From Desulfurellales bacterium (GTDB lineage Bacteria > Campylobacterota_A > Desulfurellia > Desulfurellales > Hippeaceae), in NCBI GenBank assembly GCA_027064065.1, contig JAMOQJ010000033.1, positions 1 to 54,799 on the forward strand: a stretch of 54,799 bases of DNA. The letters run 5' to 3'. A program made the translations under genes and the position numbers. Below, piece by piece: positions 1 to 54,799 of the stretch (positions within the stretch are counted from its first letter, which is position 1; each line of letters begins with the position of its first letter). The notes under the pieces were generated by a model, which did no database searches, had not been told where the DNA came from, and saw only the letters and a list, made by a program, of their open reading frames with translations.

Positions 1-150
1 AAAACTATACAGAAGAGAAATTAAAAAAAGTTGCTTAAGAAAATGAGCGAAAATAATCTTAAAAAGAAAGGAAGAGTACCTATAACGCCTAAAGTTAAAA
101 AAGGGAAGATTTTTTGAAAAAATGTCTTGAGAAGAGGGGTAGTAATTAGA
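1..150 (+). other. left edge: possible end of a truncated gene plus a tiny ORF
   Basis: Reading from position 3 on the plus strand gives eleven residues ending KLKKVA and a stop at 36-38, which could be the C-terminus of a gene cut by the window edge. A second small ORF, 43-117, encodes a 24-residue basic peptide beginning MSENNLKKKG and ending KKGKIF. It has no convincing ribosome-binding site. Neither can be assigned to a family, and either may be non-coding. From 118 to 150 I see only AT-rich spacer before the tRNA. Confidence 0.2.
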
Positions 151-227
151 TGGTGCCCCGAGCAGGAGTCGAACCTGCGGCACCAGGATTAGGAATCCTG
201 TGCTCTATCCTACTGAGCTATCGGGGC
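151..227 (-). tRNA. tRNA-Arg (anticodon CCT)
   Basis: On the minus strand the sequence folds as a full cloverleaf: acceptor stem GCCCCGA pairing with the 3' end, a D-arm with AGCTCAG, an anticodon stem CAGGA/TCCTG around loop TTCCTAA (anticodon CCT), and a T-arm containing GGTTCGACTCC. The 3' CCA is encoded. It reads AGG codons, which are common in this AT-rich genome. Confidence 0.96.
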
Positions 228-259
228 AAAGTGTCGTTATTCCCTAACAAAACGGCAAT

Positions 260-288
260 TTTTTACTTTATTTGATTAAGAATGTCAA
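260..288 (-). promoter_or_regulatory. sigma70-type promoter for tRNA-Arg
   Basis: On the minus strand TTGACA (283-288) and TAAAAA (260-265) are separated by 17 nt, about 33 nt upstream of the tRNA-Arg 5' end. The -35 is perfect and the -10 matches 4 of 6. A short leader would be removed by RNase P. Confidence 0.6.
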
Positions 289-378
289 GTGAAAAAATTG
301 GTAGAAATACAAATAATCCTTAATTTTCATGGTCAATTTCTATTAACTCACTTATCAAGAGATAGAATAAATTTCAGA

Positions 379-446
<68 letters not shown>

Positions 447-456
<10 letters not shown>

Positions 457-1430
457 TTTTTTGGTGAGATGATTATAGGATAATATCCCTTTTTTTTCAA
501 TAGTTTAACCCTATTTTTATCAACCTTAAATTTAAAGACATATCTATAATAAATTTTTTCCTTTTCTTTAGCCACTATTCTAAATGGGGTTTTTTTCCAG
601 ACAGCTATATATCTATCCCTTTTTTTCTTATCAACGTTTTTATCTATACAAACAAAAAATTTCAATCCTAAGTTCTTTATATCATAAATTTTATAACCCT
701 TTTTCTTCAAAACCGATGCAAATCTAACAAGCTTCCTGTAACTATCAAATCCGCCAACAAGTATATCGTATGACAATCTACTTCTTCTTTTGATTTTTTG
801 CATTTTATACTTTACGCCCATTTTATGTAGAATAATTTTTAACCTTTTTGGGTTTGATGTTACGACCTTAACCAACAATTTTTTAGATTTATTCTTATAA
901 ACTTCTTTTTCTTTCTTTTGCGTAGCTTTAGTTGTTTTTGTTGTTTTAATGCTTTTGTTGTCCGATAGTTTTATTGAGGTTAAATTATCTTTTTCCATAT
1001 CTTTTAAGACATCTTCCAAAACAACGTTTTTTTGTATGGTGCTGTTGCTTGAAGGTATATTTTCAAGTTGAATCTTAAAAGAAAAAACAGCAGAATCTTC
1101 ATTTTCAATTTTTTTAAGTTCATTTTCAGATATCTTAGTTTTATTATTATATTTTTTGTGCTGAACAATCTTTTCTTCAGGCTTTTTTATAGCTATATGC
1201 TGTTTTGTCTGTTTAGATTCTTTTTTATGCTCTAAGACCTTTTTATTTACTGCATGCTCAATTTTATGCTCGGCTGTTTTGATAAATAAAAAATAAACTC
1301 CAACAAAGCTAACCAAAAAAACTGCAATCAATATAGAAAAAAATATTAATGTATGCTTATACCCTTTTTTTCTTTTTGGTATATCAAGCTCTGTGGGTAT
1401 TTGATTTTTTATAAGATTTATTTTAATCAT
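447..1430 (-). CDS. SPOR-like membrane-anchored protein, function unknown
   Basis: A 327-residue protein with a basic N-terminus, one membrane helix at about residues 26-50, then a long Lys/Glu/Thr-rich, probably unstructured periplasmic linker. The C-terminal third has alternating beta/alpha segments (LLVKVVTSN, SYDILVGGF, YRYVFKFKV) resembling SPOR-type peptidoglycan-binding domains. The resemblance is only general. The ATG overlaps the sppA stop codon (ATGATTAA), implying translational coupling. The stop codon TAG (447-449) lies inside tRNA-Pro, so the C-terminus KNGA is encoded partly by tRNA sequence. It could be a cell-envelope or division protein. Confidence 0.75.
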
Positions 1431-2274
1431 AGAAGATTGCTTTTACCGAAGGGTTTAAAAGCATATACATATAATCCACCAAAAAAGAAACCTTTTCTCC
1501 TAAGAGTTCTTTTATTATAGATTTTTTTGGCTTAACTTCATAAAAATTAATCTCTTTTAGACCTGAGATTTGTTTAAGTATACCAATAGCAGCATCTTCA
1601 TCACCTATAGAATCTATCAAACCAATTTTCAAGGCGTCTTTTGCACAAAAAACACTACCATCAGCATACTGCTTTAGCTTTTCTTTATTGATGTGTCTTG
1701 ATGTGGACACGGTAGTTAAAAACGCATCATATATACCATTAACAACTCTTTGTAGCATAATTTTATCTTCTATTGTAGGTTCTCTAAAAGGATTTCCTAC
1801 ATCCTTAACCTTCCCACTCTTTACAACAAAAGCCGAGACTCCGACCTTATTGGACAATTTACTAATATTTACAGATTCAAATAAAACACCTATAGAACCT
1901 ACAATAGATGTTGGGTATGCAACGATTTTTCTTGCACCGCATGCTGCATAATAAGCGCCACTTGCACAAACACCCTTAACCAAAACAACCACAGGCTTTT
2001 CTTGATTCATATCTTTTATTGCGATAAAGAGTCTTTCGCTTGCATTTGCAGAACCACCGGGAGAGTTGATTTCTATCATTACAGCTTTATATTCTCTATT
2101 TTTTTTGACTTTTTTTATCTGCCTAATCCATGTATTGGTGCTCTCTTCATTAATAACGCCTGAAATCTTAATTAATGCAGCGTTATAAGGCTTTTTTGTA
2201 TAATAGTAAATAAAATTTATTATAAATATTGATAAAAAAAGTATTAAAAAAAACTTTATAGAACGTTTAACCAC
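1423..2274 (-). CDS. sppA: signal peptide peptidase SppA, S49 family
   Basis: A 283-residue membrane-bound serine protease that would degrade cleaved signal peptides. One N-terminal membrane helix (about 8-26) is followed by the S49 core. Visible motifs are INSPGGSANAS, the nucleophile region CASGAYYAA with the catalytic Ser, and PTSIVGSIGV. A Lys in the SGKVKD segment fits the Ser/Lys dyad of the short bacterial SppA form. The start is GTG at 2274, only 22 nt after rpsA, and the SD is weak. It overlaps the downstream SPOR-like gene by 8 nt, so rpsA-sppA-SPOR-like forms one transcription unit. Confidence 0.92.
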   Translation of the reverse strand: MVKRSIKFFLILFLSIFIINFIYYYTKKPYNAALIKISGVINEESTNTWIRQIKKVKKNREYKAVMIEINSPGGSANASERLFIAIKDMNQEKPVVVLVKGVCASGAYYAACGARKIVAYPTSIVGSIGVLFESVNISKLSNKVGVSAFVVKSGKVKDVGNPFREPTIEDKIMLQRVVNGIYDAFLTTVSTSRHINKEKLKQYADGSVFCAKDALKIGLIDSIGDEDAAIGILKQISGLKEINFYEVKPKKSIIKELLGEKVSFLVDYMYMLLNPSVKAIFYD

Positions 2275-2295
2275 AAAATACGCTCGTTACGTTAA

Positions 2296-3849
2296 CTAAT
2301 CACTAACAAAACTTGAAACAAGTTTCTTTTTGTCTTTGTCCAATCTAAGTATCTTAACTTGAACCTTTTCTCCCTTTTGAGGCTCTATATCACCAAACTC
2401 ACTCTTAGGCACAAGGCTTTCTATGCCCTTTTCTATCTTCACAAATGCACCAAAAGGTTTTACATTAACAATGTCAGCTTCTACTATATCACCCGGCTTA
2501 TATCTTGAATCTACATCTTCCCACGGGTCTTTTGTTAATTGTTTAATGCCAAGAGCAATTCTTTCTTTATCCTTATCAACACTTAATACTACTGCTTTTA
2601 CGCTGTCTCCAACATTGAATTGACCTTTATCTTCCTTATCCCAAGAGATGTCTTTTTCGTGGACAAGACCTTCAACACCCTCTTCAAGTTTTACAAAGAT
2701 ACCAAAATCCTTTATGCCAGTGATAGTGCCTTCTATGATATCACCAACTTTATATCTTTCATCTATATTCTCCCAAGGATAGGGCTTACATTGTTTTACG
2801 GATAAAGACATTCTTCTGTTTTCGGTATCTATATTTATTATCTTTACTTCAATTTTATCGCCTTTTTTAAACAGCTCTTTAGCTTTTACAGGATATTTAT
2901 CATATGTTATCTCGCTTTTATGCACAAGACCTTCTATACCCTTCTCTATCTCAACAAACAGCCCGTATTCAACTATATTGACTATATCTCCGGTTATTAT
3001 ATCACCAATATTAAATTTATCATTGATATCTTTCCAAGGATCGTCGGTCAATTGTTTCATTCCAAGATAAATCTTCTTCTCTTTGCCGTCGTCTTCAATT
3101 TTTGCTACCTTCACTTGAATCTCTTGACCAACCTTAACCATTTCTGAAGGATGGTCTATCCTGCTCCATGACATATCGGTGATATGAACCAAACCGTCAA
3201 CGCCACCCAAGTCTACAAATACACCATAGTCCGTTATATTCTTTACTTTGCCGTTAAGAACAGCTCCTTCTTGAATTTTATCCCAAAGCTCCTTTTCCTG
3301 CTGTTTTTTCTGCTCTTCAAGCAAAGCTTTCCTTGATAAAACCGCATTTTTTTTATTTTCGTTAACATTTACTATCTTAAATTCAAACTCTTTGCCAACA
3401 TAAGATGGATAATTTTTTATAGGATGCAATTCAACCTGAGAACCAGGCAAAAATGCCAAGAAACCATCTATATTTACCGTAAAACCTCCATTCACAAGAG
3501 ATTTTATAGTTCCTTTTATCGTTTCTTTATTGTTGTAAGCTGCTAAAACCTTTTTCCATCCTCTAATTCTATCAGCAGCGGTTTTTGACAGTATCTCAAA
3601 CCCGTCTTCATCCGTTTTATTAAAAAACAGAGCCTCAACCTCGTCGCCGATTTTAATAGTTACATTACCATTTTCGTCCGTAAACTCTTTTATATTGATG
3701 ACACCTTCAGATTTGTAGCCAATATCTACAAATACATCTTTATCTCTTATTCCTATTACCTTACCTTTTACAATATCTCCGCTATCAAAGTTTTTAAAAG
3801 CATCATCATAATTCACAGCAAATTCAACATCTTTTTCCTCGTTTAACAT
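2296..3849 (-). CDS. rpsA: 30S ribosomal protein S1
   Basis: A 517-residue protein made of six S1 OB-fold domains, each recognisable by G.IV.G.V..I..YG.FV-type sequence. The best conserved are domain 3 (VKNITDYGVFVDLGGVDGLVHITDMSW) and domains 4-6, with the linker signature LT.DPW repeated. S1 tethers mRNA to the small subunit and helps start translation of weakly base-paired messages. The ATG at 3849 follows a strong AAGGGGG ribosome-binding site. A near-consensus promoter lies just upstream, as expected for a highly expressed gene. Length is slightly below the usual 550-570. Confidence 0.97.
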   Translation of the reverse strand: MLNEEKDVEFAVNYDDAFKNFDSGDIVKGKVIGIRDKDVFVDIGYKSEGVINIKEFTDENGNVTIKIGDEVEALFFNKTDEDGFEILSKTAADRIRGWKKVLAAYNNKETIKGTIKSLVNGGFTVNIDGFLAFLPGSQVELHPIKNYPSYVGKEFEFKIVNVNENKKNAVLSRKALLEEQKKQQEKELWDKIQEGAVLNGKVKNITDYGVFVDLGGVDGLVHITDMSWSRIDHPSEMVKVGQEIQVKVAKIEDDGKEKKIYLGMKQLTDDPWKDINDKFNIGDIITGDIVNIVEYGLFVEIEKGIEGLVHKSEITYDKYPVKAKELFKKGDKIEVKIINIDTENRRMSLSVKQCKPYPWENIDERYKVGDIIEGTITGIKDFGIFVKLEEGVEGLVHEKDISWDKEDKGQFNVGDSVKAVVLSVDKDKERIALGIKQLTKDPWEDVDSRYKPGDIVEADIVNVKPFGAFVKIEKGIESLVPKSEFGDIEPQKGEKVQVKILRLDKDKKKLVSSFVSD

Positions 3850-3882
3850 AAACTACCCCCTTTTTTTAAATTATACTTAAGC

Positions 3883-3910
3883 ATTATAATTATACTCTCT
3901 ATGTTGTCAA
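3883..3910 (-). promoter_or_regulatory. near-consensus promoter of rpsA
   Basis: On the minus strand TTGACA (3905-3910) and TATAAT (3883-3888) are separated by 16 nt, both perfect. Predicted transcription start is near 3876, giving a short leader with a purine-rich SD. This is one of the strongest promoters in the window. Confidence 0.85.
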
Positions 3911-4005
3911 CAAATAAAACCGTATTTTTAAAAAATCAAGTTAAATCTAACATTAAAATATTCACAAACTATCAAATATTGTTGTATTTAGAAAAAATTC
4001 ATTTA

Positions 4006-4440
4006 CTATTTTTTAACGACTTCTTCTTTTTTATACCAGGGTGGAGAAACTATACATAAAAAAACAAAATCATTATCAGTATCATTCTCAGCCCACTGCC
4101 ACACGTTTTTATTTATGTAGATAGCCATATTGGGTTTTGCATTTATAACTTTATTACCTATATGTATTTTTGCCTTTCCTTTTATAACAAAAAATACCTG
4201 ATTGCTATTTGATAATTTATGCGGTTCGGTCTTCTTGTGAGACTTTAAAACTATGTAAGCTGTAGAAAATCCGGGATTGACACCGTCATTTTTTGGATGA
4301 ATTACTTCTTTTACCAAAAAACCTCCGCCATATACCTTAGAAGGACATTGAGACAGTTCCTTAACCAAATAGTCAATATTTTTTGCATGAACAACGCTTG
4401 CAAACAATAAAATAAACAAAAAAATAAAAAATCTTTTCAT
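4006..4440 (-). CDS. secreted cupin-domain protein
   Basis: The ATG at 4440 was chosen because it begins a clean signal peptide (MKRFFIFLFILLFASVVHA, about 19 residues) behind GGGGGTG. A longer reading frame upstream lacks these features. The mature part, about 125 residues, is a single cupin barrel: the first motif is HKKTEPHKLSNSNQVFFVIKG and the second PNMAIYINKNVWQWAEN. Conserved His residues suggest metal binding, but the substrate is unknown. It starts 17 nt after pfkA on the same strand. It is probably periplasmic. Confidence 0.75.
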   Translation of the reverse strand: MKRFFIFLFILLFASVVHAKNIDYLVKELSQCPSKVYGGGFLVKEVIHPKNDGVNPGFSTAYIVLKSHKKTEPHKLSNSNQVFFVIKGKAKIHIGNKVINAKPNMAIYINKNVWQWAENDTDNDFVFLCIVSPPWYKKEEVVKK

Positions 4441-4456
4441 AAAGACACCCCCACTG

Positions 4457-5425
4457 CTAAGTATTACCGGACATCTTTTTGGCAAGATTTAGCAATTCAC
4501 GCTTTATTTTATACTTACCAGACACTACATCTTCTATAGTCTCAATAAAAAACCTACCTTCTCTGTAAACAACAACGCCGTTTTGGACATTACGGTTAAG
4601 TAATGCATCTAAAGCCTTGCTTGCAAATTCAAATCCCATAAGCCTATCGTAAACTGTTGGATTTCCACCTCTTTGGATATGACCCAACACAGAAACCCTA
4701 GCATCCATACCAAGTTCTTTTTCAATCCAATCTTTTAAAAATTGTGTTTTATTGACACCTTCGGCAACTATAGCCAAAATATACCCTCTACCTTCTTTAA
4801 TTTCTGAATTTAGTCTGTATTTTATGCTATTTAAGTTATACTCCATCTCGGGAACCAAGCATATCTCCGCACCGCTTGTTATCGCAGACACAATAGCCAA
4901 ATAACCACACTCTCTTCCCATAACTTCTACAACAAACGCTCTTTTAAAAGATGATGCTGTATCCCTTATATTATCTATTGCAGAACGAATAACATTTAAA
5001 GCCGTATCCACACCCAAACAGTATTCGGTTAAATGGATATCGTTATCTATAGTTGCCGGTATACCGACAAACCTAATACCAAAATCATCATAAAACTGTT
5101 TTAGTGCCCTAAATGAACCATCGCCACCCAAAATAACAATACTGTTTATGCCTTTACTTTTTAATTGATTGTAAGCTTCTTCTCTGTAAACCTTTTCAAA
5201 AAACCTTTTCGATCGAGACGACCTTATTATTGTACCGCCTCTATGTATAATACCTGAAACATCCTTTTTTGAAGCTTTTTTTATTTTACCATCTATCATT
5301 CCTTCTAAGCCATCGTATATAAGATATGGCTCTACCTTATTTTCAAAACATATATCAACAAACTTTCTTATTGCTGGATTCATACCAGCGCAATCTCCGC
5401 CTGAAGTAAGTATACCTATACCCAT
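4457..5425 (-). CDS. pfkA: 6-phosphofructokinase, ATP-dependent type
   Basis: About 322 residues, the usual bacterial PfkA length. It phosphorylates fructose 6-phosphate to the 1,6-bisphosphate in glycolysis. Visible motifs are GILTSGGDCAGMNPAI (nucleotide loop), GGDGSF, PATIDND with the catalytic Asp, GRECGYLA and LGHIQRGG. The residues after GGD (Gly) and before TIDND (Ala, not Lys) are those of ATP-dependent rather than PPi-dependent enzymes. The start at 5425 follows AAAGGAG; a longer frame begins upstream without family similarity. It lies between the tungstate transporter and the cupin gene, all codirectional. Confidence 0.94.
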   Translation of the reverse strand: MGIGILTSGGDCAGMNPAIRKFVDICFENKVEPYLIYDGLEGMIDGKIKKASKKDVSGIIHRGGTIIRSSRSKRFFEKVYREEAYNQLKSKGINSIVILGGDGSFRALKQFYDDFGIRFVGIPATIDNDIHLTEYCLGVDTALNVIRSAIDNIRDTASSFKRAFVVEVMGRECGYLAIVSAITSGAEICLVPEMEYNLNSIKYRLNSEIKEGRGYILAIVAEGVNKTQFLKDWIEKELGMDARVSVLGHIQRGGNPTVYDRLMGFEFASKALDALLNRNVQNGVVVYREGRFFIETIEDVVSGKYKIKRELLNLAKKMSGNT

Positions 5426-5473
5426 AAAAACTCCTTTTTTAAAAGATACCACAAAACATATATTCAGACAAGA

Positions 5474-6247
5474 TTATTTTAGCATATTGTTTATTATGCG
5501 TATTAAAGCAAATATAATTATAGATGCTATAATCATTATTACTGCTACAGGAACAGCATAGGACAAACCAAAAGAATTAAACCTATCATAAATCATCACA
5601 GGCGCTGTCAATGGATGGTATGCTATAATAACAACAGCACCGAACTCACCCATCCCCCTACCCCACATCATTAACATACCATTAATTATATCTTTTCTCG
5701 CATTAGGCAAGACAACCTTTACAAACGTCCAAAATGAATTTGCCCCAAGTGTTTTTGAGACATGCTCCAATCTTATATCAACCTTTTTAAAACCTTCCTT
5801 TGCTCCGTTTATCAAAAAAGGAGCAGATACAAACATCATCGCTATCAGTATGCCATATTGAGTATCTAAAAATTTTATGCCCAATTTATGAAAAAACAAA
5901 CCCATATAACCATTTGCACCAAAAGACATCAACAGTGCAATACCTGCAGCTACATGCGGAACCATAACGGGAATATCTATAATACCTTCAACCAAAGCCT
6001 TACAGCAAAAATTATATCTTGATAACAAATAAGCCAGTGGTACTCCGCATACAAAAACCAAAACAGTTGCAAAGAAAGACATTTTAACGGTAATAAAGAT
6101 TGAGCTTAATATCTCTTTATCGTGCAATGCCAAGATTAACTTCTCGAAGGATACCCCGACAAGTATTTTTGCTATGGGAACAATTAAAAAAAGCAACATT
6201 AAAAAAGATAACAAAACAATAATAATCTTAAATGTCTTATCCATCAT
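5474..6247 (-). CDS. wtpB: tungstate/molybdate ABC transporter permease (WtpB-like)
   Basis: A 257-residue inner-membrane protein with six predicted hydrophobic helices and the permease-ATPase contact loop around SKTLGANSFWTFVKVVLPNARKDI (EAA motif). It forms the channel for oxyanion uptake. It sits directly downstream of the ATPase gene with an ATGA overlap and belongs to an A-C-B operon. The GMGEFGAVV segment is typical of ModB/WtpB/CysT permeases. The substrate is assigned from the binding protein; sulfate or molybdate cannot be excluded. Confidence 0.88.
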   Translation of the reverse strand: MMDKTFKIIIVLLSFLMLLFLIVPIAKILVGVSFEKLILALHDKEILSSIFITVKMSFFATVLVFVCGVPLAYLLSRYNFCCKALVEGIIDIPVMVPHVAAGIALLMSFGANGYMGLFFHKLGIKFLDTQYGILIAMMFVSAPFLINGAKEGFKKVDIRLEHVSKTLGANSFWTFVKVVLPNARKDIINGMLMMWGRGMGEFGAVVIIAYHPLTAPVMIYDRFNSFGLSYAVPVAVIMIIASIIIFALIRIINNMLK

Positions 6248-7209
6248 TCAAAAAACACCATATCTTTTTTATCAAACCCAACAAAAACTTGTTCACCTTC
6301 AGAAAAATTAAAATCTTTCGATTTTGCATGCAGCATACCGTCTTTTGTTTTTAAAGCTATTCTATAATAGCCGTTAAATAATACAATATCATTAACGACA
6401 GCCTTAATGTAAAATTCTTTAGCATTTTTTGTTTTTGTTATAGATATATTTTCAGGAGCAACAGAAAAAAAACCTTTATGCCCAACGTTAATCAATTTAC
6501 TTGCAATAATGTTCTTAAAGCCTAAAAATTCTGCGACTTCTTTTGTTTTTGGCTTTTTAAATAGTTCCAAAGTGCTACCTGCTTGCTTGATTTGACCATT
6601 TAGCATTACGACGCATCTATTTGAAAAAAACATAGCTTCTTTAAAATTATGCGTTACATACAAAACCGTAAGCTCATATTTTCTATGTAACTCCTTCAAA
6701 AAATTCATAAATGACACTTTAAAGGTAAAATCAACCGCATTCAATGGCTCATCAAGCAGAAGCAGCTTGGGCTCACTAATAAGAGCTCTTGCTATTGCAA
6801 CCTTTTGTTTTTCTCCGCCAGATAGATTCTTGATATCTCTATCCATAATTGAATTGATATCTAAAAAGCCTATCAATTCGTCAAAAAATTTCTTATTAAA
6901 ATTTCTCTTAAATTGAGTAGGGTAAAGAATATTTTTTCTAACATTCATATTGGGAAACAGCATATAATCCTGATAAACAATACCGATATTTCTTTTTTGA
7001 GGTTCAAGGTTGGTAATATCCCTACCGTCAAGCTCTATCCTACCCTTTATCTTGTGCAATCCGGCTATTGACTCAAGCAAGACGGTCTTTCCGCTTCCGC
7101 TTTTTCCAATTATTGACAAAAACTCACCTTTTTCCATATCAAGATTTATATTTTTTAATTCAAAACTGCCCACATTGCAATACAGGTTTTTTATAGATAA
7201 AAAGCTCAT
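6244..7209 (-). CDS. wtpC: tungstate/molybdate ABC transporter ATP-binding protein (WtpC-like)
   Basis: A 321-residue cytoplasmic ATPase. Walker A GKSGSGKT, Q-loop VYQDYMLFPNM, signature LSGGEKQKVAIARAL, Walker B LLLLDEPL and the switch His (YVTHNF) are all present in the first 210 residues. A C-terminal TOBE-like beta domain (about 240-321) is typical of oxyanion importers and may sense the cargo. The start overlaps the wtpA stop as ATGA, so expression is coupled. Confidence 0.92.
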   Translation of the reverse strand: MSFLSIKNLYCNVGSFELKNINLDMEKGEFLSIIGKSGSGKTVLLESIAGLHKIKGRIELDGRDITNLEPQKRNIGIVYQDYMLFPNMNVRKNILYPTQFKRNFNKKFFDELIGFLDINSIMDRDIKNLSGGEKQKVAIARALISEPKLLLLDEPLNAVDFTFKVSFMNFLKELHRKYELTVLYVTHNFKEAMFFSNRCVVMLNGQIKQAGSTLELFKKPKTKEVAEFLGFKNIIASKLINVGHKGFFSVAPENISITKTKNAKEFYIKAVVNDIVLFNGYYRIALKTKDGMLHAKSKDFNFSEGEQVFVGFDKKDMVFFE

Positions 7210-8165
7210 TTCAGTATAGAAGCATCTCCCTTTATTTCAGGCGGGTTAATAACGCCTTGACCGCAAGATTTCATTATCTGTTGCCCTTTTTTTGATAAAA
7301 CAAAGTTTACAAAGAGTTTAGCGCCTTTTGCATTAACAGGAGAATTTGAATTTTGAGGTATAGTTATACCATAAACCATTGGCGCTCCTTTTTTAACTAT
7401 ATATTCATACGGTTTTTTACCTGTAACTTTAAATGAAACAGTTTTATAATAATTGGTATATCTTTTCTTTGAAAGAGCAATTTTATCCGGCAAATCTATA
7501 TATCTTAAATTGTGCTGTATTGCAACCGACTTATATAAAAATATATAATCTATATTATGCATTTCAAGCAAAGCTATCAAATCTGTTTCTTTTGGTCTAA
7601 CTATAATCTTTCCCTTCTTTTCCATCCCGATTTCATAAAAACCTGGATAACCAAACAATTTTTTAAACAAATTTTTCTTTTTATAGTATTTTTCAGCCAA
7701 TTTGGTAACAAGCATAGCCCTATATCCGCAAGGGTCGTCGTTTGGGTTTGAATGCCCAATCACTACATCCTTTTTTAACAGTATATCAATCCAATTTTCT
7801 GAATTTATCTTGTTTGCATATTTTGATTTATCCGTAAAGACTATCACCATTTTATTTGTAGTAAAGAGTGCGTTGAATTTTGCGTTTTTAGTATTGATAA
7901 GCAGATTATCAATAACAGAATAGTCCGCAGAAGCCATTACATCGCACGGTTTATGCAAGTCTACAATCTTTCTTGCTGCCATTCTTGAACCGCTTGACTC
8001 TCTTATAATTTTATAGTTAGGATGCTGTTTTTCAAAAGCCTTTGAGATTCTATCAAAGGGAATAGATAGGCTACCTGCATGAAAAACAATTATGTTATCC
8101 TTAGCATACACCGAAACAGCAAATAAAATAGCGGTTAGAATTAAGAAAAACCTTTTTAACAGCAT
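7206..8165 (-). CDS. wtpA: tungstate/molybdate substrate-binding protein (WtpA-like)
   Basis: A 319-residue periplasmic binding protein with a signal peptide of about 21 residues. The mature start VFHAGSLSIPFDRISKAFE and the segment CDVMASADYSVIDNLL are hallmarks of WtpA/ModA-like tungstate binders. Tungsten would feed aldehyde or formate oxidoreductases, which are common in anaerobes. It is the first of three overlapping transporter genes and starts 16 nt after the deaminase gene behind an AGGGTG site. Tungstate versus molybdate preference is not decided by sequence alone. Confidence 0.88.
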   Translation of the reverse strand: MLLKRFFLILTAILFAVSVYAKDNIIVFHAGSLSIPFDRISKAFEKQHPNYKIIRESSGSRMAARKIVDLHKPCDVMASADYSVIDNLLINTKNAKFNALFTTNKMVIVFTDKSKYANKINSENWIDILLKKDVVIGHSNPNDDPCGYRAMLVTKLAEKYYKKKNLFKKLFGYPGFYEIGMEKKGKIIVRPKETDLIALLEMHNIDYIFLYKSVAIQHNLRYIDLPDKIALSKKRYTNYYKTVSFKVTGKKPYEYIVKKGAPMVYGITIPQNSNSPVNAKGAKLFVNFVLSKKGQQIMKSCGQGVINPPEIKGDASILK

Positions 8166-8181
8166 ACGTTACACCCTATTT

Positions 8182-8727
8182 TTATCCGTTGTATATAATT
8201 CCATTTGATTGTCTATATTCATACAGGATGGCTTCAGCATCTGTTGACAGAACTCCGCCTTTTATCTCAATACCTTTCTTCTTCAAATAATCCCAAGATT
8301 GCTCAAACACCGGACCTTCATCAAAACCCACACTTTTCGCTATCTCTTTTGAAGCGCCAAATACAACCCTTTTTACGCCGCTCCATAAACATGCACCCAA
8401 GCACATAGCACAAGGCTCAGAAGAAGAAAACAGCTCAAAATCACCCAAACTCGACAAAGAAAATGTATTAAGTTTTTTATCGGCAAGCATAATGGCTATA
8501 ATTTCTGCATGCAATACCGACATGTTATTTTGCAAAACAAGGTTTGCTCCACATGATACAAGCTCTCCTTTTTTTGAAAAAATAGCAGCACCAAAAGGGC
8601 CGCCGCCTTCTTTAATATTTCTCTTTGCAATATCTATAACAAATTTCATTTTTTCTTCGTCATCCAAAAATACCCTATCGCTACATATATCGTAAAGCCA
8701 ATCAGGTATCTCAATATTTAACTTCAT
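8182..8727 (-). CDS. nucleoside/guanine deaminase family protein
   Basis: About 181 residues of the zinc-dependent CMP/dCMP-guanine deaminase fold. Zinc ligands and the catalytic Glu are visible in HAEIIAIM and SSEPCAMCLGA. The later part GASKEIAKSVGFDEGP resembles GuaD-type guanine deaminases rather than tRNA-specific TadA. The ATG at 8727 is preferred over the GTG five codons upstream because that GTG overlaps the promoter -10. No SD precedes the ATG, and transcription probably begins at it. The gene heads the wtpACB transcription unit with a 16-nt gap. Guanine deaminase is likely but not certain. Confidence 0.82.
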   Translation of the reverse strand: MKLNIEIPDWLYDICSDRVFLDDEEKMKFVIDIAKRNIKEGGGPFGAAIFSKKGELVSCGANLVLQNNMSVLHAEIIAIMLADKKLNTFSLSSLGDFELFSSSEPCAMCLGACLWSGVKRVVFGASKEIAKSVGFDEGPVFEQSWDYLKKKGIEIKGGVLSTDAEAILYEYRQSNGIIYNG

Positions 8728-8733
8728 ATTTTT

Positions 8734-8761
8734 ATTATACACTCAACATCAATTTTCTCAA
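8734..8761 (-). promoter_or_regulatory. promoter of deaminase-wtp operon
   Basis: On the minus strand TTGAGA (8756-8761) and TATAAT (8734-8739) are separated by 16 nt. Only six nucleotides separate the -10 from the ATG at 8727, so the predicted transcription start is the start codon itself. Confidence 0.65.
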
Positions 8762-8772
8762 CTATTAGTTGA
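8758..8772. repeat. 15-nt inverted repeat between divergent promoters
   Basis: TCAACTATTAGTTGA is a perfect palindrome around a central base. It overlaps the -35 region of the deaminase promoter and that of the candidate minC promoter on the other strand. It could be an operator controlling both sides. Confidence 0.4.
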
Positions 8773-8797
8773 ATTATATTTAAATATATGTTATCTA
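8769..8797 (+). promoter_or_regulatory. candidate minC promoter
   Basis: TTGAAT (8769-8774), 17 nt, then TATCTA (8792-8797), ending 9 nt before the minC ATG. The match is moderate. No SD precedes minC, so the message would be almost leaderless. Confidence 0.4.
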
Positions 8798-8806
8798 TTC
8801 GCTTGT

Positions 8807-9475
8807 ATGGATAGCGTTGCAATAAAAGGTAAAAACTTTTTAGGATTTGAAATAGAGATAAATACCGATAACATAAAAAATCTAAAACAGGAACTTGATG
8901 TAGTGCTATCGTCAAGTGCTCATTTTATGAAAAACTCTATCATAACCCTAAGATTCAAGGAATCAAACAAACAAATAGCAAATGAAGCAATAAAATATAT
9001 TAAAGAAAAAGATATTATACCCAATGCTATAGTGGTTGACAGCAAGGAAGGATTAAATACAGACATACCTGTAATTGAACTTAAAAACATACATCTATTA
9101 TCGGACAAACAAGAACAACAGGCAGCAACATATAAAGGTAATTTAAGAAACGGTCAAGAGATACGAGTTAATGGAGATTTGATTATAACAGGCAACGTAA
9201 ACCCAAATTCTTATATATATGCAACAGGCAATATATTTGTTTTAGGGAAATTATATGGCATACCACATGCCGGGTATGGCGGTGATAATAGCTGTGTTAT
9301 ATTTGCTTTTGACTTAAATCCTCCGCAAATAAGGATTGGAGACTATATAACACGCTCACCAGAAGAAGGTGTAAACCCTAAACAACAAAGCAGTTCTGTT
9401 TTTGAGGTTGCATATATAGAAAGCGGAAGCATAGTTATATCGTCTTACGACGACTGGATTAAATTAAAAAATTAA
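8807..9475 (+). CDS. minC: septum site-determining protein MinC
   Basis: A 222-residue FtsZ-assembly inhibitor that blocks division at the poles. The N-terminal domain (1-100) is alpha/beta. The C-terminal part (about 110-222) is the right-handed beta-helix that binds MinD and FtsZ, seen as LRNGQEIRVNGDLIITGNVN, YATGNIFVLGKLYGIPHAG and ENPPQIRIGDY-like repeats. It is the first gene of minCDE, 11 nt before minD. The ATG lacks a recognisable SD. Confidence 0.95.
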   Translation: MDSVAIKGKNFLGFEIEINTDNIKNLKQELDVVLSSSAHFMKNSIITLRFKESNKQIANEAIKYIKEKDIIPNAIVVDSKEGLNTDIPVIELKNIHLLSDKQEQQAATYKGNLRNGQEIRVNGDLIITGNVNPNSYIYATGNIFVLGKLYGIPHAGYGGDNSCVIFAFDLNPPQIRIGDYITRSPEEGVNPKQQSSSVFEVAYIESGSIVISSYDDWIKLKN

Positions 9476-9486
9476 TGGAGTAAATT

Positions 9487-10284
9487 ATGGCCGGAAAAGT
9501 TTTGACAATTACATCAGGAAAAGGCGGTGTAGGAAAATCCACAACAAGCGCCAACCTTGCTTTGGGATTAGCCCTAAAAGGGAAAAAGGTTGTTGCTATA
9601 GATTTGGATATAGGCTTAAGAAATCTTGATATGATTTTAGGTCTTGAAAACAGAATTGTTTATGATGTTGTAAATATTGTAGAAAAAACATGCAAGCTCA
9701 ATCAGGCATTGATAAAAGACAAAAGAACCGAAAATCTATACTTAATAGCTGCAGCGCAAACAAGAGACAAATCAGCCGTAACCAGCAATCAGATAAAAGA
9801 ACTCACAGAAGAGCTTAAAAAAGACTATGATTTTGTTATATTGGATTCGCCCGCAGGAATAGAAGGCGGCTTTAAAAATGCAATGGAGCCGGCAGATGAA
9901 GTAATTATAGTAACAACGCCTGAGATATCAGCAGTAAGAGATGCAGATAGGGTGATAGGTATTTTAGAAGCAAACGATAAAAAAGAGATGAGTTTAATAA
10001 TAAATAGAATTGACCCGACACTCGTAAAAAAAGGTGATATGATGAGTAAAGACGATGTACTTCAAGTATTAAGCATTCCGCTTATCGGCGTTGTTCCCGA
10101 AGATAAGAATATAGTTAGTTATACAAACTTAGGAGAGCCTTCCATACTACACAAAGATTCAAAATCAGGACAAGCTTACAAAAATATTGTCCAAAGACTC
10201 TTGGGAAAAGATGTTGAGTTTATGGAAATTACTGAAGAAAAGAAGGGTTTTCTGAAAAATATAGTTAGTCTGTTTAAGGATTGA
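9487..10284 (+). CDS. minD: septum site-determining ATPase MinD
   Basis: A 265-residue ParA/MinD-family ATPase that recruits MinC to the membrane. The deviant Walker [12 protein letters not shown] is at residues 9-19, the switch I region [14 protein letters not shown] follows, and switch II is [13 protein letters not shown]. The C-terminus [14 protein letters not shown] is the amphipathic membrane-targeting helix. It follows minC by 11 nt with a GGAG site and is followed at once by minE. All functional motifs are intact. Confidence 0.97.
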
Positions 10285-10289
10285 TAGTG

Positions 10290-10529
10290 ATGTTTTTTGA
10301 ATTTTTTAAAAAGAATAAAAATACAAGCGCTCAAAAGGCAAAAGAAAGATTAAGAATTATACTGGCTCACGAAAGAGCTGAAAATAAAGCTCCGTTTCTG
10401 GACGATTTGAGAAAAGATATTATAGAAGTTATAGCAAAATACATAGATATAGACCCAAAATCCATAAACATCAATCTACAAAAAGACCAATCGATGGAAG
10501 TGTTGGAAATAAATATTCCGATTAAGTAA
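10290..10529 (+). CDS. minE: cell division topological specificity factor MinE
   Basis: About 79 residues. The N-terminal MFFEFFKKNK is the membrane-binding segment, followed by the MinD-contact helix KAKERLRIILAHERAE. The C-terminal dimerisation domain is DIIEVIAKYIDIDP. It stimulates MinD ATP hydrolysis and so drives oscillation or gradient formation. The ATG at 10290 gives the canonical N-terminus; GTG and TTG codons just upstream are less likely. The 3' end overlaps the convergent EamA gene by 8 nt, leaving no room for a terminator between them. Confidence 0.95.
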   Translation: MFFEFFKKNKNTSAQKAKERLRIILAHERAENKAPFLDDLRKDIIEVIAKYIDIDPKSININLQKDQSMEVLEINIPIK

Positions 10530-11421
10530 TCTCGCTTTTTTTGTTATTATGAAGAGTGGCTAAGCTTTGAAGAGCTATCCCAGAAATAATAAAAATCAAA
10601 GCTAAAAACGAATATGTATGTATATCCTCTTTCAATAAGATATAGATAAACAATAAAGAAACAAAGGGTGTTAAATAAACTGAATTGGAAACGATATGTA
10701 TATTGCCATTTTTTAATGCAAAAAACCAAAATACATACGATATACCGTTTGCCAAAATACCGTTTACAAATAGCCAAAATAGTATGTTAAAGTTTATTAC
10801 ATTAACATTCATATAACCGATAAAAAACAAGGATAAAACTGAAGAAGAAGCAAAATAGATAAAAACGGCTATCGATTCGTCATATTTAGCATTTCTGCCT
10901 AACACAGAAAATAGAGCAAAGCTCAACGCTGCCAAAAAGGCTAAAACATCTCCTTTAATGTTTGAAAAATCCAGAGAAAACAGGCTACCCTTTGTAGCTA
11001 TAATAACTACACCTAAAAAACTAATAAGAATGGATATAGCCTTCATCAAGGTTAACGGTTCTTTAAAGATAAAAAGAGCAAGTAATACTATTAAGATAGG
11101 CCACAAATAGTTTATTATGAAAACTTCTTGGGCGCTTGCTATGCTGAATGCGCCATACAAAAATACGTAATATAAAAAAGAACCCAAGAAACCCAAAAAA
11201 AACATATAGAAATAATCTTTAACAGAATATAGCTTAAAAATATGAAATTTTTTACTGTATGCTATATATGCCAACATGGTAACTGACGATATAATGTTTG
11301 AGAAAAACATCATAGAAATATTATTCATACCTATAAGCACTTTTTTTGAGCACACAGGTATTAACGCCCAAAATAATATGCATAAAACTACATAAAGATA
11401 AACTTTAGCGTTTATTTTCAT
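10522..11421 (-). CDS. EamA/DMT-family transporter
   Basis: About 299 residues with ten predicted membrane helices in two EamA repeats (about 10-140 and 155-290). Seen are LCILFWALIPVCSKK and FLAALSFALFSVLGRN at the starts of the repeats. It probably exports amino acids or other small metabolites; the substrate is unknown. The ATG at 11421 overlaps the end of the Trm112-like gene by 17 nt. No clear SD is present, so translation is probably coupled. A longer frame to 11463 has no membrane-protein character at its start. Confidence 0.88.
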   Translation of the reverse strand: MKINAKVYLYVVLCILFWALIPVCSKKVLIGMNNISMMFFSNIISSVTMLAYIAYSKKFHIFKLYSVKDYFYMFFLGFLGSFLYYVFLYGAFSIASAQEVFIINYLWPILIVLLALFIFKEPLTLMKAISILISFLGVVIIATKGSLFSLDFSNIKGDVLAFLAALSFALFSVLGRNAKYDESIAVFIYFASSSVLSLFFIGYMNVNVINFNILFWLFVNGILANGISYVFWFFALKNGNIHIVSNSVYLTPFVSLLFIYILLKEDIHTYSFLALIFIISGIALQSLATLHNNKKSEIT

Positions 11422-11587
11422 TAAGGCTGACCGCTTTATCCGCAAGCAAAATCGGTATATCATCTTCTATAGGATATTTCACTTTGCATTTATCACAAAT
11501 CAAAAAATCCCCGCTCTCATCAAGCTTTAAATTGCTCTTACATACTGGACAGCATATTATTTCAAGTAGTTCATTCTTTATTGTCAT
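11405..11587 (-). CDS. Trm112/YcaR-family small protein
   Basis: A 60-residue protein with two CxxC pairs, CCPVCKSNLK and ICDKCKVKYPIEDDIPILL. This is the full signature of the bacterial Trm112-like family, homologous to the eukaryotic activator of methyltransferases. The bacterial role is not settled. It overlaps the DUF2726 gene by 17 nt, with an AAAGGAGG site inside that gene, and overlaps the EamA gene at its other end. Confidence 0.9.
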   Translation of the reverse strand: MTIKNELLEIICCPVCKSNLKLDESGDFLICDKCKVKYPIEDDIPILLADKAVSLNENKR

Positions 11588-12080
11588 TATTACATACCTC
11601 CTTTAGTTTACTATCTATAATATCAATAATCTTCCGTTCATCAAAAACAATATCCGAATCAATCTTTATAAGCTCTATATCTGCATTATTGAGTGCAGGC
11701 TCTATAATATCCAAAGAAAGAACTTTTGACCTATTATCTTTATTCATTATAAATATTGCAACAACAGGTTTTAGCCCTATCTTATCTACGATTAAGAAAT
11801 CGACAAATTTACCGCTGATTCTAAGATAGGCATTTCTGTTATCCTTTGGTGACCATAAAAAATCAGTAAGACGCATCTTGGGAAAAACCTTCAATCGTAA
11901 TTTTTTATGATTAATGTAATGACACAGTGTTTCATATACAGACCTTTCAGTTTTTGATAATAGAAAATCCTTGGATTTATACGAAAAATCATCCCCTTCC
12001 ACTTTATACTGCTTGTTTTTTATAAAAAAATAATAAACCACAACGAGAATTACTAAAGATACAATAACCACAAGCCACAT
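11571..12080 (-). CDS. DUF2726 family membrane-anchored protein
   Basis: 169 residues: an N-terminal membrane helix (1-20) followed by a domain beginning LLSKTERSVYETL and continuing to KFVDFLIVDKIGLKPVVAIFI. This matches the DUF2726 pattern of a nuclease-like alpha/beta fold whose function is unknown. The restriction-endonuclease-like catalytic set is degenerate here: the usual IELDD-type stretch reads IFIMNKD. The start at 12080 follows AAGGAGTG. It is the first gene of the leftward DUF2726-Trm112-EamA operon. Confidence 0.75.
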   Translation of the reverse strand: MWLVVIVSLVILVVVYYFFIKNKQYKVEGDDFSYKSKDFLLSKTERSVYETLCHYINHKKLRLKVFPKMRLTDFLWSPKDNRNAYLRISGKFVDFLIVDKIGLKPVVAIFIMNKDNRSKVLSLDIIEPALNNADIELIKIDSDIVFDERKIIDIIDSKLKEVCNNDNKE

Positions 12081-12143
12081 AACAACACTCCTTATCTTTA
12101 AGAATAAACAATTTTACAAATATTATCCACAATAAACTTATAC

Positions 12144-12170
12144 TTGACTTTTTATATTTAGATATAAACT
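12144..12170 (+). promoter_or_regulatory. candidate promoter of the ferredoxin gene
   Basis: TTGACT at 12144-12149 is followed by AT-rich sequence with a possible -10 TAAACT at 12165-12170. The 15-nt spacing is short, and other -10 choices exist. The ferredoxin RBS follows at once. Confidence 0.4.
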
Positions 12171-12188
12171 ATAGCAAGGAGGTGAAAT

Positions 12189-12569
12189 ATGGCTGTAGTC
12201 GTTGATGAAAAAAAATGCACAGGATGCGGTATATGCGAAGATGTATGCCCGAAAGATGCCATACACGTTATAAATTCAATAGCTGTAGTTAATGATAATT
12301 GCATAGATTGTTCTATATGCGTAAAAAGATGTCCGGAAAATGCAATATCAAAGCCGTCCCAATCTTTACAAAAAGGAGGTGCTACTATGGACAATACACA
12401 AAGAGGTAGGGGCAGAGGCGAAGGAAGAGGTATGGGAAGAAGAGTTGGAATGGGTAGTGGCGGATATTGTGTATGTCCAAATTGTGGCGAAAAAATCCCA
12501 CATCAGCGAGGTATTCCATGTCAAAGCGTCCAATGTCCAAAATGTGGCTCAAATATGATGAGAAGGTGA
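12189..12569 (+). CDS. 2[4Fe-4S] ferredoxin fused to a Gly/Arg linker and zinc-ribbon-like domain
   Basis: 126 residues. The N-terminal half has two CxxCxxCxxxCP cluster motifs (CTGCGICEDVCP, CIDCSICVKRCP), a classical low-potential electron carrier. After residue 66 there is a Gly/Arg-rich linker and a CxxC...C...CxxC module (CVCPNCGEKIP, CQSVQCPKCG) like those found with NifX/NifB-associated small proteins in anaerobes. The start follows the strong AAGGAGGTG. A second, equally strong SD with an in-frame ATG sits at codon 67, so the C-terminal module may also be made alone. Electron-transfer partners are unknown. Confidence 0.85.
   Translation: MAVVVDEKKCTGCGICEDVCPKDAIHVINSIAVVNDNCIDCSICVKRCPENAISKPSQSLQKGGATMDNTQRGRGRGEGRGMGRRVGMGSGGYCVCPNCGEKIPHQRGIPCQSVQCPKCGSNMMRR
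12371..12389 (+). promoter_or_regulatory. internal ribosome-binding site and start in the ferredoxin gene
   Basis: AAAAGGAGGT (12371-12380) lies six nucleotides before ATG at 12387, in frame with the ferredoxin gene. Translation there would give a 60-residue protein starting MDNTQRGRG and containing only the Gly/Arg linker and four-cysteine module. Confidence 0.6.
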
Positions 12570-12572
12570 AAC

Positions 12573-12600
12573 TTGACTTTAATAAACTAAAGACTATTAT
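12573..12600 (+). promoter_or_regulatory. promoter of ssrA
   Basis: TTGACT (12573-12578), 16 nt, TATTAT (12595-12600). The predicted start near 12607 leaves a 13-nt leader before the tmRNA 5' end at 12620, which RNase P would remove. Confidence 0.7.
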
Positions 12601-12607
12601 TTAGTTT
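12584..12607. repeat. inverted repeat over the ssrA -10 region
   Basis: AAACTAAA (12584-12591) and TTTAGTTT (12600-12607) form a perfect 8-bp inverted repeat with an 8-nt loop. It spans the -10 and start of the ssrA promoter, just after the ferredoxin stop. It may be a weak terminator or an operator. Confidence 0.4.
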
Positions 12608-12619
12608 GCTCGCCTATTC

Positions 12620-12985
12620 GGGGACGTATTTTGGGTTCGACAGGGTGTTTTAGTATCCAAAGGTCATGCCGAGCTCCTGTTGTCTCGTAAAACCAACAGG
12701 GAAAAAGAAACGCAGATAACGAATACGCTTTAGCTGCTTAGTTACAAGCGGCTGGTTCTACTAAAAGCTTTGCCGTTTTGGCTTTAGTAGGGCTTTATAC
12801 TTAAAAGCGGCGTGCAATTTGAATTTGCCGATTGGTTCGAATTGCACTACTTTCAATCGGCGTGTCGTTTGAAGGGTTTGCTCCTTTTGACACAAACGGC
12901 ACTATATCAAAAGGAGATAAGCATGTACAAACCTTTGGGTATGACGCACTTCTGGACGCGGGTTCAACTCCCGCCGTCTCCACCA
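12620..12985 (+). ncRNA. ssrA: tmRNA (ssrA)
   Basis: 366 nt. The 5' end GGGGACGTATTTTGGGTTCGAC and 3' end with GGTTCAACTCCCGCC and CGTCTCC-A-CCA form the tRNA-like domain; the acceptor stem GGGGACG/CGTCTCC has 7 pairs with one G-U. The tag reading frame, 12709-12741, reads N-A-D-N-E-Y-A-L-A-A then TAG, ending in the usual ALAA degron. I assign AAC as the resume codon by inference. Downstream pseudoknot-like repeats (GCAATTTGAATTTGCC, CGTGTCGTTTG) fill the rest. It rescues ribosomes stalled on messages without a stop codon. Confidence 0.96.
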
Positions 12986-13036
12986 AGTTTTAGATTATTC
13001 TTTTAAGGATTTACATATTTTTGGACATTGAGGTTT

Positions 13037-15232
13037 TTATTTCTTCTTAAAAAACCAAAACCATTTTTTTCTTGAATCCTTCAATCCTATAAAGTCAAGA
13101 AATTTTTGTTTTCTTAAGGCAATAACCGTCTCTCCACTACTCTTTAGAACATCCGGAGGCAGTTTATTCTTCAAGATATCCGCCTTTCTTTTATATCCTG
13201 TATCCATTGCTATAATATTTAAATCTATTAAGTATACATCTTCATTATCAATCCTATCACTTTTAAAAAGCTCTTTATGATATACAAATATATTTTTCCA
13301 TTCTATACTGCTTGTCCTGTAAAAATCACCAATAAACTTATCGCTTATGCACGATGTATCAACTTTTGCACCTTCAAAAAGGTTTCTCAAAACCTTCCTT
13401 CCGTAATACAACGGGTCGTTAATAGTAAAAAAGGTCTCACTGTCTTCTTTAATAATTGAGAGCATCTCTTTCAAGAAATACCTAAATACAGTATCATCTA
13501 TCTCACCAACCTCTTCATTTAAATACCTATCAGCTTCTTTCTTTTCGTCGCTATAACTCATTAAAAAAGGGTCTGTAAAATTTATATAATATAGTCTTCT
13601 AACAATTTCAGCTCTTGGGCTAAATTCCTTATTTGTCGTTCCTATAAAGCAAGGATGTGGGTCTGTTAATTTGTTTGTTGCGCTTTTTATAAGCATCTGT
13701 CCTGCGTTAGAATCGAACAGCTTTTGTTCAACTTCATCAACAAGAAGCGGAAATATGTTTTCCGTCTCAAGCATATCTGCTATAACTTTTTGGCCTCTTA
13801 CATCTATCTCTTGGTAGTTATAAACATCATAATTATTTCCAAGAAGCTTATTGATAAAAAACAATAATTTCGATTTGCCAGTATTTGCTTGGCCGCCTAT
13901 TATCATCATAAGAGGAATTTCGGCAAGCTTTTCTTTGCCATGCAATTCAGCCGTTTTTCTTCTCATAAGCCATATAAATACGGACATCAAGGAAAATAAT
14001 ATAGCTTCAGTAACCTTTCTTTCATTTTCTTCTTCCTTATTTACCGTAAAAAGAGAATAGCTTTTAATAAATGCCCTTAATCTTTTTACCTGCTCAAACA
14101 GTTTATCGTTTTGTTGGTATAAAAATGGCATAAACTTACTACCATCATATTCCAATATATTATAGTTTTTAAATGTAAAAAATCTTCTTTTTTTAATATA
14201 GTCTTCACTCTTTTCAGAGGTTTTTACAACAGAAACCTTTATTGCTTCAGAAATCTTTTTCACTTCCGATTTTGGCTTAAATACCAATCTTTTATTTTTA
14301 CTCTTGGTAACCTTGGCAAGCAGCTCGTTTGTTGTTTTAATATTTTCTTCAATTTCGTAAATTTGCTCAATCTCATTTTCTACCCTATTAATAATATTCA
14401 AAGGTTCGGCAACTTTATTACCAATTTCCAAACATTTTTCATAAGCTATATCTTGTTTATCTTTAAATGATAGAATAATACCCGTATCAAGCCTTGCATT
14501 CGATACATTATCTGCAACTATAACGCTATTGGATATATTATTAGCATCTACTCTTTCTGCTTTTACGATACTCTCTTTAATATTTTTAGCAACAACCTCA
14601 TTTGATTTAATAGAGCTATTATCAATCTCTTCTGATATAAGTTGAGAACTATTTATAAAAGAATCACGAATCTTCTTTACGACTGTTGGCGTCAAAACAT
14701 CCTTTGATTTTTTCATTAAAATATCTATTCGTTCTTCATATAAAGATATATATGGCTCATTATCAAAAACAAGCAATTCTTCATATTGGTTAGACTCAAA
14801 TGCAGAAGATGTAAAATTAGCAGAACCTACTGCAACCCTTTTTCTATTTTCCCCTTTTGCAAAGTAGATTTTAGAGTGGAGCCTATAATCTTCTGCAATG
14901 TATCTAAATTCTATATCTCGGTTAATAATTTTTTTTGCTATCTGAATATCTTTAATTTCTTTAAGAAGTTTTTCTAAATCTTTAACATTTAACGATAAAA
15001 ATTTAGATATATTATCTTCTTCGCCCAAAATTAGCGTTACGCTTTCAAAATCCTTTATGTTTTCGAAAAAGAATTTATACGATGATACATAACTTACAAT
15101 ATATATTTGTTTATAAATTTCTGGAGGAAATATAGATAAAAACTTTACATCTTGCTGCAATTCTCCATTTAAAATTACATTTAAATACTTTTTTACTCCA
15201 CCTTTTTCAAAATCGTCAAATAAACCTACCAA
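13037..15232 (-). CDS. HKD phospholipase-D-like nuclease fused through a repeat linker to a P-loop ATPase
   Basis: 731 residues, not recognised as a named family. Residues 1-180 form a PLD-like domain with HSKIYF (119-124) and GSANFTSSAF (136-145), the HxK...GSxN active-site pair of HKD nucleases. One copy implies a dimeric active site. Residues 203-247 hold three 15-residue repeats (consensus I..S.I.A..V.A.N) suggesting a small beta-solenoid. Residues 265-310 look coiled-coil. Residues 440-550 form an ATPase: Walker A GGQANTGKSK (446-455), Walker B LLVDEVEQ (496-503), sensor GTTN (531-534) and candidate arginine fingers RR (545-546), resembling SF3/AAA+ helicases. The start is TTG at 15232 behind AGAGG; no ATG occurs in frame for 170 codons. 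It could be a defence or DNA-processing effector; no mate gene is adjacent. Confidence 0.75.
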   Translation of the reverse strand: MVGLFDDFEKGGVKKYLNVILNGELQQDVKFLSIFPPEIYKQIYIVSYVSSYKFFFENIKDFESVTLILGEEDNISKFLSLNVKDLEKLLKEIKDIQIAKKIINRDIEFRYIAEDYRLHSKIYFAKGENRKRVAVGSANFTSSAFESNQYEELLVFDNEPYISLYEERIDILMKKSKDVLTPTVVKKIRDSFINSSQLISEEIDNSSIKSNEVVAKNIKESIVKAERVDANNISNSVIVADNVSNARLDTGIILSFKDKQDIAYEKCLEIGNKVAEPLNIINRVENEIEQIYEIEENIKTTNELLAKVTKSKNKRLVFKPKSEVKKISEAIKVSVVKTSEKSEDYIKKRRFFTFKNYNILEYDGSKFMPFLYQQNDKLFEQVKRLRAFIKSYSLFTVNKEEENERKVTEAILFSLMSVFIWLMRRKTAELHGKEKLAEIPLMMIIGGQANTGKSKLLFFINKLLGNNYDVYNYQEIDVRGQKVIADMLETENIFPLLVDEVEQKLFDSNAGQMLIKSATNKLTDPHPCFIGTTNKEFSPRAEIVRRLYYINFTDPFLMSYSDEKKEADRYLNEEVGEIDDTVFRYFLKEMLSIIKEDSETFFTINDPLYYGRKVLRNLFEGAKVDTSCISDKFIGDFYRTSSIEWKNIFVYHKELFKSDRIDNEDVYLIDLNIIAMDTGYKRKADILKNKLPPDVLKSSGETVIALRKQKFLDFIGLKDSRKKWFWFFKKK

Positions 15233-15271
15233 AAGCGCAACCTCTTCCGTACAGATTAAATATTATTGTAT

Positions 15272-15300
15272 TTTATAGCAAGATTGACAATAAAAGGCAA
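15272..15300 (-). promoter_or_regulatory. promoter of the PLD-ATPase gene
   Basis: On the minus strand TTGCCT (15295-15300), 17 nt, TATAAA (15272-15277). It overlaps and interleaves with the thioredoxin promoter on the opposite strand: its -35 lies in the spacer of that promoter, and the thioredoxin -35 lies in this spacer. Confidence 0.6.
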
Positions 15301-15312
15301 ATACTGTATAAA
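15284..15312 (+). promoter_or_regulatory. promoter of thioredoxin gene
   Basis: TTGACA (15284-15289), 17 nt, TATAAA (15307-15312): near-consensus sigma70 type. Predicted start is near 15319, giving a leader of about 28 nt with AAAGGAG. Confidence 0.8.
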
Positions 15313-15346
15313 CTAACGGATTAATTTTTGTTAAAGGAGTTTGTTG

Positions 15347-15703
15347 ATGGCTGAACATTTGACTAAGGAAACTTTTTTGGAAAAGGTTTTTAATTATGAG
15401 CAAAACCAAGACTGGAAGTATAATGGAGAACTTCCTTGCGTAATAGACTTTTACGCCGATTGGTGCGGTCCTTGCAAAATGGTTGCACCAATTATCGAAG
15501 AGTTATCCAAAGAGTATGAAGGCAAAGTGCTTTTCTATAAAATCAATACAGACGAAGAGCAAGAGCTTGCCGCACTATTCGGTATTCAAAGCATACCGTC
15601 TTTACTATTTGTTCCAAAAGAAGGACAGCCTCAGATGGCTGTAGGAGCGCTTCCTAAAGATTCAATGAAACAGGCTATAAAAGAGGTCTTAGGAGTAGAA
15701 TAA
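15347..15703 (+). CDS. trxA: thioredoxin
   Basis: 118 residues with the active site WCGPCK in FYADWCGPCKMVAPII and the cis-Pro segment SIPSLLF. It reduces protein disulfides, supplied by thioredoxin reductase not seen here. There is a slightly extended N-terminus before the first strand (about 30 residues, with NYEQNQDWKYNGELP), as in several anaerobe thioredoxins. ATG 15347 lies at the right distance from AAAGGAG; TTG codons two positions upstream are ignored. It is monocistronic with its own promoter and a strong terminator. Confidence 0.95.
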   Translation: MAEHLTKETFLEKVFNYEQNQDWKYNGELPCVIDFYADWCGPCKMVAPIIEELSKEYEGKVLFYKINTDEEQELAALFGIQSIPSLLFVPKEGQPQMAVGALPKDSMKQAIKEVLGVE

Positions 15704-15706
15704 CAA

Positions 15707-15740
15707 AAAGAGCGTTTTTTTAAAGCGCTCTTTCTTTTTT
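15707..15740 (+). terminator. intrinsic terminator after thioredoxin
   Basis: AAAGAGCG (15707-15714) pairs with CGCTCTTT (15726-15733), followed by a T-rich tail to 15740. Confidence 0.85.
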
Positions 15741-15807
15741 ATCATACTAATCAATACACAAATACATCCGATTATGATATAGAGAATTTTAATAAGGAGT
15801 TGATTCT

Positions 15808-16050
15808 ATGGTTGATATTATAATCGGACATTCTCATAGAATAAATAAACTCGACTCAAACAACCATATTTTAAAAAATAAGGTCTTCAAAGGAAGAATA
15901 GTAGGCATTAGAAAAGCACGCAAGAAACACGGGCAAAACAATAAAAGAGATATAGACGGCAAAAATGCAAAAGCGTTTATTATTGTTGTGGATTATGATG
16001 AAGAATTAGCTCATCTTGTAAACAAACGTGTAGAAATAAGAATTCTTTAA
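15808..16050 (+). CDS. small basic protein, unknown
   Basis: 80 residues, starting at an ATG behind AAGGAG. It has no membrane segment and no cysteines. The middle part is strongly basic (FKGRIVGIRKARKKHGQNNKRD), followed by a hydrophobic strand pattern (AFIIVVDYDEELAHLVNKRVEIRIL) that suggests a small beta-rich fold, perhaps RNA-binding. I do not recognise a family. It is monocistronic and flanked by two clear terminators. Good SD and codon use support a real gene. Confidence 0.65.
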   Translation: MVDIIIGHSHRINKLDSNNHILKNKVFKGRIVGIRKARKKHGQNNKRDIDGKNAKAFIIVVDYDEELAHLVNKRVEIRIL

Positions 16051-16055
16051 AATAA

Positions 16056-16089
16056 AAAAGGCGAAAACTCTAACGAATTTTCGCCTTTT
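16056..16089. terminator. bidirectional terminator
   Basis: A perfect 12-bp stem, AAAAGGCGAAAA (16056-16067) with TTTTCGCCTTTT (16078-16089), and a 10-nt loop. T-runs on both strands serve the 80-residue gene and the convergent RRM gene. Confidence 0.85.
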
Positions 16090-16109
16090 GATTGTTTTTT
16101 AGTTTAACT

Positions 16110-16370
16110 TTAAAATCTTCTTGGCTTTCTTTCCCTTGCCTCGTTAACTCTTAAGCTACGTCCTCCAAACTCTTTTCCGTCCAACGCACTGATAGCACTA
16201 TCAACACCATCAGTTGCCATTTCAACAAACCCAAAGCCTCTTGACCTTCCGGTTTCCCTGTCTGTAATAATTTTGGCTGAGTTTACCTCGCCGTACTGAA
16301 CAAACAATTCTTTAAGATCATCCTCAGATGTACTGTAGGGTAGATTACCCACATAAAGCGTCTTAACCAT
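16110..16370 (-). CDS. RNA-binding protein, single RRM
   Basis: 86 residues forming one RRM: RNP2 LYVGNL at the start, RNP1 RGFGFVEM, and a short basic tail ERKPRRF. Such single-RRM proteins in bacteria are often cold-induced RNA chaperones. The start at 16370 follows GAGGTG; five extra upstream codons are unlikely. The promoter lies about 97 nt upstream, giving an unusually long leader for this window that could carry temperature or autoregulatory control. Confidence 0.92.
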   Translation of the reverse strand: MVKTLYVGNLPYSTSEDDLKELFVQYGEVNSAKIITDRETGRSRGFGFVEMATDGVDSAISALDGKEFGGRSLRVNEARERKPRRF

Positions 16371-16466
16371 AAAAACACACCTCAAACAAAAAATCTATGC
16401 TATACTGCCTATAAAAGCAGCTTAGCGTCTTCTCGAACTATGACAATAGCCTTACGAAGATATAAA

Positions 16467-16495
16467 CTTATATCACTATACAGATAGTAAGTCAA
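16467..16495 (-). promoter_or_regulatory. promoter of RRM gene with palindromic spacer
   Basis: On the minus strand TTGACT (16490-16495), 17 nt, TATAAG (16467-16472). The spacer contains ACTAT-CTGT-ATAGT, an inverted repeat that could be an operator. Predicted start is near 16460, so the leader is about 90 nt. Confidence 0.7.
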
Positions 16496-16506
16496 GCTAA
16501 ATAATC

Positions 16507-16531
16507 AAAAAAGCCGACCTTTTGGTCGGCT
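16507..16531 (-). terminator. intrinsic terminator after hcp
   Basis: On the minus strand AGCCGACC, loop AAAA, GGTCGGCT, followed by a T run (16507-16511). It lies between the hcp stop and the RRM promoter. Confidence 0.88.
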
Positions 16532-16542
16532 AAAGGTAGGTT

Positions 16543-18159
16543 TTATCCTATCAGTTCTTTCATATCGCTATCAACATCAGTTATACCAGAAATATTGAAT
16601 TTTTCAACAAGAACCTTTAATACATTAGGAGACATAAAAGCAGGAAGTGTTGGTCCCAATTTGATATTTTTAACGCCCAAGAACAACAGTGCAAGCAATA
16701 CTGCAACAGCCTTTTGCTCATACCATGCAATATTGTATGCAATCGGCAGTTCATTTACGCTATCAGTTCCAAAAATCTCTTTTAACTTCAAGGCTATCAA
16801 AGCAAGTGAATAACTATCGTTACACTGACCAGCATCAAGCACTCTCGGAATGCCACCGATATCGCCAAGGTTTAACTTATTGTATCTGAATTTTGCACAT
16901 CCTGCAGTCAAGATAATTGTATCTTTTGGCAATTTTTTTGCAAACTCCGTATAGTATTCTCTTGATTTATGTCTTCCATCGCAACCTGCCATAACAACAA
17001 ATTTCCTAACTGCACCGGATTTTACAGCATCAACAACCTTGTCGGCAAGTTTGAATACCTGCTCATGAGCAAATCCGCCGACAATCTTGCCTGTTTCTAT
17101 CTCAACAGGTGGTTTACATTTCTTTGCCATCTCAATCATTTCTGAGAAATCCTTGGGTTGACCATTTTTCCTATCAGGAATATGTTTTACACCCGGGAAT
17201 CCAACGTTTGCCGTAGTAAATACCCTATCCTTATAAGAGTCTTTGGGCGGAACAAGGCAGTTTGTTGTCATTAAAATAGGACCGTTGAATGACTCAAATT
17301 CTTTATCCTGCAACCACCAAGCGTTTCCGTAGTTACCTACAAAATTTGGATATTTTTTAAATGCGGGATAGTAGTTGGCAGGAAGCATCTCGCCGTGAGT
17401 ATAAACATCAACGCCAGTTCCTTGAGTTTGTTCAAGCAACTCTTCCATATCCTTCAAATCGTGTCCAGAAATCAAAATACCAGGGTTTTTGCCAACACCT
17501 ATATTTACTTCTGTAATTTCAGGATGTCCGTAGGTTTCCGTATTAGCCTTATCAAGAATAGCCATACCCTTAACAGCCATCTCACCTGTTTTCATAACAA
17601 GCCCTACAAGCTCATCAGCACTTAAATCTTCAGTCGTAGCAGCCATTCCGTCAATAAAGAAATTCATAACATCGTCATCTTCATAACCCAAAACTAATGC
17701 ATGGTCTGCATATGCTGCAACACCCTTAAGTCCGTAAATCATAAGTTCTTTTAATGAACGAATATCTTCATTCTCTTCAGCCAATACGCTAGCTTCTTTC
17801 GATTTAGCCAAAAAGTCTTCCTTGGTTGAACCTGTAAATGTTGCTGAATCGTGCAAACCATCATCGCTCACATTATATTTTTTCTTTAAATCATCCCTAA
17901 TCCTTAAACCTTCTTTTATTGCATCAGCAATCCTGTCTTCATCAAAATTAACATTGGTTATGGTAGTAAAAAGAGCTTTTGCTATATAATGAGAAGCCTC
18001 TTTATCGTATGCTTTTGCTTTTTTTAGAACAACACCTATCCCTTTAGTTACATAAATCAGAACATCTTCAAGGTTTGCGACTCTTTCGTCTTTTCCGCAT
18101 ACACCTCTAACTGTACACGCCTGATTTTTTAGCGTCTCCTGACATTGGTAACAAAACAT
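16543..18159 (-). CDS. hcp: hybrid cluster protein (hydroxylamine reductase / NO-related), class I
   Basis: 538 residues. N-terminal cysteines C3, C6, C15, C21 (C-x2-C-x8-C-x5-C) are the class I arrangement, as in Desulfovibrio. Hybrid-cluster ligands are seen in [32 protein letters not shown] and [11 protein letters not shown]. Known roles in the family are hydroxylamine or NO reduction and protein nitrosylation under nitrosative stress, in the cytoplasm. Strong AAGGAGGTG site. It diverges from a Crp/Fnr regulator with an FNR-type box in the shared promoter, which fits HcpR/DNR-type control. No hcr reductase gene is adjacent. Confidence 0.97.
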
Positions 18160-18189
18160 AAAAACACCTCCTTGATTTTTCTATTTATA

Positions 18190-18217
18190 AATATATACTA
18201 TTTTCTGAGCTATTCAA
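18190..18217 (-). promoter_or_regulatory. hcp promoter
   Basis: On the minus strand TTGAAT (18212-18217), 16 nt, TATATT (18190-18195); predicted start about 18183. The -35 abuts the FNR-type box. A 12-nt palindrome TATTTATAAATA (18182-18193) overlaps the -10 and start. Confidence 0.6.
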
Positions 18218-18231
18218 TTGATGGAAGTCAA
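18218..18231. promoter_or_regulatory. FNR/DNR-type operator between hcp and its regulator
   Basis: TTGAT-GGAA-GTCAA is a 9-of-10 match to the TTGAT-N4-ATCAA box. Its centre (18224.5) is 41.5 nt upstream of the predicted hcp start, the class II activator position. It also covers the SD region of the regulator gene, so autoregulation is possible. Confidence 0.6.
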
Positions 18232-18235
18232 GAAA

Positions 18236-18874
18236 ATGAATAAAAAAGAAGCCTTAAATTTTTTTTTGAAATCATTAAATATAAAGGAAGAGCCTAATTT
18301 TTTAAATTTTATAAACTCTATTTCTAACCTAATCTACAAAAAAAAGAAAGAGATAATTTTTTTGGAACTACAAGAAGGAACAAGTTTATATTTTCTTGTA
18401 TCAGGCAATATAAAACTCTATAAAACAAACGACGACGGAAAAGAAGCTGTGATTCATTTTGTAGAGCCGGGTGAGTTTTTTGCAGAAATTGTTCTCTTTC
18501 TAAAAAATAGATACCCTGTAAGTGCAATAACAATAAAAAACTCATGGCTTCTTGAGATAGATGCATTAAAACTGTTTGAAGCTATACAGAAAAATCCTGA
18601 TTTCGCAATGAAGCTTATCGGCATATTTGCCCATAGACTTAACTATATGGCAAATATAATAAAAAATTTATCTATTATGAATACAAGAGAGAAATTTATA
18701 AATTATTTAGAAACAGTTAAAAAAGATGATAACACAATAACGCTTAATATACCTAAGCAGGAAATAGCTCTACTTTTAGGTATAACTCCCGAAACATTTT
18801 CAAGGGTTTTAAAACAGCTATCCAAAGAAGGGGTTATCGCAATAGAAGGCAAAACCATCAAACTTCTTAAATGA
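18236..18874 (+). CDS. Crp/Fnr-family regulator, HcpR/DNR-like
   Basis: 212 residues: an N-terminal cyclic-nucleotide-binding-like domain (about 1-130, with LYFLVSGNIKLYK and FVEPGEFFAEI), a dimer helix, and a C-terminal winged HTH (about 160-212). The recognition helix reads TPETFSRVL, with the E..SR set typical of proteins binding TTGAT half-sites. The protein has no cysteine, so it is not an Fe-S FNR; haem-NO sensing as in DNR/HcpR is the likely alternative. ATG 18236 has GGAAG 8 nt upstream; upstream ATG/TTG codons overlap the operator. Divergent from hcp, its probable target. Confidence 0.85.
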   Translation: MNKKEALNFFLKSLNIKEEPNFLNFINSISNLIYKKKKEIIFLELQEGTSLYFLVSGNIKLYKTNDDGKEAVIHFVEPGEFFAEIVLFLKNRYPVSAITIKNSWLLEIDALKLFEAIQKNPDFAMKLIGIFAHRLNYMANIIKNLSIMNTREKFINYLETVKKDDNTITLNIPKQEIALLLGITPETFSRVLKQLSKEGVIAIEGKTIKLLK

Positions 18875-21030
18875 AAAAATATAAGCACAGATACGCAATC
18901 CTATTCATACTATCGGTATCTTTTTTTGGTATACTGATTTTTAAAAATATACTCATTAAAAAAGTTATTGTATTCTACCTTAACAAAAAACATATATCTT
19001 GCTATATTGAAGACTTTAAAATACATAAATTTAATTTTGTAATAAAAAATCTCAGACTTCAGAATAACAGATTCTTATTAAATTCAAGATTTGCAGTCAT
19101 AAAGGTAAATAGAAATTTAACATTGGACATATACGCAAAAGATACAAACCTAAAGATAAAAAACGAAGCGTCAAACGACAAAAGACAATCTTTTAATATA
19201 AACAAGATTAATAGACTAACATTCGATAATATATCTATAACCACCGATAAAATAAAAGCAAACCATTTGAACTTGAGCCTTTCGAAAAAACATTTAGCAT
19301 TGAAGGGTTATTTTGAATTAAAAGAAAAGAAATTCGACATCAAAGCCTATATAAACTCTCTCTACTCAAACATAGATATCGATAAAAATAGAATCATCTT
19401 AAAAAACACTATAATTAAACCAAAAAAAATTTATTTGACTTACAAACGGCAATCATCGCTAATTTTAAACAACAATATTCAGATTAAACAGACCAAAATA
19501 ACACTAAGTCCGTTTAGTATTAAGATAGATTCGGCAAAATCTAAGGCTATAGCCAAAATAGAAAAATTCAATATCTCGTTTTTCTTTAATCTATTTATAA
19601 AGAGCAATTTTATTGTTTTAACAACAAGCGATTTAAAATCAAACGGGTTAGAGATAAAAAAATTAACGCTCAAAACAGATAAAGAATATAAAAACATAAA
19701 AGCAGATTTAGAAAATGTATCCATAGAAGATACAAACATAACAACTCAAAACTTAAAAGCCAAAATAACGATAAAAAACAATAAAGCATATGTGTATATC
19801 GGCAATGGAGAAGCGGTATTTTTTGATAATTGGTATATAGATTTCTATAACCTTCCAACAACAGCAACACTCAACATAAAAGATTTATCGGCAGAAATAG
19901 ATATAAAAGACATTATAAAAACCCATATAAAAAAAGGTAAAACGGTAAAATTTCACATATATTCCAACAAACCAAAAGATGTATTTAAGTTGCTTATAAA
20001 AGACGCATATAGTTCACAATTATTGCAATCATCTACCATCTCAAACACAGGACAAATTAAGATAGACTTAGAACTATTTAAAAATAAGAGCGTTTATGCA
20101 GAAACTAACCTAACCCTGCATAATCTAAAGATTGGAGCAATAAAAATAGACAACATAAATGCGAAAATACCGATTTGCTATAATATAGATAAAAAAAGAA
20201 ACGGTTATATTAAAATTCATACTGCTAATATATTAAAATACAAACTGAATCTATTTTCAAAAGTCATTTCAAATAAAAATACATTAAAGATAATCACAAA
20301 AATAAAAACAAATGACAAAAGTTTAAAGATTTTACCAATAACCACACTTATAGATTTAAGCAAAGAAACCTTATCATCCAATCTTTTATTTAGCCTAATA
20401 ACAAAAGATTTATTTATAGATACACACCTTAAAAAGATATTACTCGCAAACCAAAATATCAAAACCGACGGCAATATACATATAAAAGCGTTTGATGGAA
20501 ACATAACAATAAAGAATATACACATTTTGGATTTATACGAGTTGCCAGTTTTGGTTATGGATATAGATTTTTGCTCAATCAACCTAAAGAAAATAACACA
20601 GAATACCGGTTTTGGTTTAATAACGGGATATATAAAGGGATACGTAAATAATCTTTCTTTGGTAAACTTTAAAAAACCTTTGTCGTTTGTCGCTGTTGTT
20701 AAGACAGATTCTGCAATAAAATCTCAAAAAAAGATTGCCCTAAAGGCTATAAAAAATATATCGAGCATAGGTGGCGGATACACAAATATAGTTATACCGT
20801 TTTTTAAAACATTTCCATATTCTCGCATAGGATTTAAAGCAACCCTAAAAAACAACAAATTCTCACTTCACGGCCTTTACAAAAACAAGGATAAAGAATA
20901 CATTATCGAAAAAGAGTTGCTTATAGGTGTGAGTGTAGTTAATATGAACAAAAACAATTCGATTGACTGGGAAGATATGTTAAATAGAATAAAGAGAGTG
21001 ATGGATAAAAATAACATAAAAATAGAATAG
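18871..21030 (+). CDS. YdbH/AsmA-like envelope protein
   Basis: 719 residues, with an N-terminal membrane anchor (about 8-32) and then a long periplasmic region of repeated beta strands rich in Lys, Asn and Ile. The last 150 residues (LITGYIKGYVNNLSLVN, ISSIGGGYTN, FFKTFPYSRIGFKATLKNNKFSLHG) match the C-terminal signature of YdbH, one of the AsmA-like proteins thought to carry phospholipids between membranes. The companion YdbL-like lipoprotein two genes downstream supports this. The ATG overlaps the regulator stop as ATGA, so it may be read through from that promoter. Confidence 0.78.
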   Translation: MKKYKHRYAILFILSVSFFGILIFKNILIKKVIVFYLNKKHISCYIEDFKIHKFNFVIKNLRLQNNRFLLNSRFAVIKVNRNLTLDIYAKDTNLKIKNEASNDKRQSFNINKINRLTFDNISITTDKIKANHLNLSLSKKHLALKGYFELKEKKFDIKAYINSLYSNIDIDKNRIILKNTIIKPKKIYLTYKRQSSLILNNNIQIKQTKITLSPFSIKIDSAKSKAIAKIEKFNISFFFNLFIKSNFIVLTTSDLKSNGLEIKKLTLKTDKEYKNIKADLENVSIEDTNITTQNLKAKITIKNNKAYVYIGNGEAVFFDNWYIDFYNLPTTATLNIKDLSAEIDIKDIIKTHIKKGKTVKFHIYSNKPKDVFKLLIKDAYSSQLLQSSTISNTGQIKIDLELFKNKSVYAETNLTLHNLKIGAIKIDNINAKIPICYNIDKKRNGYIKIHTANILKYKLNLFSKVISNKNTLKIITKIKTNDKSLKILPITTLIDLSKETLSSNLLFSLITKDLFIDTHLKKILLANQNIKTDGNIHIKAFDGNITIKNIHILDLYELPVLVMDIDFCSINLKKITQNTGFGLITGYIKGYVNNLSLVNFKKPLSFVAVVKTDSAIKSQKKIALKAIKNISSIGGGYTNIVIPFFKTFPYSRIGFKATLKNNKFSLHGLYKNKDKEYIIEKELLIGVSVVNMNKNNSIDWEDMLNRIKRVMDKNNIKIE

Positions 21031-21039
21031 GAGTTTTCT

Positions 21040-21471
21040 ATGCACAGGCACTTATTTGTAAAAGAGTTTGGAGAACCTACCCTTCAGGTCATTGTATTAG
21101 GGTTTTTGACATTTGGAGTTTACTATTTTATATGGATTGCTGAAAGGAGAAAAAAACTAAACGAAATAGCAAATAAAGAGATATTTGATAAAAATTTTCT
21201 TATATACGCAGCTATATGTAGCGGACTGCCCGGCATATTTGCATCTCTTCATATCAGATTAATAATGCCTGCTATACTTATACTACAGATAGCATACAGC
21301 GCCTTTATGATTGCAATATCCTGGCAGATGGGGAAATGGCTTGAAGAATATGCTAATACACAGTGGGGTATAGAACTAAGAGTAAATACGTTTCTACTTC
21401 TGTTTTTTAATATCCTTTATGTTAATTATTTAATAAACAAAATAGCAGATATGGAAATCAAAGAAATTTAA
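21040..21471 (+). CDS. DUF4234-like membrane protein
   Basis: 143 residues with three to four membrane segments. The opening LQVIVLGFLTFGVYYFIWIAERRKKLNEI fits the DUF4234 pattern (hydrophobic helix, GxYxxxW, basic, LN). Function unknown. It lies 9 nt after the YdbH-like gene, with GGAG, and 12 nt before the YdbL-like gene, so it is cotranscribed with a putative lipid-transport system and may be an accessory membrane component. Confidence 0.75.
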   Translation: MHRHLFVKEFGEPTLQVIVLGFLTFGVYYFIWIAERRKKLNEIANKEIFDKNFLIYAAICSGLPGIFASLHIRLIMPAILILQIAYSAFMIAISWQMGKWLEEYANTQWGIELRVNTFLLLFFNILYVNYLINKIADMEIKEI

Positions 21472-21483
21472 GGAGGTTGAAAG

Positions 21484-22035
21484 GTGAAAAATCTAAAAAC
21501 TGTATGGGTGCTTTTATTTATGTTTGTGCTTTACTCGTGTGTAACTGTCAATATATATTTTCCAGCGCAGGAAGCCCAAGAAAAAGCAAAAAAGATAGTT
21601 AATGAAATAAGAGGCAAGATAGACAAAAAAACATCACCCACTTCACTTAACTTTAATATTTTTATTCAAAATGCATATGCGTCAAACAGGGCATTAAATA
21701 TTACTAACGCCAAAATAGAAACAGTAAAACGTTCGATGAAGACAAGATTTAAAAAAATGATACCATACTACAAAAACGGTTATCTTGCAGAACTTATAAA
21801 TGGATACGTAAAAATATACAAAACACCACATTCCTTAAAAGATAAAATGATTCTCAAAAAATTGGTTTCAAATGAGAATAATGATAGAAAAATACTTTAT
21901 AAAGAAGTGGCCAAGGCGTTAAATATACAAAGTTCTCAAATAGACAAACTTCAAAAAATCTTTGCAAAACAATGGCAGGATACCGCGCCAAAAGGAACAT
22001 ACATACAGACAAAAACAGGTTGGATTAGAAAATAA
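21484..22035 (+). CDS. YdbL-like (DUF1318) lipoprotein
   Basis: 183 residues. Signal peptide with lipobox LYSC at about residue 18, then VTVNIYFPAQEAQEKAKKIVNEIRG, the standard opening of DUF1318 lipoproteins. The C-terminus RKILYKEVAKALNIQ...APKGTYIQTKTGWIRK carries the family ending seen in YdbL, the partner of YdbH. YnbE- and YdbL-like parts thus appear combined in one protein. GTG start behind AGGAGGTTGAAAG. A terminator follows, closing the operon. Confidence 0.85.
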   Translation: MKNLKTVWVLLFMFVLYSCVTVNIYFPAQEAQEKAKKIVNEIRGKIDKKTSPTSLNFNIFIQNAYASNRALNITNAKIETVKRSMKTRFKKMIPYYKNGYLAELINGYVKIYKTPHSLKDKMILKKLVSNENNDRKILYKEVAKALNIQSSQIDKLQKIFAKQWQDTAPKGTYIQTKTGWIRK

Positions 22036-22043
22036 ATAACAAA

Positions 22044-22074
22044 AAAGCGGATGTCGATAAACGGCATCCGCTTT
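22044..22074. terminator. bidirectional terminator
   Basis: AAAGCGGATG (22044-22053) pairs with CATCCGCTTT (22065-22074). A and T runs at the base allow use from both sides, between the convergent YdbL-like and UPF0173 genes. Confidence 0.85.
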
Positions 22075-22093
22075 AAAAGATTTTACAAAATTA

Positions 22094-22795
22094 TCAGATT
22101 TCCAAGCTTTCACCCGGTTTAATAATCTTTACCTCAGCCGTATTGCCGACAAGGTTGATAAATTCGTTCGGGTCTTGTTTTATTAAATCCCAAGCAAGAT
22201 AGTGCATTGGCATAACGGCTTTAGGTTTCAAAAACTCAACCGCTTTAGCGCCATCTTTTACGCCCATAGTAAAATTATCGCCTATTGGAATCATAGCCAA
22301 ATCTATTTTATTCAACTCTCCGATAAGCTGCATATCCATAAATAATCCCGTATCGCCAGCATGATATAAAGTTTTTCCATCTATCTCAACAACAAATCCA
22401 CACGGATTTCCTGTATACACAATGCCTTCCTCATCGTTCATAACTGCATTGCCGTGGTGGGCGATAGTCAATTTTACCCAAAAATCATCACTAAATCTAT
22501 GAGCTCCACCTATATGCATAGGATGAACATTTTCGATACCTTTGCCTTGTAAATAGGTAATCAATTCAAATACGGCAATAACTGTAGCATTTGTCTTTTT
22601 TGCTATCTCTATGGTATCGCCTAAGTGGTCCCAATGTCCATGCGTTACTAAAATATAATCCACATCAATATCTTCTGGCTTCAAAGTTCCTTCTTTAATA
22701 TCCGGATTTCCCGTAATATAAGGGTCTATGATGAATTTTGTTTTTTCTCCCTCTACAAGAACAGCCGACTGTCCAATCCATGTTACCTTTGGCAT
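22094..22795 (-). CDS. UPF0173 metal-dependent hydrolase (metallo-beta-lactamase fold)
   Basis: 233 residues. Metal ligands are seen in THGHWDHLGD (HxHxDH), AHHGN, HAGDTG and PMHYLAW, the complete MBL set as arranged in UPF0173/YtkL proteins, which lack the large insertions of RNases. Cytoplasmic; the physiological substrate is unknown. Strong AGGAGGTG site at 22802-22809. It has its own promoter with a large palindrome over the transcription start, suggesting tight regulation. Confidence 0.92.
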   Translation of the reverse strand: MPKVTWIGQSAVLVEGEKTKFIIDPYITGNPDIKEGTLKPEDIDVDYILVTHGHWDHLGDTIEIAKKTNATVIAVFELITYLQGKGIENVHPMHIGGAHRFSDDFWVKLTIAHHGNAVMNDEEGIVYTGNPCGFVVEIDGKTLYHAGDTGLFMDMQLIGELNKIDLAMIPIGDNFTMGVKDGAKAVEFLKPKAVMPMHYLAWDLIKQDPNEFINLVGNTAEVKIIKPGESLEI

Positions 22796-22811
22796 AAAAG
22801 CACCTCCTATT

Positions 22812-22855
22812 TATATTATTAGTTTAATAATATACTTTATTGAATAAAATATCAA
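22812..22855 (-). promoter_or_regulatory. UPF0173 promoter with 23-nt palindromic operator
   Basis: On the minus strand TTGATA (22850-22855), 17 nt, TATTAT (22827-22832). TATATTATTA and TAATAATATA form perfect 10-bp arms around a 3-nt centre at 22812-22834, covering the -10 and predicted start. This is the position of a repressor site. Confidence 0.6.
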
Positions 22856-22906
22856 GTTTTTATTAATACTTTTAACTATAAGTTGTAATATAAACTAAAA
22901 TTGAGC

Positions 22907-23494
22907 TTACTTCTTTATAAATCTACTACCCGGTTTTTCTATTGGTATGCCTTTTTTACATAAAGGACAATTGTCCGGTTCGTAATTTGTTATGCTCAAT
23001 TTAATCAGCGGAAAATAATCCAAACCCTTAGGGTCAAAATTTCCGCCTCTATCTACCAACGCTCCGACGCCAACAATATTATCAGAATACTCTCTAACCA
23101 AATCAAGTGTTTCATTAACGCTTTTTCCTGTTGTTACCACATCTTCCACAACCAAAACCCTGTCGTTTTTATCTATCGAAAAGCCTCTTCTTAGGGTTAA
23201 TTTACCATCAACCCTTTCGGCAAATATAGCCCTAATATTTTCACCTAAGGCTTTCGCTACATCGTATGACACCAAAACACCACCCATAGCAGGCGCTACA
23301 ACCACATCTATATCTTTATCCTTAAAGTATTCAGCTATCGATGAACACAACTTCCAAGCATCGTGCGGATACTGCAAAACCAAAGCGCTCTGTAGATAGA
23401 ATTCGCTATGTAGACCGCTTGATAATTTAAAATGTCCCTGCAGATATGCATTTCTCTTTTTGTAGATAGCCAATGCTTCTTCTTGAGTTAACAT
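22907..23494 (-). CDS. pyrE: orotate phosphoribosyltransferase
   Basis: 195 residues. It converts orotate and PRPP to OMP. Visible are the PRPP-binding loop VLVVEDVVTTGKSVNET and VVAPAMGGVLVSYDVAKAL. The C-terminus adds a CPLCKKGIPIEKPGSRF segment, a two-cysteine tail typical of PyrE from thermophiles and some anaerobes. It overlaps pyrF by 7 nt and follows it directly, so consecutive steps are coupled. Confidence 0.95.
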   Translation of the reverse strand: MLTQEEALAIYKKRNAYLQGHFKLSSGLHSEFYLQSALVLQYPHDAWKLCSSIAEYFKDKDIDVVVAPAMGGVLVSYDVAKALGENIRAIFAERVDGKLTLRRGFSIDKNDRVLVVEDVVTTGKSVNETLDLVREYSDNIVGVGALVDRGGNFDPKGLDYFPLIKLSITNYEPDNCPLCKKGIPIEKPGSRFIKK

Positions 23495-24204
23495 GTTTCC
23501 TCCATTTCTTTTACTATCATATTAAAGGATTCGACAGGGTTATCGCTGGCATATATCGGCCTTCCGACAACTATATAATCCGAACCCATCTTTATTGCAT
23601 CTTTAGGTGTAGTAACACGTTTCTGGTCGTCTTTTGATGCATTCTTTGGTCTGATACCCGGCGTTACTATGGTAAAGTAATCACCAAACTCCTTTCTTAA
23701 AAGCTGTGTTTCTTTAGGGGATGCTACAAGTCCGTCAATATTCGCTTTTTTTGCGTTATCTGCCAATTTTAAAACCATATCTTCAACATCTATATCCAAA
23801 AACATATCCCTTTTTATCGTCTCTTTGGTAGAACTTGTTAAAACTGTAACTGCAAGTATAGTGGGTCCTTTTTTAGAATACTCATCTTCAAAACGCTTAA
23901 CGGCATCTTTTGCAGCCATCATCATATCAATACCGCCTACAGAATGAATAGTTAGCATATCAACACCAATCTCACACGCCGAATAGACGGCTTCTTTAAC
24001 GGTGTTTGGTATGTCGTGATATTTCAAATCAAGAAACAGTTTCTTATTTTTTTCGTGTATAAAATCGGTCAACTTATATGAATAAGCTGTAAAATTAACA
24101 GCTCCCACCTTGTACCATACGGCATTATCGCCAAGTTTATCAACTATTTTAAATATATTATCCAAACCCTTCATATCAAGTGCAACTATAATTCTATTCT
24201 TCAT
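23488..24204 (-). CDS. pyrF: orotidine 5'-phosphate decarboxylase
   Basis: 238 residues, a TIM-barrel enzyme forming UMP. The catalytic D-x-K-x2-D motif is in DLKYHDIPNTV; the phosphate-binding end is VTPGIRP and DYIVVGRPIYAS. The ATG overlaps the nusB stop as ATGA. It is placed between nusB and pyrE in one leftward operon. Confidence 0.96.
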   Translation of the reverse strand: MKNRIIVALDMKGLDNIFKIVDKLGDNAVWYKVGAVNFTAYSYKLTDFIHEKNKKLFLDLKYHDIPNTVKEAVYSACEIGVDMLTIHSVGGIDMMMAAKDAVKRFEDEYSKKGPTILAVTVLTSSTKETIKRDMFLDIDVEDMVLKLADNAKKANIDGLVASPKETQLLRKEFGDYFTIVTPGIRPKNASKDDQKRVTTPKDAIKMGSDYIVVGRPIYASDNPVESFNMIVKEMEETC

Positions 24205-24596
24205 AGTTTCTCCGTTTTTATTTTATCCAATACGGCATTTATAAAAGATTTTGAGTTATCTTTAGATAACTCCTTTGCAATTTCTACATACTCATTAATA
24301 ACAACAGGGTATGGCGTATCTTTGATATTTAATAATTCGTATATACCAACCCTTAAAATATTCTTATCCACAGCCGTTATAATGTCATCTCCATGCTTAG
24401 CGTATGTTGCTATCAATTTATCTATGGTCTCTATATTATTCATCGTTCCTTTAATGAGCATCTCCGCAAATTCTTTATCGTCATTTTTCTTAGGAGATTC
24501 AACATATTCTATAAATTCACCAGGTTTATCGCTATTGCCAAAATCCTTGGCGTAAAGATACTGAACCGCCGTTAATCTTGCTTTTCTTCTTGACAT
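24201..24596 (-). CDS. nusB: transcription antitermination factor NusB
   Basis: 131 residues, all-helical. Recognisable are SRRKARLTAVQYLYA at the N-terminus and DKNILRVGIYELL with PYPVVINEYVEIAKELS near the C-terminus. With NusE it supports antitermination of rRNA operons. It follows ribH by 2 nt, the common ribH-nusB pairing in bacteria. Confidence 0.95.
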   Translation of the reverse strand: MSRRKARLTAVQYLYAKDFGNSDKPGEFIEYVESPKKNDDKEFAEMLIKGTMNNIETIDKLIATYAKHGDDIITAVDKNILRVGIYELLNIKDTPYPVVINEYVEIAKELSKDNSKSFINAVLDKIKTEKL

Positions 24597-24598
24597 AT

Positions 24599-25057
24599 CT
24601 AAATACTTTTATAGACGTTTATAGTCTCTATTAAAGAAACCATAGCATCAAACCCTTTATTGCCCATTTTTGTTCCAGCCCTTTCAATTGCCTGCTCTAT
24701 CGTATCTGTCGTTAAGACGCCGAACGAAACGGGAATTGAACTTTTTAGAGCGATTTGTGCTATTCCTTTTGATGTCTCATTCGCCACAAAATCAAAATGC
24801 GGTGTAGAGCCTCTTATTACTGCGCCCAAACACAAAACGCCGTCATAACCCTTTTCAACAACCCTACTTAAAGCCATAGGTATCTCAAAAGCGCCTGGCA
24901 CCTTTATAACGGTTATATCATCTTCATTTCCATTATGCCTTACAAAAGCATCAATTGCTCCACCGAGCAACTTATCGGTTATAAAACTATTAAACCTGCT
25001 CACTATAACAGCAACTTGAAGTCCTTTAGCATCTATTTGACCTTCAATAATCTTCAT
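24599..25057 (-). CDS. ribH: 6,7-dimethyl-8-ribityllumazine synthase
   Basis: 152 residues. The substrate loop VPGAFEIP and the catalytic segment [19 protein letters not shown] with the active-site His are present. It condenses the ribBA and ribD products. It sits between ribBA (12 nt) and nusB (2 nt). Length is typical of subunits forming the icosahedral enzyme. Confidence 0.97.
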
Positions 25058-25069
25058 ACAAAACCCCTT

Positions 25070-26275
25070 CTATACCTTTGTCAACATATGACCCATTTTT
25101 ACCTTTTTCGTTTCAAGATAACACTTATTAACATCGTTTGGCGCTATTTCTATGGCCACCCTATCTACAACCTCAAGACCGTAACCTTCAAGACCGACAA
25201 TTTTTTTTGGATTGTTTGTCATAAGCTTTATTTTCCTAATACCCAAATCAACTAAAATTTGAGCACCTATACCGTAGTTTCTCAAATCAGGTTTAAATCC
25301 AAGCTTAATATTTGCTTCTACTGTATCGTAGCCTTGGTCTTGTAAATCGTAAGCCTTTATTTTATTTGTTAAACCAATGCCTCTACCTTCTTGCTGCATA
25401 TATAAAACAACTCCTCTACCCTCTTTCTCAACCATCTCCATAGCCGTATGCAGTTGGTCTCCACAATCACACCTTAATGAGCCCAATATATCTCCCGTCA
25501 AACATGATGAATGAACCCTAACCAAAATAGGCTCATCTTTGGTAATCTTTCCTTTAACCAAGGCAACATGCTCAAAATCATCTACCTTGCTTTTATAAAC
25601 CACTATTTTAAAGTGTCCGTATTTTGTAGGCAAATCGGCTTCTGCTGTTTTTTCAATCAACCTTTCATGTTGCATTCTGTATTCTATTATGCTCGATATG
25701 GTAATCATCTTAAGGTTGAATTTTTCGGCAATTTTTTCAAGCTCAGACCTTCTTGCCATTGTTCCGTCTTCGTTCATAATTTCACATATAACACCAGCCG
25801 GTATCAATCCAGCCATTTTAGCCAAATCCACGCTGCCTTCGGTATGCCCAGCCCTAACCAAAACGCCGCCTTTTTTAGCAATCAACGGAAAAACATGTCC
25901 GGGTTTTACTAAATCGGTTGGTTTAACGTCTGGTCTTATAGCCGTCTGTATCGTTGTTGCTCTATCGTATGCAGAAATACCCGTAGTAACACCATATTTT
26001 GGATGAGCATCTATAGACACGGTAAATGCGGTCTTGAATTTGTCGTTATCATTAACAGTCATAAGGTGTAAATCCAATTTATTTATCAAAGATTCGTCCA
26101 TAGGTAGGCATATAAGCCCTCTGCCGTGTGTGGCCATAAAATTTATGGCATCTGGCGTAACAAACTGGGCAGCCATAACAAAATCGCCTTCGTTTTCTCT
26201 ATCCTCATCATCTACCATTATAACCATCTTGCCTGATTTTATATCTTGTATCGCTTCTTCAACGCTTGCAAACAT
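25070..26275 (-). CDS. ribBA: bifunctional 3,4-dihydroxy-2-butanone-4-phosphate synthase / GTP cyclohydrolase II
   Basis: 401 residues. Residues 1-200 are RibB ([36 protein letters not shown]). Residues 205-401 are RibA with the zinc site [18 protein letters not shown] and [10 protein letters not shown]. Both halves keep their key residues, so both precursors of riboflavin can be made. The start follows GGGGTT, 26 nt after ribE. Confidence 0.97.
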
Positions 26276-26301
26276 CTAAATAACCCCTTTTAATACATAT
26301 T

Positions 26302-26931
26302 TTAAGCAAAACCGTGTTCGGCTAAAAATCGCTCATCTATTGTGCTTTTTTTTAACATTTTTTCAACATATTTTCCAAGTATATCGACTTCTATATTAAC
26401 CAAATCACCAGGCTTTTTATATTTAAGATTTGTGTTTTCGAATGTATGCGGAATAACAGCAACCTCAAAAAAAGAACTCTCAAGTCTGCTTATCGTCAAA
26501 CTAATACCATCAACAGCAACAGAACCCTTATCAACACAATGACCAAAAACATAATCGTCTATATAGACCTTCAAAACATAAAAATCACCAATTTTTTTAA
26601 CTTCACCGATAGATGCCTTGGAATCAACATGACCTAAAACTATATGGCCATCCAATCTATCCGATAGCTTCAGCGCTTTTTCTAAATTAACATAATCGTT
26701 GACCTTAAGCATACCTATATTGCTTTTATTAATGGTTTCGAAAGATACATCAACACTAAATTTAGCACTATCAAGCTCAACTACTGTTAAACAAACACCG
26801 TTTACCGCTATACTATCGCCTATTTTAACGTCATTTAAAACATTATCAGTCGCCAAAACAAGCCTTATGCCATCTGATTTTTTAGTTATTTTAAAAACCC
26901 TACCGACATCTTCAACAATACCGGTAAACAT
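26302..26931 (-). CDS. ribE: riboflavin synthase alpha chain
   Basis: 209 residues with two similar lumazine-binding halves. The first starts MFTGIVEDVG and has NGVCLTV. The second has LGHVDSKASIGEV and VDGISLTISRL. It dismutates two lumazines to riboflavin. The ATG at 26931 overlaps the ribD stop as TGATG, so it is preferred over the preceding TTG. Confidence 0.96.
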   Translation of the reverse strand: MFTGIVEDVGRVFKITKKSDGIRLVLATDNVLNDVKIGDSIAVNGVCLTVVELDSAKFSVDVSFETINKSNIGMLKVNDYVNLEKALKLSDRLDGHIVLGHVDSKASIGEVKKIGDFYVLKVYIDDYVFGHCVDKGSVAVDGISLTISRLESSFFEVAVIPHTFENTNLKYKKPGDLVNIEVDILGKYVEKMLKKSTIDERFLAEHGFA

Positions 26932-28022
26932 CAAAAATACCCTTCAATCAGTATATCATCTCCTACTTTTTTACAATCCATTTCCTTCAACATATTAACA
27001 TTATTCAAACTTGTAGGAGCATCCGTCCCAACAACATTAAAAGCACCATAAGAGCCGCAAATTTTTGGAGCATAAAACAGGTAAGCCTTATTGTATAAAT
27101 TATGTTTTAAAAAATATCCGTGCGTCCTGCTTCCACCTTCTATTACGCAGGAGCATATATCATTTTCTAAAAGTTTTTCAGACAAAACATTCGGGTCAAA
27201 TTCTCCGTTTTTTATGTCGCATTCAATTATATTTACACCCATAGCATCCAAAACCCTTTTTTTAGAGTTTTCAGCATATGGAGATGTAACAATATATATG
27301 TTACTTGAAAGTTTACTGAATATTGTAGATGATGTCGGGATTCTTAAATTAACGTCAAATACAATTCTTTTGGGTTGCTTGTATCTTCCTACTCTGCAGG
27401 TAAGCAAAGGGTCATCCATAATAATTGTATTTATCCCTACACCTATAGCATCATACATACCTCTTAACCTATGGGATAGCCTAAGAGATTTTTCCGATGT
27501 TATCCATTTTGATACACCGCCTTTTACAGCTATCGCTCCATTTAGAAGCATAGCGGCTTTCATAACAAAAAATGGTTTTTTGTTTGTTTTATTTTCTATA
27601 AACACTTCATTTAGTCTTTTCGCTTTTTCTTCAAGTATTCCCGTTGTAACCTCTATGCCTTTTGATTTTAGATATTCTGCACCGCCCGATGCTTCCTTAT
27701 TAACATCAAGCATTCCTATAACGACTCTTTTTATGCCGCTTCTTTCTATAGCCAAAGAGCACGGAGGCGTTTTTCCATAGTGATTGCAAGGCTCTAAATT
27801 TACATAGATAGTTGCGCCTTTTAAATCATCCTTGTTCTTAACAGAATTGATAGCTTCCACTTCGGCATGTGGCATACCGGCTTTTTTATGGTAACCTTCT
27901 CCTATAATTTTCCCATCTTTAACTATAACAGCACCAACCAAAGGGTTTGGGCAAGTTCTACCGATTGCCCTTTTAGCTAATGCTATAGTTTTTTGCATAA
28001 ATATTTCGTCGCTTTTACACAT
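26931..28022 (-). CDS. ribD: bifunctional diaminohydroxyphosphoribosylaminopyrimidine deaminase/reductase
   Basis: About 363 residues. The N-terminal zinc deaminase has PHAEVEAI and EPCNHYGKTPPC; the C-terminal reductase has GGSRTHGYFL. The start is ATG 28022, matching the family N-terminus (short lead, then FMQKTIALAKRAIGRT.PNP). The frame extends to a TTG at 28058, but that codon lies in the promoter -35. There is no SD, and the predicted transcription start is one base before the ATG. First gene of ribD-ribE-ribBA-ribH-nusB-pyrF-pyrE. I see no FMN riboswitch upstream. Confidence 0.95.
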   Translation of the reverse strand: MCKSDEIFMQKTIALAKRAIGRTCPNPLVGAVIVKDGKIIGEGYHKKAGMPHAEVEAINSVKNKDDLKGATIYVNLEPCNHYGKTPPCSLAIERSGIKRVVIGMLDVNKEASGGAEYLKSKGIEVTTGILEEKAKRLNEVFIENKTNKKPFFVMKAAMLLNGAIAVKGGVSKWITSEKSLRLSHRLRGMYDAIGVGINTIIMDDPLLTCRVGRYKQPKRIVFDVNLRIPTSSTIFSKLSSNIYIVTSPYAENSKKRVLDAMGVNIIECDIKNGEFDPNVLSEKLLENDICSCVIEGGSRTHGYFLKHNLYNKAYLFYAPKICGSYGAFNVVGTDAPTSLNNVNMLKEMDCKKVGDDILIEGYF

Positions 28023-28029
28023 ACACTTA

Positions 28030-28058
28030 AAAATACAAAAGCAAATCTGTTTTGTCAA
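28030..28058 (-). promoter_or_regulatory. ribD promoter giving a leaderless message
   Basis: On the minus strand TTGACA (28053-28058), 17 nt, TATTTT (28030-28035). Seven nucleotides separate the -10 from the ATG at 28022. Confidence 0.65.
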
Positions 28059-28097
28059 AGACTTTGAAATGTTATATTAATCGTATACATAAATATA

Positions 28098-29360
28098 TTA
28101 AAATCTTATTGATATATAAATATCTGCTATGTTTGTATTTGTGTCAGTAATACTTATATCATCTTTCAACAATTGAAAAAAACTATACGAATCGTTATTT
28201 TTTAAGTACTGTTTGTAATTAATGCCCAATCTTAAAGAACGTTTAATCGTATCGCCATCAACAATTGCTCCTGATGACGGACTATTTCCATCTTTTCCGT
28301 CTGTAGCACATGCCATAAAAGCTGTATTATTTTCATTTTGTATCTTTTCCGCAACAAACAAAGCGAGTTCTTGATTTCTGCCGCCAATACCACTGCCTTG
28401 CACATTTACCGTAACTTCTCCACCGATAACCATAGCCGACAACCTGTCCATCTTTTGTATCTTTTTAACTATATAACAAGCAGCATCTCTTACATCAAGT
28501 GTTAGATAAGACCCTGAATTCAAAATAGAATAACCTTTATTCCTAAGACAATCTTCAACAAGCATACAGGCTTTTTTGTTATCGGAAACTATAAAATTTT
28601 CTACCCTATCAAACGGAAAAAAATCTTTTTTCACAGTTTCAAATCTGCTTTCCTTAGAGATTAAAAACCTTAAAACCTCATTTGGCAATTTATTGAATAA
28701 TTTATATCTTTTAACAAGTGATACAGCATCATCAAATGTTGTATTATCAAAATAGGTCAAACCTGAAGCAATAGAAGACAAATCATTGTTTGCAACATCA
28801 GAAACAATAAAAGAATAAATCTTTGCACTCGTATAAAGCGTTATCTTTCCACCTTTAATTCTTGATAGATGTTTTCTTATGCAGTTAATATCCCTTATAT
28901 CCATACCGCTTTTTATTAAGATATCGTTTGTTGCAATTAAGCTTTCTAAAGAAACATACGATAGCTCAAACATAGCCGATGCACCACCGGATATTAAGAA
29001 TAAAACTACATCGTCTTTTTTTGCTTTTTTTAATATCTCAATTGCCGCATTTGCGCTATCTATACTCTTTTTTGATGGTGTAGGATGGCTTGATTTAATA
29101 CATCTTAATTTGCAGTTTAAACAGCTTTTGTTTGTTACAACAATCCCATCCTTTATATTTAGTTTCTCAAGAGCCGCTTTAGCCATAGGCACAGATGCCT
29201 TACCGACGGAAACAACATATATATTGTCCGCATCGATATCGATATCTTCAAGCTTTTTTGAAACAACTTTGTATGAATCTATACGTTCAAACATATAATT
29301 TAAGCAGTCTAATGTATCTTTTCTCATCTTGGCTATATCTTTGTTTTTTGCATTTTGCAT
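28098..29360 (-). CDS. glycerate 2-kinase (GckA/MOFRL family)
   Basis: About 420 residues. The N-terminal DUF4147 part has VSVGKASVPMAKAAL, SSHPTP and LFLISGGASAMFE; the C-terminal MOFRL part has GGEVTVNVQGSGIGGRNQELAL and CATDGKDGNSPSSGAIVDG. It phosphorylates glycerate at C2, feeding glycolysis. The start is uncertain: ATG 29360 is used here, but ATG 29327 (MRKDTLDCLNYM) also fits the family, and neither has a clear SD. The frame extends to a TTG at 29414. Confidence 0.88.
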   Translation of the reverse strand: MQNAKNKDIAKMRKDTLDCLNYMFERIDSYKVVSKKLEDIDIDADNIYVVSVGKASVPMAKAALEKLNIKDGIVVTNKSCLNCKLRCIKSSHPTPSKKSIDSANAAIEILKKAKKDDVVLFLISGGASAMFELSYVSLESLIATNDILIKSGMDIRDINCIRKHLSRIKGGKITLYTSAKIYSFIVSDVANNDLSSIASGLTYFDNTTFDDAVSLVKRYKLFNKLPNEVLRFLISKESRFETVKKDFFPFDRVENFIVSDNKKACMLVEDCLRNKGYSILNSGSYLTLDVRDAACYIVKKIQKMDRLSAMVIGGEVTVNVQGSGIGGRNQELALFVAEKIQNENNTAFMACATDGKDGNSPSSGAIVDGDTIKRSLRLGINYKQYLKNNDSYSFFQLLKDDISITDTNTNIADIYISIRF

Positions 29361-29455
29361 AATTATTTTTTCGTTATCTATTATCACGTTGTCATTATAT
29401 ATATTTACAAACAAAAAATCTATACATGCTCATATATTAATCTGTTTTACGCTTT

Positions 29456-29478
29456 AAACTTAAGCATTATTTAAGTTT
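29456..29478. repeat. inverted repeat upstream of the MCP promoter
   Basis: AAACTTAA (29456-29463) and TTAAGTTT (29471-29478), perfect 8-bp arms with a 7-nt centre, end 3 nt before the -35 of the chemoreceptor promoter. This is an activator-like position. Confidence 0.4.
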
Positions 29479-29481
29479 TGT

Positions 29482-29510
29482 TTGACAACACACCATATCA
29501 AGAGTATAAA
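29482..29510 (+). promoter_or_regulatory. promoter of chemoreceptor gene
   Basis: TTGACA (29482-29487), 17 nt, TATAAA (29505-29510). It is a sigma70-type rather than a flagellar sigma28 promoter. Confidence 0.8.
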
Positions 29511-29548
29511 ATAGATATTATAAGTTATTTTGTATGTGGAGGTTTTAA

Positions 29549-31207
29549 ATGAACGTAATAGTAACAAGTACAATCATATTTTCAGTTTATTTTATTTCCG
29601 TTTTGGGCGTCTACATCTTTGCCAAGCCTTTTTTTCTTGTATCTTTCATAGCGTTATCTTTGATTTCGTTTGCTGTATTTCTTCTTTACTACCATAGAAA
29701 ATTTGTGAAACCAATCAATGATGTATCAGATTTTTGTGATAAACATTTATGCTCTACATACAATTTAACAGACAGACTACCGAAGGTTGCAAGCAACATT
29801 AAGTTTATAGATATAGCAAATTCATTTATCTCAAACGTCCAAACAGCCCTTAAAAAAACTCTAAAAATTGCAAATGATATAGCAACTCAAGCTGCAAAGG
29901 TTAGCTTTAATGCCAAAAAAATATCGGAAAATGTAAAAAGAGAAGCAGACGGTATGAATGATTTAGAGCAAGCCATGGAAGAAGTAAAGGACAGCATAAA
30001 CGGCGTATCTCAAAATATTATAAGCACATCGGATTTTATGAAAACAGTAAACGAGCTATCAAGCGAAGGCTCATCAAAGGCTCTGCTTGCCATAGAAAAA
30101 ATAGACGATATTGCCAAGGAAACCGAATATAACGCCGAAATGATGAAAAAATTGGGTTCATCATCAGATGAAATAGGACAAATAGTAGAAGTAATTAATG
30201 AAATAACAAATCAAACAGCGCTTTTGTCTTTAAATGCTGCTATTGAAGCTGCCCGCGCCGGCGAAGCAGGACGCGGTTTTGCTGTTGTTGCTGATGAAAT
30301 TAGAAAATTGGCAGACAAGACGGCACACTCCACAGACCAGATAAAAAATTTAATATCAAGAAACCAAACAGAGACAAAAGAAGCAATAGATGCCACCCTA
30401 CAATCAATTAGCACCGTTGAAGAAGGTAAAAAACTTATAAAAACAGCGTCGGATTCCTTGATAGAAATCGCAAAGAGCGTATCTGAAGCCAGCCAAATGA
30501 TAGAAGACGTAGCTGCTGCTGCCGAAGAGCAAGCATCAACCATAGATGTTATGACAGATAGAGTGGCAAAATTAACAAACGATATTAGTAAATCAGCAGA
30601 AAGAATAGAAAAAATAAAAGATAATTCATACAAAATTTCTAAAACGGCAGAAGAGCTGTTTTCGTTTATGGTTCAATTTAAAACCGGTTCTTACATAGAC
30701 AAGGTTTATGGCACTTTATTAAATATTAAAAGTGATATAGAAAACACCTTCGAAGAATCCGTTAAAAAGGGTATTATATCTTCTTCAGATTTATGGGATA
30801 GAAACTATATACCTATACCGAATACAAATCCTCAAAAGTTTGAAACAAGATTTACAGACTTTATGAAAAAATATATACAGCCCATAGAAGATAAGTATCT
30901 AACCGTAGATAAAAATTTTAAATTTATAGTGTTGGTTGATAACAACGGCTACCTACCCGCCCATAACTCAATATACGACAAACCGCTCACAGGTGATTAT
31001 GAAAAGGATTTAGTGGGCAATAGGTCTAAAAGAATTTTTGACGACCCTACAGGATTGGCGGCAGCAAGAAACACTAAACCCGTACTACTGCAAACATATA
31101 TGAGAGATACAGGTGTTGTTATGAACGATATATCAACGCCCATCTATTTCGAAAACAAGCATTGGGGCGGATTAAGAATAGGCTTTATTTGGGAAGGCGA
31201 AGAATAA
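29549..31207 (+). CDS. methyl-accepting chemotaxis protein with C-terminal sensor domain
   Basis: 552 residues. Two adjacent N-terminal membrane helices (about 5-48) have almost no periplasmic loop between them. The cytoplasmic signalling helices follow, with the hairpin tip [38 protein letters not shown] at about 220-257. Instead of a periplasmic sensor, residues 370-552 form an extra C-terminal domain with [32 protein letters not shown] and HWGGLRIGF, a pattern known from chemoreceptors sensing intracellular or redox signals. RBS GGAGG. No other chemotaxis genes are adjacent. Confidence 0.92.
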
Positions 31208-31352
31208 GCAAAATTAACACTATACACAACTAATATAATATTGTTTATATAGTGCATATTCCTTCTAATATAATAAAAACCATATTGAATAGAATTGAAA
31301 AAGACTCTATTTTCTGATATTTGATATATTGAAAAATAAAGAGAGGTGCTTT

Positions 31353-34300
31353 ATGTCGTTTGTTCATCTGCATAACCATTCAGAGTATAGTTTACTTGAC
31401 GGTGCAAGCAAACTTACAAATATGGTAAAAAAAGCCAAAGAAAGCGGTATGAATGCCGTCGCTTTGACTGATCACGGTAATATGTTTGGAGCAATAGAGT
31501 TCTATAAATTGGCAAAATCGCAAGGCATAAAGCCAATTTTGGGTTTTGAAGGTTACATTTCTCCTACAAACAGATTCGATAAAGAAACCAAAGGCAACTA
31601 CCACATTACCCTACTTGCAAAAAATCAAGAAGGCTATAAAAACCTTATGAAGCTAACCACATTCTCATACACAGAAGGATTTTACTACAAACCAAGAATA
31701 GATAAAGAATTGTTAAGAGAGTATTCAGATGGAATTATAGCTGGAAGTGCCTGCCTTCATGGTGAAATTCAAATAAATTTGTTAAATGGAGATTACGAGA
31801 AAGCTAAACAGACCGTTTTGGAATATAAAGAAATTTTCGGTAAAGACAATTTTTTTATGGAGATTATGCGCCATGGGCTTGATGACCAGAAAAAAATAGA
31901 TGCCGATATTATCAAACTCGCTAAGGAAACAGATACAATTTTAGTTGCAACAAATGATTGCCACTATTTGAACAAACCCGATGCCATAGCGCAGGATGCA
32001 CTGCTTTGCATACAGACAAACCATCTAATAGAAGAAAAAGACAGAATGAAAATGGGTACGGATGAATTTTACTTCAAAACAGAAGAAGAGATGCTTGCAA
32101 TGTTTGAAGACCACCCTGAATTTGTTGAAAATTCTCAAATTATAGCAGATATGTGCAATGTTGAGCTTGAGCTTGGCAAACTTTCTCCGCCTCATTTTAA
32201 GACGCCAAACGGACTATCAGAAAAAGAGTACCTAAAGCAACTTGCTTACGAAGGTTTGGAGAAAAGAATGCAGGGATTTACCGACGACAAAAAGGCTTTA
32301 TATAAAGACAGGCTTGAGCTTGAGCTTGGCATTATAGAGCAAATGGGTTTTCCCGGCTATTTTCTTATAGTTTGGGACTTTATCAACTATGCAAAAACCA
32401 ATGGCGTGCCTGTTGGTCCAGGCAGAGGCTCAGCAGCCGGTAGTCTTGTTTCCTATTCGCTTGGCATTACTGATATCGACCCTATAGAGTATAACCTACT
32501 ATTTGAAAGATTTCTAAATCCAGAACGTATAACAATGCCCGATATCGACATAGATTTCTGCGTTGAAAGAAGGGATGAAGTTATAAAATATGTTAAAAAG
32601 AAATATGGAGAATATAACGTAGCTCAAGTTATCACCTTTGGAACAATGATGGCAAAAGCCGTTGTTAGAGATGTGGCTAGGGTTTTAGGTTTTCCATACA
32701 AAGAAGCCGACAGAATCGCAAAAATGATACCCGACAAAGACAATCTTGAAGAAGCGATAAAGGATAATCCTCAACTAAAAAAAGAGATAGAAGAAAACGG
32801 CAAGATTAAAAAACTGTTTGAGATATCAAAAACACTTGAAGGCGTAAAGCGACATGCGTCAACACATGCAGCTGGAGTTGTTATTTCAGAAAACCCTATA
32901 TATGAACGCTGCCCTATCTATAAGCCCGCTGGCGAAGAAGCGTTTGTTAGCCAATTTTCAAAGGAATATTTGGAAGATGTAGGATTGATTAAATTTGACT
33001 TTTTGGGATTGAGAAACCTTACGGTTATAGATATAACGGTAAAGCTGATAGGAAATAATTTTGATATATCTAAGATTCCGCTTGATGACAAAGAAACGTT
33101 TAAACTGTTACAAAAGGGCGATACGCTTGGCGTATTTCAGCTTGAATCAAGCGGTATGCAAAGACTTATAACCGACCTAAAACCAACCTGCTTTGAAGAT
33201 TTGATAGCACTTGTCGCTTTATATAGACCAGGACCTTTAGGAAGCGGCATGGTTAACGATTTTATTGATAGAAAACACGGCAAAAAAGAGATAGAGTATC
33301 CCTTACCACAACTCGAAGAAATATTGAAAGATACATACGGCATTATACTTTACCAAGAACAGGTAATGCAGATAGCAAGTAAGCTTGCCGGATATACACT
33401 TGGAGAAGCTGATATTTTAAGAAGAGCAATGGGTAAAAAGAAAAAAGAAGCTATGGAAGAACAGCGTGTTATATTTGTAGAAAGAAGCGTTAAAAACGGC
33501 ATAGATAAACAAAAAGCAGAATATATCTTTGATTTGATGGCAAAATTTGCAGAATACGGCTTTAATAAATCCCACTCTGCGGCTTATGCCTATATCGCCT
33601 ATCAGACAGCATATCTAAAAGCTCATTATAAAGAGTATTTTTTAAGCGCCCTTTTGACAAGCGAAAAAAATAATACGGATAAAATATCTAAATATATTGA
33701 AGAGTGCAACAGACTAAAAATTACCGTTTTACCACCTGATATTAATGATAGTTTCCAAGATTTTGCCGTTGCCGACAAGGAAGGCAATAAAGTAATAAGA
33801 TTTGGATTTGGCGCTATAAAAAACGTTGGCAGCGCAGCTATAGAAAACATAATAAAGGTTCGAGAAGAAGGACGATTTGAATCTATATTTGACTTTCTTA
33901 AAAGGGTTGATACAAGAAAGGTAAATAGGAAGGTTTTGGAGAGTTTAATAAAAAGCGGATGTTTCGACTCTCTTCACGATAATAGAGCAAGTTTGCTTGC
34001 TTCTTTGGATAATCTTTTGGAATGGGCAAACAAAAAGAATGATAAACCAAAGAAGATGCAAGCTCTATTTGGCGGCGCAGACTCACAAAAAGAAATTCTA
34101 CCAAAACTTGAAGATGTTGAAGATATGAATGAAGCTGAAGTGCTAAAATATGAAAAAGAGCTTTTAGGATTCTTTGTTAGCTCAAACCCTATAAACAAAT
34201 ATAGAGACATCATAGAAAGTGTGGCAACCGTAGATAGCGAAAGTTTATCAAAAGCCATATCAAGCAATATAGTCTTGGCAGGAATACCTATATCCTTAAG

Positions 34301-34754
34301 AAAAACAAAAACAAAGAAAAAGGATACAATGGCTTTTGTAAAATTTATGGATATTAAAGGAACGTTTGAAGTAACCGTTTTTCCAAAGTTGTATGAAACA
34401 AAAGCAGATTTACTGGAAAGCGATGAACTGCTTATCATTAAGGGAACAATTGACACATCTACAGATAAACCAAGCATAATAGCCCAAGACATATTCACAA
34501 CAGATGAGTTGGATAAACGCATAGAAGAAGTAGAGCTCTTATTGGACGAATCAAAAATTGAAACAATTACATCCATAAAAGAAACGATATCAATGTATAA
34601 AGGTGAAAAACCTCTTATTATTAAATTCATAGAAAATGATAAACTATACACAGTAAAGACATTTATGTCTGTAGATGTAAATAAGTCTTTAATACACAAT
34701 CTAACACAATTAAATATAAAAACAAAACTAAATATATTAAAGGAGATAGCGTGA
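31353..34754 (+). CDS. dnaE: DNA polymerase III subunit alpha
   Basis: 1133 residues from ATG 31353, which follows GAGAGGTG and begins at the PHP domain (FVHLHNHSEYSLLDGA). Catalytic acids are in PDIDIDFCVERRDEV. The palm includes GPGRGSAAGSLVSY, and RPGPLGSGM and YGFNKSHSAAYA lie in the fingers and beyond. OB-fold and beta-binding regions follow. It is the replicative polymerase, cytoplasmic. The frame runs 8 codons further upstream without family similarity. It overlaps the epimerase gene by 4 nt (GTGA). Confidence 0.97.
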   Translation: MSFVHLHNHSEYSLLDGASKLTNMVKKAKESGMNAVALTDHGNMFGAIEFYKLAKSQGIKPILGFEGYISPTNRFDKETKGNYHITLLAKNQEGYKNLMKLTTFSYTEGFYYKPRIDKELLREYSDGIIAGSACLHGEIQINLLNGDYEKAKQTVLEYKEIFGKDNFFMEIMRHGLDDQKKIDADIIKLAKETDTILVATNDCHYLNKPDAIAQDALLCIQTNHLIEEKDRMKMGTDEFYFKTEEEMLAMFEDHPEFVENSQIIADMCNVELELGKLSPPHFKTPNGLSEKEYLKQLAYEGLEKRMQGFTDDKKALYKDRLELELGIIEQMGFPGYFLIVWDFINYAKTNGVPVGPGRGSAAGSLVSYSLGITDIDPIEYNLLFERFLNPERITMPDIDIDFCVERRDEVIKYVKKKYGEYNVAQVITFGTMMAKAVVRDVARVLGFPYKEADRIAKMIPDKDNLEEAIKDNPQLKKEIEENGKIKKLFEISKTLEGVKRHASTHAAGVVISENPIYERCPIYKPAGEEAFVSQFSKEYLEDVGLIKFDFLGLRNLTVIDITVKLIGNNFDISKIPLDDKETFKLLQKGDTLGVFQLESSGMQRLITDLKPTCFEDLIALVALYRPGPLGSGMVNDFIDRKHGKKEIEYPLPQLEEILKDTYGIILYQEQVMQIASKLAGYTLGEADILRRAMGKKKKEAMEEQRVIFVERSVKNGIDKQKAEYIFDLMAKFAEYGFNKSHSAAYAYIAYQTAYLKAHYKEYFLSALLTSEKNNTDKISKYIEECNRLKITVLPPDINDSFQDFAVADKEGNKVIRFGFGAIKNVGSAAIENIIKVREEGRFESIFDFLKRVDTRKVNRKVLESLIKSGCFDSLHDNRASLLASLDNLLEWANKKNDKPKKMQALFGGADSQKEILPKLEDVEDMNEAEVLKYEKELLGFFVSSNPINKYRDIIESVATVDSESLSKAISSNIVLAGIPISLRKTKTKKKDTMAFVKFMDIKGTFEVTVFPKLYETKADLLESDELLIIKGTIDTSTDKPSIIAQDIFTTDELDKRIEEVELLLDESKIETITSIKETISMYKGEKPLIIKFIENDKLYTVKTFMSVDVNKSLIHNLTQLNIKTKLNILKEIA

Positions 34755-35806
34755 AAACAATTCTTGTAAGCGGAGTGGCTGGTTTCATAGGATTTCATCT
34801 TGTTAAAAAGCTTGTAAATAATGGATATGATGTTCTCGGTATAGATAATATAAACGATTATTACGACGTAAAACTAAAATACGGAAGACTAAAAGAACTC
34901 GGCATAGAAAAAGATAAGATAGAATACAACAAAATGGTTAAATCTTCTATTTTTGACAACTTCAAGTTTATAAAGCTCAATCTCGAAGACAAAGACAATA
35001 TATTTAAACTGTTAAGATATAATAGAGTAGAAAATATATGCCATCTTGCAGCACAGGCAGGTGTTAGATATTCATTAGAAAATCCTTATGCATATATAGA
35101 TAGCAATATTTATGGATTTATGAACATACTTGAAGCCTGTAGACAATTCAATATAAAAAACTTGTCTTTTGCAAGCTCTTCAAGTGTATACGGACTAAAT
35201 AAAAAACAGCCGTTCTCAGAACACGATTGCGTTGACCATCCGATAAGCCTATATGCAGCTACAAAAAAATCAAATGAGCTTATGGCTCATACATACGCAC
35301 ATCTTTTTGGGATTAAAGCAACAGGACTTAGATTTTTTACCGTATATGGACCTTGGGGAAGGCCCGATATGGCTCTATTTAAGTTTGTAAGAAATATTTT
35401 AGAAGATAAACCTATAGATGTATATAATTACGGTAATATGCAAAGGGATTTTACCTATATTGACGATATAGTAGATGGTGTTTTTCATACTATTGAACAT
35501 CCTGCAAAACCTAATGAGTTGTTCGATTTTTTAAACCCGGATTCTGCAAGCGCTCCATCAAGCTACAAAATTTATAACATAGGAAACAATTCTCCCGTTA
35601 AATTGATGGATTTTATAGAAGCGATAGAAGAAAACTTAAACAAAAAAGCAAAGATTAATATGATGCCTATGCAGATGGGTGATGTTGAATCAACCTATGC
35701 CGATGTATCAGACTTAATAAGCGATTTTAGGTATAAACCATCAACACCTATTAAAGTAGGAGTTAAGAAATTTATCGCTTGGTTTAGAGATTTCTATAAT
35801 ATTTAA
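34751..35806 (+). CDS. NAD-dependent sugar-nucleotide epimerase (UDP-glucuronate 4-epimerase-like)
   Basis: 351 residues, an extended SDR enzyme. The NAD site is GVAGFIGFHL; other signs are HLAAQAGVRYS, SSSVYG, and the catalytic YAATKKSNE and RFFTVYGPWGRPDMA. The last motif and overall length resemble UDP-glucuronate epimerases (CapI/GalE2-like) that supply galacturonate for surface polysaccharide. The start is GTG overlapping the dnaE stop. Other hexose epimerases are possible. Confidence 0.9.
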   Translation: MKTILVSGVAGFIGFHLVKKLVNNGYDVLGIDNINDYYDVKLKYGRLKELGIEKDKIEYNKMVKSSIFDNFKFIKLNLEDKDNIFKLLRYNRVENICHLAAQAGVRYSLENPYAYIDSNIYGFMNILEACRQFNIKNLSFASSSSVYGLNKKQPFSEHDCVDHPISLYAATKKSNELMAHTYAHLFGIKATGLRFFTVYGPWGRPDMALFKFVRNILEDKPIDVYNYGNMQRDFTYIDDIVDGVFHTIEHPAKPNELFDFLNPDSASAPSSYKIYNIGNNSPVKLMDFIEAIEENLNKKAKINMMPMQMGDVESTYADVSDLISDFRYKPSTPIKVGVKKFIAWFRDFYNI

Positions 35807-35812
35807 TAGTGC

Positions 35813-35841
35813 TTGACAAAAAATTGTTTTTCAAATAAAGT
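35813..35841 (+). promoter_or_regulatory. promoter of liv operon
   Basis: TTGACA (35813-35818), 17 nt, TAAAGT (35836-35841). Strong -35 and moderate -10, followed by a GGGAGGTG site for livK. Confidence 0.65.
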
Positions 35842-35870
35842 TACCTAAATTTAAGTTTGGGAGGTGTTGT

Positions 35871-36998
35871 ATGAAGAAGCTGTTTAGTTTCTTGGCCGTT
35901 ATTGTTGCAGCTTTGATGTTCATGACATCGAACGGTTTTGCAAAAGAGATTAAGATTGGTGTAGTATGGCCAATGACTGGGCCTATTGCTTCATTTGGTC
36001 AGATGGCTTGGAAGGGTGTTCAGATAACTAAGGATATGGAGCCAAAAACAAAAGACGGAGCCACAATTAAACTTATCCTCTTGGATAACAAGGGAGATAA
36101 GGTTGAAACAGCAAATGCTGTAAGTAGATTAATCACAAAAGATCACGTAAAAGCTATAATAGGCGCAATCGCAAGTGGAAATACGCTTGCTGCTGCTCCA
36201 ATAGCCGAAAAGAATCGCATTCCTTTACTTTCATCATCTGCAACAAACCCTCTTGTTACAAAGGGTAAAAAGTATGTTTCAAGGGTTTGTTTTATCGACC
36301 CATTCCAGGGCGCTGTTGCAGCAAAATATGCTATCAACAACCTACATGCCAAAACAGCTGCCGTTGTAATTGATATTTCTCAGGATTATTCTGTGGGATT
36401 AGCAAAATTCTTTATAGATAACTTTAAGAAAATGGGTGGAAAAATTGTCGTAAAAACATCTGTTCAGACAGAAGACCAGGATTTCTCAGCACAGGTTTCT
36501 GCAATAAAAGGGAAAAATCCTGACATTATTTATATGCCTACCTATTACCAAGCTTTAGCTCTATTTGCAAGGCAGGCAAGACAGTTTGGATTAAAGCAAA
36601 CAATATTGGCAGGAGACGGAGCTGAATCCTACTCTCTACTTAAGGTTGGTGGAAAGGCAGTAGAAGGCGTAACCTTTACAACCCATTACGACCCAAAAGC
36701 TACAGCAGGCAAAGTAGGAAAAGAGTTCTTGGCTAAATTCAAGAAAAACTATAATGTAGACCCAGACGCTATGGCTGCATTGGGAGCTGATGCTTATCTT
36801 GTTATGGTTGATGCAATCAATAGAGCAGGCGGAAGCAATGCTACAAGCGAAGCAATCAATAAAGCAATTAGGTCAACAAAGAATTTCCATGGCATAACAG
36901 GTGTATTAACGCTTGTAAACGGAGATGCCGTAAAGAGTGCAGTAATAAGACAGGTTAAAGACGGTAAATTCGTATATGTTACAACGGTTAACCCCTAA
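35871..36998 (+). CDS. livK: branched-chain amino acid ABC transporter, substrate-binding protein
   Basis: 375 residues with a 24-residue signal peptide (ending NGFA-KE). The mature protein has the type I periplasmic binding fold: IGVVWPMTGPIASFGQ, LLDNKGDKVETANAV and SSSATNPLV. It binds branched-chain amino acids or related compounds and presents them to LivHM. GC content and codon use are richer than its neighbours, consistent with high expression. A hairpin separates it from the permease genes. Confidence 0.93.
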   Translation: MKKLFSFLAVIVAALMFMTSNGFAKEIKIGVVWPMTGPIASFGQMAWKGVQITKDMEPKTKDGATIKLILLDNKGDKVETANAVSRLITKDHVKAIIGAIASGNTLAAAPIAEKNRIPLLSSSATNPLVTKGKKYVSRVCFIDPFQGAVAAKYAINNLHAKTAAVVIDISQDYSVGLAKFFIDNFKKMGGKIVVKTSVQTEDQDFSAQVSAIKGKNPDIIYMPTYYQALALFARQARQFGLKQTILAGDGAESYSLLKVGGKAVEGVTFTTHYDPKATAGKVGKEFLAKFKKNYNVDPDAMAALGADAYLVMVDAINRAGGSNATSEAINKAIRSTKNFHGITGVLTLVNGDAVKSAVIRQVKDGKFVYVTTVNP

Positions 36999-37013
36999 TA
37001 ATCCATCTATTCG

Positions 37014-37041
37014 GCGGGCTTTACATAAAGCCCGCTTCTTT
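37014..37041 (+). terminator. attenuating terminator between livK and livH
   Basis: GCGGGCTTTA (37014-37023) pairs with TAAAGCCCGC (37026-37035), followed by TTCTTT. No new promoter is evident before livH, so partial read-through would give more binding protein than permease. Confidence 0.8.
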
Positions 37042-37079
37042 AAAAAACCAAAAAATATAAATAAAAGAGAGCTGATAAA

Positions 37080-37976
37080 ATGAACACAACATTAATTCTT
37101 CAACAGTTGTTTAACGGACTTGCCTTAGGTAGTTTGTATGGCTTAATTGCTATCGGATATACTATGGTTTATGGCGTTATACGTCTTATCAACTTTGCCC
37201 ACGGCGATGTTATGATGGTTGGTACCTATATTGCAATTTTAGCAGTATCAGTACTGCTTTTGCCTTGGTGGGCTGCATTCTTATTAACAATATTTGCAAC
37301 AGCGTTTGTAGGAGTAGTTATAGATAAGATTGCCTACAAACCGCTAAGAAATGCCAGTAGAATCTCAAGCCTTATTACTGCAATAGGCGTTTCTTTTTTC
37401 TTGGAAAATCTATTTTTGGTTATTTTTGGTGGTGTTCCAAAATCCTTTCCCATACCTGCATTATTTAGCGGAACTCTTCATATAAAAGGTGTTATACTTC
37501 CTGTTATTTCCATAATTGTTCCGATTGTTGCCTTGGCATTCTTGGCTATTTTAATGTATATCTTACACAACACAAAATATGGCATAGCTATGAGAGCTCT
37601 TTCTTTAGATATGGATACAACCAGACTTATGGGCGCAAATGTCGATGCCATAATATCATTTGTGTTTGCCATAGGCTCATCCTTAGCGGCAGCAGGTGGT
37701 ATATTTTGGGCTCTTAAATATCCATCTATAAATCCGTTAATGGGCATTATGCCAGGGCTTAAGGCATTTGCCGCTGCGGTTTTGGGTGGTATAGGCTCAG
37801 TTCCCGGAGCTGCTATAGGTGGCTTCATAATAGGCATAGTAGAGATACTGGCGGTTGCCCTTTTCCCTCCTTTGGCAGGATACAAAGACGCTTTTGCGTT
37901 TTTACTGCTAATTTTCGTTCTTCTGTTTAAACCTACCGGCATCATGGGAGAAGACCTTGAAAGGGGGCGCTTCTAA
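37080..37976 (+). CDS. livH: branched-chain amino acid ABC transporter permease LivH
   Basis: 298 residues with about eight membrane helices. The family opening QQLFNGLALGSLYGLIAIGYTMVYGVIRLINFAHGD is present, and the ATPase-contact loop is near GMMP-like GIMPGLKAFAAAVLGGIGSVPGA. It forms half of the inner-membrane channel with LivM, which starts 2 nt downstream. Confidence 0.95.
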   Translation: MNTTLILQQLFNGLALGSLYGLIAIGYTMVYGVIRLINFAHGDVMMVGTYIAILAVSVLLLPWWAAFLLTIFATAFVGVVIDKIAYKPLRNASRISSLITAIGVSFFLENLFLVIFGGVPKSFPIPALFSGTLHIKGVILPVISIIVPIVALAFLAILMYILHNTKYGIAMRALSLDMDTTRLMGANVDAIISFVFAIGSSLAAAGGIFWALKYPSINPLMGIMPGLKAFAAAVLGGIGSVPGAAIGGFIIGIVEILAVALFPPLAGYKDAFAFLLLIFVLLFKPTGIMGEDLERGRF

Positions 37977-37978
37977 AA

Positions 37979-39019
37979 ATGAAAAGAAATCAGATTTTAA
38001 CCATATTATCCATAATCTTATTATTTTTGTTTTTATGGTATGCAAATAATAACTTAAGCGCTTACTATATTAGAATTTTAAACAATACGGCTATTTTTTT
38101 GATGCTTGCAGCAAGTTACAACTTAATAAACGGTGTTACTGGGCAGTTTTCATTGGAGCCAAACGGCTTTACCGCTATCGGTGCATATACAGCAGCCATT
38201 TTAACACTTACACCAGCTCAAAAAGAGGCTATGTTTATCATATCACCAATGGTGCCATGGCTTCAAAATCTACATATGTCTTTCTTTCCTGCTTTAATCG
38301 TAGCAGGTATTGTTACGGCTATAGTTGGATTTCTGCTTGGTTTTCCTGTTTTTAGGGTTAGAGGAGATTACCTTGCTATCGTTACGCTGGGTTTTGGATT
38401 AACAATTAGAGTTGTTTCAAATAATACTATATCTATAACGAATGGACCGCTTGGATTAAAAGGCATAGAAAATTACACAAACCTATGGTGGACATGGGGA
38501 TTCGCTGTAGTTACTTTAATCATAATAATGAGGCTTATAAACTCGGAATTTGGACGCGCTATGAAAGCCGTTAGAGACGACGAAGACGCAGCGATTGCAA
38601 TGGGTATAAATACATTCAAAATAAAGATGATTGCCTTCGTAACAAGTGCCTTTTTTGAAGGCGTTGCTGGTGGATTACTTGCCCATCTAATAACTACAAT
38701 ATCACCGACACTGTTTACATTTTTCTTAACATTTAACCTGTTGATAATTATAGTTATAGGTGGTTTAGGTAGTATGACGGGAACAGCAATTGCAACCATA
38801 CTTGTCGTGTGGGGCTCTGAAATATTGAGATTTGTAGAACAGCCCATGCATATTTTCAATTTTACGATACCGGGAATACCCGGTATGAGAATGGTTATAT
38901 TTTCGATACTGCTAATCGTTATAATGATTTTTGCCCGTGAAGGTATTATGGGTCAAAAGGAGTTTTCTTGGGATAGCTTGTTTAAACTATTTAAGACAAA
39001 AAAAGTGGCTAACAAATGA
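37979..39019 (+). CDS. livM: branched-chain amino acid ABC transporter permease LivM
   Basis: 346 residues with about ten membrane helices. Family motifs are LINGVTGQFSL, FRVRGDYLAIVTLGFG, TNGPLGLKGI and GLGSMTGT. Second channel subunit. It starts 2 nt after livH behind a GGGGGCG-like site inside livH, and its stop overlaps the livG start. Confidence 0.95.
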   Translation: MKRNQILTILSIILLFLFLWYANNNLSAYYIRILNNTAIFLMLAASYNLINGVTGQFSLEPNGFTAIGAYTAAILTLTPAQKEAMFIISPMVPWLQNLHMSFFPALIVAGIVTAIVGFLLGFPVFRVRGDYLAIVTLGFGLTIRVVSNNTISITNGPLGLKGIENYTNLWWTWGFAVVTLIIIMRLINSEFGRAMKAVRDDEDAAIAMGINTFKIKMIAFVTSAFFEGVAGGLLAHLITTISPTLFTFFLTFNLLIIIVIGGLGSMTGTAIATILVVWGSEILRFVEQPMHIFNFTIPGIPGMRMVIFSILLIVIMIFAREGIMGQKEFSWDSLFKLFKTKKVANK

Positions 39020-39786
39020 ATACAGTATTAAAATGCAATAAAATGACTATGAAATTTGGCGGCTTGACTGCCGTTAATGAATTTAGTGTAGAAATTCCCG
39101 AAAAAGAGATTTTTGGCTTAATTGGACCTAATGGCGCGGGAAAGACTACCGTTTTTAATATGATTACAGGTAACCTACAGCCAACATCGGGTATGATATA
39201 CTTCTACGACAAGCCGATAGTAGGATTAAAACCTTATCAGGTTGTATCCTTAGGCATGGCAAGAACCTTTCAAAATATTAGATTATTTACAAATCTGTCG
39301 GTTTTGGAAAATGTCTTAACCGGTTTCCATCATAAATTAAAATACAACTTACTGGATACCATATTAAGGCTGCCGAGATTTTCAAAAAACGAAAAAATTA
39401 TGACGGAAATGGCTATGGATTTACTTGAAAGCGTTAATTTGCAAGATAAGGCAAATCATAAAGCAAGCGAACTTCCGTACGGAGACAGAAGAAAGGTTGA
39501 GATAGCAAGGGCTCTTGCAACAGGTCCTAAAATGTTGCTTCTTGACGAGCCAGCAGCAGGAATGAACCCGCAAGAAACTATGTCTTTAATGTATTTTATT
39601 GAAGAAATAAGGGACAAATTTGATTTAACAATCCTTCTGATTGAACACGATATGAAATTTGTTATGAGCCTATGTAAAACCATAGCCGTATTAGACCATG
39701 GAGTGAAGATAGCCGAAGGCAAACCGGAAGAAGTTCAAAAAAATCCGGATGTTATAAGAGCATATTTAGGAGACATCAATGCTTAA
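39016..39786 (+). CDS. livG: branched-chain amino acid ABC transporter ATP-binding protein LivG
   Basis: 256 residues. Walker A GPNGAGKTT, Q-loop ARTFQNIRLF, signature region LPYGDRRKVEIARAL (the variant LSYGxQR form typical of LivG), Walker B MLLLDEPAAG and the switch His (LIEHDM). ATGA overlap with livM and 8-nt overlap with livF. Pairs with LivF to power the transporter. Confidence 0.96.
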   Translation: MNTVLKCNKMTMKFGGLTAVNEFSVEIPEKEIFGLIGPNGAGKTTVFNMITGNLQPTSGMIYFYDKPIVGLKPYQVVSLGMARTFQNIRLFTNLSVLENVLTGFHHKLKYNLLDTILRLPRFSKNEKIMTEMAMDLLESVNLQDKANHKASELPYGDRRKVEIARALATGPKMLLLDEPAAGMNPQETMSLMYFIEEIRDKFDLTILLIEHDMKFVMSLCKTIAVLDHGVKIAEGKPEEVQKNPDVIRAYLGDINA

Positions 39787-40480
39787 AGTTAAGGATTTGG
39801 ATGTTTATTACGGCGTTATACATGCCGTTAAAGGAATATCTTTTAATGTTCCCGAAGGAAAAATAGTTACACTTATCGGAGCAAACGGAGCAGGTAAAAG
39901 TAGCACACTGAAAGCAATTGCAGGATTGGTAAAATCCAAAGGCAATATAAAATTTTTAGGACATGATATAAGAGGCAAGCAAGCTCATAAAATATCAAAT
40001 ATGGGAATATCGCTTGTGCCTGAAGGCAGACATGTTTTTGTTAATTTGACCATACTTGAAAACCTTAGGATGGGTGGATTCAATAAAAAGCACTCCGAAC
40101 TTGAGCCTTTATACGAAAAGGCTTTTGAACTATTCCCTATCCTTAAAGAAAGAGCAAACCAAAAGGCAGGAACACTCTCAGGCGGCGAACAGCAGATGCT
40201 TGCTTTGGCAAGAGCGCTAATGAGCGAACCATCTCTACTTATGTTGGATGAGCCATCTCTTGGTCTTGCACCAAAAATTGTTGCTGAGGTTTTTGACATA
40301 GTTAAGATGCTAAACTCAAAAGGTATGACAGTTTTACTGGTAGAACAAAATGCTGCCCAAGCCCTAAAGATAGCACACTATGCATATGTGCTGGAAAATG
40401 GCGCAATAACACTTGAAGATGAAGCTAAAGCACTACTTAACAACGAACAAGTTAGAAAAAGCTATCTTGGAGAAATGTAA
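39779..40480 (+). CDS. livF: branched-chain amino acid ABC transporter ATP-binding protein LivF
   Basis: 233 residues. Walker A GANGAGKSS, SLVPEGRHVFVNLT, signature LSGGEQQMLALARAL, Walker B LLMLDEPSLGLAP and LLVEQNA in place of the switch His, as usual in LivF. Last gene of livKHMGF; a terminator follows. Confidence 0.96.
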   Translation: MLKVKDLDVYYGVIHAVKGISFNVPEGKIVTLIGANGAGKSSTLKAIAGLVKSKGNIKFLGHDIRGKQAHKISNMGISLVPEGRHVFVNLTILENLRMGGFNKKHSELEPLYEKAFELFPILKERANQKAGTLSGGEQQMLALARALMSEPSLLMLDEPSLGLAPKIVAEVFDIVKMLNSKGMTVLLVEQNAAQALKIAHYAYVLENGAITLEDEAKALLNNEQVRKSYLGEM

Positions 40481-40495
40481 ATTCATACACCCCCA

Positions 40496-40536
40496 GACCC
40501 CGAACATTCGGGGTCGTTTATTCTTGATTTTTTTAA
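40496..40536 (+). terminator. terminator after livF
   Basis: GACCCCGAA (40496-40504) pairs with TTCGGGGTC (40507-40515). The T-rich tail runs into the next promoter, so the end of the liv operon and the start of the regulator gene overlap. Confidence 0.82.
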
Positions 40537-40552
40537 AAAAAAGTTCTATAAG
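40524..40552 (+). promoter_or_regulatory. promoter of XRE-cupin regulator
   Basis: TTGATT (40524-40529), 17 nt of T and A runs, TATAAG (40547-40552). The -10 ends 9 nt before the ATG, so the transcript would have a leader of only 2-4 nt. Confidence 0.6.
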
Positions 40553-40561
40553 TGAAACGCT

Positions 40562-41107
40562 ATGAAACTTGGCGAAAAGATTCGAAGTTTACGAACAGAA
40601 AAACATATGACACTCAGAGACCTAAGCAAAAAATCGGGTTGCTCCTTAGGTTTTTTATCCCAAGTTGAACGTGATAAAGTTTCTCCAACCATATCAAGCC
40701 TAAGAAAGATAGCCGATGCTCTCGATACAAATATAATAAGTCTTTTTGAAGAAGAACAAACCCTTGATTCAATAGTTGTTAAAAAATCTCAAAGAGGAAA
40801 ATTTGAAAATAAACGTTCAAGAGTAAAATATGAATTATTGAGACCTCAATTTTCGGATACCACAATAGAAGCTCTTTATATGTACTTGGAAGGTGGTGCA
40901 TCCAGCGGACAATCCCCTCATTCGCATGATGGAGAAGAGCTTGCTATAGTAATAAAAGGTAAATTAAAGATAGAGGTTGGCGGAAAAACATACGTATTAG
41001 AAGAAGGCGATTCTGCAGTCTATAAATCAAATATCCCACACAGATGGGCAAACCCAACAGATGAGCAAACAGAAGTAATATGGATTAACCACCCACCAAC
41101 ATTTTAG
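40562..41107 (+). CDS. XRE-family regulator with C-terminal cupin domain
   Basis: 181 residues. Residues 5-60 form the HTH (LRTEKHMTLRDLSKKSGCSLGFLSQVERDKVSPTISSLRKIA). Residues 105-178 form a cupin with SGQSPHSHDGEELAIVIKGKLKI and EGDSAVYKSNIPHRWAN, which would bind a small ligand. Such proteins often control amino acid, polyamine or sugar genes; the adjacent liv operon is a candidate target. No SD; probably near-leaderless. It converges on the DUF985 gene with a 14-nt gap. Confidence 0.92.
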   Translation: MKLGEKIRSLRTEKHMTLRDLSKKSGCSLGFLSQVERDKVSPTISSLRKIADALDTNIISLFEEEQTLDSIVVKKSQRGKFENKRSRVKYELLRPQFSDTTIEALYMYLEGGASSGQSPHSHDGEELAIVIKGKLKIEVGGKTYVLEEGDSAVYKSNIPHRWANPTDEQTEVIWINHPPTF

Positions 41108-41121
41108 GGCATTTTTTCTAT

Positions 41122-41610
41122 CTATACAAACCTTTTAAGTTCAGGAAATCTTGTAATTATTTTTTCTTTTGTATATGCAATATCTTGAAGCATAACAAAA
41201 TCATCATATTCAAATGCTGGAGCGACGCTACATCCCACAAGAGAATATTCACCAACAGTTTCAGCAGCCTGCCAACAGTTAGCAGGAACAACAGCACAAT
41301 ACGATATTTCTTCGGTTTTACTGCCAATTGTTAGAGACCTATACTCCAAACCCTTTTCATCTACTATATGCAATCTCAACATATCGCCTTCATAAAAATG
41401 CCATATTTCGTCAGATTGAAGTTTATGAAAACGGCTAACACTATTATCCTTAGTCAAAAGGAAATATATGCTCGACAAAGCACGTCGTTCTTTTTTGTGT
41501 CTATTAGAAAAAACAGTGTTATCTGAGTAAAAAATCCTAAAAAAATATCCGCCTTCTTCGTGCTCTATTAAACCCAATCTTTCTATTAATTCTTCTATTC
41601 TTTTATTCAT
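41122..41610 (-). CDS. DUF985 cupin protein
   Basis: 162 residues from ATG 41610, which fits the family N-terminus (IEELIERLGLIEHEEGGYFFRIFYSD). Further motifs are ALSSIYFLL, DEIWHFYEGD and VVPANCWQAAE, then VAPAFEYDDFVM. Cupin_5 fold; function not established, though sugar-epimerase-like chemistry has been suggested for relatives. It overlaps the upstream small membrane gene by 8 nt (ATGAATAA). Confidence 0.9.
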   Translation of the reverse strand: MNKRIEELIERLGLIEHEEGGYFFRIFYSDNTVFSNRHKKERRALSSIYFLLTKDNSVSRFHKLQSDEIWHFYEGDMLRLHIVDEKGLEYRSLTIGSKTEEISYCAVVPANCWQAAETVGEYSLVGCSVAPAFEYDDFVMLQDIAYTKEKIITRFPELKRFV

Positions 41611-41866
41611 CTTTGACTTGTTTTTTGGCAGAAAGCAAAACAAATTGTCCACCTGTAAACTGTCCCAAAAAATAAGCGCCAACCATTATAGGAAATGTAT
41701 AAAGATGAAAACCCAAACCAGACAATATTCTTAAAGCAATAACAAACGGTATAGGTGTATGAACCCAAATAAACCAACTTTTAGAAAGTTTTTCACTTTT
41801 GGCTCTCATATATCCGCACGGTAGATTTATCAAAAATACCAAAAAAGCAACCGTATAAAGACTCAC
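41603..41866 (-). CDS. small membrane protein, unknown
   Basis: 87 residues with two to three hydrophobic segments (about 3-20, 33-50, 55-75). It contains LPCGYMRAKS and FIWVHTPIPFVIALRILSG. I do not recognise a named family. It overlaps the upstream lipoprotein gene by 4 nt and the downstream DUF985 gene by 8 nt, so it is translated as part of the unit. Confidence 0.7.
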   Translation of the reverse strand: MSLYTVAFLVFLINLPCGYMRAKSEKLSKSWFIWVHTPIPFVIALRILSGLGFHLYTFPIMVGAYFLGQFTGGQFVLLSAKKQVKDE

Positions 41867-42369
41867 TGTATAGCTCCTTTGTTTACTTTTATTTTTATGT
41901 TGTAGAAGTTCATCCTTAACCTTCTATAATTATCATCTTGAAGAATTATAGATGTAGGCAATATCTTTTCACCAAAACTCTTACATGACAAAACAAGCAG
42001 ATTTTTCTTTGTATTTCTTTTGCAGATTGTGTCAAAATTTTTCATTAGGTATATAATTAAAGGTTTATATAAAGACAAATCTTCTCCGTTCACTTCTATA
42101 TCTTCGTAAGTGTTTCCACTTTGATAATCCTTTAAATACACATCATTATCATCGGCATAAATACCGTAGACACTAAAACCAAAAGTGTTTACTACATCAA
42201 ATCTCAGATTACTATTTGATATACTAAAAAAACCTTCAAATACCTTTTGATTATAGAATGCGTTAAATGTTCCGTTAACGCTCTCTTTCGAAGGTACACC
42301 CTTAAATGTTGTGCATGAATACAAACTAACAGCAATTAAAAAAATCGCAAACAGAACTCTTAATCTCAT
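41863..42369 (-). CDS. lipoprotein, possibly LolB-like
   Basis: 168 residues with signal peptide and lipobox SLYSC at residue 19. The mature part begins with strands FNAFYNQKVFEGFFSISNSNLRFDVVNTFGFSVYG, a pattern like LolB/DUF4292 outer-membrane lipoproteins (beta strands followed by NxxG). This is suggestive only. The start lies 44 nt inside the 3' end of the helicase gene behind AAAGGTGGTG, in another frame. Probably outer-membrane attached. Confidence 0.72.
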   Translation of the reverse strand: MRLRVLFAIFLIAVSLYSCTTFKGVPSKESVNGTFNAFYNQKVFEGFFSISNSNLRFDVVNTFGFSVYGIYADDNDVYLKDYQSGNTYEDIEVNGEDLSLYKPLIIYLMKNFDTICKRNTKKNLLVLSCKSFGEKILPTSIILQDDNYRRLRMNFYNIKIKVNKGAIQ

Positions 42370-44560
42370 AACTATTCACCACCTTTTTTTTAATCTTAGG
42401 TAGAGACTGAATAAAGAGCCTTCCATAGGATTTAGAAACTATACGGGAATCTGAAACAATTATCACTCCCTTATCATCTTTACTCCTTATAAGGCGTCCA
42501 AATCCCTGCCTAAATTTCAATACAGCTTTTGGCAGGGAATATTCGAAAAATGAATTTATGCCTTGACGCTCCATCATATCGTATCTTGATTGTTCAATAG
42601 GCGTATTGGGCACTTCAAATGGCAACCTTACAATAAACACAACCGATAAAGCATCACCCTTCACATCTATACCTTCCCAAAAACTACTCGTCGCAAACAA
42701 AAAACCTCTTTTATCTTTAAACTCTTCCAAAAGACTAAAATTATCAAAATCACCCTGCTTCAAAACATTAAAACCCATCTTCTTTAGTTTATTATAAACC
42801 TTATCGTAGGTATTGTTCAACATTTTATAAGAAGTAAACAAAACCAAAGAGCCAATATTAGCCTTTACCAAAGAATTTCCAAGACTGATAACGGCAGACG
42901 ATAAAAAATCCGTATATTGTTCTGAATTTGGTTGCGGAGCATCCTTCAATATAATCAATCTGCTCATATTTTCATAATCAAAATTGGTTTTTACTATAAA
43001 TTCATCAGCTTCATCAATGCCTACATTTTTTTTAAAAAAATCAAAACTACCACCCACAGATATTGTGGCTGAAATAAATATAGAACTTTCTGTGTTTGCA
43101 TATATCTTTTCTTTTAAATAGTCGGCAACATCCAAAGGCGTTATATTAAAATGCACATAATGTGATGCAACTTTTATCCATTTTATGCTATCATTATCGT
43201 CAATACTATCAAAATCTAACAGTATGGAAATATTTTCTTCTAAAATCTGAGCAAGAGAAAATAAATCTATCAATCTTTCTTCCTGATTACTTTTTTTTAC
43301 ATCTTTTAAGACTATCACTACATCATTCAAAGCATTTATCACAGAGCGTATCATATCTTCAAATTTAGAGTAGTTATCTTTGTTTACAGTTATCTCTTGG
43401 GTAACTTTCAGTGAAGATAGTATGTTATCTATAACATCTTTTGCTTTTATTATAGATTCTTTTAATTTTTCTTTAACTGCATCGTCTTCAAGATATAAAA
43501 AAAGCCCACTCTCTTTCTTTCTTTTTTTTGTATAAAATCTATCAAGCAAACGATTTATCTCTGCTGTTGATACCGTCTTTGTAAAATAGTTTGTAGCATT
43601 TTTTTCAAGATTATGAGCTTCATCAAACACTATGGCGTTATAATCAGGCAGTATTTTAGCTTCACCCAACAAGGCGTCTGAAAGCACTATATGATGGTTT
43701 GCAACTATTAAATCGGCAGACTCCAAAGATTGTCTGGCTTTATAATAAAAACATCTGTTTTTATAGTACTTACACTTTGAATGAGCACAAGATTTCGAAG
43801 AACTGCCTACGCTATCCCACAGGTTATTATCCACATTATGCTTTTCGCTAAAAAAATCTGATTTCAAGCCTGTATTTGAATGCCGCGCAAAATCCTTAAG
43901 TCTTTTATAAACATCATTTTCAAATAAAAAAATATTACCTTTCTCAAATAGAACGTCCAACTTTCTTTTGCATAGATAATTGCCTCTGCCTAACGCCAAC
44001 TTTGCCTTAAAATCCAAAATAGATTTTAGGATTGGTATATCCTTTTCCATAAGCTGTTTTTGAAGATTTATAGTGTTTGTTGATATAACCACCTTTTTTC
44101 TATTTTTCTTAGAATATAAAATAGACGGCACAAGATAAGCCAAGCTCTTACCCGTACCTGTAGGCGCTTCAAATATTCCTAAACGCCCATTATCCAAGGT
44201 TTGTTTTATCTTGTTAGAAAGTTCTACCTGTTCTTTTCTTTTCTCAATTTTTTTCAATTTTAAAGATATATCGTCGAATACTTCTTCTATATCTTTTAAA
44301 ATCTTTTTAGGTTTTGCTATAATCTCAATATTATCTTGAGTAGTATTAACAAAAAACAAATAATCTATTCTATCTTTATACTGGTATGCAATGTCAAAAA
44401 CATAGTCCTTTTCTTCAGCATACACAAGCACATTGCCATATATATTGTCATTACAAGATTCTTCTATACTCAAAAGCTCATCTTCTATAAATCTTACACG
44501 AAATAAAATCGGTGGTGTATTGTTTTTTATTATATCTAAGGATTCTTTATCAAGACGCAT
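42326..44560 (-). CDS. DinG/XPD-family ATP-dependent helicase
   Basis: 744 residues. Motif I EAPTGTGKSLAYLVP, motif II VFDEAHN (DEAH), and C-terminal motifs FATSSFWEGIDVKGD and FRQGFGRLIRS. Four cysteines between motifs Ia and II (NYLCKRK, and SCAHSKCKYYKNRC) form the likely 4Fe-4S site of DinG/XPD helicases. About 110 extra N-terminal residues precede motif I. The start overlaps the purF stop as TGATG. It probably unwinds DNA with a 5' tail in repair. The last residues are NCC, unusual but probably harmless. Confidence 0.93.
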   Translation of the reverse strand: MRLDKESLDIIKNNTPPILFRVRFIEDELLSIEESCNDNIYGNVLVYAEEKDYVFDIAYQYKDRIDYLFFVNTTQDNIEIIAKPKKILKDIEEVFDDISLKLKKIEKRKEQVELSNKIKQTLDNGRLGIFEAPTGTGKSLAYLVPSILYSKKNRKKVVISTNTINLQKQLMEKDIPILKSILDFKAKLALGRGNYLCKRKLDVLFEKGNIFLFENDVYKRLKDFARHSNTGLKSDFFSEKHNVDNNLWDSVGSSSKSCAHSKCKYYKNRCFYYKARQSLESADLIVANHHIVLSDALLGEAKILPDYNAIVFDEAHNLEKNATNYFTKTVSTAEINRLLDRFYTKKRKKESGLFLYLEDDAVKEKLKESIIKAKDVIDNILSSLKVTQEITVNKDNYSKFEDMIRSVINALNDVVIVLKDVKKSNQEERLIDLFSLAQILEENISILLDFDSIDDNDSIKWIKVASHYVHFNITPLDVADYLKEKIYANTESSIFISATISVGGSFDFFKKNVGIDEADEFIVKTNFDYENMSRLIILKDAPQPNSEQYTDFLSSAVISLGNSLVKANIGSLVLFTSYKMLNNTYDKVYNKLKKMGFNVLKQGDFDNFSLLEEFKDKRGFLFATSSFWEGIDVKGDALSVVFIVRLPFEVPNTPIEQSRYDMMERQGINSFFEYSLPKAVLKFRQGFGRLIRSKDDKGVIIVSDSRIVSKSYGRLFIQSLPKIKKKVVNSYEIKSSVCDFFNCC

Positions 44561-45915
44561 CACTTATCAAATTCTATAGGATATTCTCCGTTAAAACAGG
44601 CAAAACAGTAGCCGCTCTCTCCAACCACCTTTTTTAGCCCGTTTAAAGAAAGATACGCAACAGAGTCTGCGGTAGTATATTTTCTTATCTCTTCTATAGT
44701 GTGAGATGAAGCTATCAGTTCTTTCTTGGTTGGCGTATCTATACCGTAAAAACATGGAGATACAACGGGTGGCGATGCTATTCTTATATGCACTTCTTTT
44801 GCGCCGACACTTTTTAACATTTTCACTATTCTTTTACTCGTTGTTCCTCTGACTATCGAATCATCAATAACTATAACTCTTTTATTTTTAAGAACATCCT
44901 TTGCTGGGTTGAGTTTTAATCTTACGCCAAAATGCCTTATCGATTGTGCTGGCTCTATAAATGTTCTACCCACATAATGATTTCTTATCAATCCAAAATC
45001 GAAGGGTATACCGGATTTTTGGGAAAAACCCAAAGCAGCAGGGACACCGGAATCGGGCGTGGGTATAACTATATCAGCATCAACAGGCGACTCTTCAGCC
45101 AATACTTCACCCATTTTTTTTCTTATCGAATATATATGCTTTCCCCATAGATATGAGTCAGGTCGCGCAAAGTATATATATTCAAACACACATTTAGATT
45201 CTTTGATTTCATTAAATACATCTTCATAATGCTTTACGCCTTCATTGCCTGCTATAACCATCTCTCCCGGATTAATATCCCTAATAAATTCAGCACCTAT
45301 CAAATCAAACACGCAACTCTCACTGGCAAATACTATTGAATCATCCAGCTTACCCATAGATAAAGGTCTAAAGCCCCAAGGGTCTCTTATAGCATAAAGA
45401 GCGTCTTCTCTCATAACAATCAAAGAAAAAGCGCCCTTTAAAACCCTTAAGGCATCCTTTAATCTTTCTAAAAATGTTTCCTTTTGGCTTCTTGCTATAA
45501 GATGAATTATAACTTCCGTATCGGAATTTGAATTAAATATTGCTCCATCCTTAACAAGCTCTGTTTTAATAATATTGGCATTTACTATATTGCCATTATG
45601 GGCAACAGCAATCTTACCCATATCAAATTGAGCCGACAGCGGTTGGATATTGGCTACGGAATCATCACCAAAAGTAGAATACCTATTATGGCCAACAGCA
45701 ATTTTTCCCTTTAATGACGATATAGCATTTTTATTAAACACTTCATTAACAAGGCCATAACCCTTGTATTCATAGAATTGTCCGCCATCGGTCGATACTA
45801 TACCTGCTGCTTCTTGTCCTCTGTGTTGCAAGGCATGAAGCCCTAAATAAACATAATTGGCAGCCTCACTCTTGTTATATACACCTACAATGCCGCAATA
45901 TTCTTTTAGTTTCAT
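44560..45915 (-). CDS. purF: amidophosphoribosyltransferase
   Basis: 451 residues, the first committed enzyme of purine synthesis. A six-residue propeptide (MKLKEY) precedes the nucleophile in CGIVGV, as in the processed Bacillus-type class. The glutaminase domain has ALQHRGQEAAG and GHNRYSTFG; the PRPP domain has VIVIDDSIVRGTTSKR. Two cysteines near the C-terminus (SGYCFACFNGEYP) and CFYGID fit the Fe-S-containing form. ATGA overlap with dapB. Confidence 0.96.
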   Translation of the reverse strand: MKLKEYCGIVGVYNKSEAANYVYLGLHALQHRGQEAAGIVSTDGGQFYEYKGYGLVNEVFNKNAISSLKGKIAVGHNRYSTFGDDSVANIQPLSAQFDMGKIAVAHNGNIVNANIIKTELVKDGAIFNSNSDTEVIIHLIARSQKETFLERLKDALRVLKGAFSLIVMREDALYAIRDPWGFRPLSMGKLDDSIVFASESCVFDLIGAEFIRDINPGEMVIAGNEGVKHYEDVFNEIKESKCVFEYIYFARPDSYLWGKHIYSIRKKMGEVLAEESPVDADIVIPTPDSGVPAALGFSQKSGIPFDFGLIRNHYVGRTFIEPAQSIRHFGVRLKLNPAKDVLKNKRVIVIDDSIVRGTTSKRIVKMLKSVGAKEVHIRIASPPVVSPCFYGIDTPTKKELIASSHTIEEIRKYTTADSVAYLSLNGLKKVVGESGYCFACFNGEYPIEFDK

Positions 45916-46715
45916 TTTATACCTAAGACATCCTGCATATTATAAAATCCGGGCAATTTATCTATCACCCATTTTGCCGCTCTTAATGCTCCCAAAGCAA
46001 ATGTGTCTCTTGATGTTGCTTTGTGTGTAAGCTCAAGTCTTTCTCCCAAACCTGCAAACACAACCGTATGGTCGCCCACAACATCTCCGCCGCGCAGGCT
46101 CATTACGCCTATCTCTTTCTTTTTTCTTTCACCTATCAAACCTTCCCTACCATAACATGCAACATCTTCAAGCTTTTCGCCGATACCGTTTGCAGCATGT
46201 TCAGCAAGCTTCAAAGCCGTTCCGCTTGGTGCATCCTTTTTAAATCTATGGTGCATCTCTACAATTTCTATATCATAATCTTCGCCCAATACTTTTGCCA
46301 CATCTTCAACAAGTTTAAAGAGTATATTAACGCCCAAACTCATATTAGGCGCAAGAACTATAGGGATTCTAACGGATAGCCTTCTAATCTCTTCTATCTC
46401 TTTATCTGTCAATCCTGTAGTTCCAACAACGATAGCCTTTTCATTTTCTGCAGCAATCCTAACATGAGACAGTGTCGCTTCAGGTGTTGAAAAATCTATT
46501 ATTACTTCGCCTTTGTCTATTATATACTCAAGGTCTGACTGTAACTCTACATCTTTCTTGCCTATACCGCAAATAACTCCAATATCATTTCCAATCTCTG
46601 GAGATTCCTTATGTTCTATAGCACCTACAAGTTCAAGTTCATTATCCTGCTCCATTAAAGCACAGATTCTTCTTCCCATCTTGCCGTTTGCACCGCTAAC
46701 TATCGTTCTTATCAT
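45912..46715 (-). CDS. dapB: 4-hydroxy-tetrahydrodipicolinate reductase
   Basis: 267 residues. The nucleotide site is VSGANGKMGRRI; the substrate site is EMHHRFKKDAPSGTA. It makes tetrahydrodipicolinate for lysine and peptidoglycan. It lies 20 nt after dapA with a GGAG site, in the leftward lysA-dapF-dapA-dapB cluster. Confidence 0.97.
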   Translation of the reverse strand: MIRTIVSGANGKMGRRICALMEQDNELELVGAIEHKESPEIGNDIGVICGIGKKDVELQSDLEYIIDKGEVIIDFSTPEATLSHVRIAAENEKAIVVGTTGLTDKEIEEIRRLSVRIPIVLAPNMSLGVNILFKLVEDVAKVLGEDYDIEIVEMHHRFKKDAPSGTALKLAEHAANGIGEKLEDVACYGREGLIGERKKKEIGVMSLRGGDVVGDHTVVFAGLGERLELTHKATSRDTFALGALRAAKWVIDKLPGFYNMQDVLGIK

Positions 46716-46735
46716 TGAAACTTCTCCTTTTTATT

Positions 46736-47614
46736 TTATAGAAGGTTCATTTCTTTTAAAACATTTTTGAGTTTTTCTTTGTTTGTATCACCCATCTTGC
46801 AAAGCGGAAGTCTAAATTCTTCTTCAACCAAACCCATCAAGTACAAAGATGTTTTAACCGGCAAAGGATTTGTTTCATAAAACATTGCTTCATGCAGTTT
46901 AAATAATCTATGATGCAGCTCTTTTGCTTTGTTGTAGTCGCCTGCTACGATAGCGTCGTACTGCTCAGCTACAAGTTTTGGCTCTACATTTGCCGTAACA
47001 GATATAATACCACTTGCACCTATCGACATCATAGGCAGCGTCAAGAAATCGTCTCCGCTTATGACTTCAAAATTTTCCTTTTTGCCTTCTATTATCTTTG
47101 AGACTTGGTTTAAAGAACCGCTTGCCTCTTTTATCCCTACTATGTTGTCAATCTCTGACAGTCTTATTGCAGTCTCAGGCAAGATATTCACGCTCGTTCT
47201 GCCTGGAACATTATATAAAACCAAACCTATCTTTATATTTTCGGCTATGGCTTTGTAATGCTGATATAGACCTTCTTGAGTTGGTTTGTTGTAGTATGGA
47301 GAAACCGATAGGATAGCGTCAGCACCTAAACTTTCAGCAAGCTTTGCCATTTCTATTACTTTTTTTGTATTATTTGTTCCAGCTCCAGCCAATACAGGCA
47401 CTTTTCCCTTACATTCGTCAACGGCTACGCCTACCACCTTTTCATATTCACTTAAATCCATAGTTGCAGCTTCGCCCGTTGTTCCGCATGGAACTATCGT
47501 GTCAATGCCTGCATCTATCTGTCTTTTTATTAGCTTTCTAAACGTTTCTTCGTCAAATACATTATTTTTAAAAGGTGTAACAATAGCAACCATCGCCCCT
47601 TTTAGTTCAAACAT
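46736..47614 (-). CDS. dapA: 4-hydroxy-tetrahydrodipicolinate synthase
   Basis: 292 residues, a TIM barrel. The GTTGEAAT loop, catalytic Tyr in LYNVPGRT and Schiff-base Lys in VGIKEASGS are intact. It condenses pyruvate and aspartate semialdehyde. Short spacing to dapF and dapB places it in the same operon; the SD is GGGGG. Confidence 0.97.
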   Translation of the reverse strand: MFELKGAMVAIVTPFKNNVFDEETFRKLIKRQIDAGIDTIVPCGTTGEAATMDLSEYEKVVGVAVDECKGKVPVLAGAGTNNTKKVIEMAKLAESLGADAILSVSPYYNKPTQEGLYQHYKAIAENIKIGLVLYNVPGRTSVNILPETAIRLSEIDNIVGIKEASGSLNQVSKIIEGKKENFEVISGDDFLTLPMMSIGASGIISVTANVEPKLVAEQYDAIVAGDYNKAKELHHRLFKLHEAMFYETNPLPVKTSLYLMGLVEEEFRLPLCKMGDTNKEKLKNVLKEMNLL

Positions 47615-47633
47615 AATAACCCCCCATAAATTT

Positions 47634-48467
47634 TTAGTATTCCCAGGCCTCTTCCGTCATCGTACCTATATAGGTTAAAAGTGCATCTCCTTCTAAAAAA
47701 ACGCTCTTTACATTTTCTTCATCTATTTCTGCATATACCTTTAATATGTTTCCGCTTTTTGTTTCAATAGAAACGGGAGAAGAAACCTTTTTATGCATAA
47801 TTGCAATTAAAGCTGCGGCTACCGAGCCGGTTCCGCAGGCGAGCGTTTCGTCTTCTACGCCTCTTTCGTATGTTCTTATCTTAATAGTGTTATTATCTAC
47901 AACTTCGGCAAAATTGACATTTGTTCCGTCGGGCTCAAAGTATTCGTGATACCTTGTTTTTGCGCCTACATCTTTTACATCAACACTGTCAACATCGTCA
48001 ACAAAATATACAACATGCGGAACGCCCGTATTGATAAAGTGCGCTGTATAGTCTATTCCATTTAAGCTTATGTCGCTTTTATAATCTTTGGGTTTGGTAA
48101 GTTGAACTTTAACCGTTTTTAATCCGGTAATTTGAGCCTGTATAACGCCGGCAAGCGTTCTAAATTTCATGGCAAGCGGAGCTAAATTATTTAAATAAGC
48201 AAAACGTGCTGCACACCTTGAACCATTTCCGCACATCTCCACTTCGCTACCGTCGTTATTAAAAAATCTCCATCTAAAATCATATTCATCATCCGATTCT
48301 ATCAATATCAAACCGTCTGCGCCTATGGACAAAGCCCTTTTACATACCCTAATTACGAACTCTTCCATAGGAATATCTATATTATCTTCCACTATATGTT
48401 CTTTATTATTTATTATTATAAAATCGTTGCCGCTTCCATTCATCTTAAAAAATGGTATCTTTTTCAT
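47634..48467 (-). CDS. dapF: diaminopimelate epimerase
   Basis: 277 residues with two mirror-image halves. Both catalytic cysteines are present: MCGNGSRCAARF and ACGTGSVAAAL. It converts LL- to meso-diaminopimelate, supplying peptidoglycan and lysA. It overlaps the lysA stop by 4 nt. Confidence 0.97.
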   Translation of the reverse strand: MKKIPFFKMNGSGNDFIIINNKEHIVEDNIDIPMEEFVIRVCKRALSIGADGLILIESDDEYDFRWRFFNNDGSEVEMCGNGSRCAARFAYLNNLAPLAMKFRTLAGVIQAQITGLKTVKVQLTKPKDYKSDISLNGIDYTAHFINTGVPHVVYFVDDVDSVDVKDVGAKTRYHEYFEPDGTNVNFAEVVDNNTIKIRTYERGVEDETLACGTGSVAAALIAIMHKKVSSPVSIETKSGNILKVYAEIDEENVKSVFLEGDALLTYIGTMTEEAWEY

Positions 48468-49708
48468 AATGTTTCACCTTTAATTAAGTCTTCTAAAGAC
48501 TCTCTCTTTCTTATTATTTTATACGCATCGTTGTCTACCATAACTTCTACGGCTTTAGGTCTTGAATTGTAGTTGCTTGCCATCGTAAAGCCGTAAGCTC
48601 CCGAACTAAAAACGGCTAAATATTGTCCATTTTCGGTATCTTCAATCTCATAGTCTCTTGCAAGAAAATCACCTGTTTCGCATATTGGACCAACTATATC
48701 GCAAACAATCTTTTTGTTACCTTTTTGGGTTATCGGCTGTATTTCTTGGAATGCACCATAAAGAGACGGTCTTATTAAGTCGTTCATTCCAGCATCTACA
48801 ATGATAAAATTCTTTTTACCGTTTGTTTTATGGTATACAACTTTGGTTACCATAATACCGCCGTTTCCAACCAAAAACCTACCAGGCTCCAAAACTAAAA
48901 GCGCATTTGGAAATTCTTTAAACGCATCTTCTATCTGTTTTGCATATGTCTCGACAGAAGGTGGATTGTCTTCTTTTTTGTTGTAAACTATTCCCAAGCC
49001 TCCGCCTACATCTATCGCTTTTAGTTCGATACCGCTATCCTGAAGTTTTCTCATTAACTCCGCAACCTTAACCGATGCATCATAAATTGGCGTAGAATCT
49101 AACAATTGACTTCCTATGTGAAATTGAATGCCATATATTTCTATATTATCCAAATTCTTTGCCTGCATATAGGCATCAAAGGCTTCTTCGTATGGTATAC
49201 CGAATTTATTCTTTTTTAAACCCGTTGATATGTATGGATGCGTTTTTGGGTCAACATCGGGATTAACCCTGAATGCTATTCTACCTTTTTTGTTTAGTTT
49301 TTTTGCAACCCTATCAACAGCATAAAGTTCATCTAAAGACTCAAGATTCATCATCATAATACCATTTTCTATGGCATATTCTATCTCATCGTCGGTTTTT
49401 GCTACACCGCTGAAAACAATTTTAGACGGGTCTATGCCAGCCTTGAGTGCCCTAAAGAGTTCTCCTTTTGATACAATATCAGCTCCGCTTCCAAGTTCTG
49501 CAAACGTTTTTATAACACTCAAATTGCTATTTGCCTTTATAGCAAACGACACACAATGCTCTCTTGTAAATGCTTTGTTGAATTTTTCAAACTGTTCTTG
49601 AAAATGTTTTTTGGAATATATGTATGCCGGCGTTTTAACATCCTTGACAATATCCCTTACTTTTAAGTTTTCGACGTATAATTCACCATTTTTATATTCA
49701 AAACCCAT
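48464..49708 (-). CDS. lysA: diaminopimelate decarboxylase
   Basis: 414 residues, PLP-dependent alanine-racemase-type barrel. The PLP Lys lies in VSFAIKANSNLSV; also seen are IDVGGGLGI, VLEPGRFLVGN and GPICETGDFLA. Last step of lysine synthesis. The start follows GGAGGGGTTTTT. It lies 18 nt after the lactate-utilisation gene, so transcription may continue from there. Confidence 0.97.
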   Translation of the reverse strand: MGFEYKNGELYVENLKVRDIVKDVKTPAYIYSKKHFQEQFEKFNKAFTREHCVSFAIKANSNLSVIKTFAELGSGADIVSKGELFRALKAGIDPSKIVFSGVAKTDDEIEYAIENGIMMMNLESLDELYAVDRVAKKLNKKGRIAFRVNPDVDPKTHPYISTGLKKNKFGIPYEEAFDAYMQAKNLDNIEIYGIQFHIGSQLLDSTPIYDASVKVAELMRKLQDSGIELKAIDVGGGLGIVYNKKEDNPPSVETYAKQIEDAFKEFPNALLVLEPGRFLVGNGGIMVTKVVYHKTNGKKNFIIVDAGMNDLIRPSLYGAFQEIQPITQKGNKKIVCDIVGPICETGDFLARDYEIEDTENGQYLAVFSSGAYGFTMASNYNSRPKAVEVMVDNDAYKIIRKRESLEDLIKGETL

Positions 49709-49726
49709 AAAAACCCCTCCGAAATT

Positions 49727-51760
49727 TTAGAGTATTTTATCCAAATAGGTTACAAAATGCAATAATTCTATATTTATACCATTGGCTTTAAACCCGCCTG
49801 CGATTTGCATCATACATCCAGGGCATGCCGTAATGAGTGTTTGTAGATTTGCTTTTGTTATAGATGTTATTTTATCAGATAAAAGTTTTTTTGATATATA
49901 GGGATGCATTATGGAATAGCTGCCCGCAAAACCGCAACATCTGTCAGAATCTTCAATTTCGATAAAATTGGGTTCGTTTGCTTTTATAAAGTTATGAATT
50001 TTTTCAGAATAGTTCAATCCACGTTTTAGGTGGCAGGGATGATGATAACCCAAGAATGCACCCATTCTTTTTTTAGATAAACTTTCACCATTGATAATAT
50101 CAATAAAAAAAGAACCTGCACACTCTATCTTTTTGCTCAACTCTTGAGCATTTTTATCATCTACTAAAAACAAATAATCTCGCTTTATCATATGTGCACA
50201 ATGCGGGTCTAAAAACAGAATCTTGTCGCAACCAAGAGACAGTAGATATTCTATATTTATATTTGCAGCCTTTTTTGCCGATTTTTCTTCGCCGTTATAC
50301 CAAGCCGGCGCTCCGCAACACGCCTTTTGTTTTATTACGCGTAATTTCATGCCCAATTTTTCCGAAACGGATAGAGCACTTTCTCCCAACTCTTTGTATA
50401 AAAAGTTCGTCGAACATCCTGCAAATAGGCATATGTTTGAATCTTCGGTTTTTATCGTATCAAACGAGACATTTATACCGGGAAGCGGTCTATAATCCAA
50501 ACCCAAAGCCTTATCTATGGCTTCTATATTTGTTTTAAATTCTTTTTTAAATAAAAAGTGGCTTATATATGCTCCTATACGCAAGAATTCATAGTAATTT
50601 TCCAAATGCTTTATAATCAAACCCTTAACACCCGGCGTATTTTTTGTGTTTTTTGCCTTTATAGAAAGTATCATCTCTTGAAGGTTAATCTTTGATGAGC
50701 ATATCTCATCGCACGCCATACAGCCTATGCAAAGATTTGCGTATTCTCTGATATCGGGCGTATCTTGAACAAGATACGACAAAAGTATACCGATAGGTCC
50801 TGCGTAGGTTTTGCCCCTAAAAAAAGCACCACTTACGGTTGTATAGACAGGACAAGCGTTTTGACATGCACCGCAACGTATGCAGGTTAATATGTTTTTA
50901 AAAACTTTATCTTGTTTAATATTGCTTCTTTTGTTATCCAATAGCACTACAAAGAATTTGCCGTAAGGCTTTTTTAATATATCTATATAACTCGTTGCTA
51001 TTTGACCTGTTGCGGCTTTTGGTAAAAGTTCAAGGATTTCAAATGCTTCCTTGTCGGTTTTGACTATCTTGTCTATACCCATCAAGCATATTACTGTTTT
51101 TTGTCTTATGACGTTTTGTATATTGCCTTCGTTGCTTACTATAAAAAACGAACCACTTTCCAATGACGCTATATTTGCTCCGATAATGCCAACGTCGGCT
51201 TTATCGAAATATTCCCTAATCTTGTTTTTAGAAAAATCGACCATTGTTTTTATTTCAAGTGGTAAGTTTTTTCTAAAAACCCTATTAAGAAGTTCGTTAA
51301 TCTTTTCTTTTGGCATATGTATGGCTGGAGCGGTCATATGAGTAGGCGGCTCGTTGTTGATTTGAACAAGCCACTCGCCCAAGTCCGTTTCTATAGCATC
51401 AATGTTTTTTTCCTTTAAAAAGGCGTTTAGCTCAATCTCTTCGGTTGTTAGGGATTTTGATTTTACAACAATCTTTGCATTCTCTTTTTTTAAGATGTCG
51501 TATATAATATTTTGCGCATCAGTTTTATCATTTGCTAAAACTACATTGATATTCTCATTCCTTAAGATATCTATGAATTTTTGAAGATTGTCATCTAAAG
51601 CATCTATAGATTTTTGTTTAATTTGTTTAACTTTTTCTTTTAATAATTCTATATCATACATCTTTTCTATCTTCTTACGTTTTGAAAAGTAATTTTGCCT
51701 TAATCTATTTAGAGCATTTTCAAGAAATTTATCTTCTACGTAATTTTTTTCTGTTTTCAT
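49727..51760 (-). CDS. fused LutB/LutA-type lactate utilisation Fe-S oxidoreductase
   Basis: 677 residues. Residues 40-270 form the LUD domain (GIIGANIASLESGSFFIVSNEGN). Residues 293-360 carry two ferredoxin motifs (CIRCGACQNACP, CIGCMACDEICSSKI). Residues 440-677 hold two CCG domains (FAGCSTNFLY with KQKACCGAPAW; HHPCHLKRG with DRCCGFAGSY), normally a separate LutA/GlcF-like protein. It probably oxidises L-lactate or a similar hydroxyacid and passes electrons through Fe-S clusters. The ATG at 51760 is 8 nt from AAGGA and preferred over GTG 51766. No separate lutC is seen nearby. Confidence 0.9.
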   Translation of the reverse strand: MKTEKNYVEDKFLENALNRLRQNYFSKRKKIEKMYDIELLKEKVKQIKQKSIDALDDNLQKFIDILRNENINVVLANDKTDAQNIIYDILKKENAKIVVKSKSLTTEEIELNAFLKEKNIDAIETDLGEWLVQINNEPPTHMTAPAIHMPKEKINELLNRVFRKNLPLEIKTMVDFSKNKIREYFDKADVGIIGANIASLESGSFFIVSNEGNIQNVIRQKTVICLMGIDKIVKTDKEAFEILELLPKAATGQIATSYIDILKKPYGKFFVVLLDNKRSNIKQDKVFKNILTCIRCGACQNACPVYTTVSGAFFRGKTYAGPIGILLSYLVQDTPDIREYANLCIGCMACDEICSSKINLQEMILSIKAKNTKNTPGVKGLIIKHLENYYEFLRIGAYISHFLFKKEFKTNIEAIDKALGLDYRPLPGINVSFDTIKTEDSNICLFAGCSTNFLYKELGESALSVSEKLGMKLRVIKQKACCGAPAWYNGEEKSAKKAANINIEYLLSLGCDKILFLDPHCAHMIKRDYLFLVDDKNAQELSKKIECAGSFFIDIINGESLSKKRMGAFLGYHHPCHLKRGLNYSEKIHNFIKANEPNFIEIEDSDRCCGFAGSYSIMHPYISKKLLSDKITSITKANLQTLITACPGCMMQIAGGFKANGINIELLHFVTYLDKIL

Positions 51761-52007
51761 TTTCACATTCCTTATATTGATATTTTCTTTTTTTTATCTC
51801 TTTCGATACCTTTACATATACATAGATGGTTGCTAATGTAAGAATAAATATTAATATACCCAAAATAATAGTTGGAATCACCATTTTATTATTGGCAGTT
51901 AAAGGACTATGCCTTCCTGTCAGATGCAATATTGAAGTTTGGTATGCAAGAGATTTAGAAGTTAGTAGGACAATAGCAGATACAAAACATAACATTATTC
52001 TTTTCAT
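51729..52007 (-). CDS. small exported/membrane protein, unknown
   Basis: 92 residues: a signal peptide (about 1-21, ending SLAYQ), a short periplasmic stretch, one membrane helix (about 43-66) and a very basic C-terminal tail (KKRKYQYKECENENRKKLRRR). Not recognised. It overlaps the lactate-utilisation gene by 32 nt and the upstream lipoprotein gene by 4 nt, so all three are probably coupled. Confidence 0.62.
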   Translation of the reverse strand: MKRIMLCFVSAIVLLTSKSLAYQTSILHLTGRHSPLTANNKMVIPTIILGILIFILTLATIYVYVKVSKEIKKRKYQYKECENENRKKLRRR

Positions 52008-52552
52008 CTTAGCTCTATCTCTTGTGGAATATGTAGAGTATTTATTTCTATTGTAGCGTTATGTATCATTATACGCTCTCTTAACACCTTTACAACTTCC
52101 ATCTTATTTAAATTGTATATAACTATACTCAAATCATAACCTTTATTTCTATATCTGTATATTCCGTAAACCAAATATTCATATTTTTTATCAGGCTTTT
52201 TAACTAATTTTATGTAATTTGAGTTATCAACATAATCTAAAGTATTTAACGTATAGGTTTTTAGTTTACATTTGTTCATTAGGCTATCCTGAAAATCATA
52301 GGCAAGCAGCTCTCCTTCATACGTATCATCAGAATCTAAACCTACAAAATACCCTACGGCTATATTTTCCATTGCTTTGTCGTTATAGCATAAATATTCA
52401 GCAGCTATGTTTAATGCTTTTTTTGTTGCGCTTAAATTACTAATCTTCCAATCGTTGTCTATATTATCTCCTACCCTAAACGGCCTAAAATCAACACACG
52501 ACTGAATAAAAATAGAAATTATCACAAGAAAGGTAAAAAGGTATCTGTTCAT
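52004..52552 (-). CDS. lipoprotein, unknown
   Basis: 182 residues with lipobox FIQSC at residue 19. The mature domain alternates helices and strands (SATKKALNIAAEYLC, ENIAVGYFVGLDS, YEYLVYGIYRYRNKGYDLSIVIYNL) in a way reminiscent of FlgO-like outer-membrane lipoproteins, but I am not sure. The start at 52552 has no SD; the promoter places transcription start on the ATG. First gene of a unit leading into the lactate-utilisation and lysine genes. Confidence 0.68.
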   Translation of the reverse strand: MNRYLFTFLVIISIFIQSCVDFRPFRVGDNIDNDWKISNLSATKKALNIAAEYLCYNDKAMENIAVGYFVGLDSDDTYEGELLAYDFQDSLMNKCKLKTYTLNTLDYVDNSNYIKLVKKPDKKYEYLVYGIYRYRNKGYDLSIVIYNLNKMEVVKVLRERIMIHNATIEINTLHIPQEIELR

Positions 52553-52558
52553 AGCTTA

Positions 52559-52587
52559 AAAATACAATTCCGACTTCTATCAGTCAA
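52559..52587 (-). promoter_or_regulatory. promoter of lipoprotein-lactate utilisation unit, leaderless
   Basis: On the minus strand TTGACT (52582-52587), 17 nt, TATTTT (52559-52564). Six nucleotides then separate the -10 from the ATG at 52552. The -10 to ATG stretch TATTTTTAAGCTATG closely resembles that of ribD. Confidence 0.65.
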
Positions 52588-52591
52588 GAAA

Positions 52592-53731
52592 TTATTTGCT
52601 TACAACATCTATACCCAAATCTTTTAAGAACTTAAGCTTATCTTCGCTTATCTCTTCAGTATCCAAAACAATTTCATATATACCGTTTTTTGCAAGCCAT
52701 GCCGATAGCTTCATAAAGTGGCCTTTTTGGTTTTCGTAGTAAGGATTTTCATATTCAGTAGAATTAATAACGCCATTTTTTTCATCAATCTCTTCAACCC
52801 TAATATACATAGCATCCTTAAGTTTTCTTGCCATTTCTTTGTTTTTTGTAAGAAAATATGCACGTTTTTTATGCATTGTTTTTGACGGTTCATAATGTAT
52901 CGTTATAATTTTTAAATGCTCGATATTCTTTTTTAAATCCTTTTCTATATTTTCTATTATGCTGTGAGCTTTGTAGACATTTTTTTCTTTTATCCTTAAA
53001 ACCGCATCGGCTATCAGTATACTGCCGGCTTTTCTTATAAAAAGCATATCAACATCTTCAACTTCAGGATATGATTTTATAATGGATTCAGCCTGCTTTA
53101 TAGTTTCCTTATCGACCGATGCATCAAGAAGCGTCAACACAGCATCCTTTAGTATACCGTAAGCCCCGTGAAATATCATAAGAACAATAAACCCAACGGC
53201 AATCTGCTGAGCATACGGAATATTATTATAGGTTAAAATTATACCTAAGATGGCAACGATAGTCGTACCCATATCCAAAAGCCAATCTAACAGGTCTGTT
53301 TTTACACCGGGTGAATTTAACGATTTTGATGATTTAAACTCAAAAAAAGCAAAAGTAGCCTGAGAAAACAATACAAGCATAAGAAAACCAACAGCTATAT
53401 AAATATGATTTATAGGCATGTGTTTTCCTGACAGTATTGTTGTCATAACTATCTTATATCCTGCATACATTACCGCAATAGAGCCAAACAGAGCGGCAAA
53501 ATCTTCCAATTTATGCAAACCAAACGGAAATCTCTTTGTTTTTTTACCGGCAAGTTTTATAGAAGCATACATTAATATGGAATTTATTATATCGGAAATG
53601 CTATGTATTCCGTCTGCTATTATTACGCTTGAATTTGTGAAAAAACCTATTGTTAATTTTGATATGGCAAGTGTTACATTTAGAGCAAATGAACCCAAAA
53701 GCCATCGCTCTTTTTTTGTTTGATTATTCAA
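52592..53731 (-). CDS. cation diffusion facilitator with C-terminal NifX-like domain
   Basis: 379 residues. Six membrane helices (about 10-210) with metal-site motifs ADGIHSISDIINS and DLLDWLLDMGTT, a cytoplasmic dimerisation domain (about 215-290), and an extra tail (about 290-379) with ENPYYENQKGHFMKLSAWLAKNGI and FLKDLGIDVVSK that resembles NifX/NafY cofactor-binding domains. It would export Zn, Fe or Mn in exchange for protons. The start is TTG at 53731; a TATAAT at 53740-53745 lies 8 nt upstream and no SD is present. Confidence 0.88.
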   Translation of the reverse strand: MNNQTKKERWLLGSFALNVTLAISKLTIGFFTNSSVIIADGIHSISDIINSILMYASIKLAGKKTKRFPFGLHKLEDFAALFGSIAVMYAGYKIVMTTILSGKHMPINHIYIAVGFLMLVLFSQATFAFFEFKSSKSLNSPGVKTDLLDWLLDMGTTIVAILGIILTYNNIPYAQQIAVGFIVLMIFHGAYGILKDAVLTLLDASVDKETIKQAESIIKSYPEVEDVDMLFIRKAGSILIADAVLRIKEKNVYKAHSIIENIEKDLKKNIEHLKIITIHYEPSKTMHKKRAYFLTKNKEMARKLKDAMYIRVEEIDEKNGVINSTEYENPYYENQKGHFMKLSAWLAKNGIYEIVLDTEEISEDKLKFLKDLGIDVVSK

Positions 53732-53801
53732 GGTAATTTATTATACAAAATATAAAATCAAATGCAAAACTAAGAAAGAAAACTAAAATGCAAGTTTACA
53801 G

Positions 53802-53830
53802 TTGACAATACTGGTAATTGTACCTATACT
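53802..53830 (+). promoter_or_regulatory. promoter of nucleotidyltransferase gene
   Basis: TTGACA (53802-53807), 17 nt, TATACT (53825-53830). Near consensus. The start codon follows 37 nt later with AAAGGGAG. Confidence 0.8.
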
Positions 53831-53867
53831 TTTGATACATAAATATAAATTTCAAAGGGAGTTAAAG

Positions 53868-54799
53868 ATGAATAAAGTTAAAGGTGTTATTATGGCAGGC
53901 GGTTTTGGAACAAGGATACAGCCGTTGACACATTCAACGCCAAAACCAATGGTGCCCGTTATGAACATACCGATGATGGAATATATGCTTGAAAACCTTA
54001 TCAAGGCAGGAATCAATGAGATAGTAATACTGCTTTATTTTCTGCCTGATGTGGTAAAGGATTATTTTAAGGACGGCTCAAAGTGGAATGTAAAAATAGA
54101 CTATGTTTTACCCGATGCCGACTATGGAACAGCAGGAGCAGTCAAAAAAGCAAAAGAGTTTTTAGATACGACATTTATCGTTGTAAGTGGCGATGTGATT
54201 ACAGACTTTGACCTTTCAAAGATAATAGATTTTCACTTTAAGAAAAGCTCAAAACTGACCATAGGTTTAACTTCTGTAGATAATCCACTGCAATTTGGCG
54301 TCGTAATAGCAAATAGCGACGGAAAAATAGAGAAGTTTTTAGAAAAACCTAGCTGGGGAGAAGTCTTCAGTGATACAATAAACACAGGTATCTATGTAAT
54401 AGAACCCGACATATTGGACTTTGTGCCTTCAGGGGAGAGCTTTGATTTTGCTAAAAACCTGTTTCCGCTTTTAATGAAAGAAGGTATCGATTTAATGGGC
54501 TATACGCTTGATGGATATTGGCGTGATGTAGGCAATCCAGACAGCTACAGAGAAGTCCATAAAGATATATTCTTCAAAAGGGTAAACATCAAGCCAAAGG
54601 GTAGAAAAATAGAGTTTGCAGAAGGCGTTTTGTATGCACTTGGCGATTTTCAATTGGGCGATAATGTTAAAATAATAGATACGGTTGTTATAGATGATGG
54701 CGTAACGGTTGAAAAAAACAGCATATTAAGCAATGTCTGCATAGGCAAAAATAGCAAGATAGGCAAAGATTGCAATCTAAGAAATTCCATTATCTGGCA
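53868..54799 (+). CDS. sugar-phosphate nucleotidyltransferase, 3' end beyond window
   Basis: 310 complete codons are visible, with no stop before the edge. The N-terminal nucleotidyltransferase has [27 protein letters not shown], the metal-binding [12 protein letters not shown] and [10 protein letters not shown]. From about residue 240 a left-handed beta-helix begins ([32 protein letters not shown]). Mannose-1-phosphate guanylyltransferase or glucose-1-phosphate transferase are both possible. In related anaerobes such proteins continue into a phosphomannomutase domain and reach about 830 residues, which the missing part may contain. Confidence 0.92.

Follow-up and report, generated by a model that had tools for sequence, protein, structure and literature searches.

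What does a single protein do that carries a PLD-type nuclease site in its N-terminal part and a P-loop ATPase further along the chain, when its gene lies in a housekeeping context? Such a gene occupies the minus strand of the window, the whole stretch of 54,799 nucleotides of a Desulfurellales bacterium analysed here, and from the letters alone the original prediction had made of it a nuclease, repeat linker, coiled coil and ATPase fusion of no established family, perhaps a single-gene defence or DNA-processing effector.

The gene and its integrity

The open reading frame is real and intact with exactly the coordinates predicted, and the motifs named for it (H119, G136, Walker A at 446-455, LLVDEVEQ at 496-503, GTTN at 531-534 and RR at 545-546) sit at the residues given. 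Chance is excluded as the source of the motif and domain matches.

13037..15232, minus strand: whole gene, 731 aa, TTG start, intact ORF, with relatives at 73 and 72% identity
15262..15290, minus strand: possible sigma-70-like promoter, TTGTCA-17-AATAAT, a 10/12 match, such sites being counted in the region at the shuffle level

Comparison of the closest copies shows saturated synonymous sites, with dN around 0.18 overall and around 0.09 in the ATPase core, and so selection on the gene is purifying; the corresponding values are 0.06-0.10 for the C-terminal domain at residues 626-719 and around 0.30 for the linker, which evolves fastest. AlphaFold2 models made with three sequences as input had mean pLDDT values of 37 and 40 and were both unusable. 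Elsewhere in the window (11571-12080, minus strand) a DUF2726 protein is encoded (PF10881, 1.5e-13), with a hydrophobic stretch at its N-terminus.

The nuclease half

14663..15190, minus strand: BfiI/NgoFVII-type PLD nuclease domain, residues ~15-190, matched by PF09565 and PF13091 and by profile to BfiI (PDB 2c1l) and cardiolipin hydrolase/NucT
14816..14878, minus strand: catalytic motif H119-S-K121 ... G136-S-A-N139, a single HKD-type motif, its residues conserved in 16 or 17 of 17 members

That the N-terminal part is an HKD nuclease module is borne out by the profile searches, since Pfam places RE_NgoFVII (PF09565, 4.5e-10, 39.5 bits against a cut-off of 23.8) and PLDc_2 (PF13091, 4.1e-7, likewise over its cut-off) on residues 87-172 of the window protein, and RE_NgoFVII is found in 10 of the 11 members scanned with a best E of 9.5e-12. 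Among 17 divergent full-length members, whose identity falls to about 20%, H119, S137 and N139 never vary and K121 and G136 are each kept in 16. The Asp of HxKx4D is missing from the window protein, as it is from the aligned stretch of BfiI, with which the nuclease domain type is shared; BfiI, a Type II enzyme, differs in having a B3-like recognition domain and no ATPase. The family profile has cardiolipin hydrolase as its best PDB match, with BfiI and NucT also among the matches. The RE_NgoFVII matches, the one motif per chain and the BfiI and NucT profile matches together make the domain most likely nuclease-type and not lipase-type, and one HKD motif per chain would be consistent with a dimer sharing one active site.

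The ATPase half, the linker and the C-terminal domain

14093..14662, minus strand: linker, residues 191-380, a repeat-like stretch (~190-250) and then predicted helices
13358..14050, minus strand: SF3/AAA+-like ATPase core, residues 395-625, aligned by hhalign to D5-type SF3, with weaker AAA+ matches
13868..13897, minus strand: Walker A, GGQANTGKSK (446-455), G452 and K453 in 17/17
13724..13750, minus strand: Walker B, PLLVDEVEQ (495-503), P495 and D499 in 17/17
13631..13642, minus strand: sensor 1, GTTN (531-534), N534 in 17/17
13595..13600, minus strand: RR finger (545-546), R546 in 17/17, matching the WRR...IPF element of D5 SF3 helicases in the alignment
13076..13357, minus strand: conserved C-terminal domain seen in the alignment, fold unassigned, residues 626-719, with W645, D677 and F711

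The SF3/AAA+ label first given to the ATPase was right, in that all four motifs occur in order and D5-type SF3 scores highest in profile-profile comparison. Local hhalign gave it 63.7 over 142 columns, the RR finger and the hydrophobic-Phe element that follows it included, from a template of six sequences only for which the largest of 20 column shuffles reached 18.9; the RuvB and FtsH profiles gave 58.6 and 55.3 over shorter spans, with column shuffles never above 21. A PDB profile search returned weak AAA+ matches (VCP-like, Msp1 and Pch2, best 4e-4) spanning Walker A to sensor 1, and no D5/SF3 Pfam family reached its gathering level in the members scanned, DUF5906 appearing in one member only, at 0.022. 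Kinship nearest to the D5-type SF3 helicases, shared from Walker A to the RR finger, is then the assignment favoured but not proved with so small a template.

Residues P440, D606 and L608 are also identical in 17/17 full-length members, and W645 in 16/17. The invariance of H119, S137, N139, G452, K453, D499, N534 and R546 places both active sites under selection, and nuclease and ATPase occur together in every full-length member, so that homologues do keep the fusion, a point which the original prediction had proposed to survey. No model in Pfam, NCBIfam or PADLOC matches the ATPase half or the whole fusion, in agreement with the view of it as a family without an existing model. The linker fared less evenly: the repeat-like stretch that was described is present, but only in the closest relatives, other members of the alignment having it shorter or not at all, and the coiled coil is at most hinted at by low-confidence predicted helices at 256-308.

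A predicted membrane-binding tail

13040..13075, minus strand: basic, aromatic tail ...RKKWFWFFKKK, predicted to bind membrane, its composition kept across lineages

Absent from the original prediction, and new here, is a membrane-type C-terminal tail. Members of all lengths, almost without exception, close with a short basic and aromatic segment, be it RKKWFWFFKKK in the window, KKKGFWARLFG, KKKKGFFGKIFGGK and KKKGFISRLFNR in Lactobacillaceae or FLRKISRLFK in relatives. Over the last 14 residues net charge is 3.5 for the lineage representatives against 0.7 for 184 neighbouring genes, and Phe plus Trp 2.2 against 0.9. With one representative per lineage, and the neighbouring genes as background, 10 of 14 lineages have both values at 2 or more compared with 7 of 184 neighbours (Fisher 8e-10, by a criterion set after the tails had been inspected), the other four representatives falling short of it. 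In the three closest copies the composition of the tail is kept and its sequence is not, as expected for a lipid-binding element. The mean helical moment of the tails alone (p 0.002) makes a weak test because several of them are short aromatic patches, and the tail of the window protein, with a moment of 0.32, is less an ideal amphipathic helix than a patch of Trp/Phe and Lys.

A MinD gene lies in the same window, and the C-terminal end of its product was set beside the family tails. MinD has its membrane-targeting amphipathic helix at the C-terminus and binds membrane effectively only as a dimer (PMC8155659), and the family tail resembles that of MinD in its basic and hydrophobic make-up. By its tail composition the window protein is probably a peripheral-membrane protein.

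Spread and transfer

Whole-genome searches turned up relatives that have both halves, within the taxonomic family and class of the window as well as in several unrelated bacterial lineages, and plasmids carry them in Athalassotoga, Arcobacter and Lactobacillaceae, with 15 plasmid records in all. In a broad genome sample 15 of 386 were positive at E<=1e-15, the class of the window supplying over half of these, and so the family is rare elsewhere. No copy was met in 50,697 phage records, which makes this a host or plasmid gene, and the viral contigs scanned held no relatives; a match to the tail in one viral contig was an internal piece of an apparent portal protein and was taken as chance.

The window gene is 73% identical to that of a genome of the same taxonomic family (G006) and 72% identical to that of another family of the class (G020), whereas MinD is 85% and 62% identical to its counterparts in the same two genomes, from which it follows that the gene has moved horizontally. 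In one well-sampled group it holds a conserved locus and so is not always mobile. The gene is also dispensable, as broken copies and its absence from the genomes of close relatives, such as the congener G001, make plain. On the Aquifex aeolicus plasmid ece1 (L027, 7036-9000) a member is broken into three frames; another (G569, L139, 7773-10083) is interrupted by stops and intact in sister genomes of the same lineage; and in a third (G115, L055) the match is limited to the PLD motif region and the later part of the ATPase, which suggests that its middle was lost. Plasmid ece1 also carries AbiEii, PIN and AbrB toxin-antitoxin-type genes.

Genomic neighbourhood

Clustering with defence genes, also put forward as a point to survey in homologues, is seen around some relatives (restriction, CRISPR and toxin-antitoxin-like neighbours) but not around the window copy, which like several relatives has housekeeping neighbours (tmRNA, thioredoxin, GroESL, ABC transporters). 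One member lies between a DNA methylase and HsdM/S/R (G437), an AAA_5 (McrB-type) gene neighbours a second one (G020), Cas10 is two genes away in G560 and a DUF6036 nucleotidyltransferase is near the member of G488. The Athalassotoga plasmid, on which replication genes are found, has its member beside a methylase and a UvrD-PDDEXK helicase-nuclease. Such defence-type neighbours, taken with no background rate, favour a defence role as supporting evidence only.

In one genome (G042, L088, 7833-13332) a PIF1-like helicase with a WYL domain, the family member and a RecQ-like helicase with a RecQ zinc-binding domain follow one another on one strand, possibly a multigene version of the system. At loci L134-L140 (in the order of G302) the gene has his genes nearby, which read as HisB- and HisH-like, and an AAA-ATPase_like/PDDEXK_9 gene adjoins most copies; the Cas10 of G560 is also close by there.

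In the window itself the 3' ends of the tmRNA gene (12620-12985, plus strand, tag ADNEYALAA) and of the family gene are about 50 bases apart, and synteny with G001 stops at the tmRNA 3' end; in G001 the tmRNA abuts a pst operon and trxA is on another contig. Insertion of an island at the tmRNA was considered and set aside, as no repeat of the tmRNA end occurs downstream and a rearrangement fits as well.

Proposed function and its alternatives

Our preferred reading, to which we give roughly even credence, is that of a single-gene, ATP-powered nuclease acting against invading DNA, phage or plasmid, and held at the inner membrane face. Going by BfiI and SauUSI, the N-terminal PLD domains would dimerise so that two HxK motifs make up one metal-independent cutting site. 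The SF3-like ATPase, by its motifs and profile similarity, may assemble into a ring via the invariant Arg finger and translocate on or remodel DNA. The basic and aromatic tail would bind the membrane, probably only once several copies have assembled, as for MinD. The motor would then take hold of foreign DNA that is single-stranded, replicating or entering and hand it on to the nuclease, and since no target-recognition domain was detected the cell's own DNA would be spared by its location or state and not by a sequence mark.

Three other readings have to be weighed. A cytosolic modification-dependent restriction enzyme of the SauUSI kind, in which residues 626-719 read modified DNA, the motor translocates, the PLD dimer shreds and the tail binds DNA, would share with SauUSI the order of nuclease then ATPase in one chain and the HxK at 119-121 (PMC7913695), would account for the strong conservation of the C-terminal domain and could use a basic tail for nucleic acid binding. 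We nonetheless think it unlikely, as Pfam matched no SF2 helicase, SRA, B3 or other modified-base reader in any member scanned, the motor appears SF3-like and not SF2, and the tails mix Phe and Trp with Lys and Arg in the manner of membrane anchors.

An abortive-infection effector, whose PLD would damage host nucleic acid or membrane lipid and kill the cell with the ATPase as sensor, gains from the membrane tail, which would put a lipase at its substrate, from the cardiolipin hydrolase at the head of the PDB matches and from weak matches to STAND/NACHT NTPases (PF25199, 2.5e-5, in 4 of 21 members) that hint at a sensor-switch ATPase. Against it stand the NgoFVII/BfiI type of the PLD and the sensor-1 Asn, Walker B DE and RR, which are as in SF3/AAA+ proteins, and nucleic acid cleavage has been reported for the very protein that goes by the name of cardiolipin hydrolase; we regard this reading as rather improbable.

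A plasmid-borne HKD nuclease, Nuc, can be counted in favour of a quite different role, that of a plasmid or chromosome maintenance or DNA-processing factor (fork clearing, plasmid incompatibility, conjugation control) and not phage defence. This too we hold to be quite doubtful, for although D5 SF3 helicases typify mobile elements (PMC10853773) and members adjoin ParA/ParB and replication genes on the Arcobacter plasmid, with replication genes on that of Athalassotoga as well, many members sit in chromosomal housekeeping contexts, closely related genomes do without the gene and Pfam detected no primase or Rep domain in the members scanned.

Comparison with known systems

Returning to the preferred reading of a membrane-held nuclease against invading DNA, the open-access papers searched yielded no description of a PLD-SF3 fusion, although preprints or subscription papers may hold one. 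SauUSI, the type IV enzyme of S. aureus (PMC7913695), comes close in being a single chain with an N-terminal PLD nuclease of about 190 residues (1-191, a BfiI-like nuclease dimer), but has an SF2 helicase-like motor and a C-terminal SRA target-recognition domain where the window protein has an SF3/AAA+-like motor and a membrane-type tail. In CglI/NgoAVII (PMC5737866) the PLD nuclease is again shared, with cutting dependent on NTP hydrolysis, but there are two subunits (R2H2), a B3 recognition domain and an SF2/Z1 helicase in a separate gene. The SF2 motors and target-recognition domains of both set them apart, and the window protein is, as first supposed, not of a clearly characterised enzyme class. 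HKD-SF2 fusions such as PbeA (PMC10853773), DrmC of DISARM and ZacB also pair an HKD nuclease with a helicase-type motor in defence, although with SF2 helicases and in multigene systems. PADLOC matches to ZacB, DrmC and REase_II cover the PLD region only (ZacB just residues 117-149), and a full-length match to DrmC was not obtained (14.6 bits against an NCBIfam cut-off of 133). D5-type SF3 helicases, for their part linked to PF03288, are usually joined to primases or polymerases (PMC10853773), whereas here the ATPase core is joined to a PLD nuclease.

Given the tail, the nearest functional parallel would be SNIPE, a widely distributed nuclease, encoded by one gene and bound to the membrane, which cuts phage DNA as it is injected (PMC13190303). 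The two have no sequence in common, SNIPE being a GIY-YIG nuclease with DUF4041, an N-terminal membrane anchor and no ATPase; GIY-YIG and DUF4041 are absent from the Pfam scan of the window protein, and its membrane location is predicted from the tail.

A broader reading, offered tentatively and as one we lean against, sees in these proteins a widespread defence family, so far undescribed, whose SF3-type ring motor would be tethered to the membrane, reel in foreign DNA as it enters or replicates and deliver it to the PLD nuclease of the same chain; restriction would then go by location and DNA state and need neither methylation marks nor partner proteins. Members occur in lineages and on plasmids in which few defence systems have been studied. 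Single-chain nuclease-motor enzymes of the SauUSI kind strongly impede gene transfer, and SNIPE makes clear that a nuclease can recognise foreign DNA by its place of entry; if the broader reading is right, the family would unite these two ideas with a type of motor usual in replication proteins.
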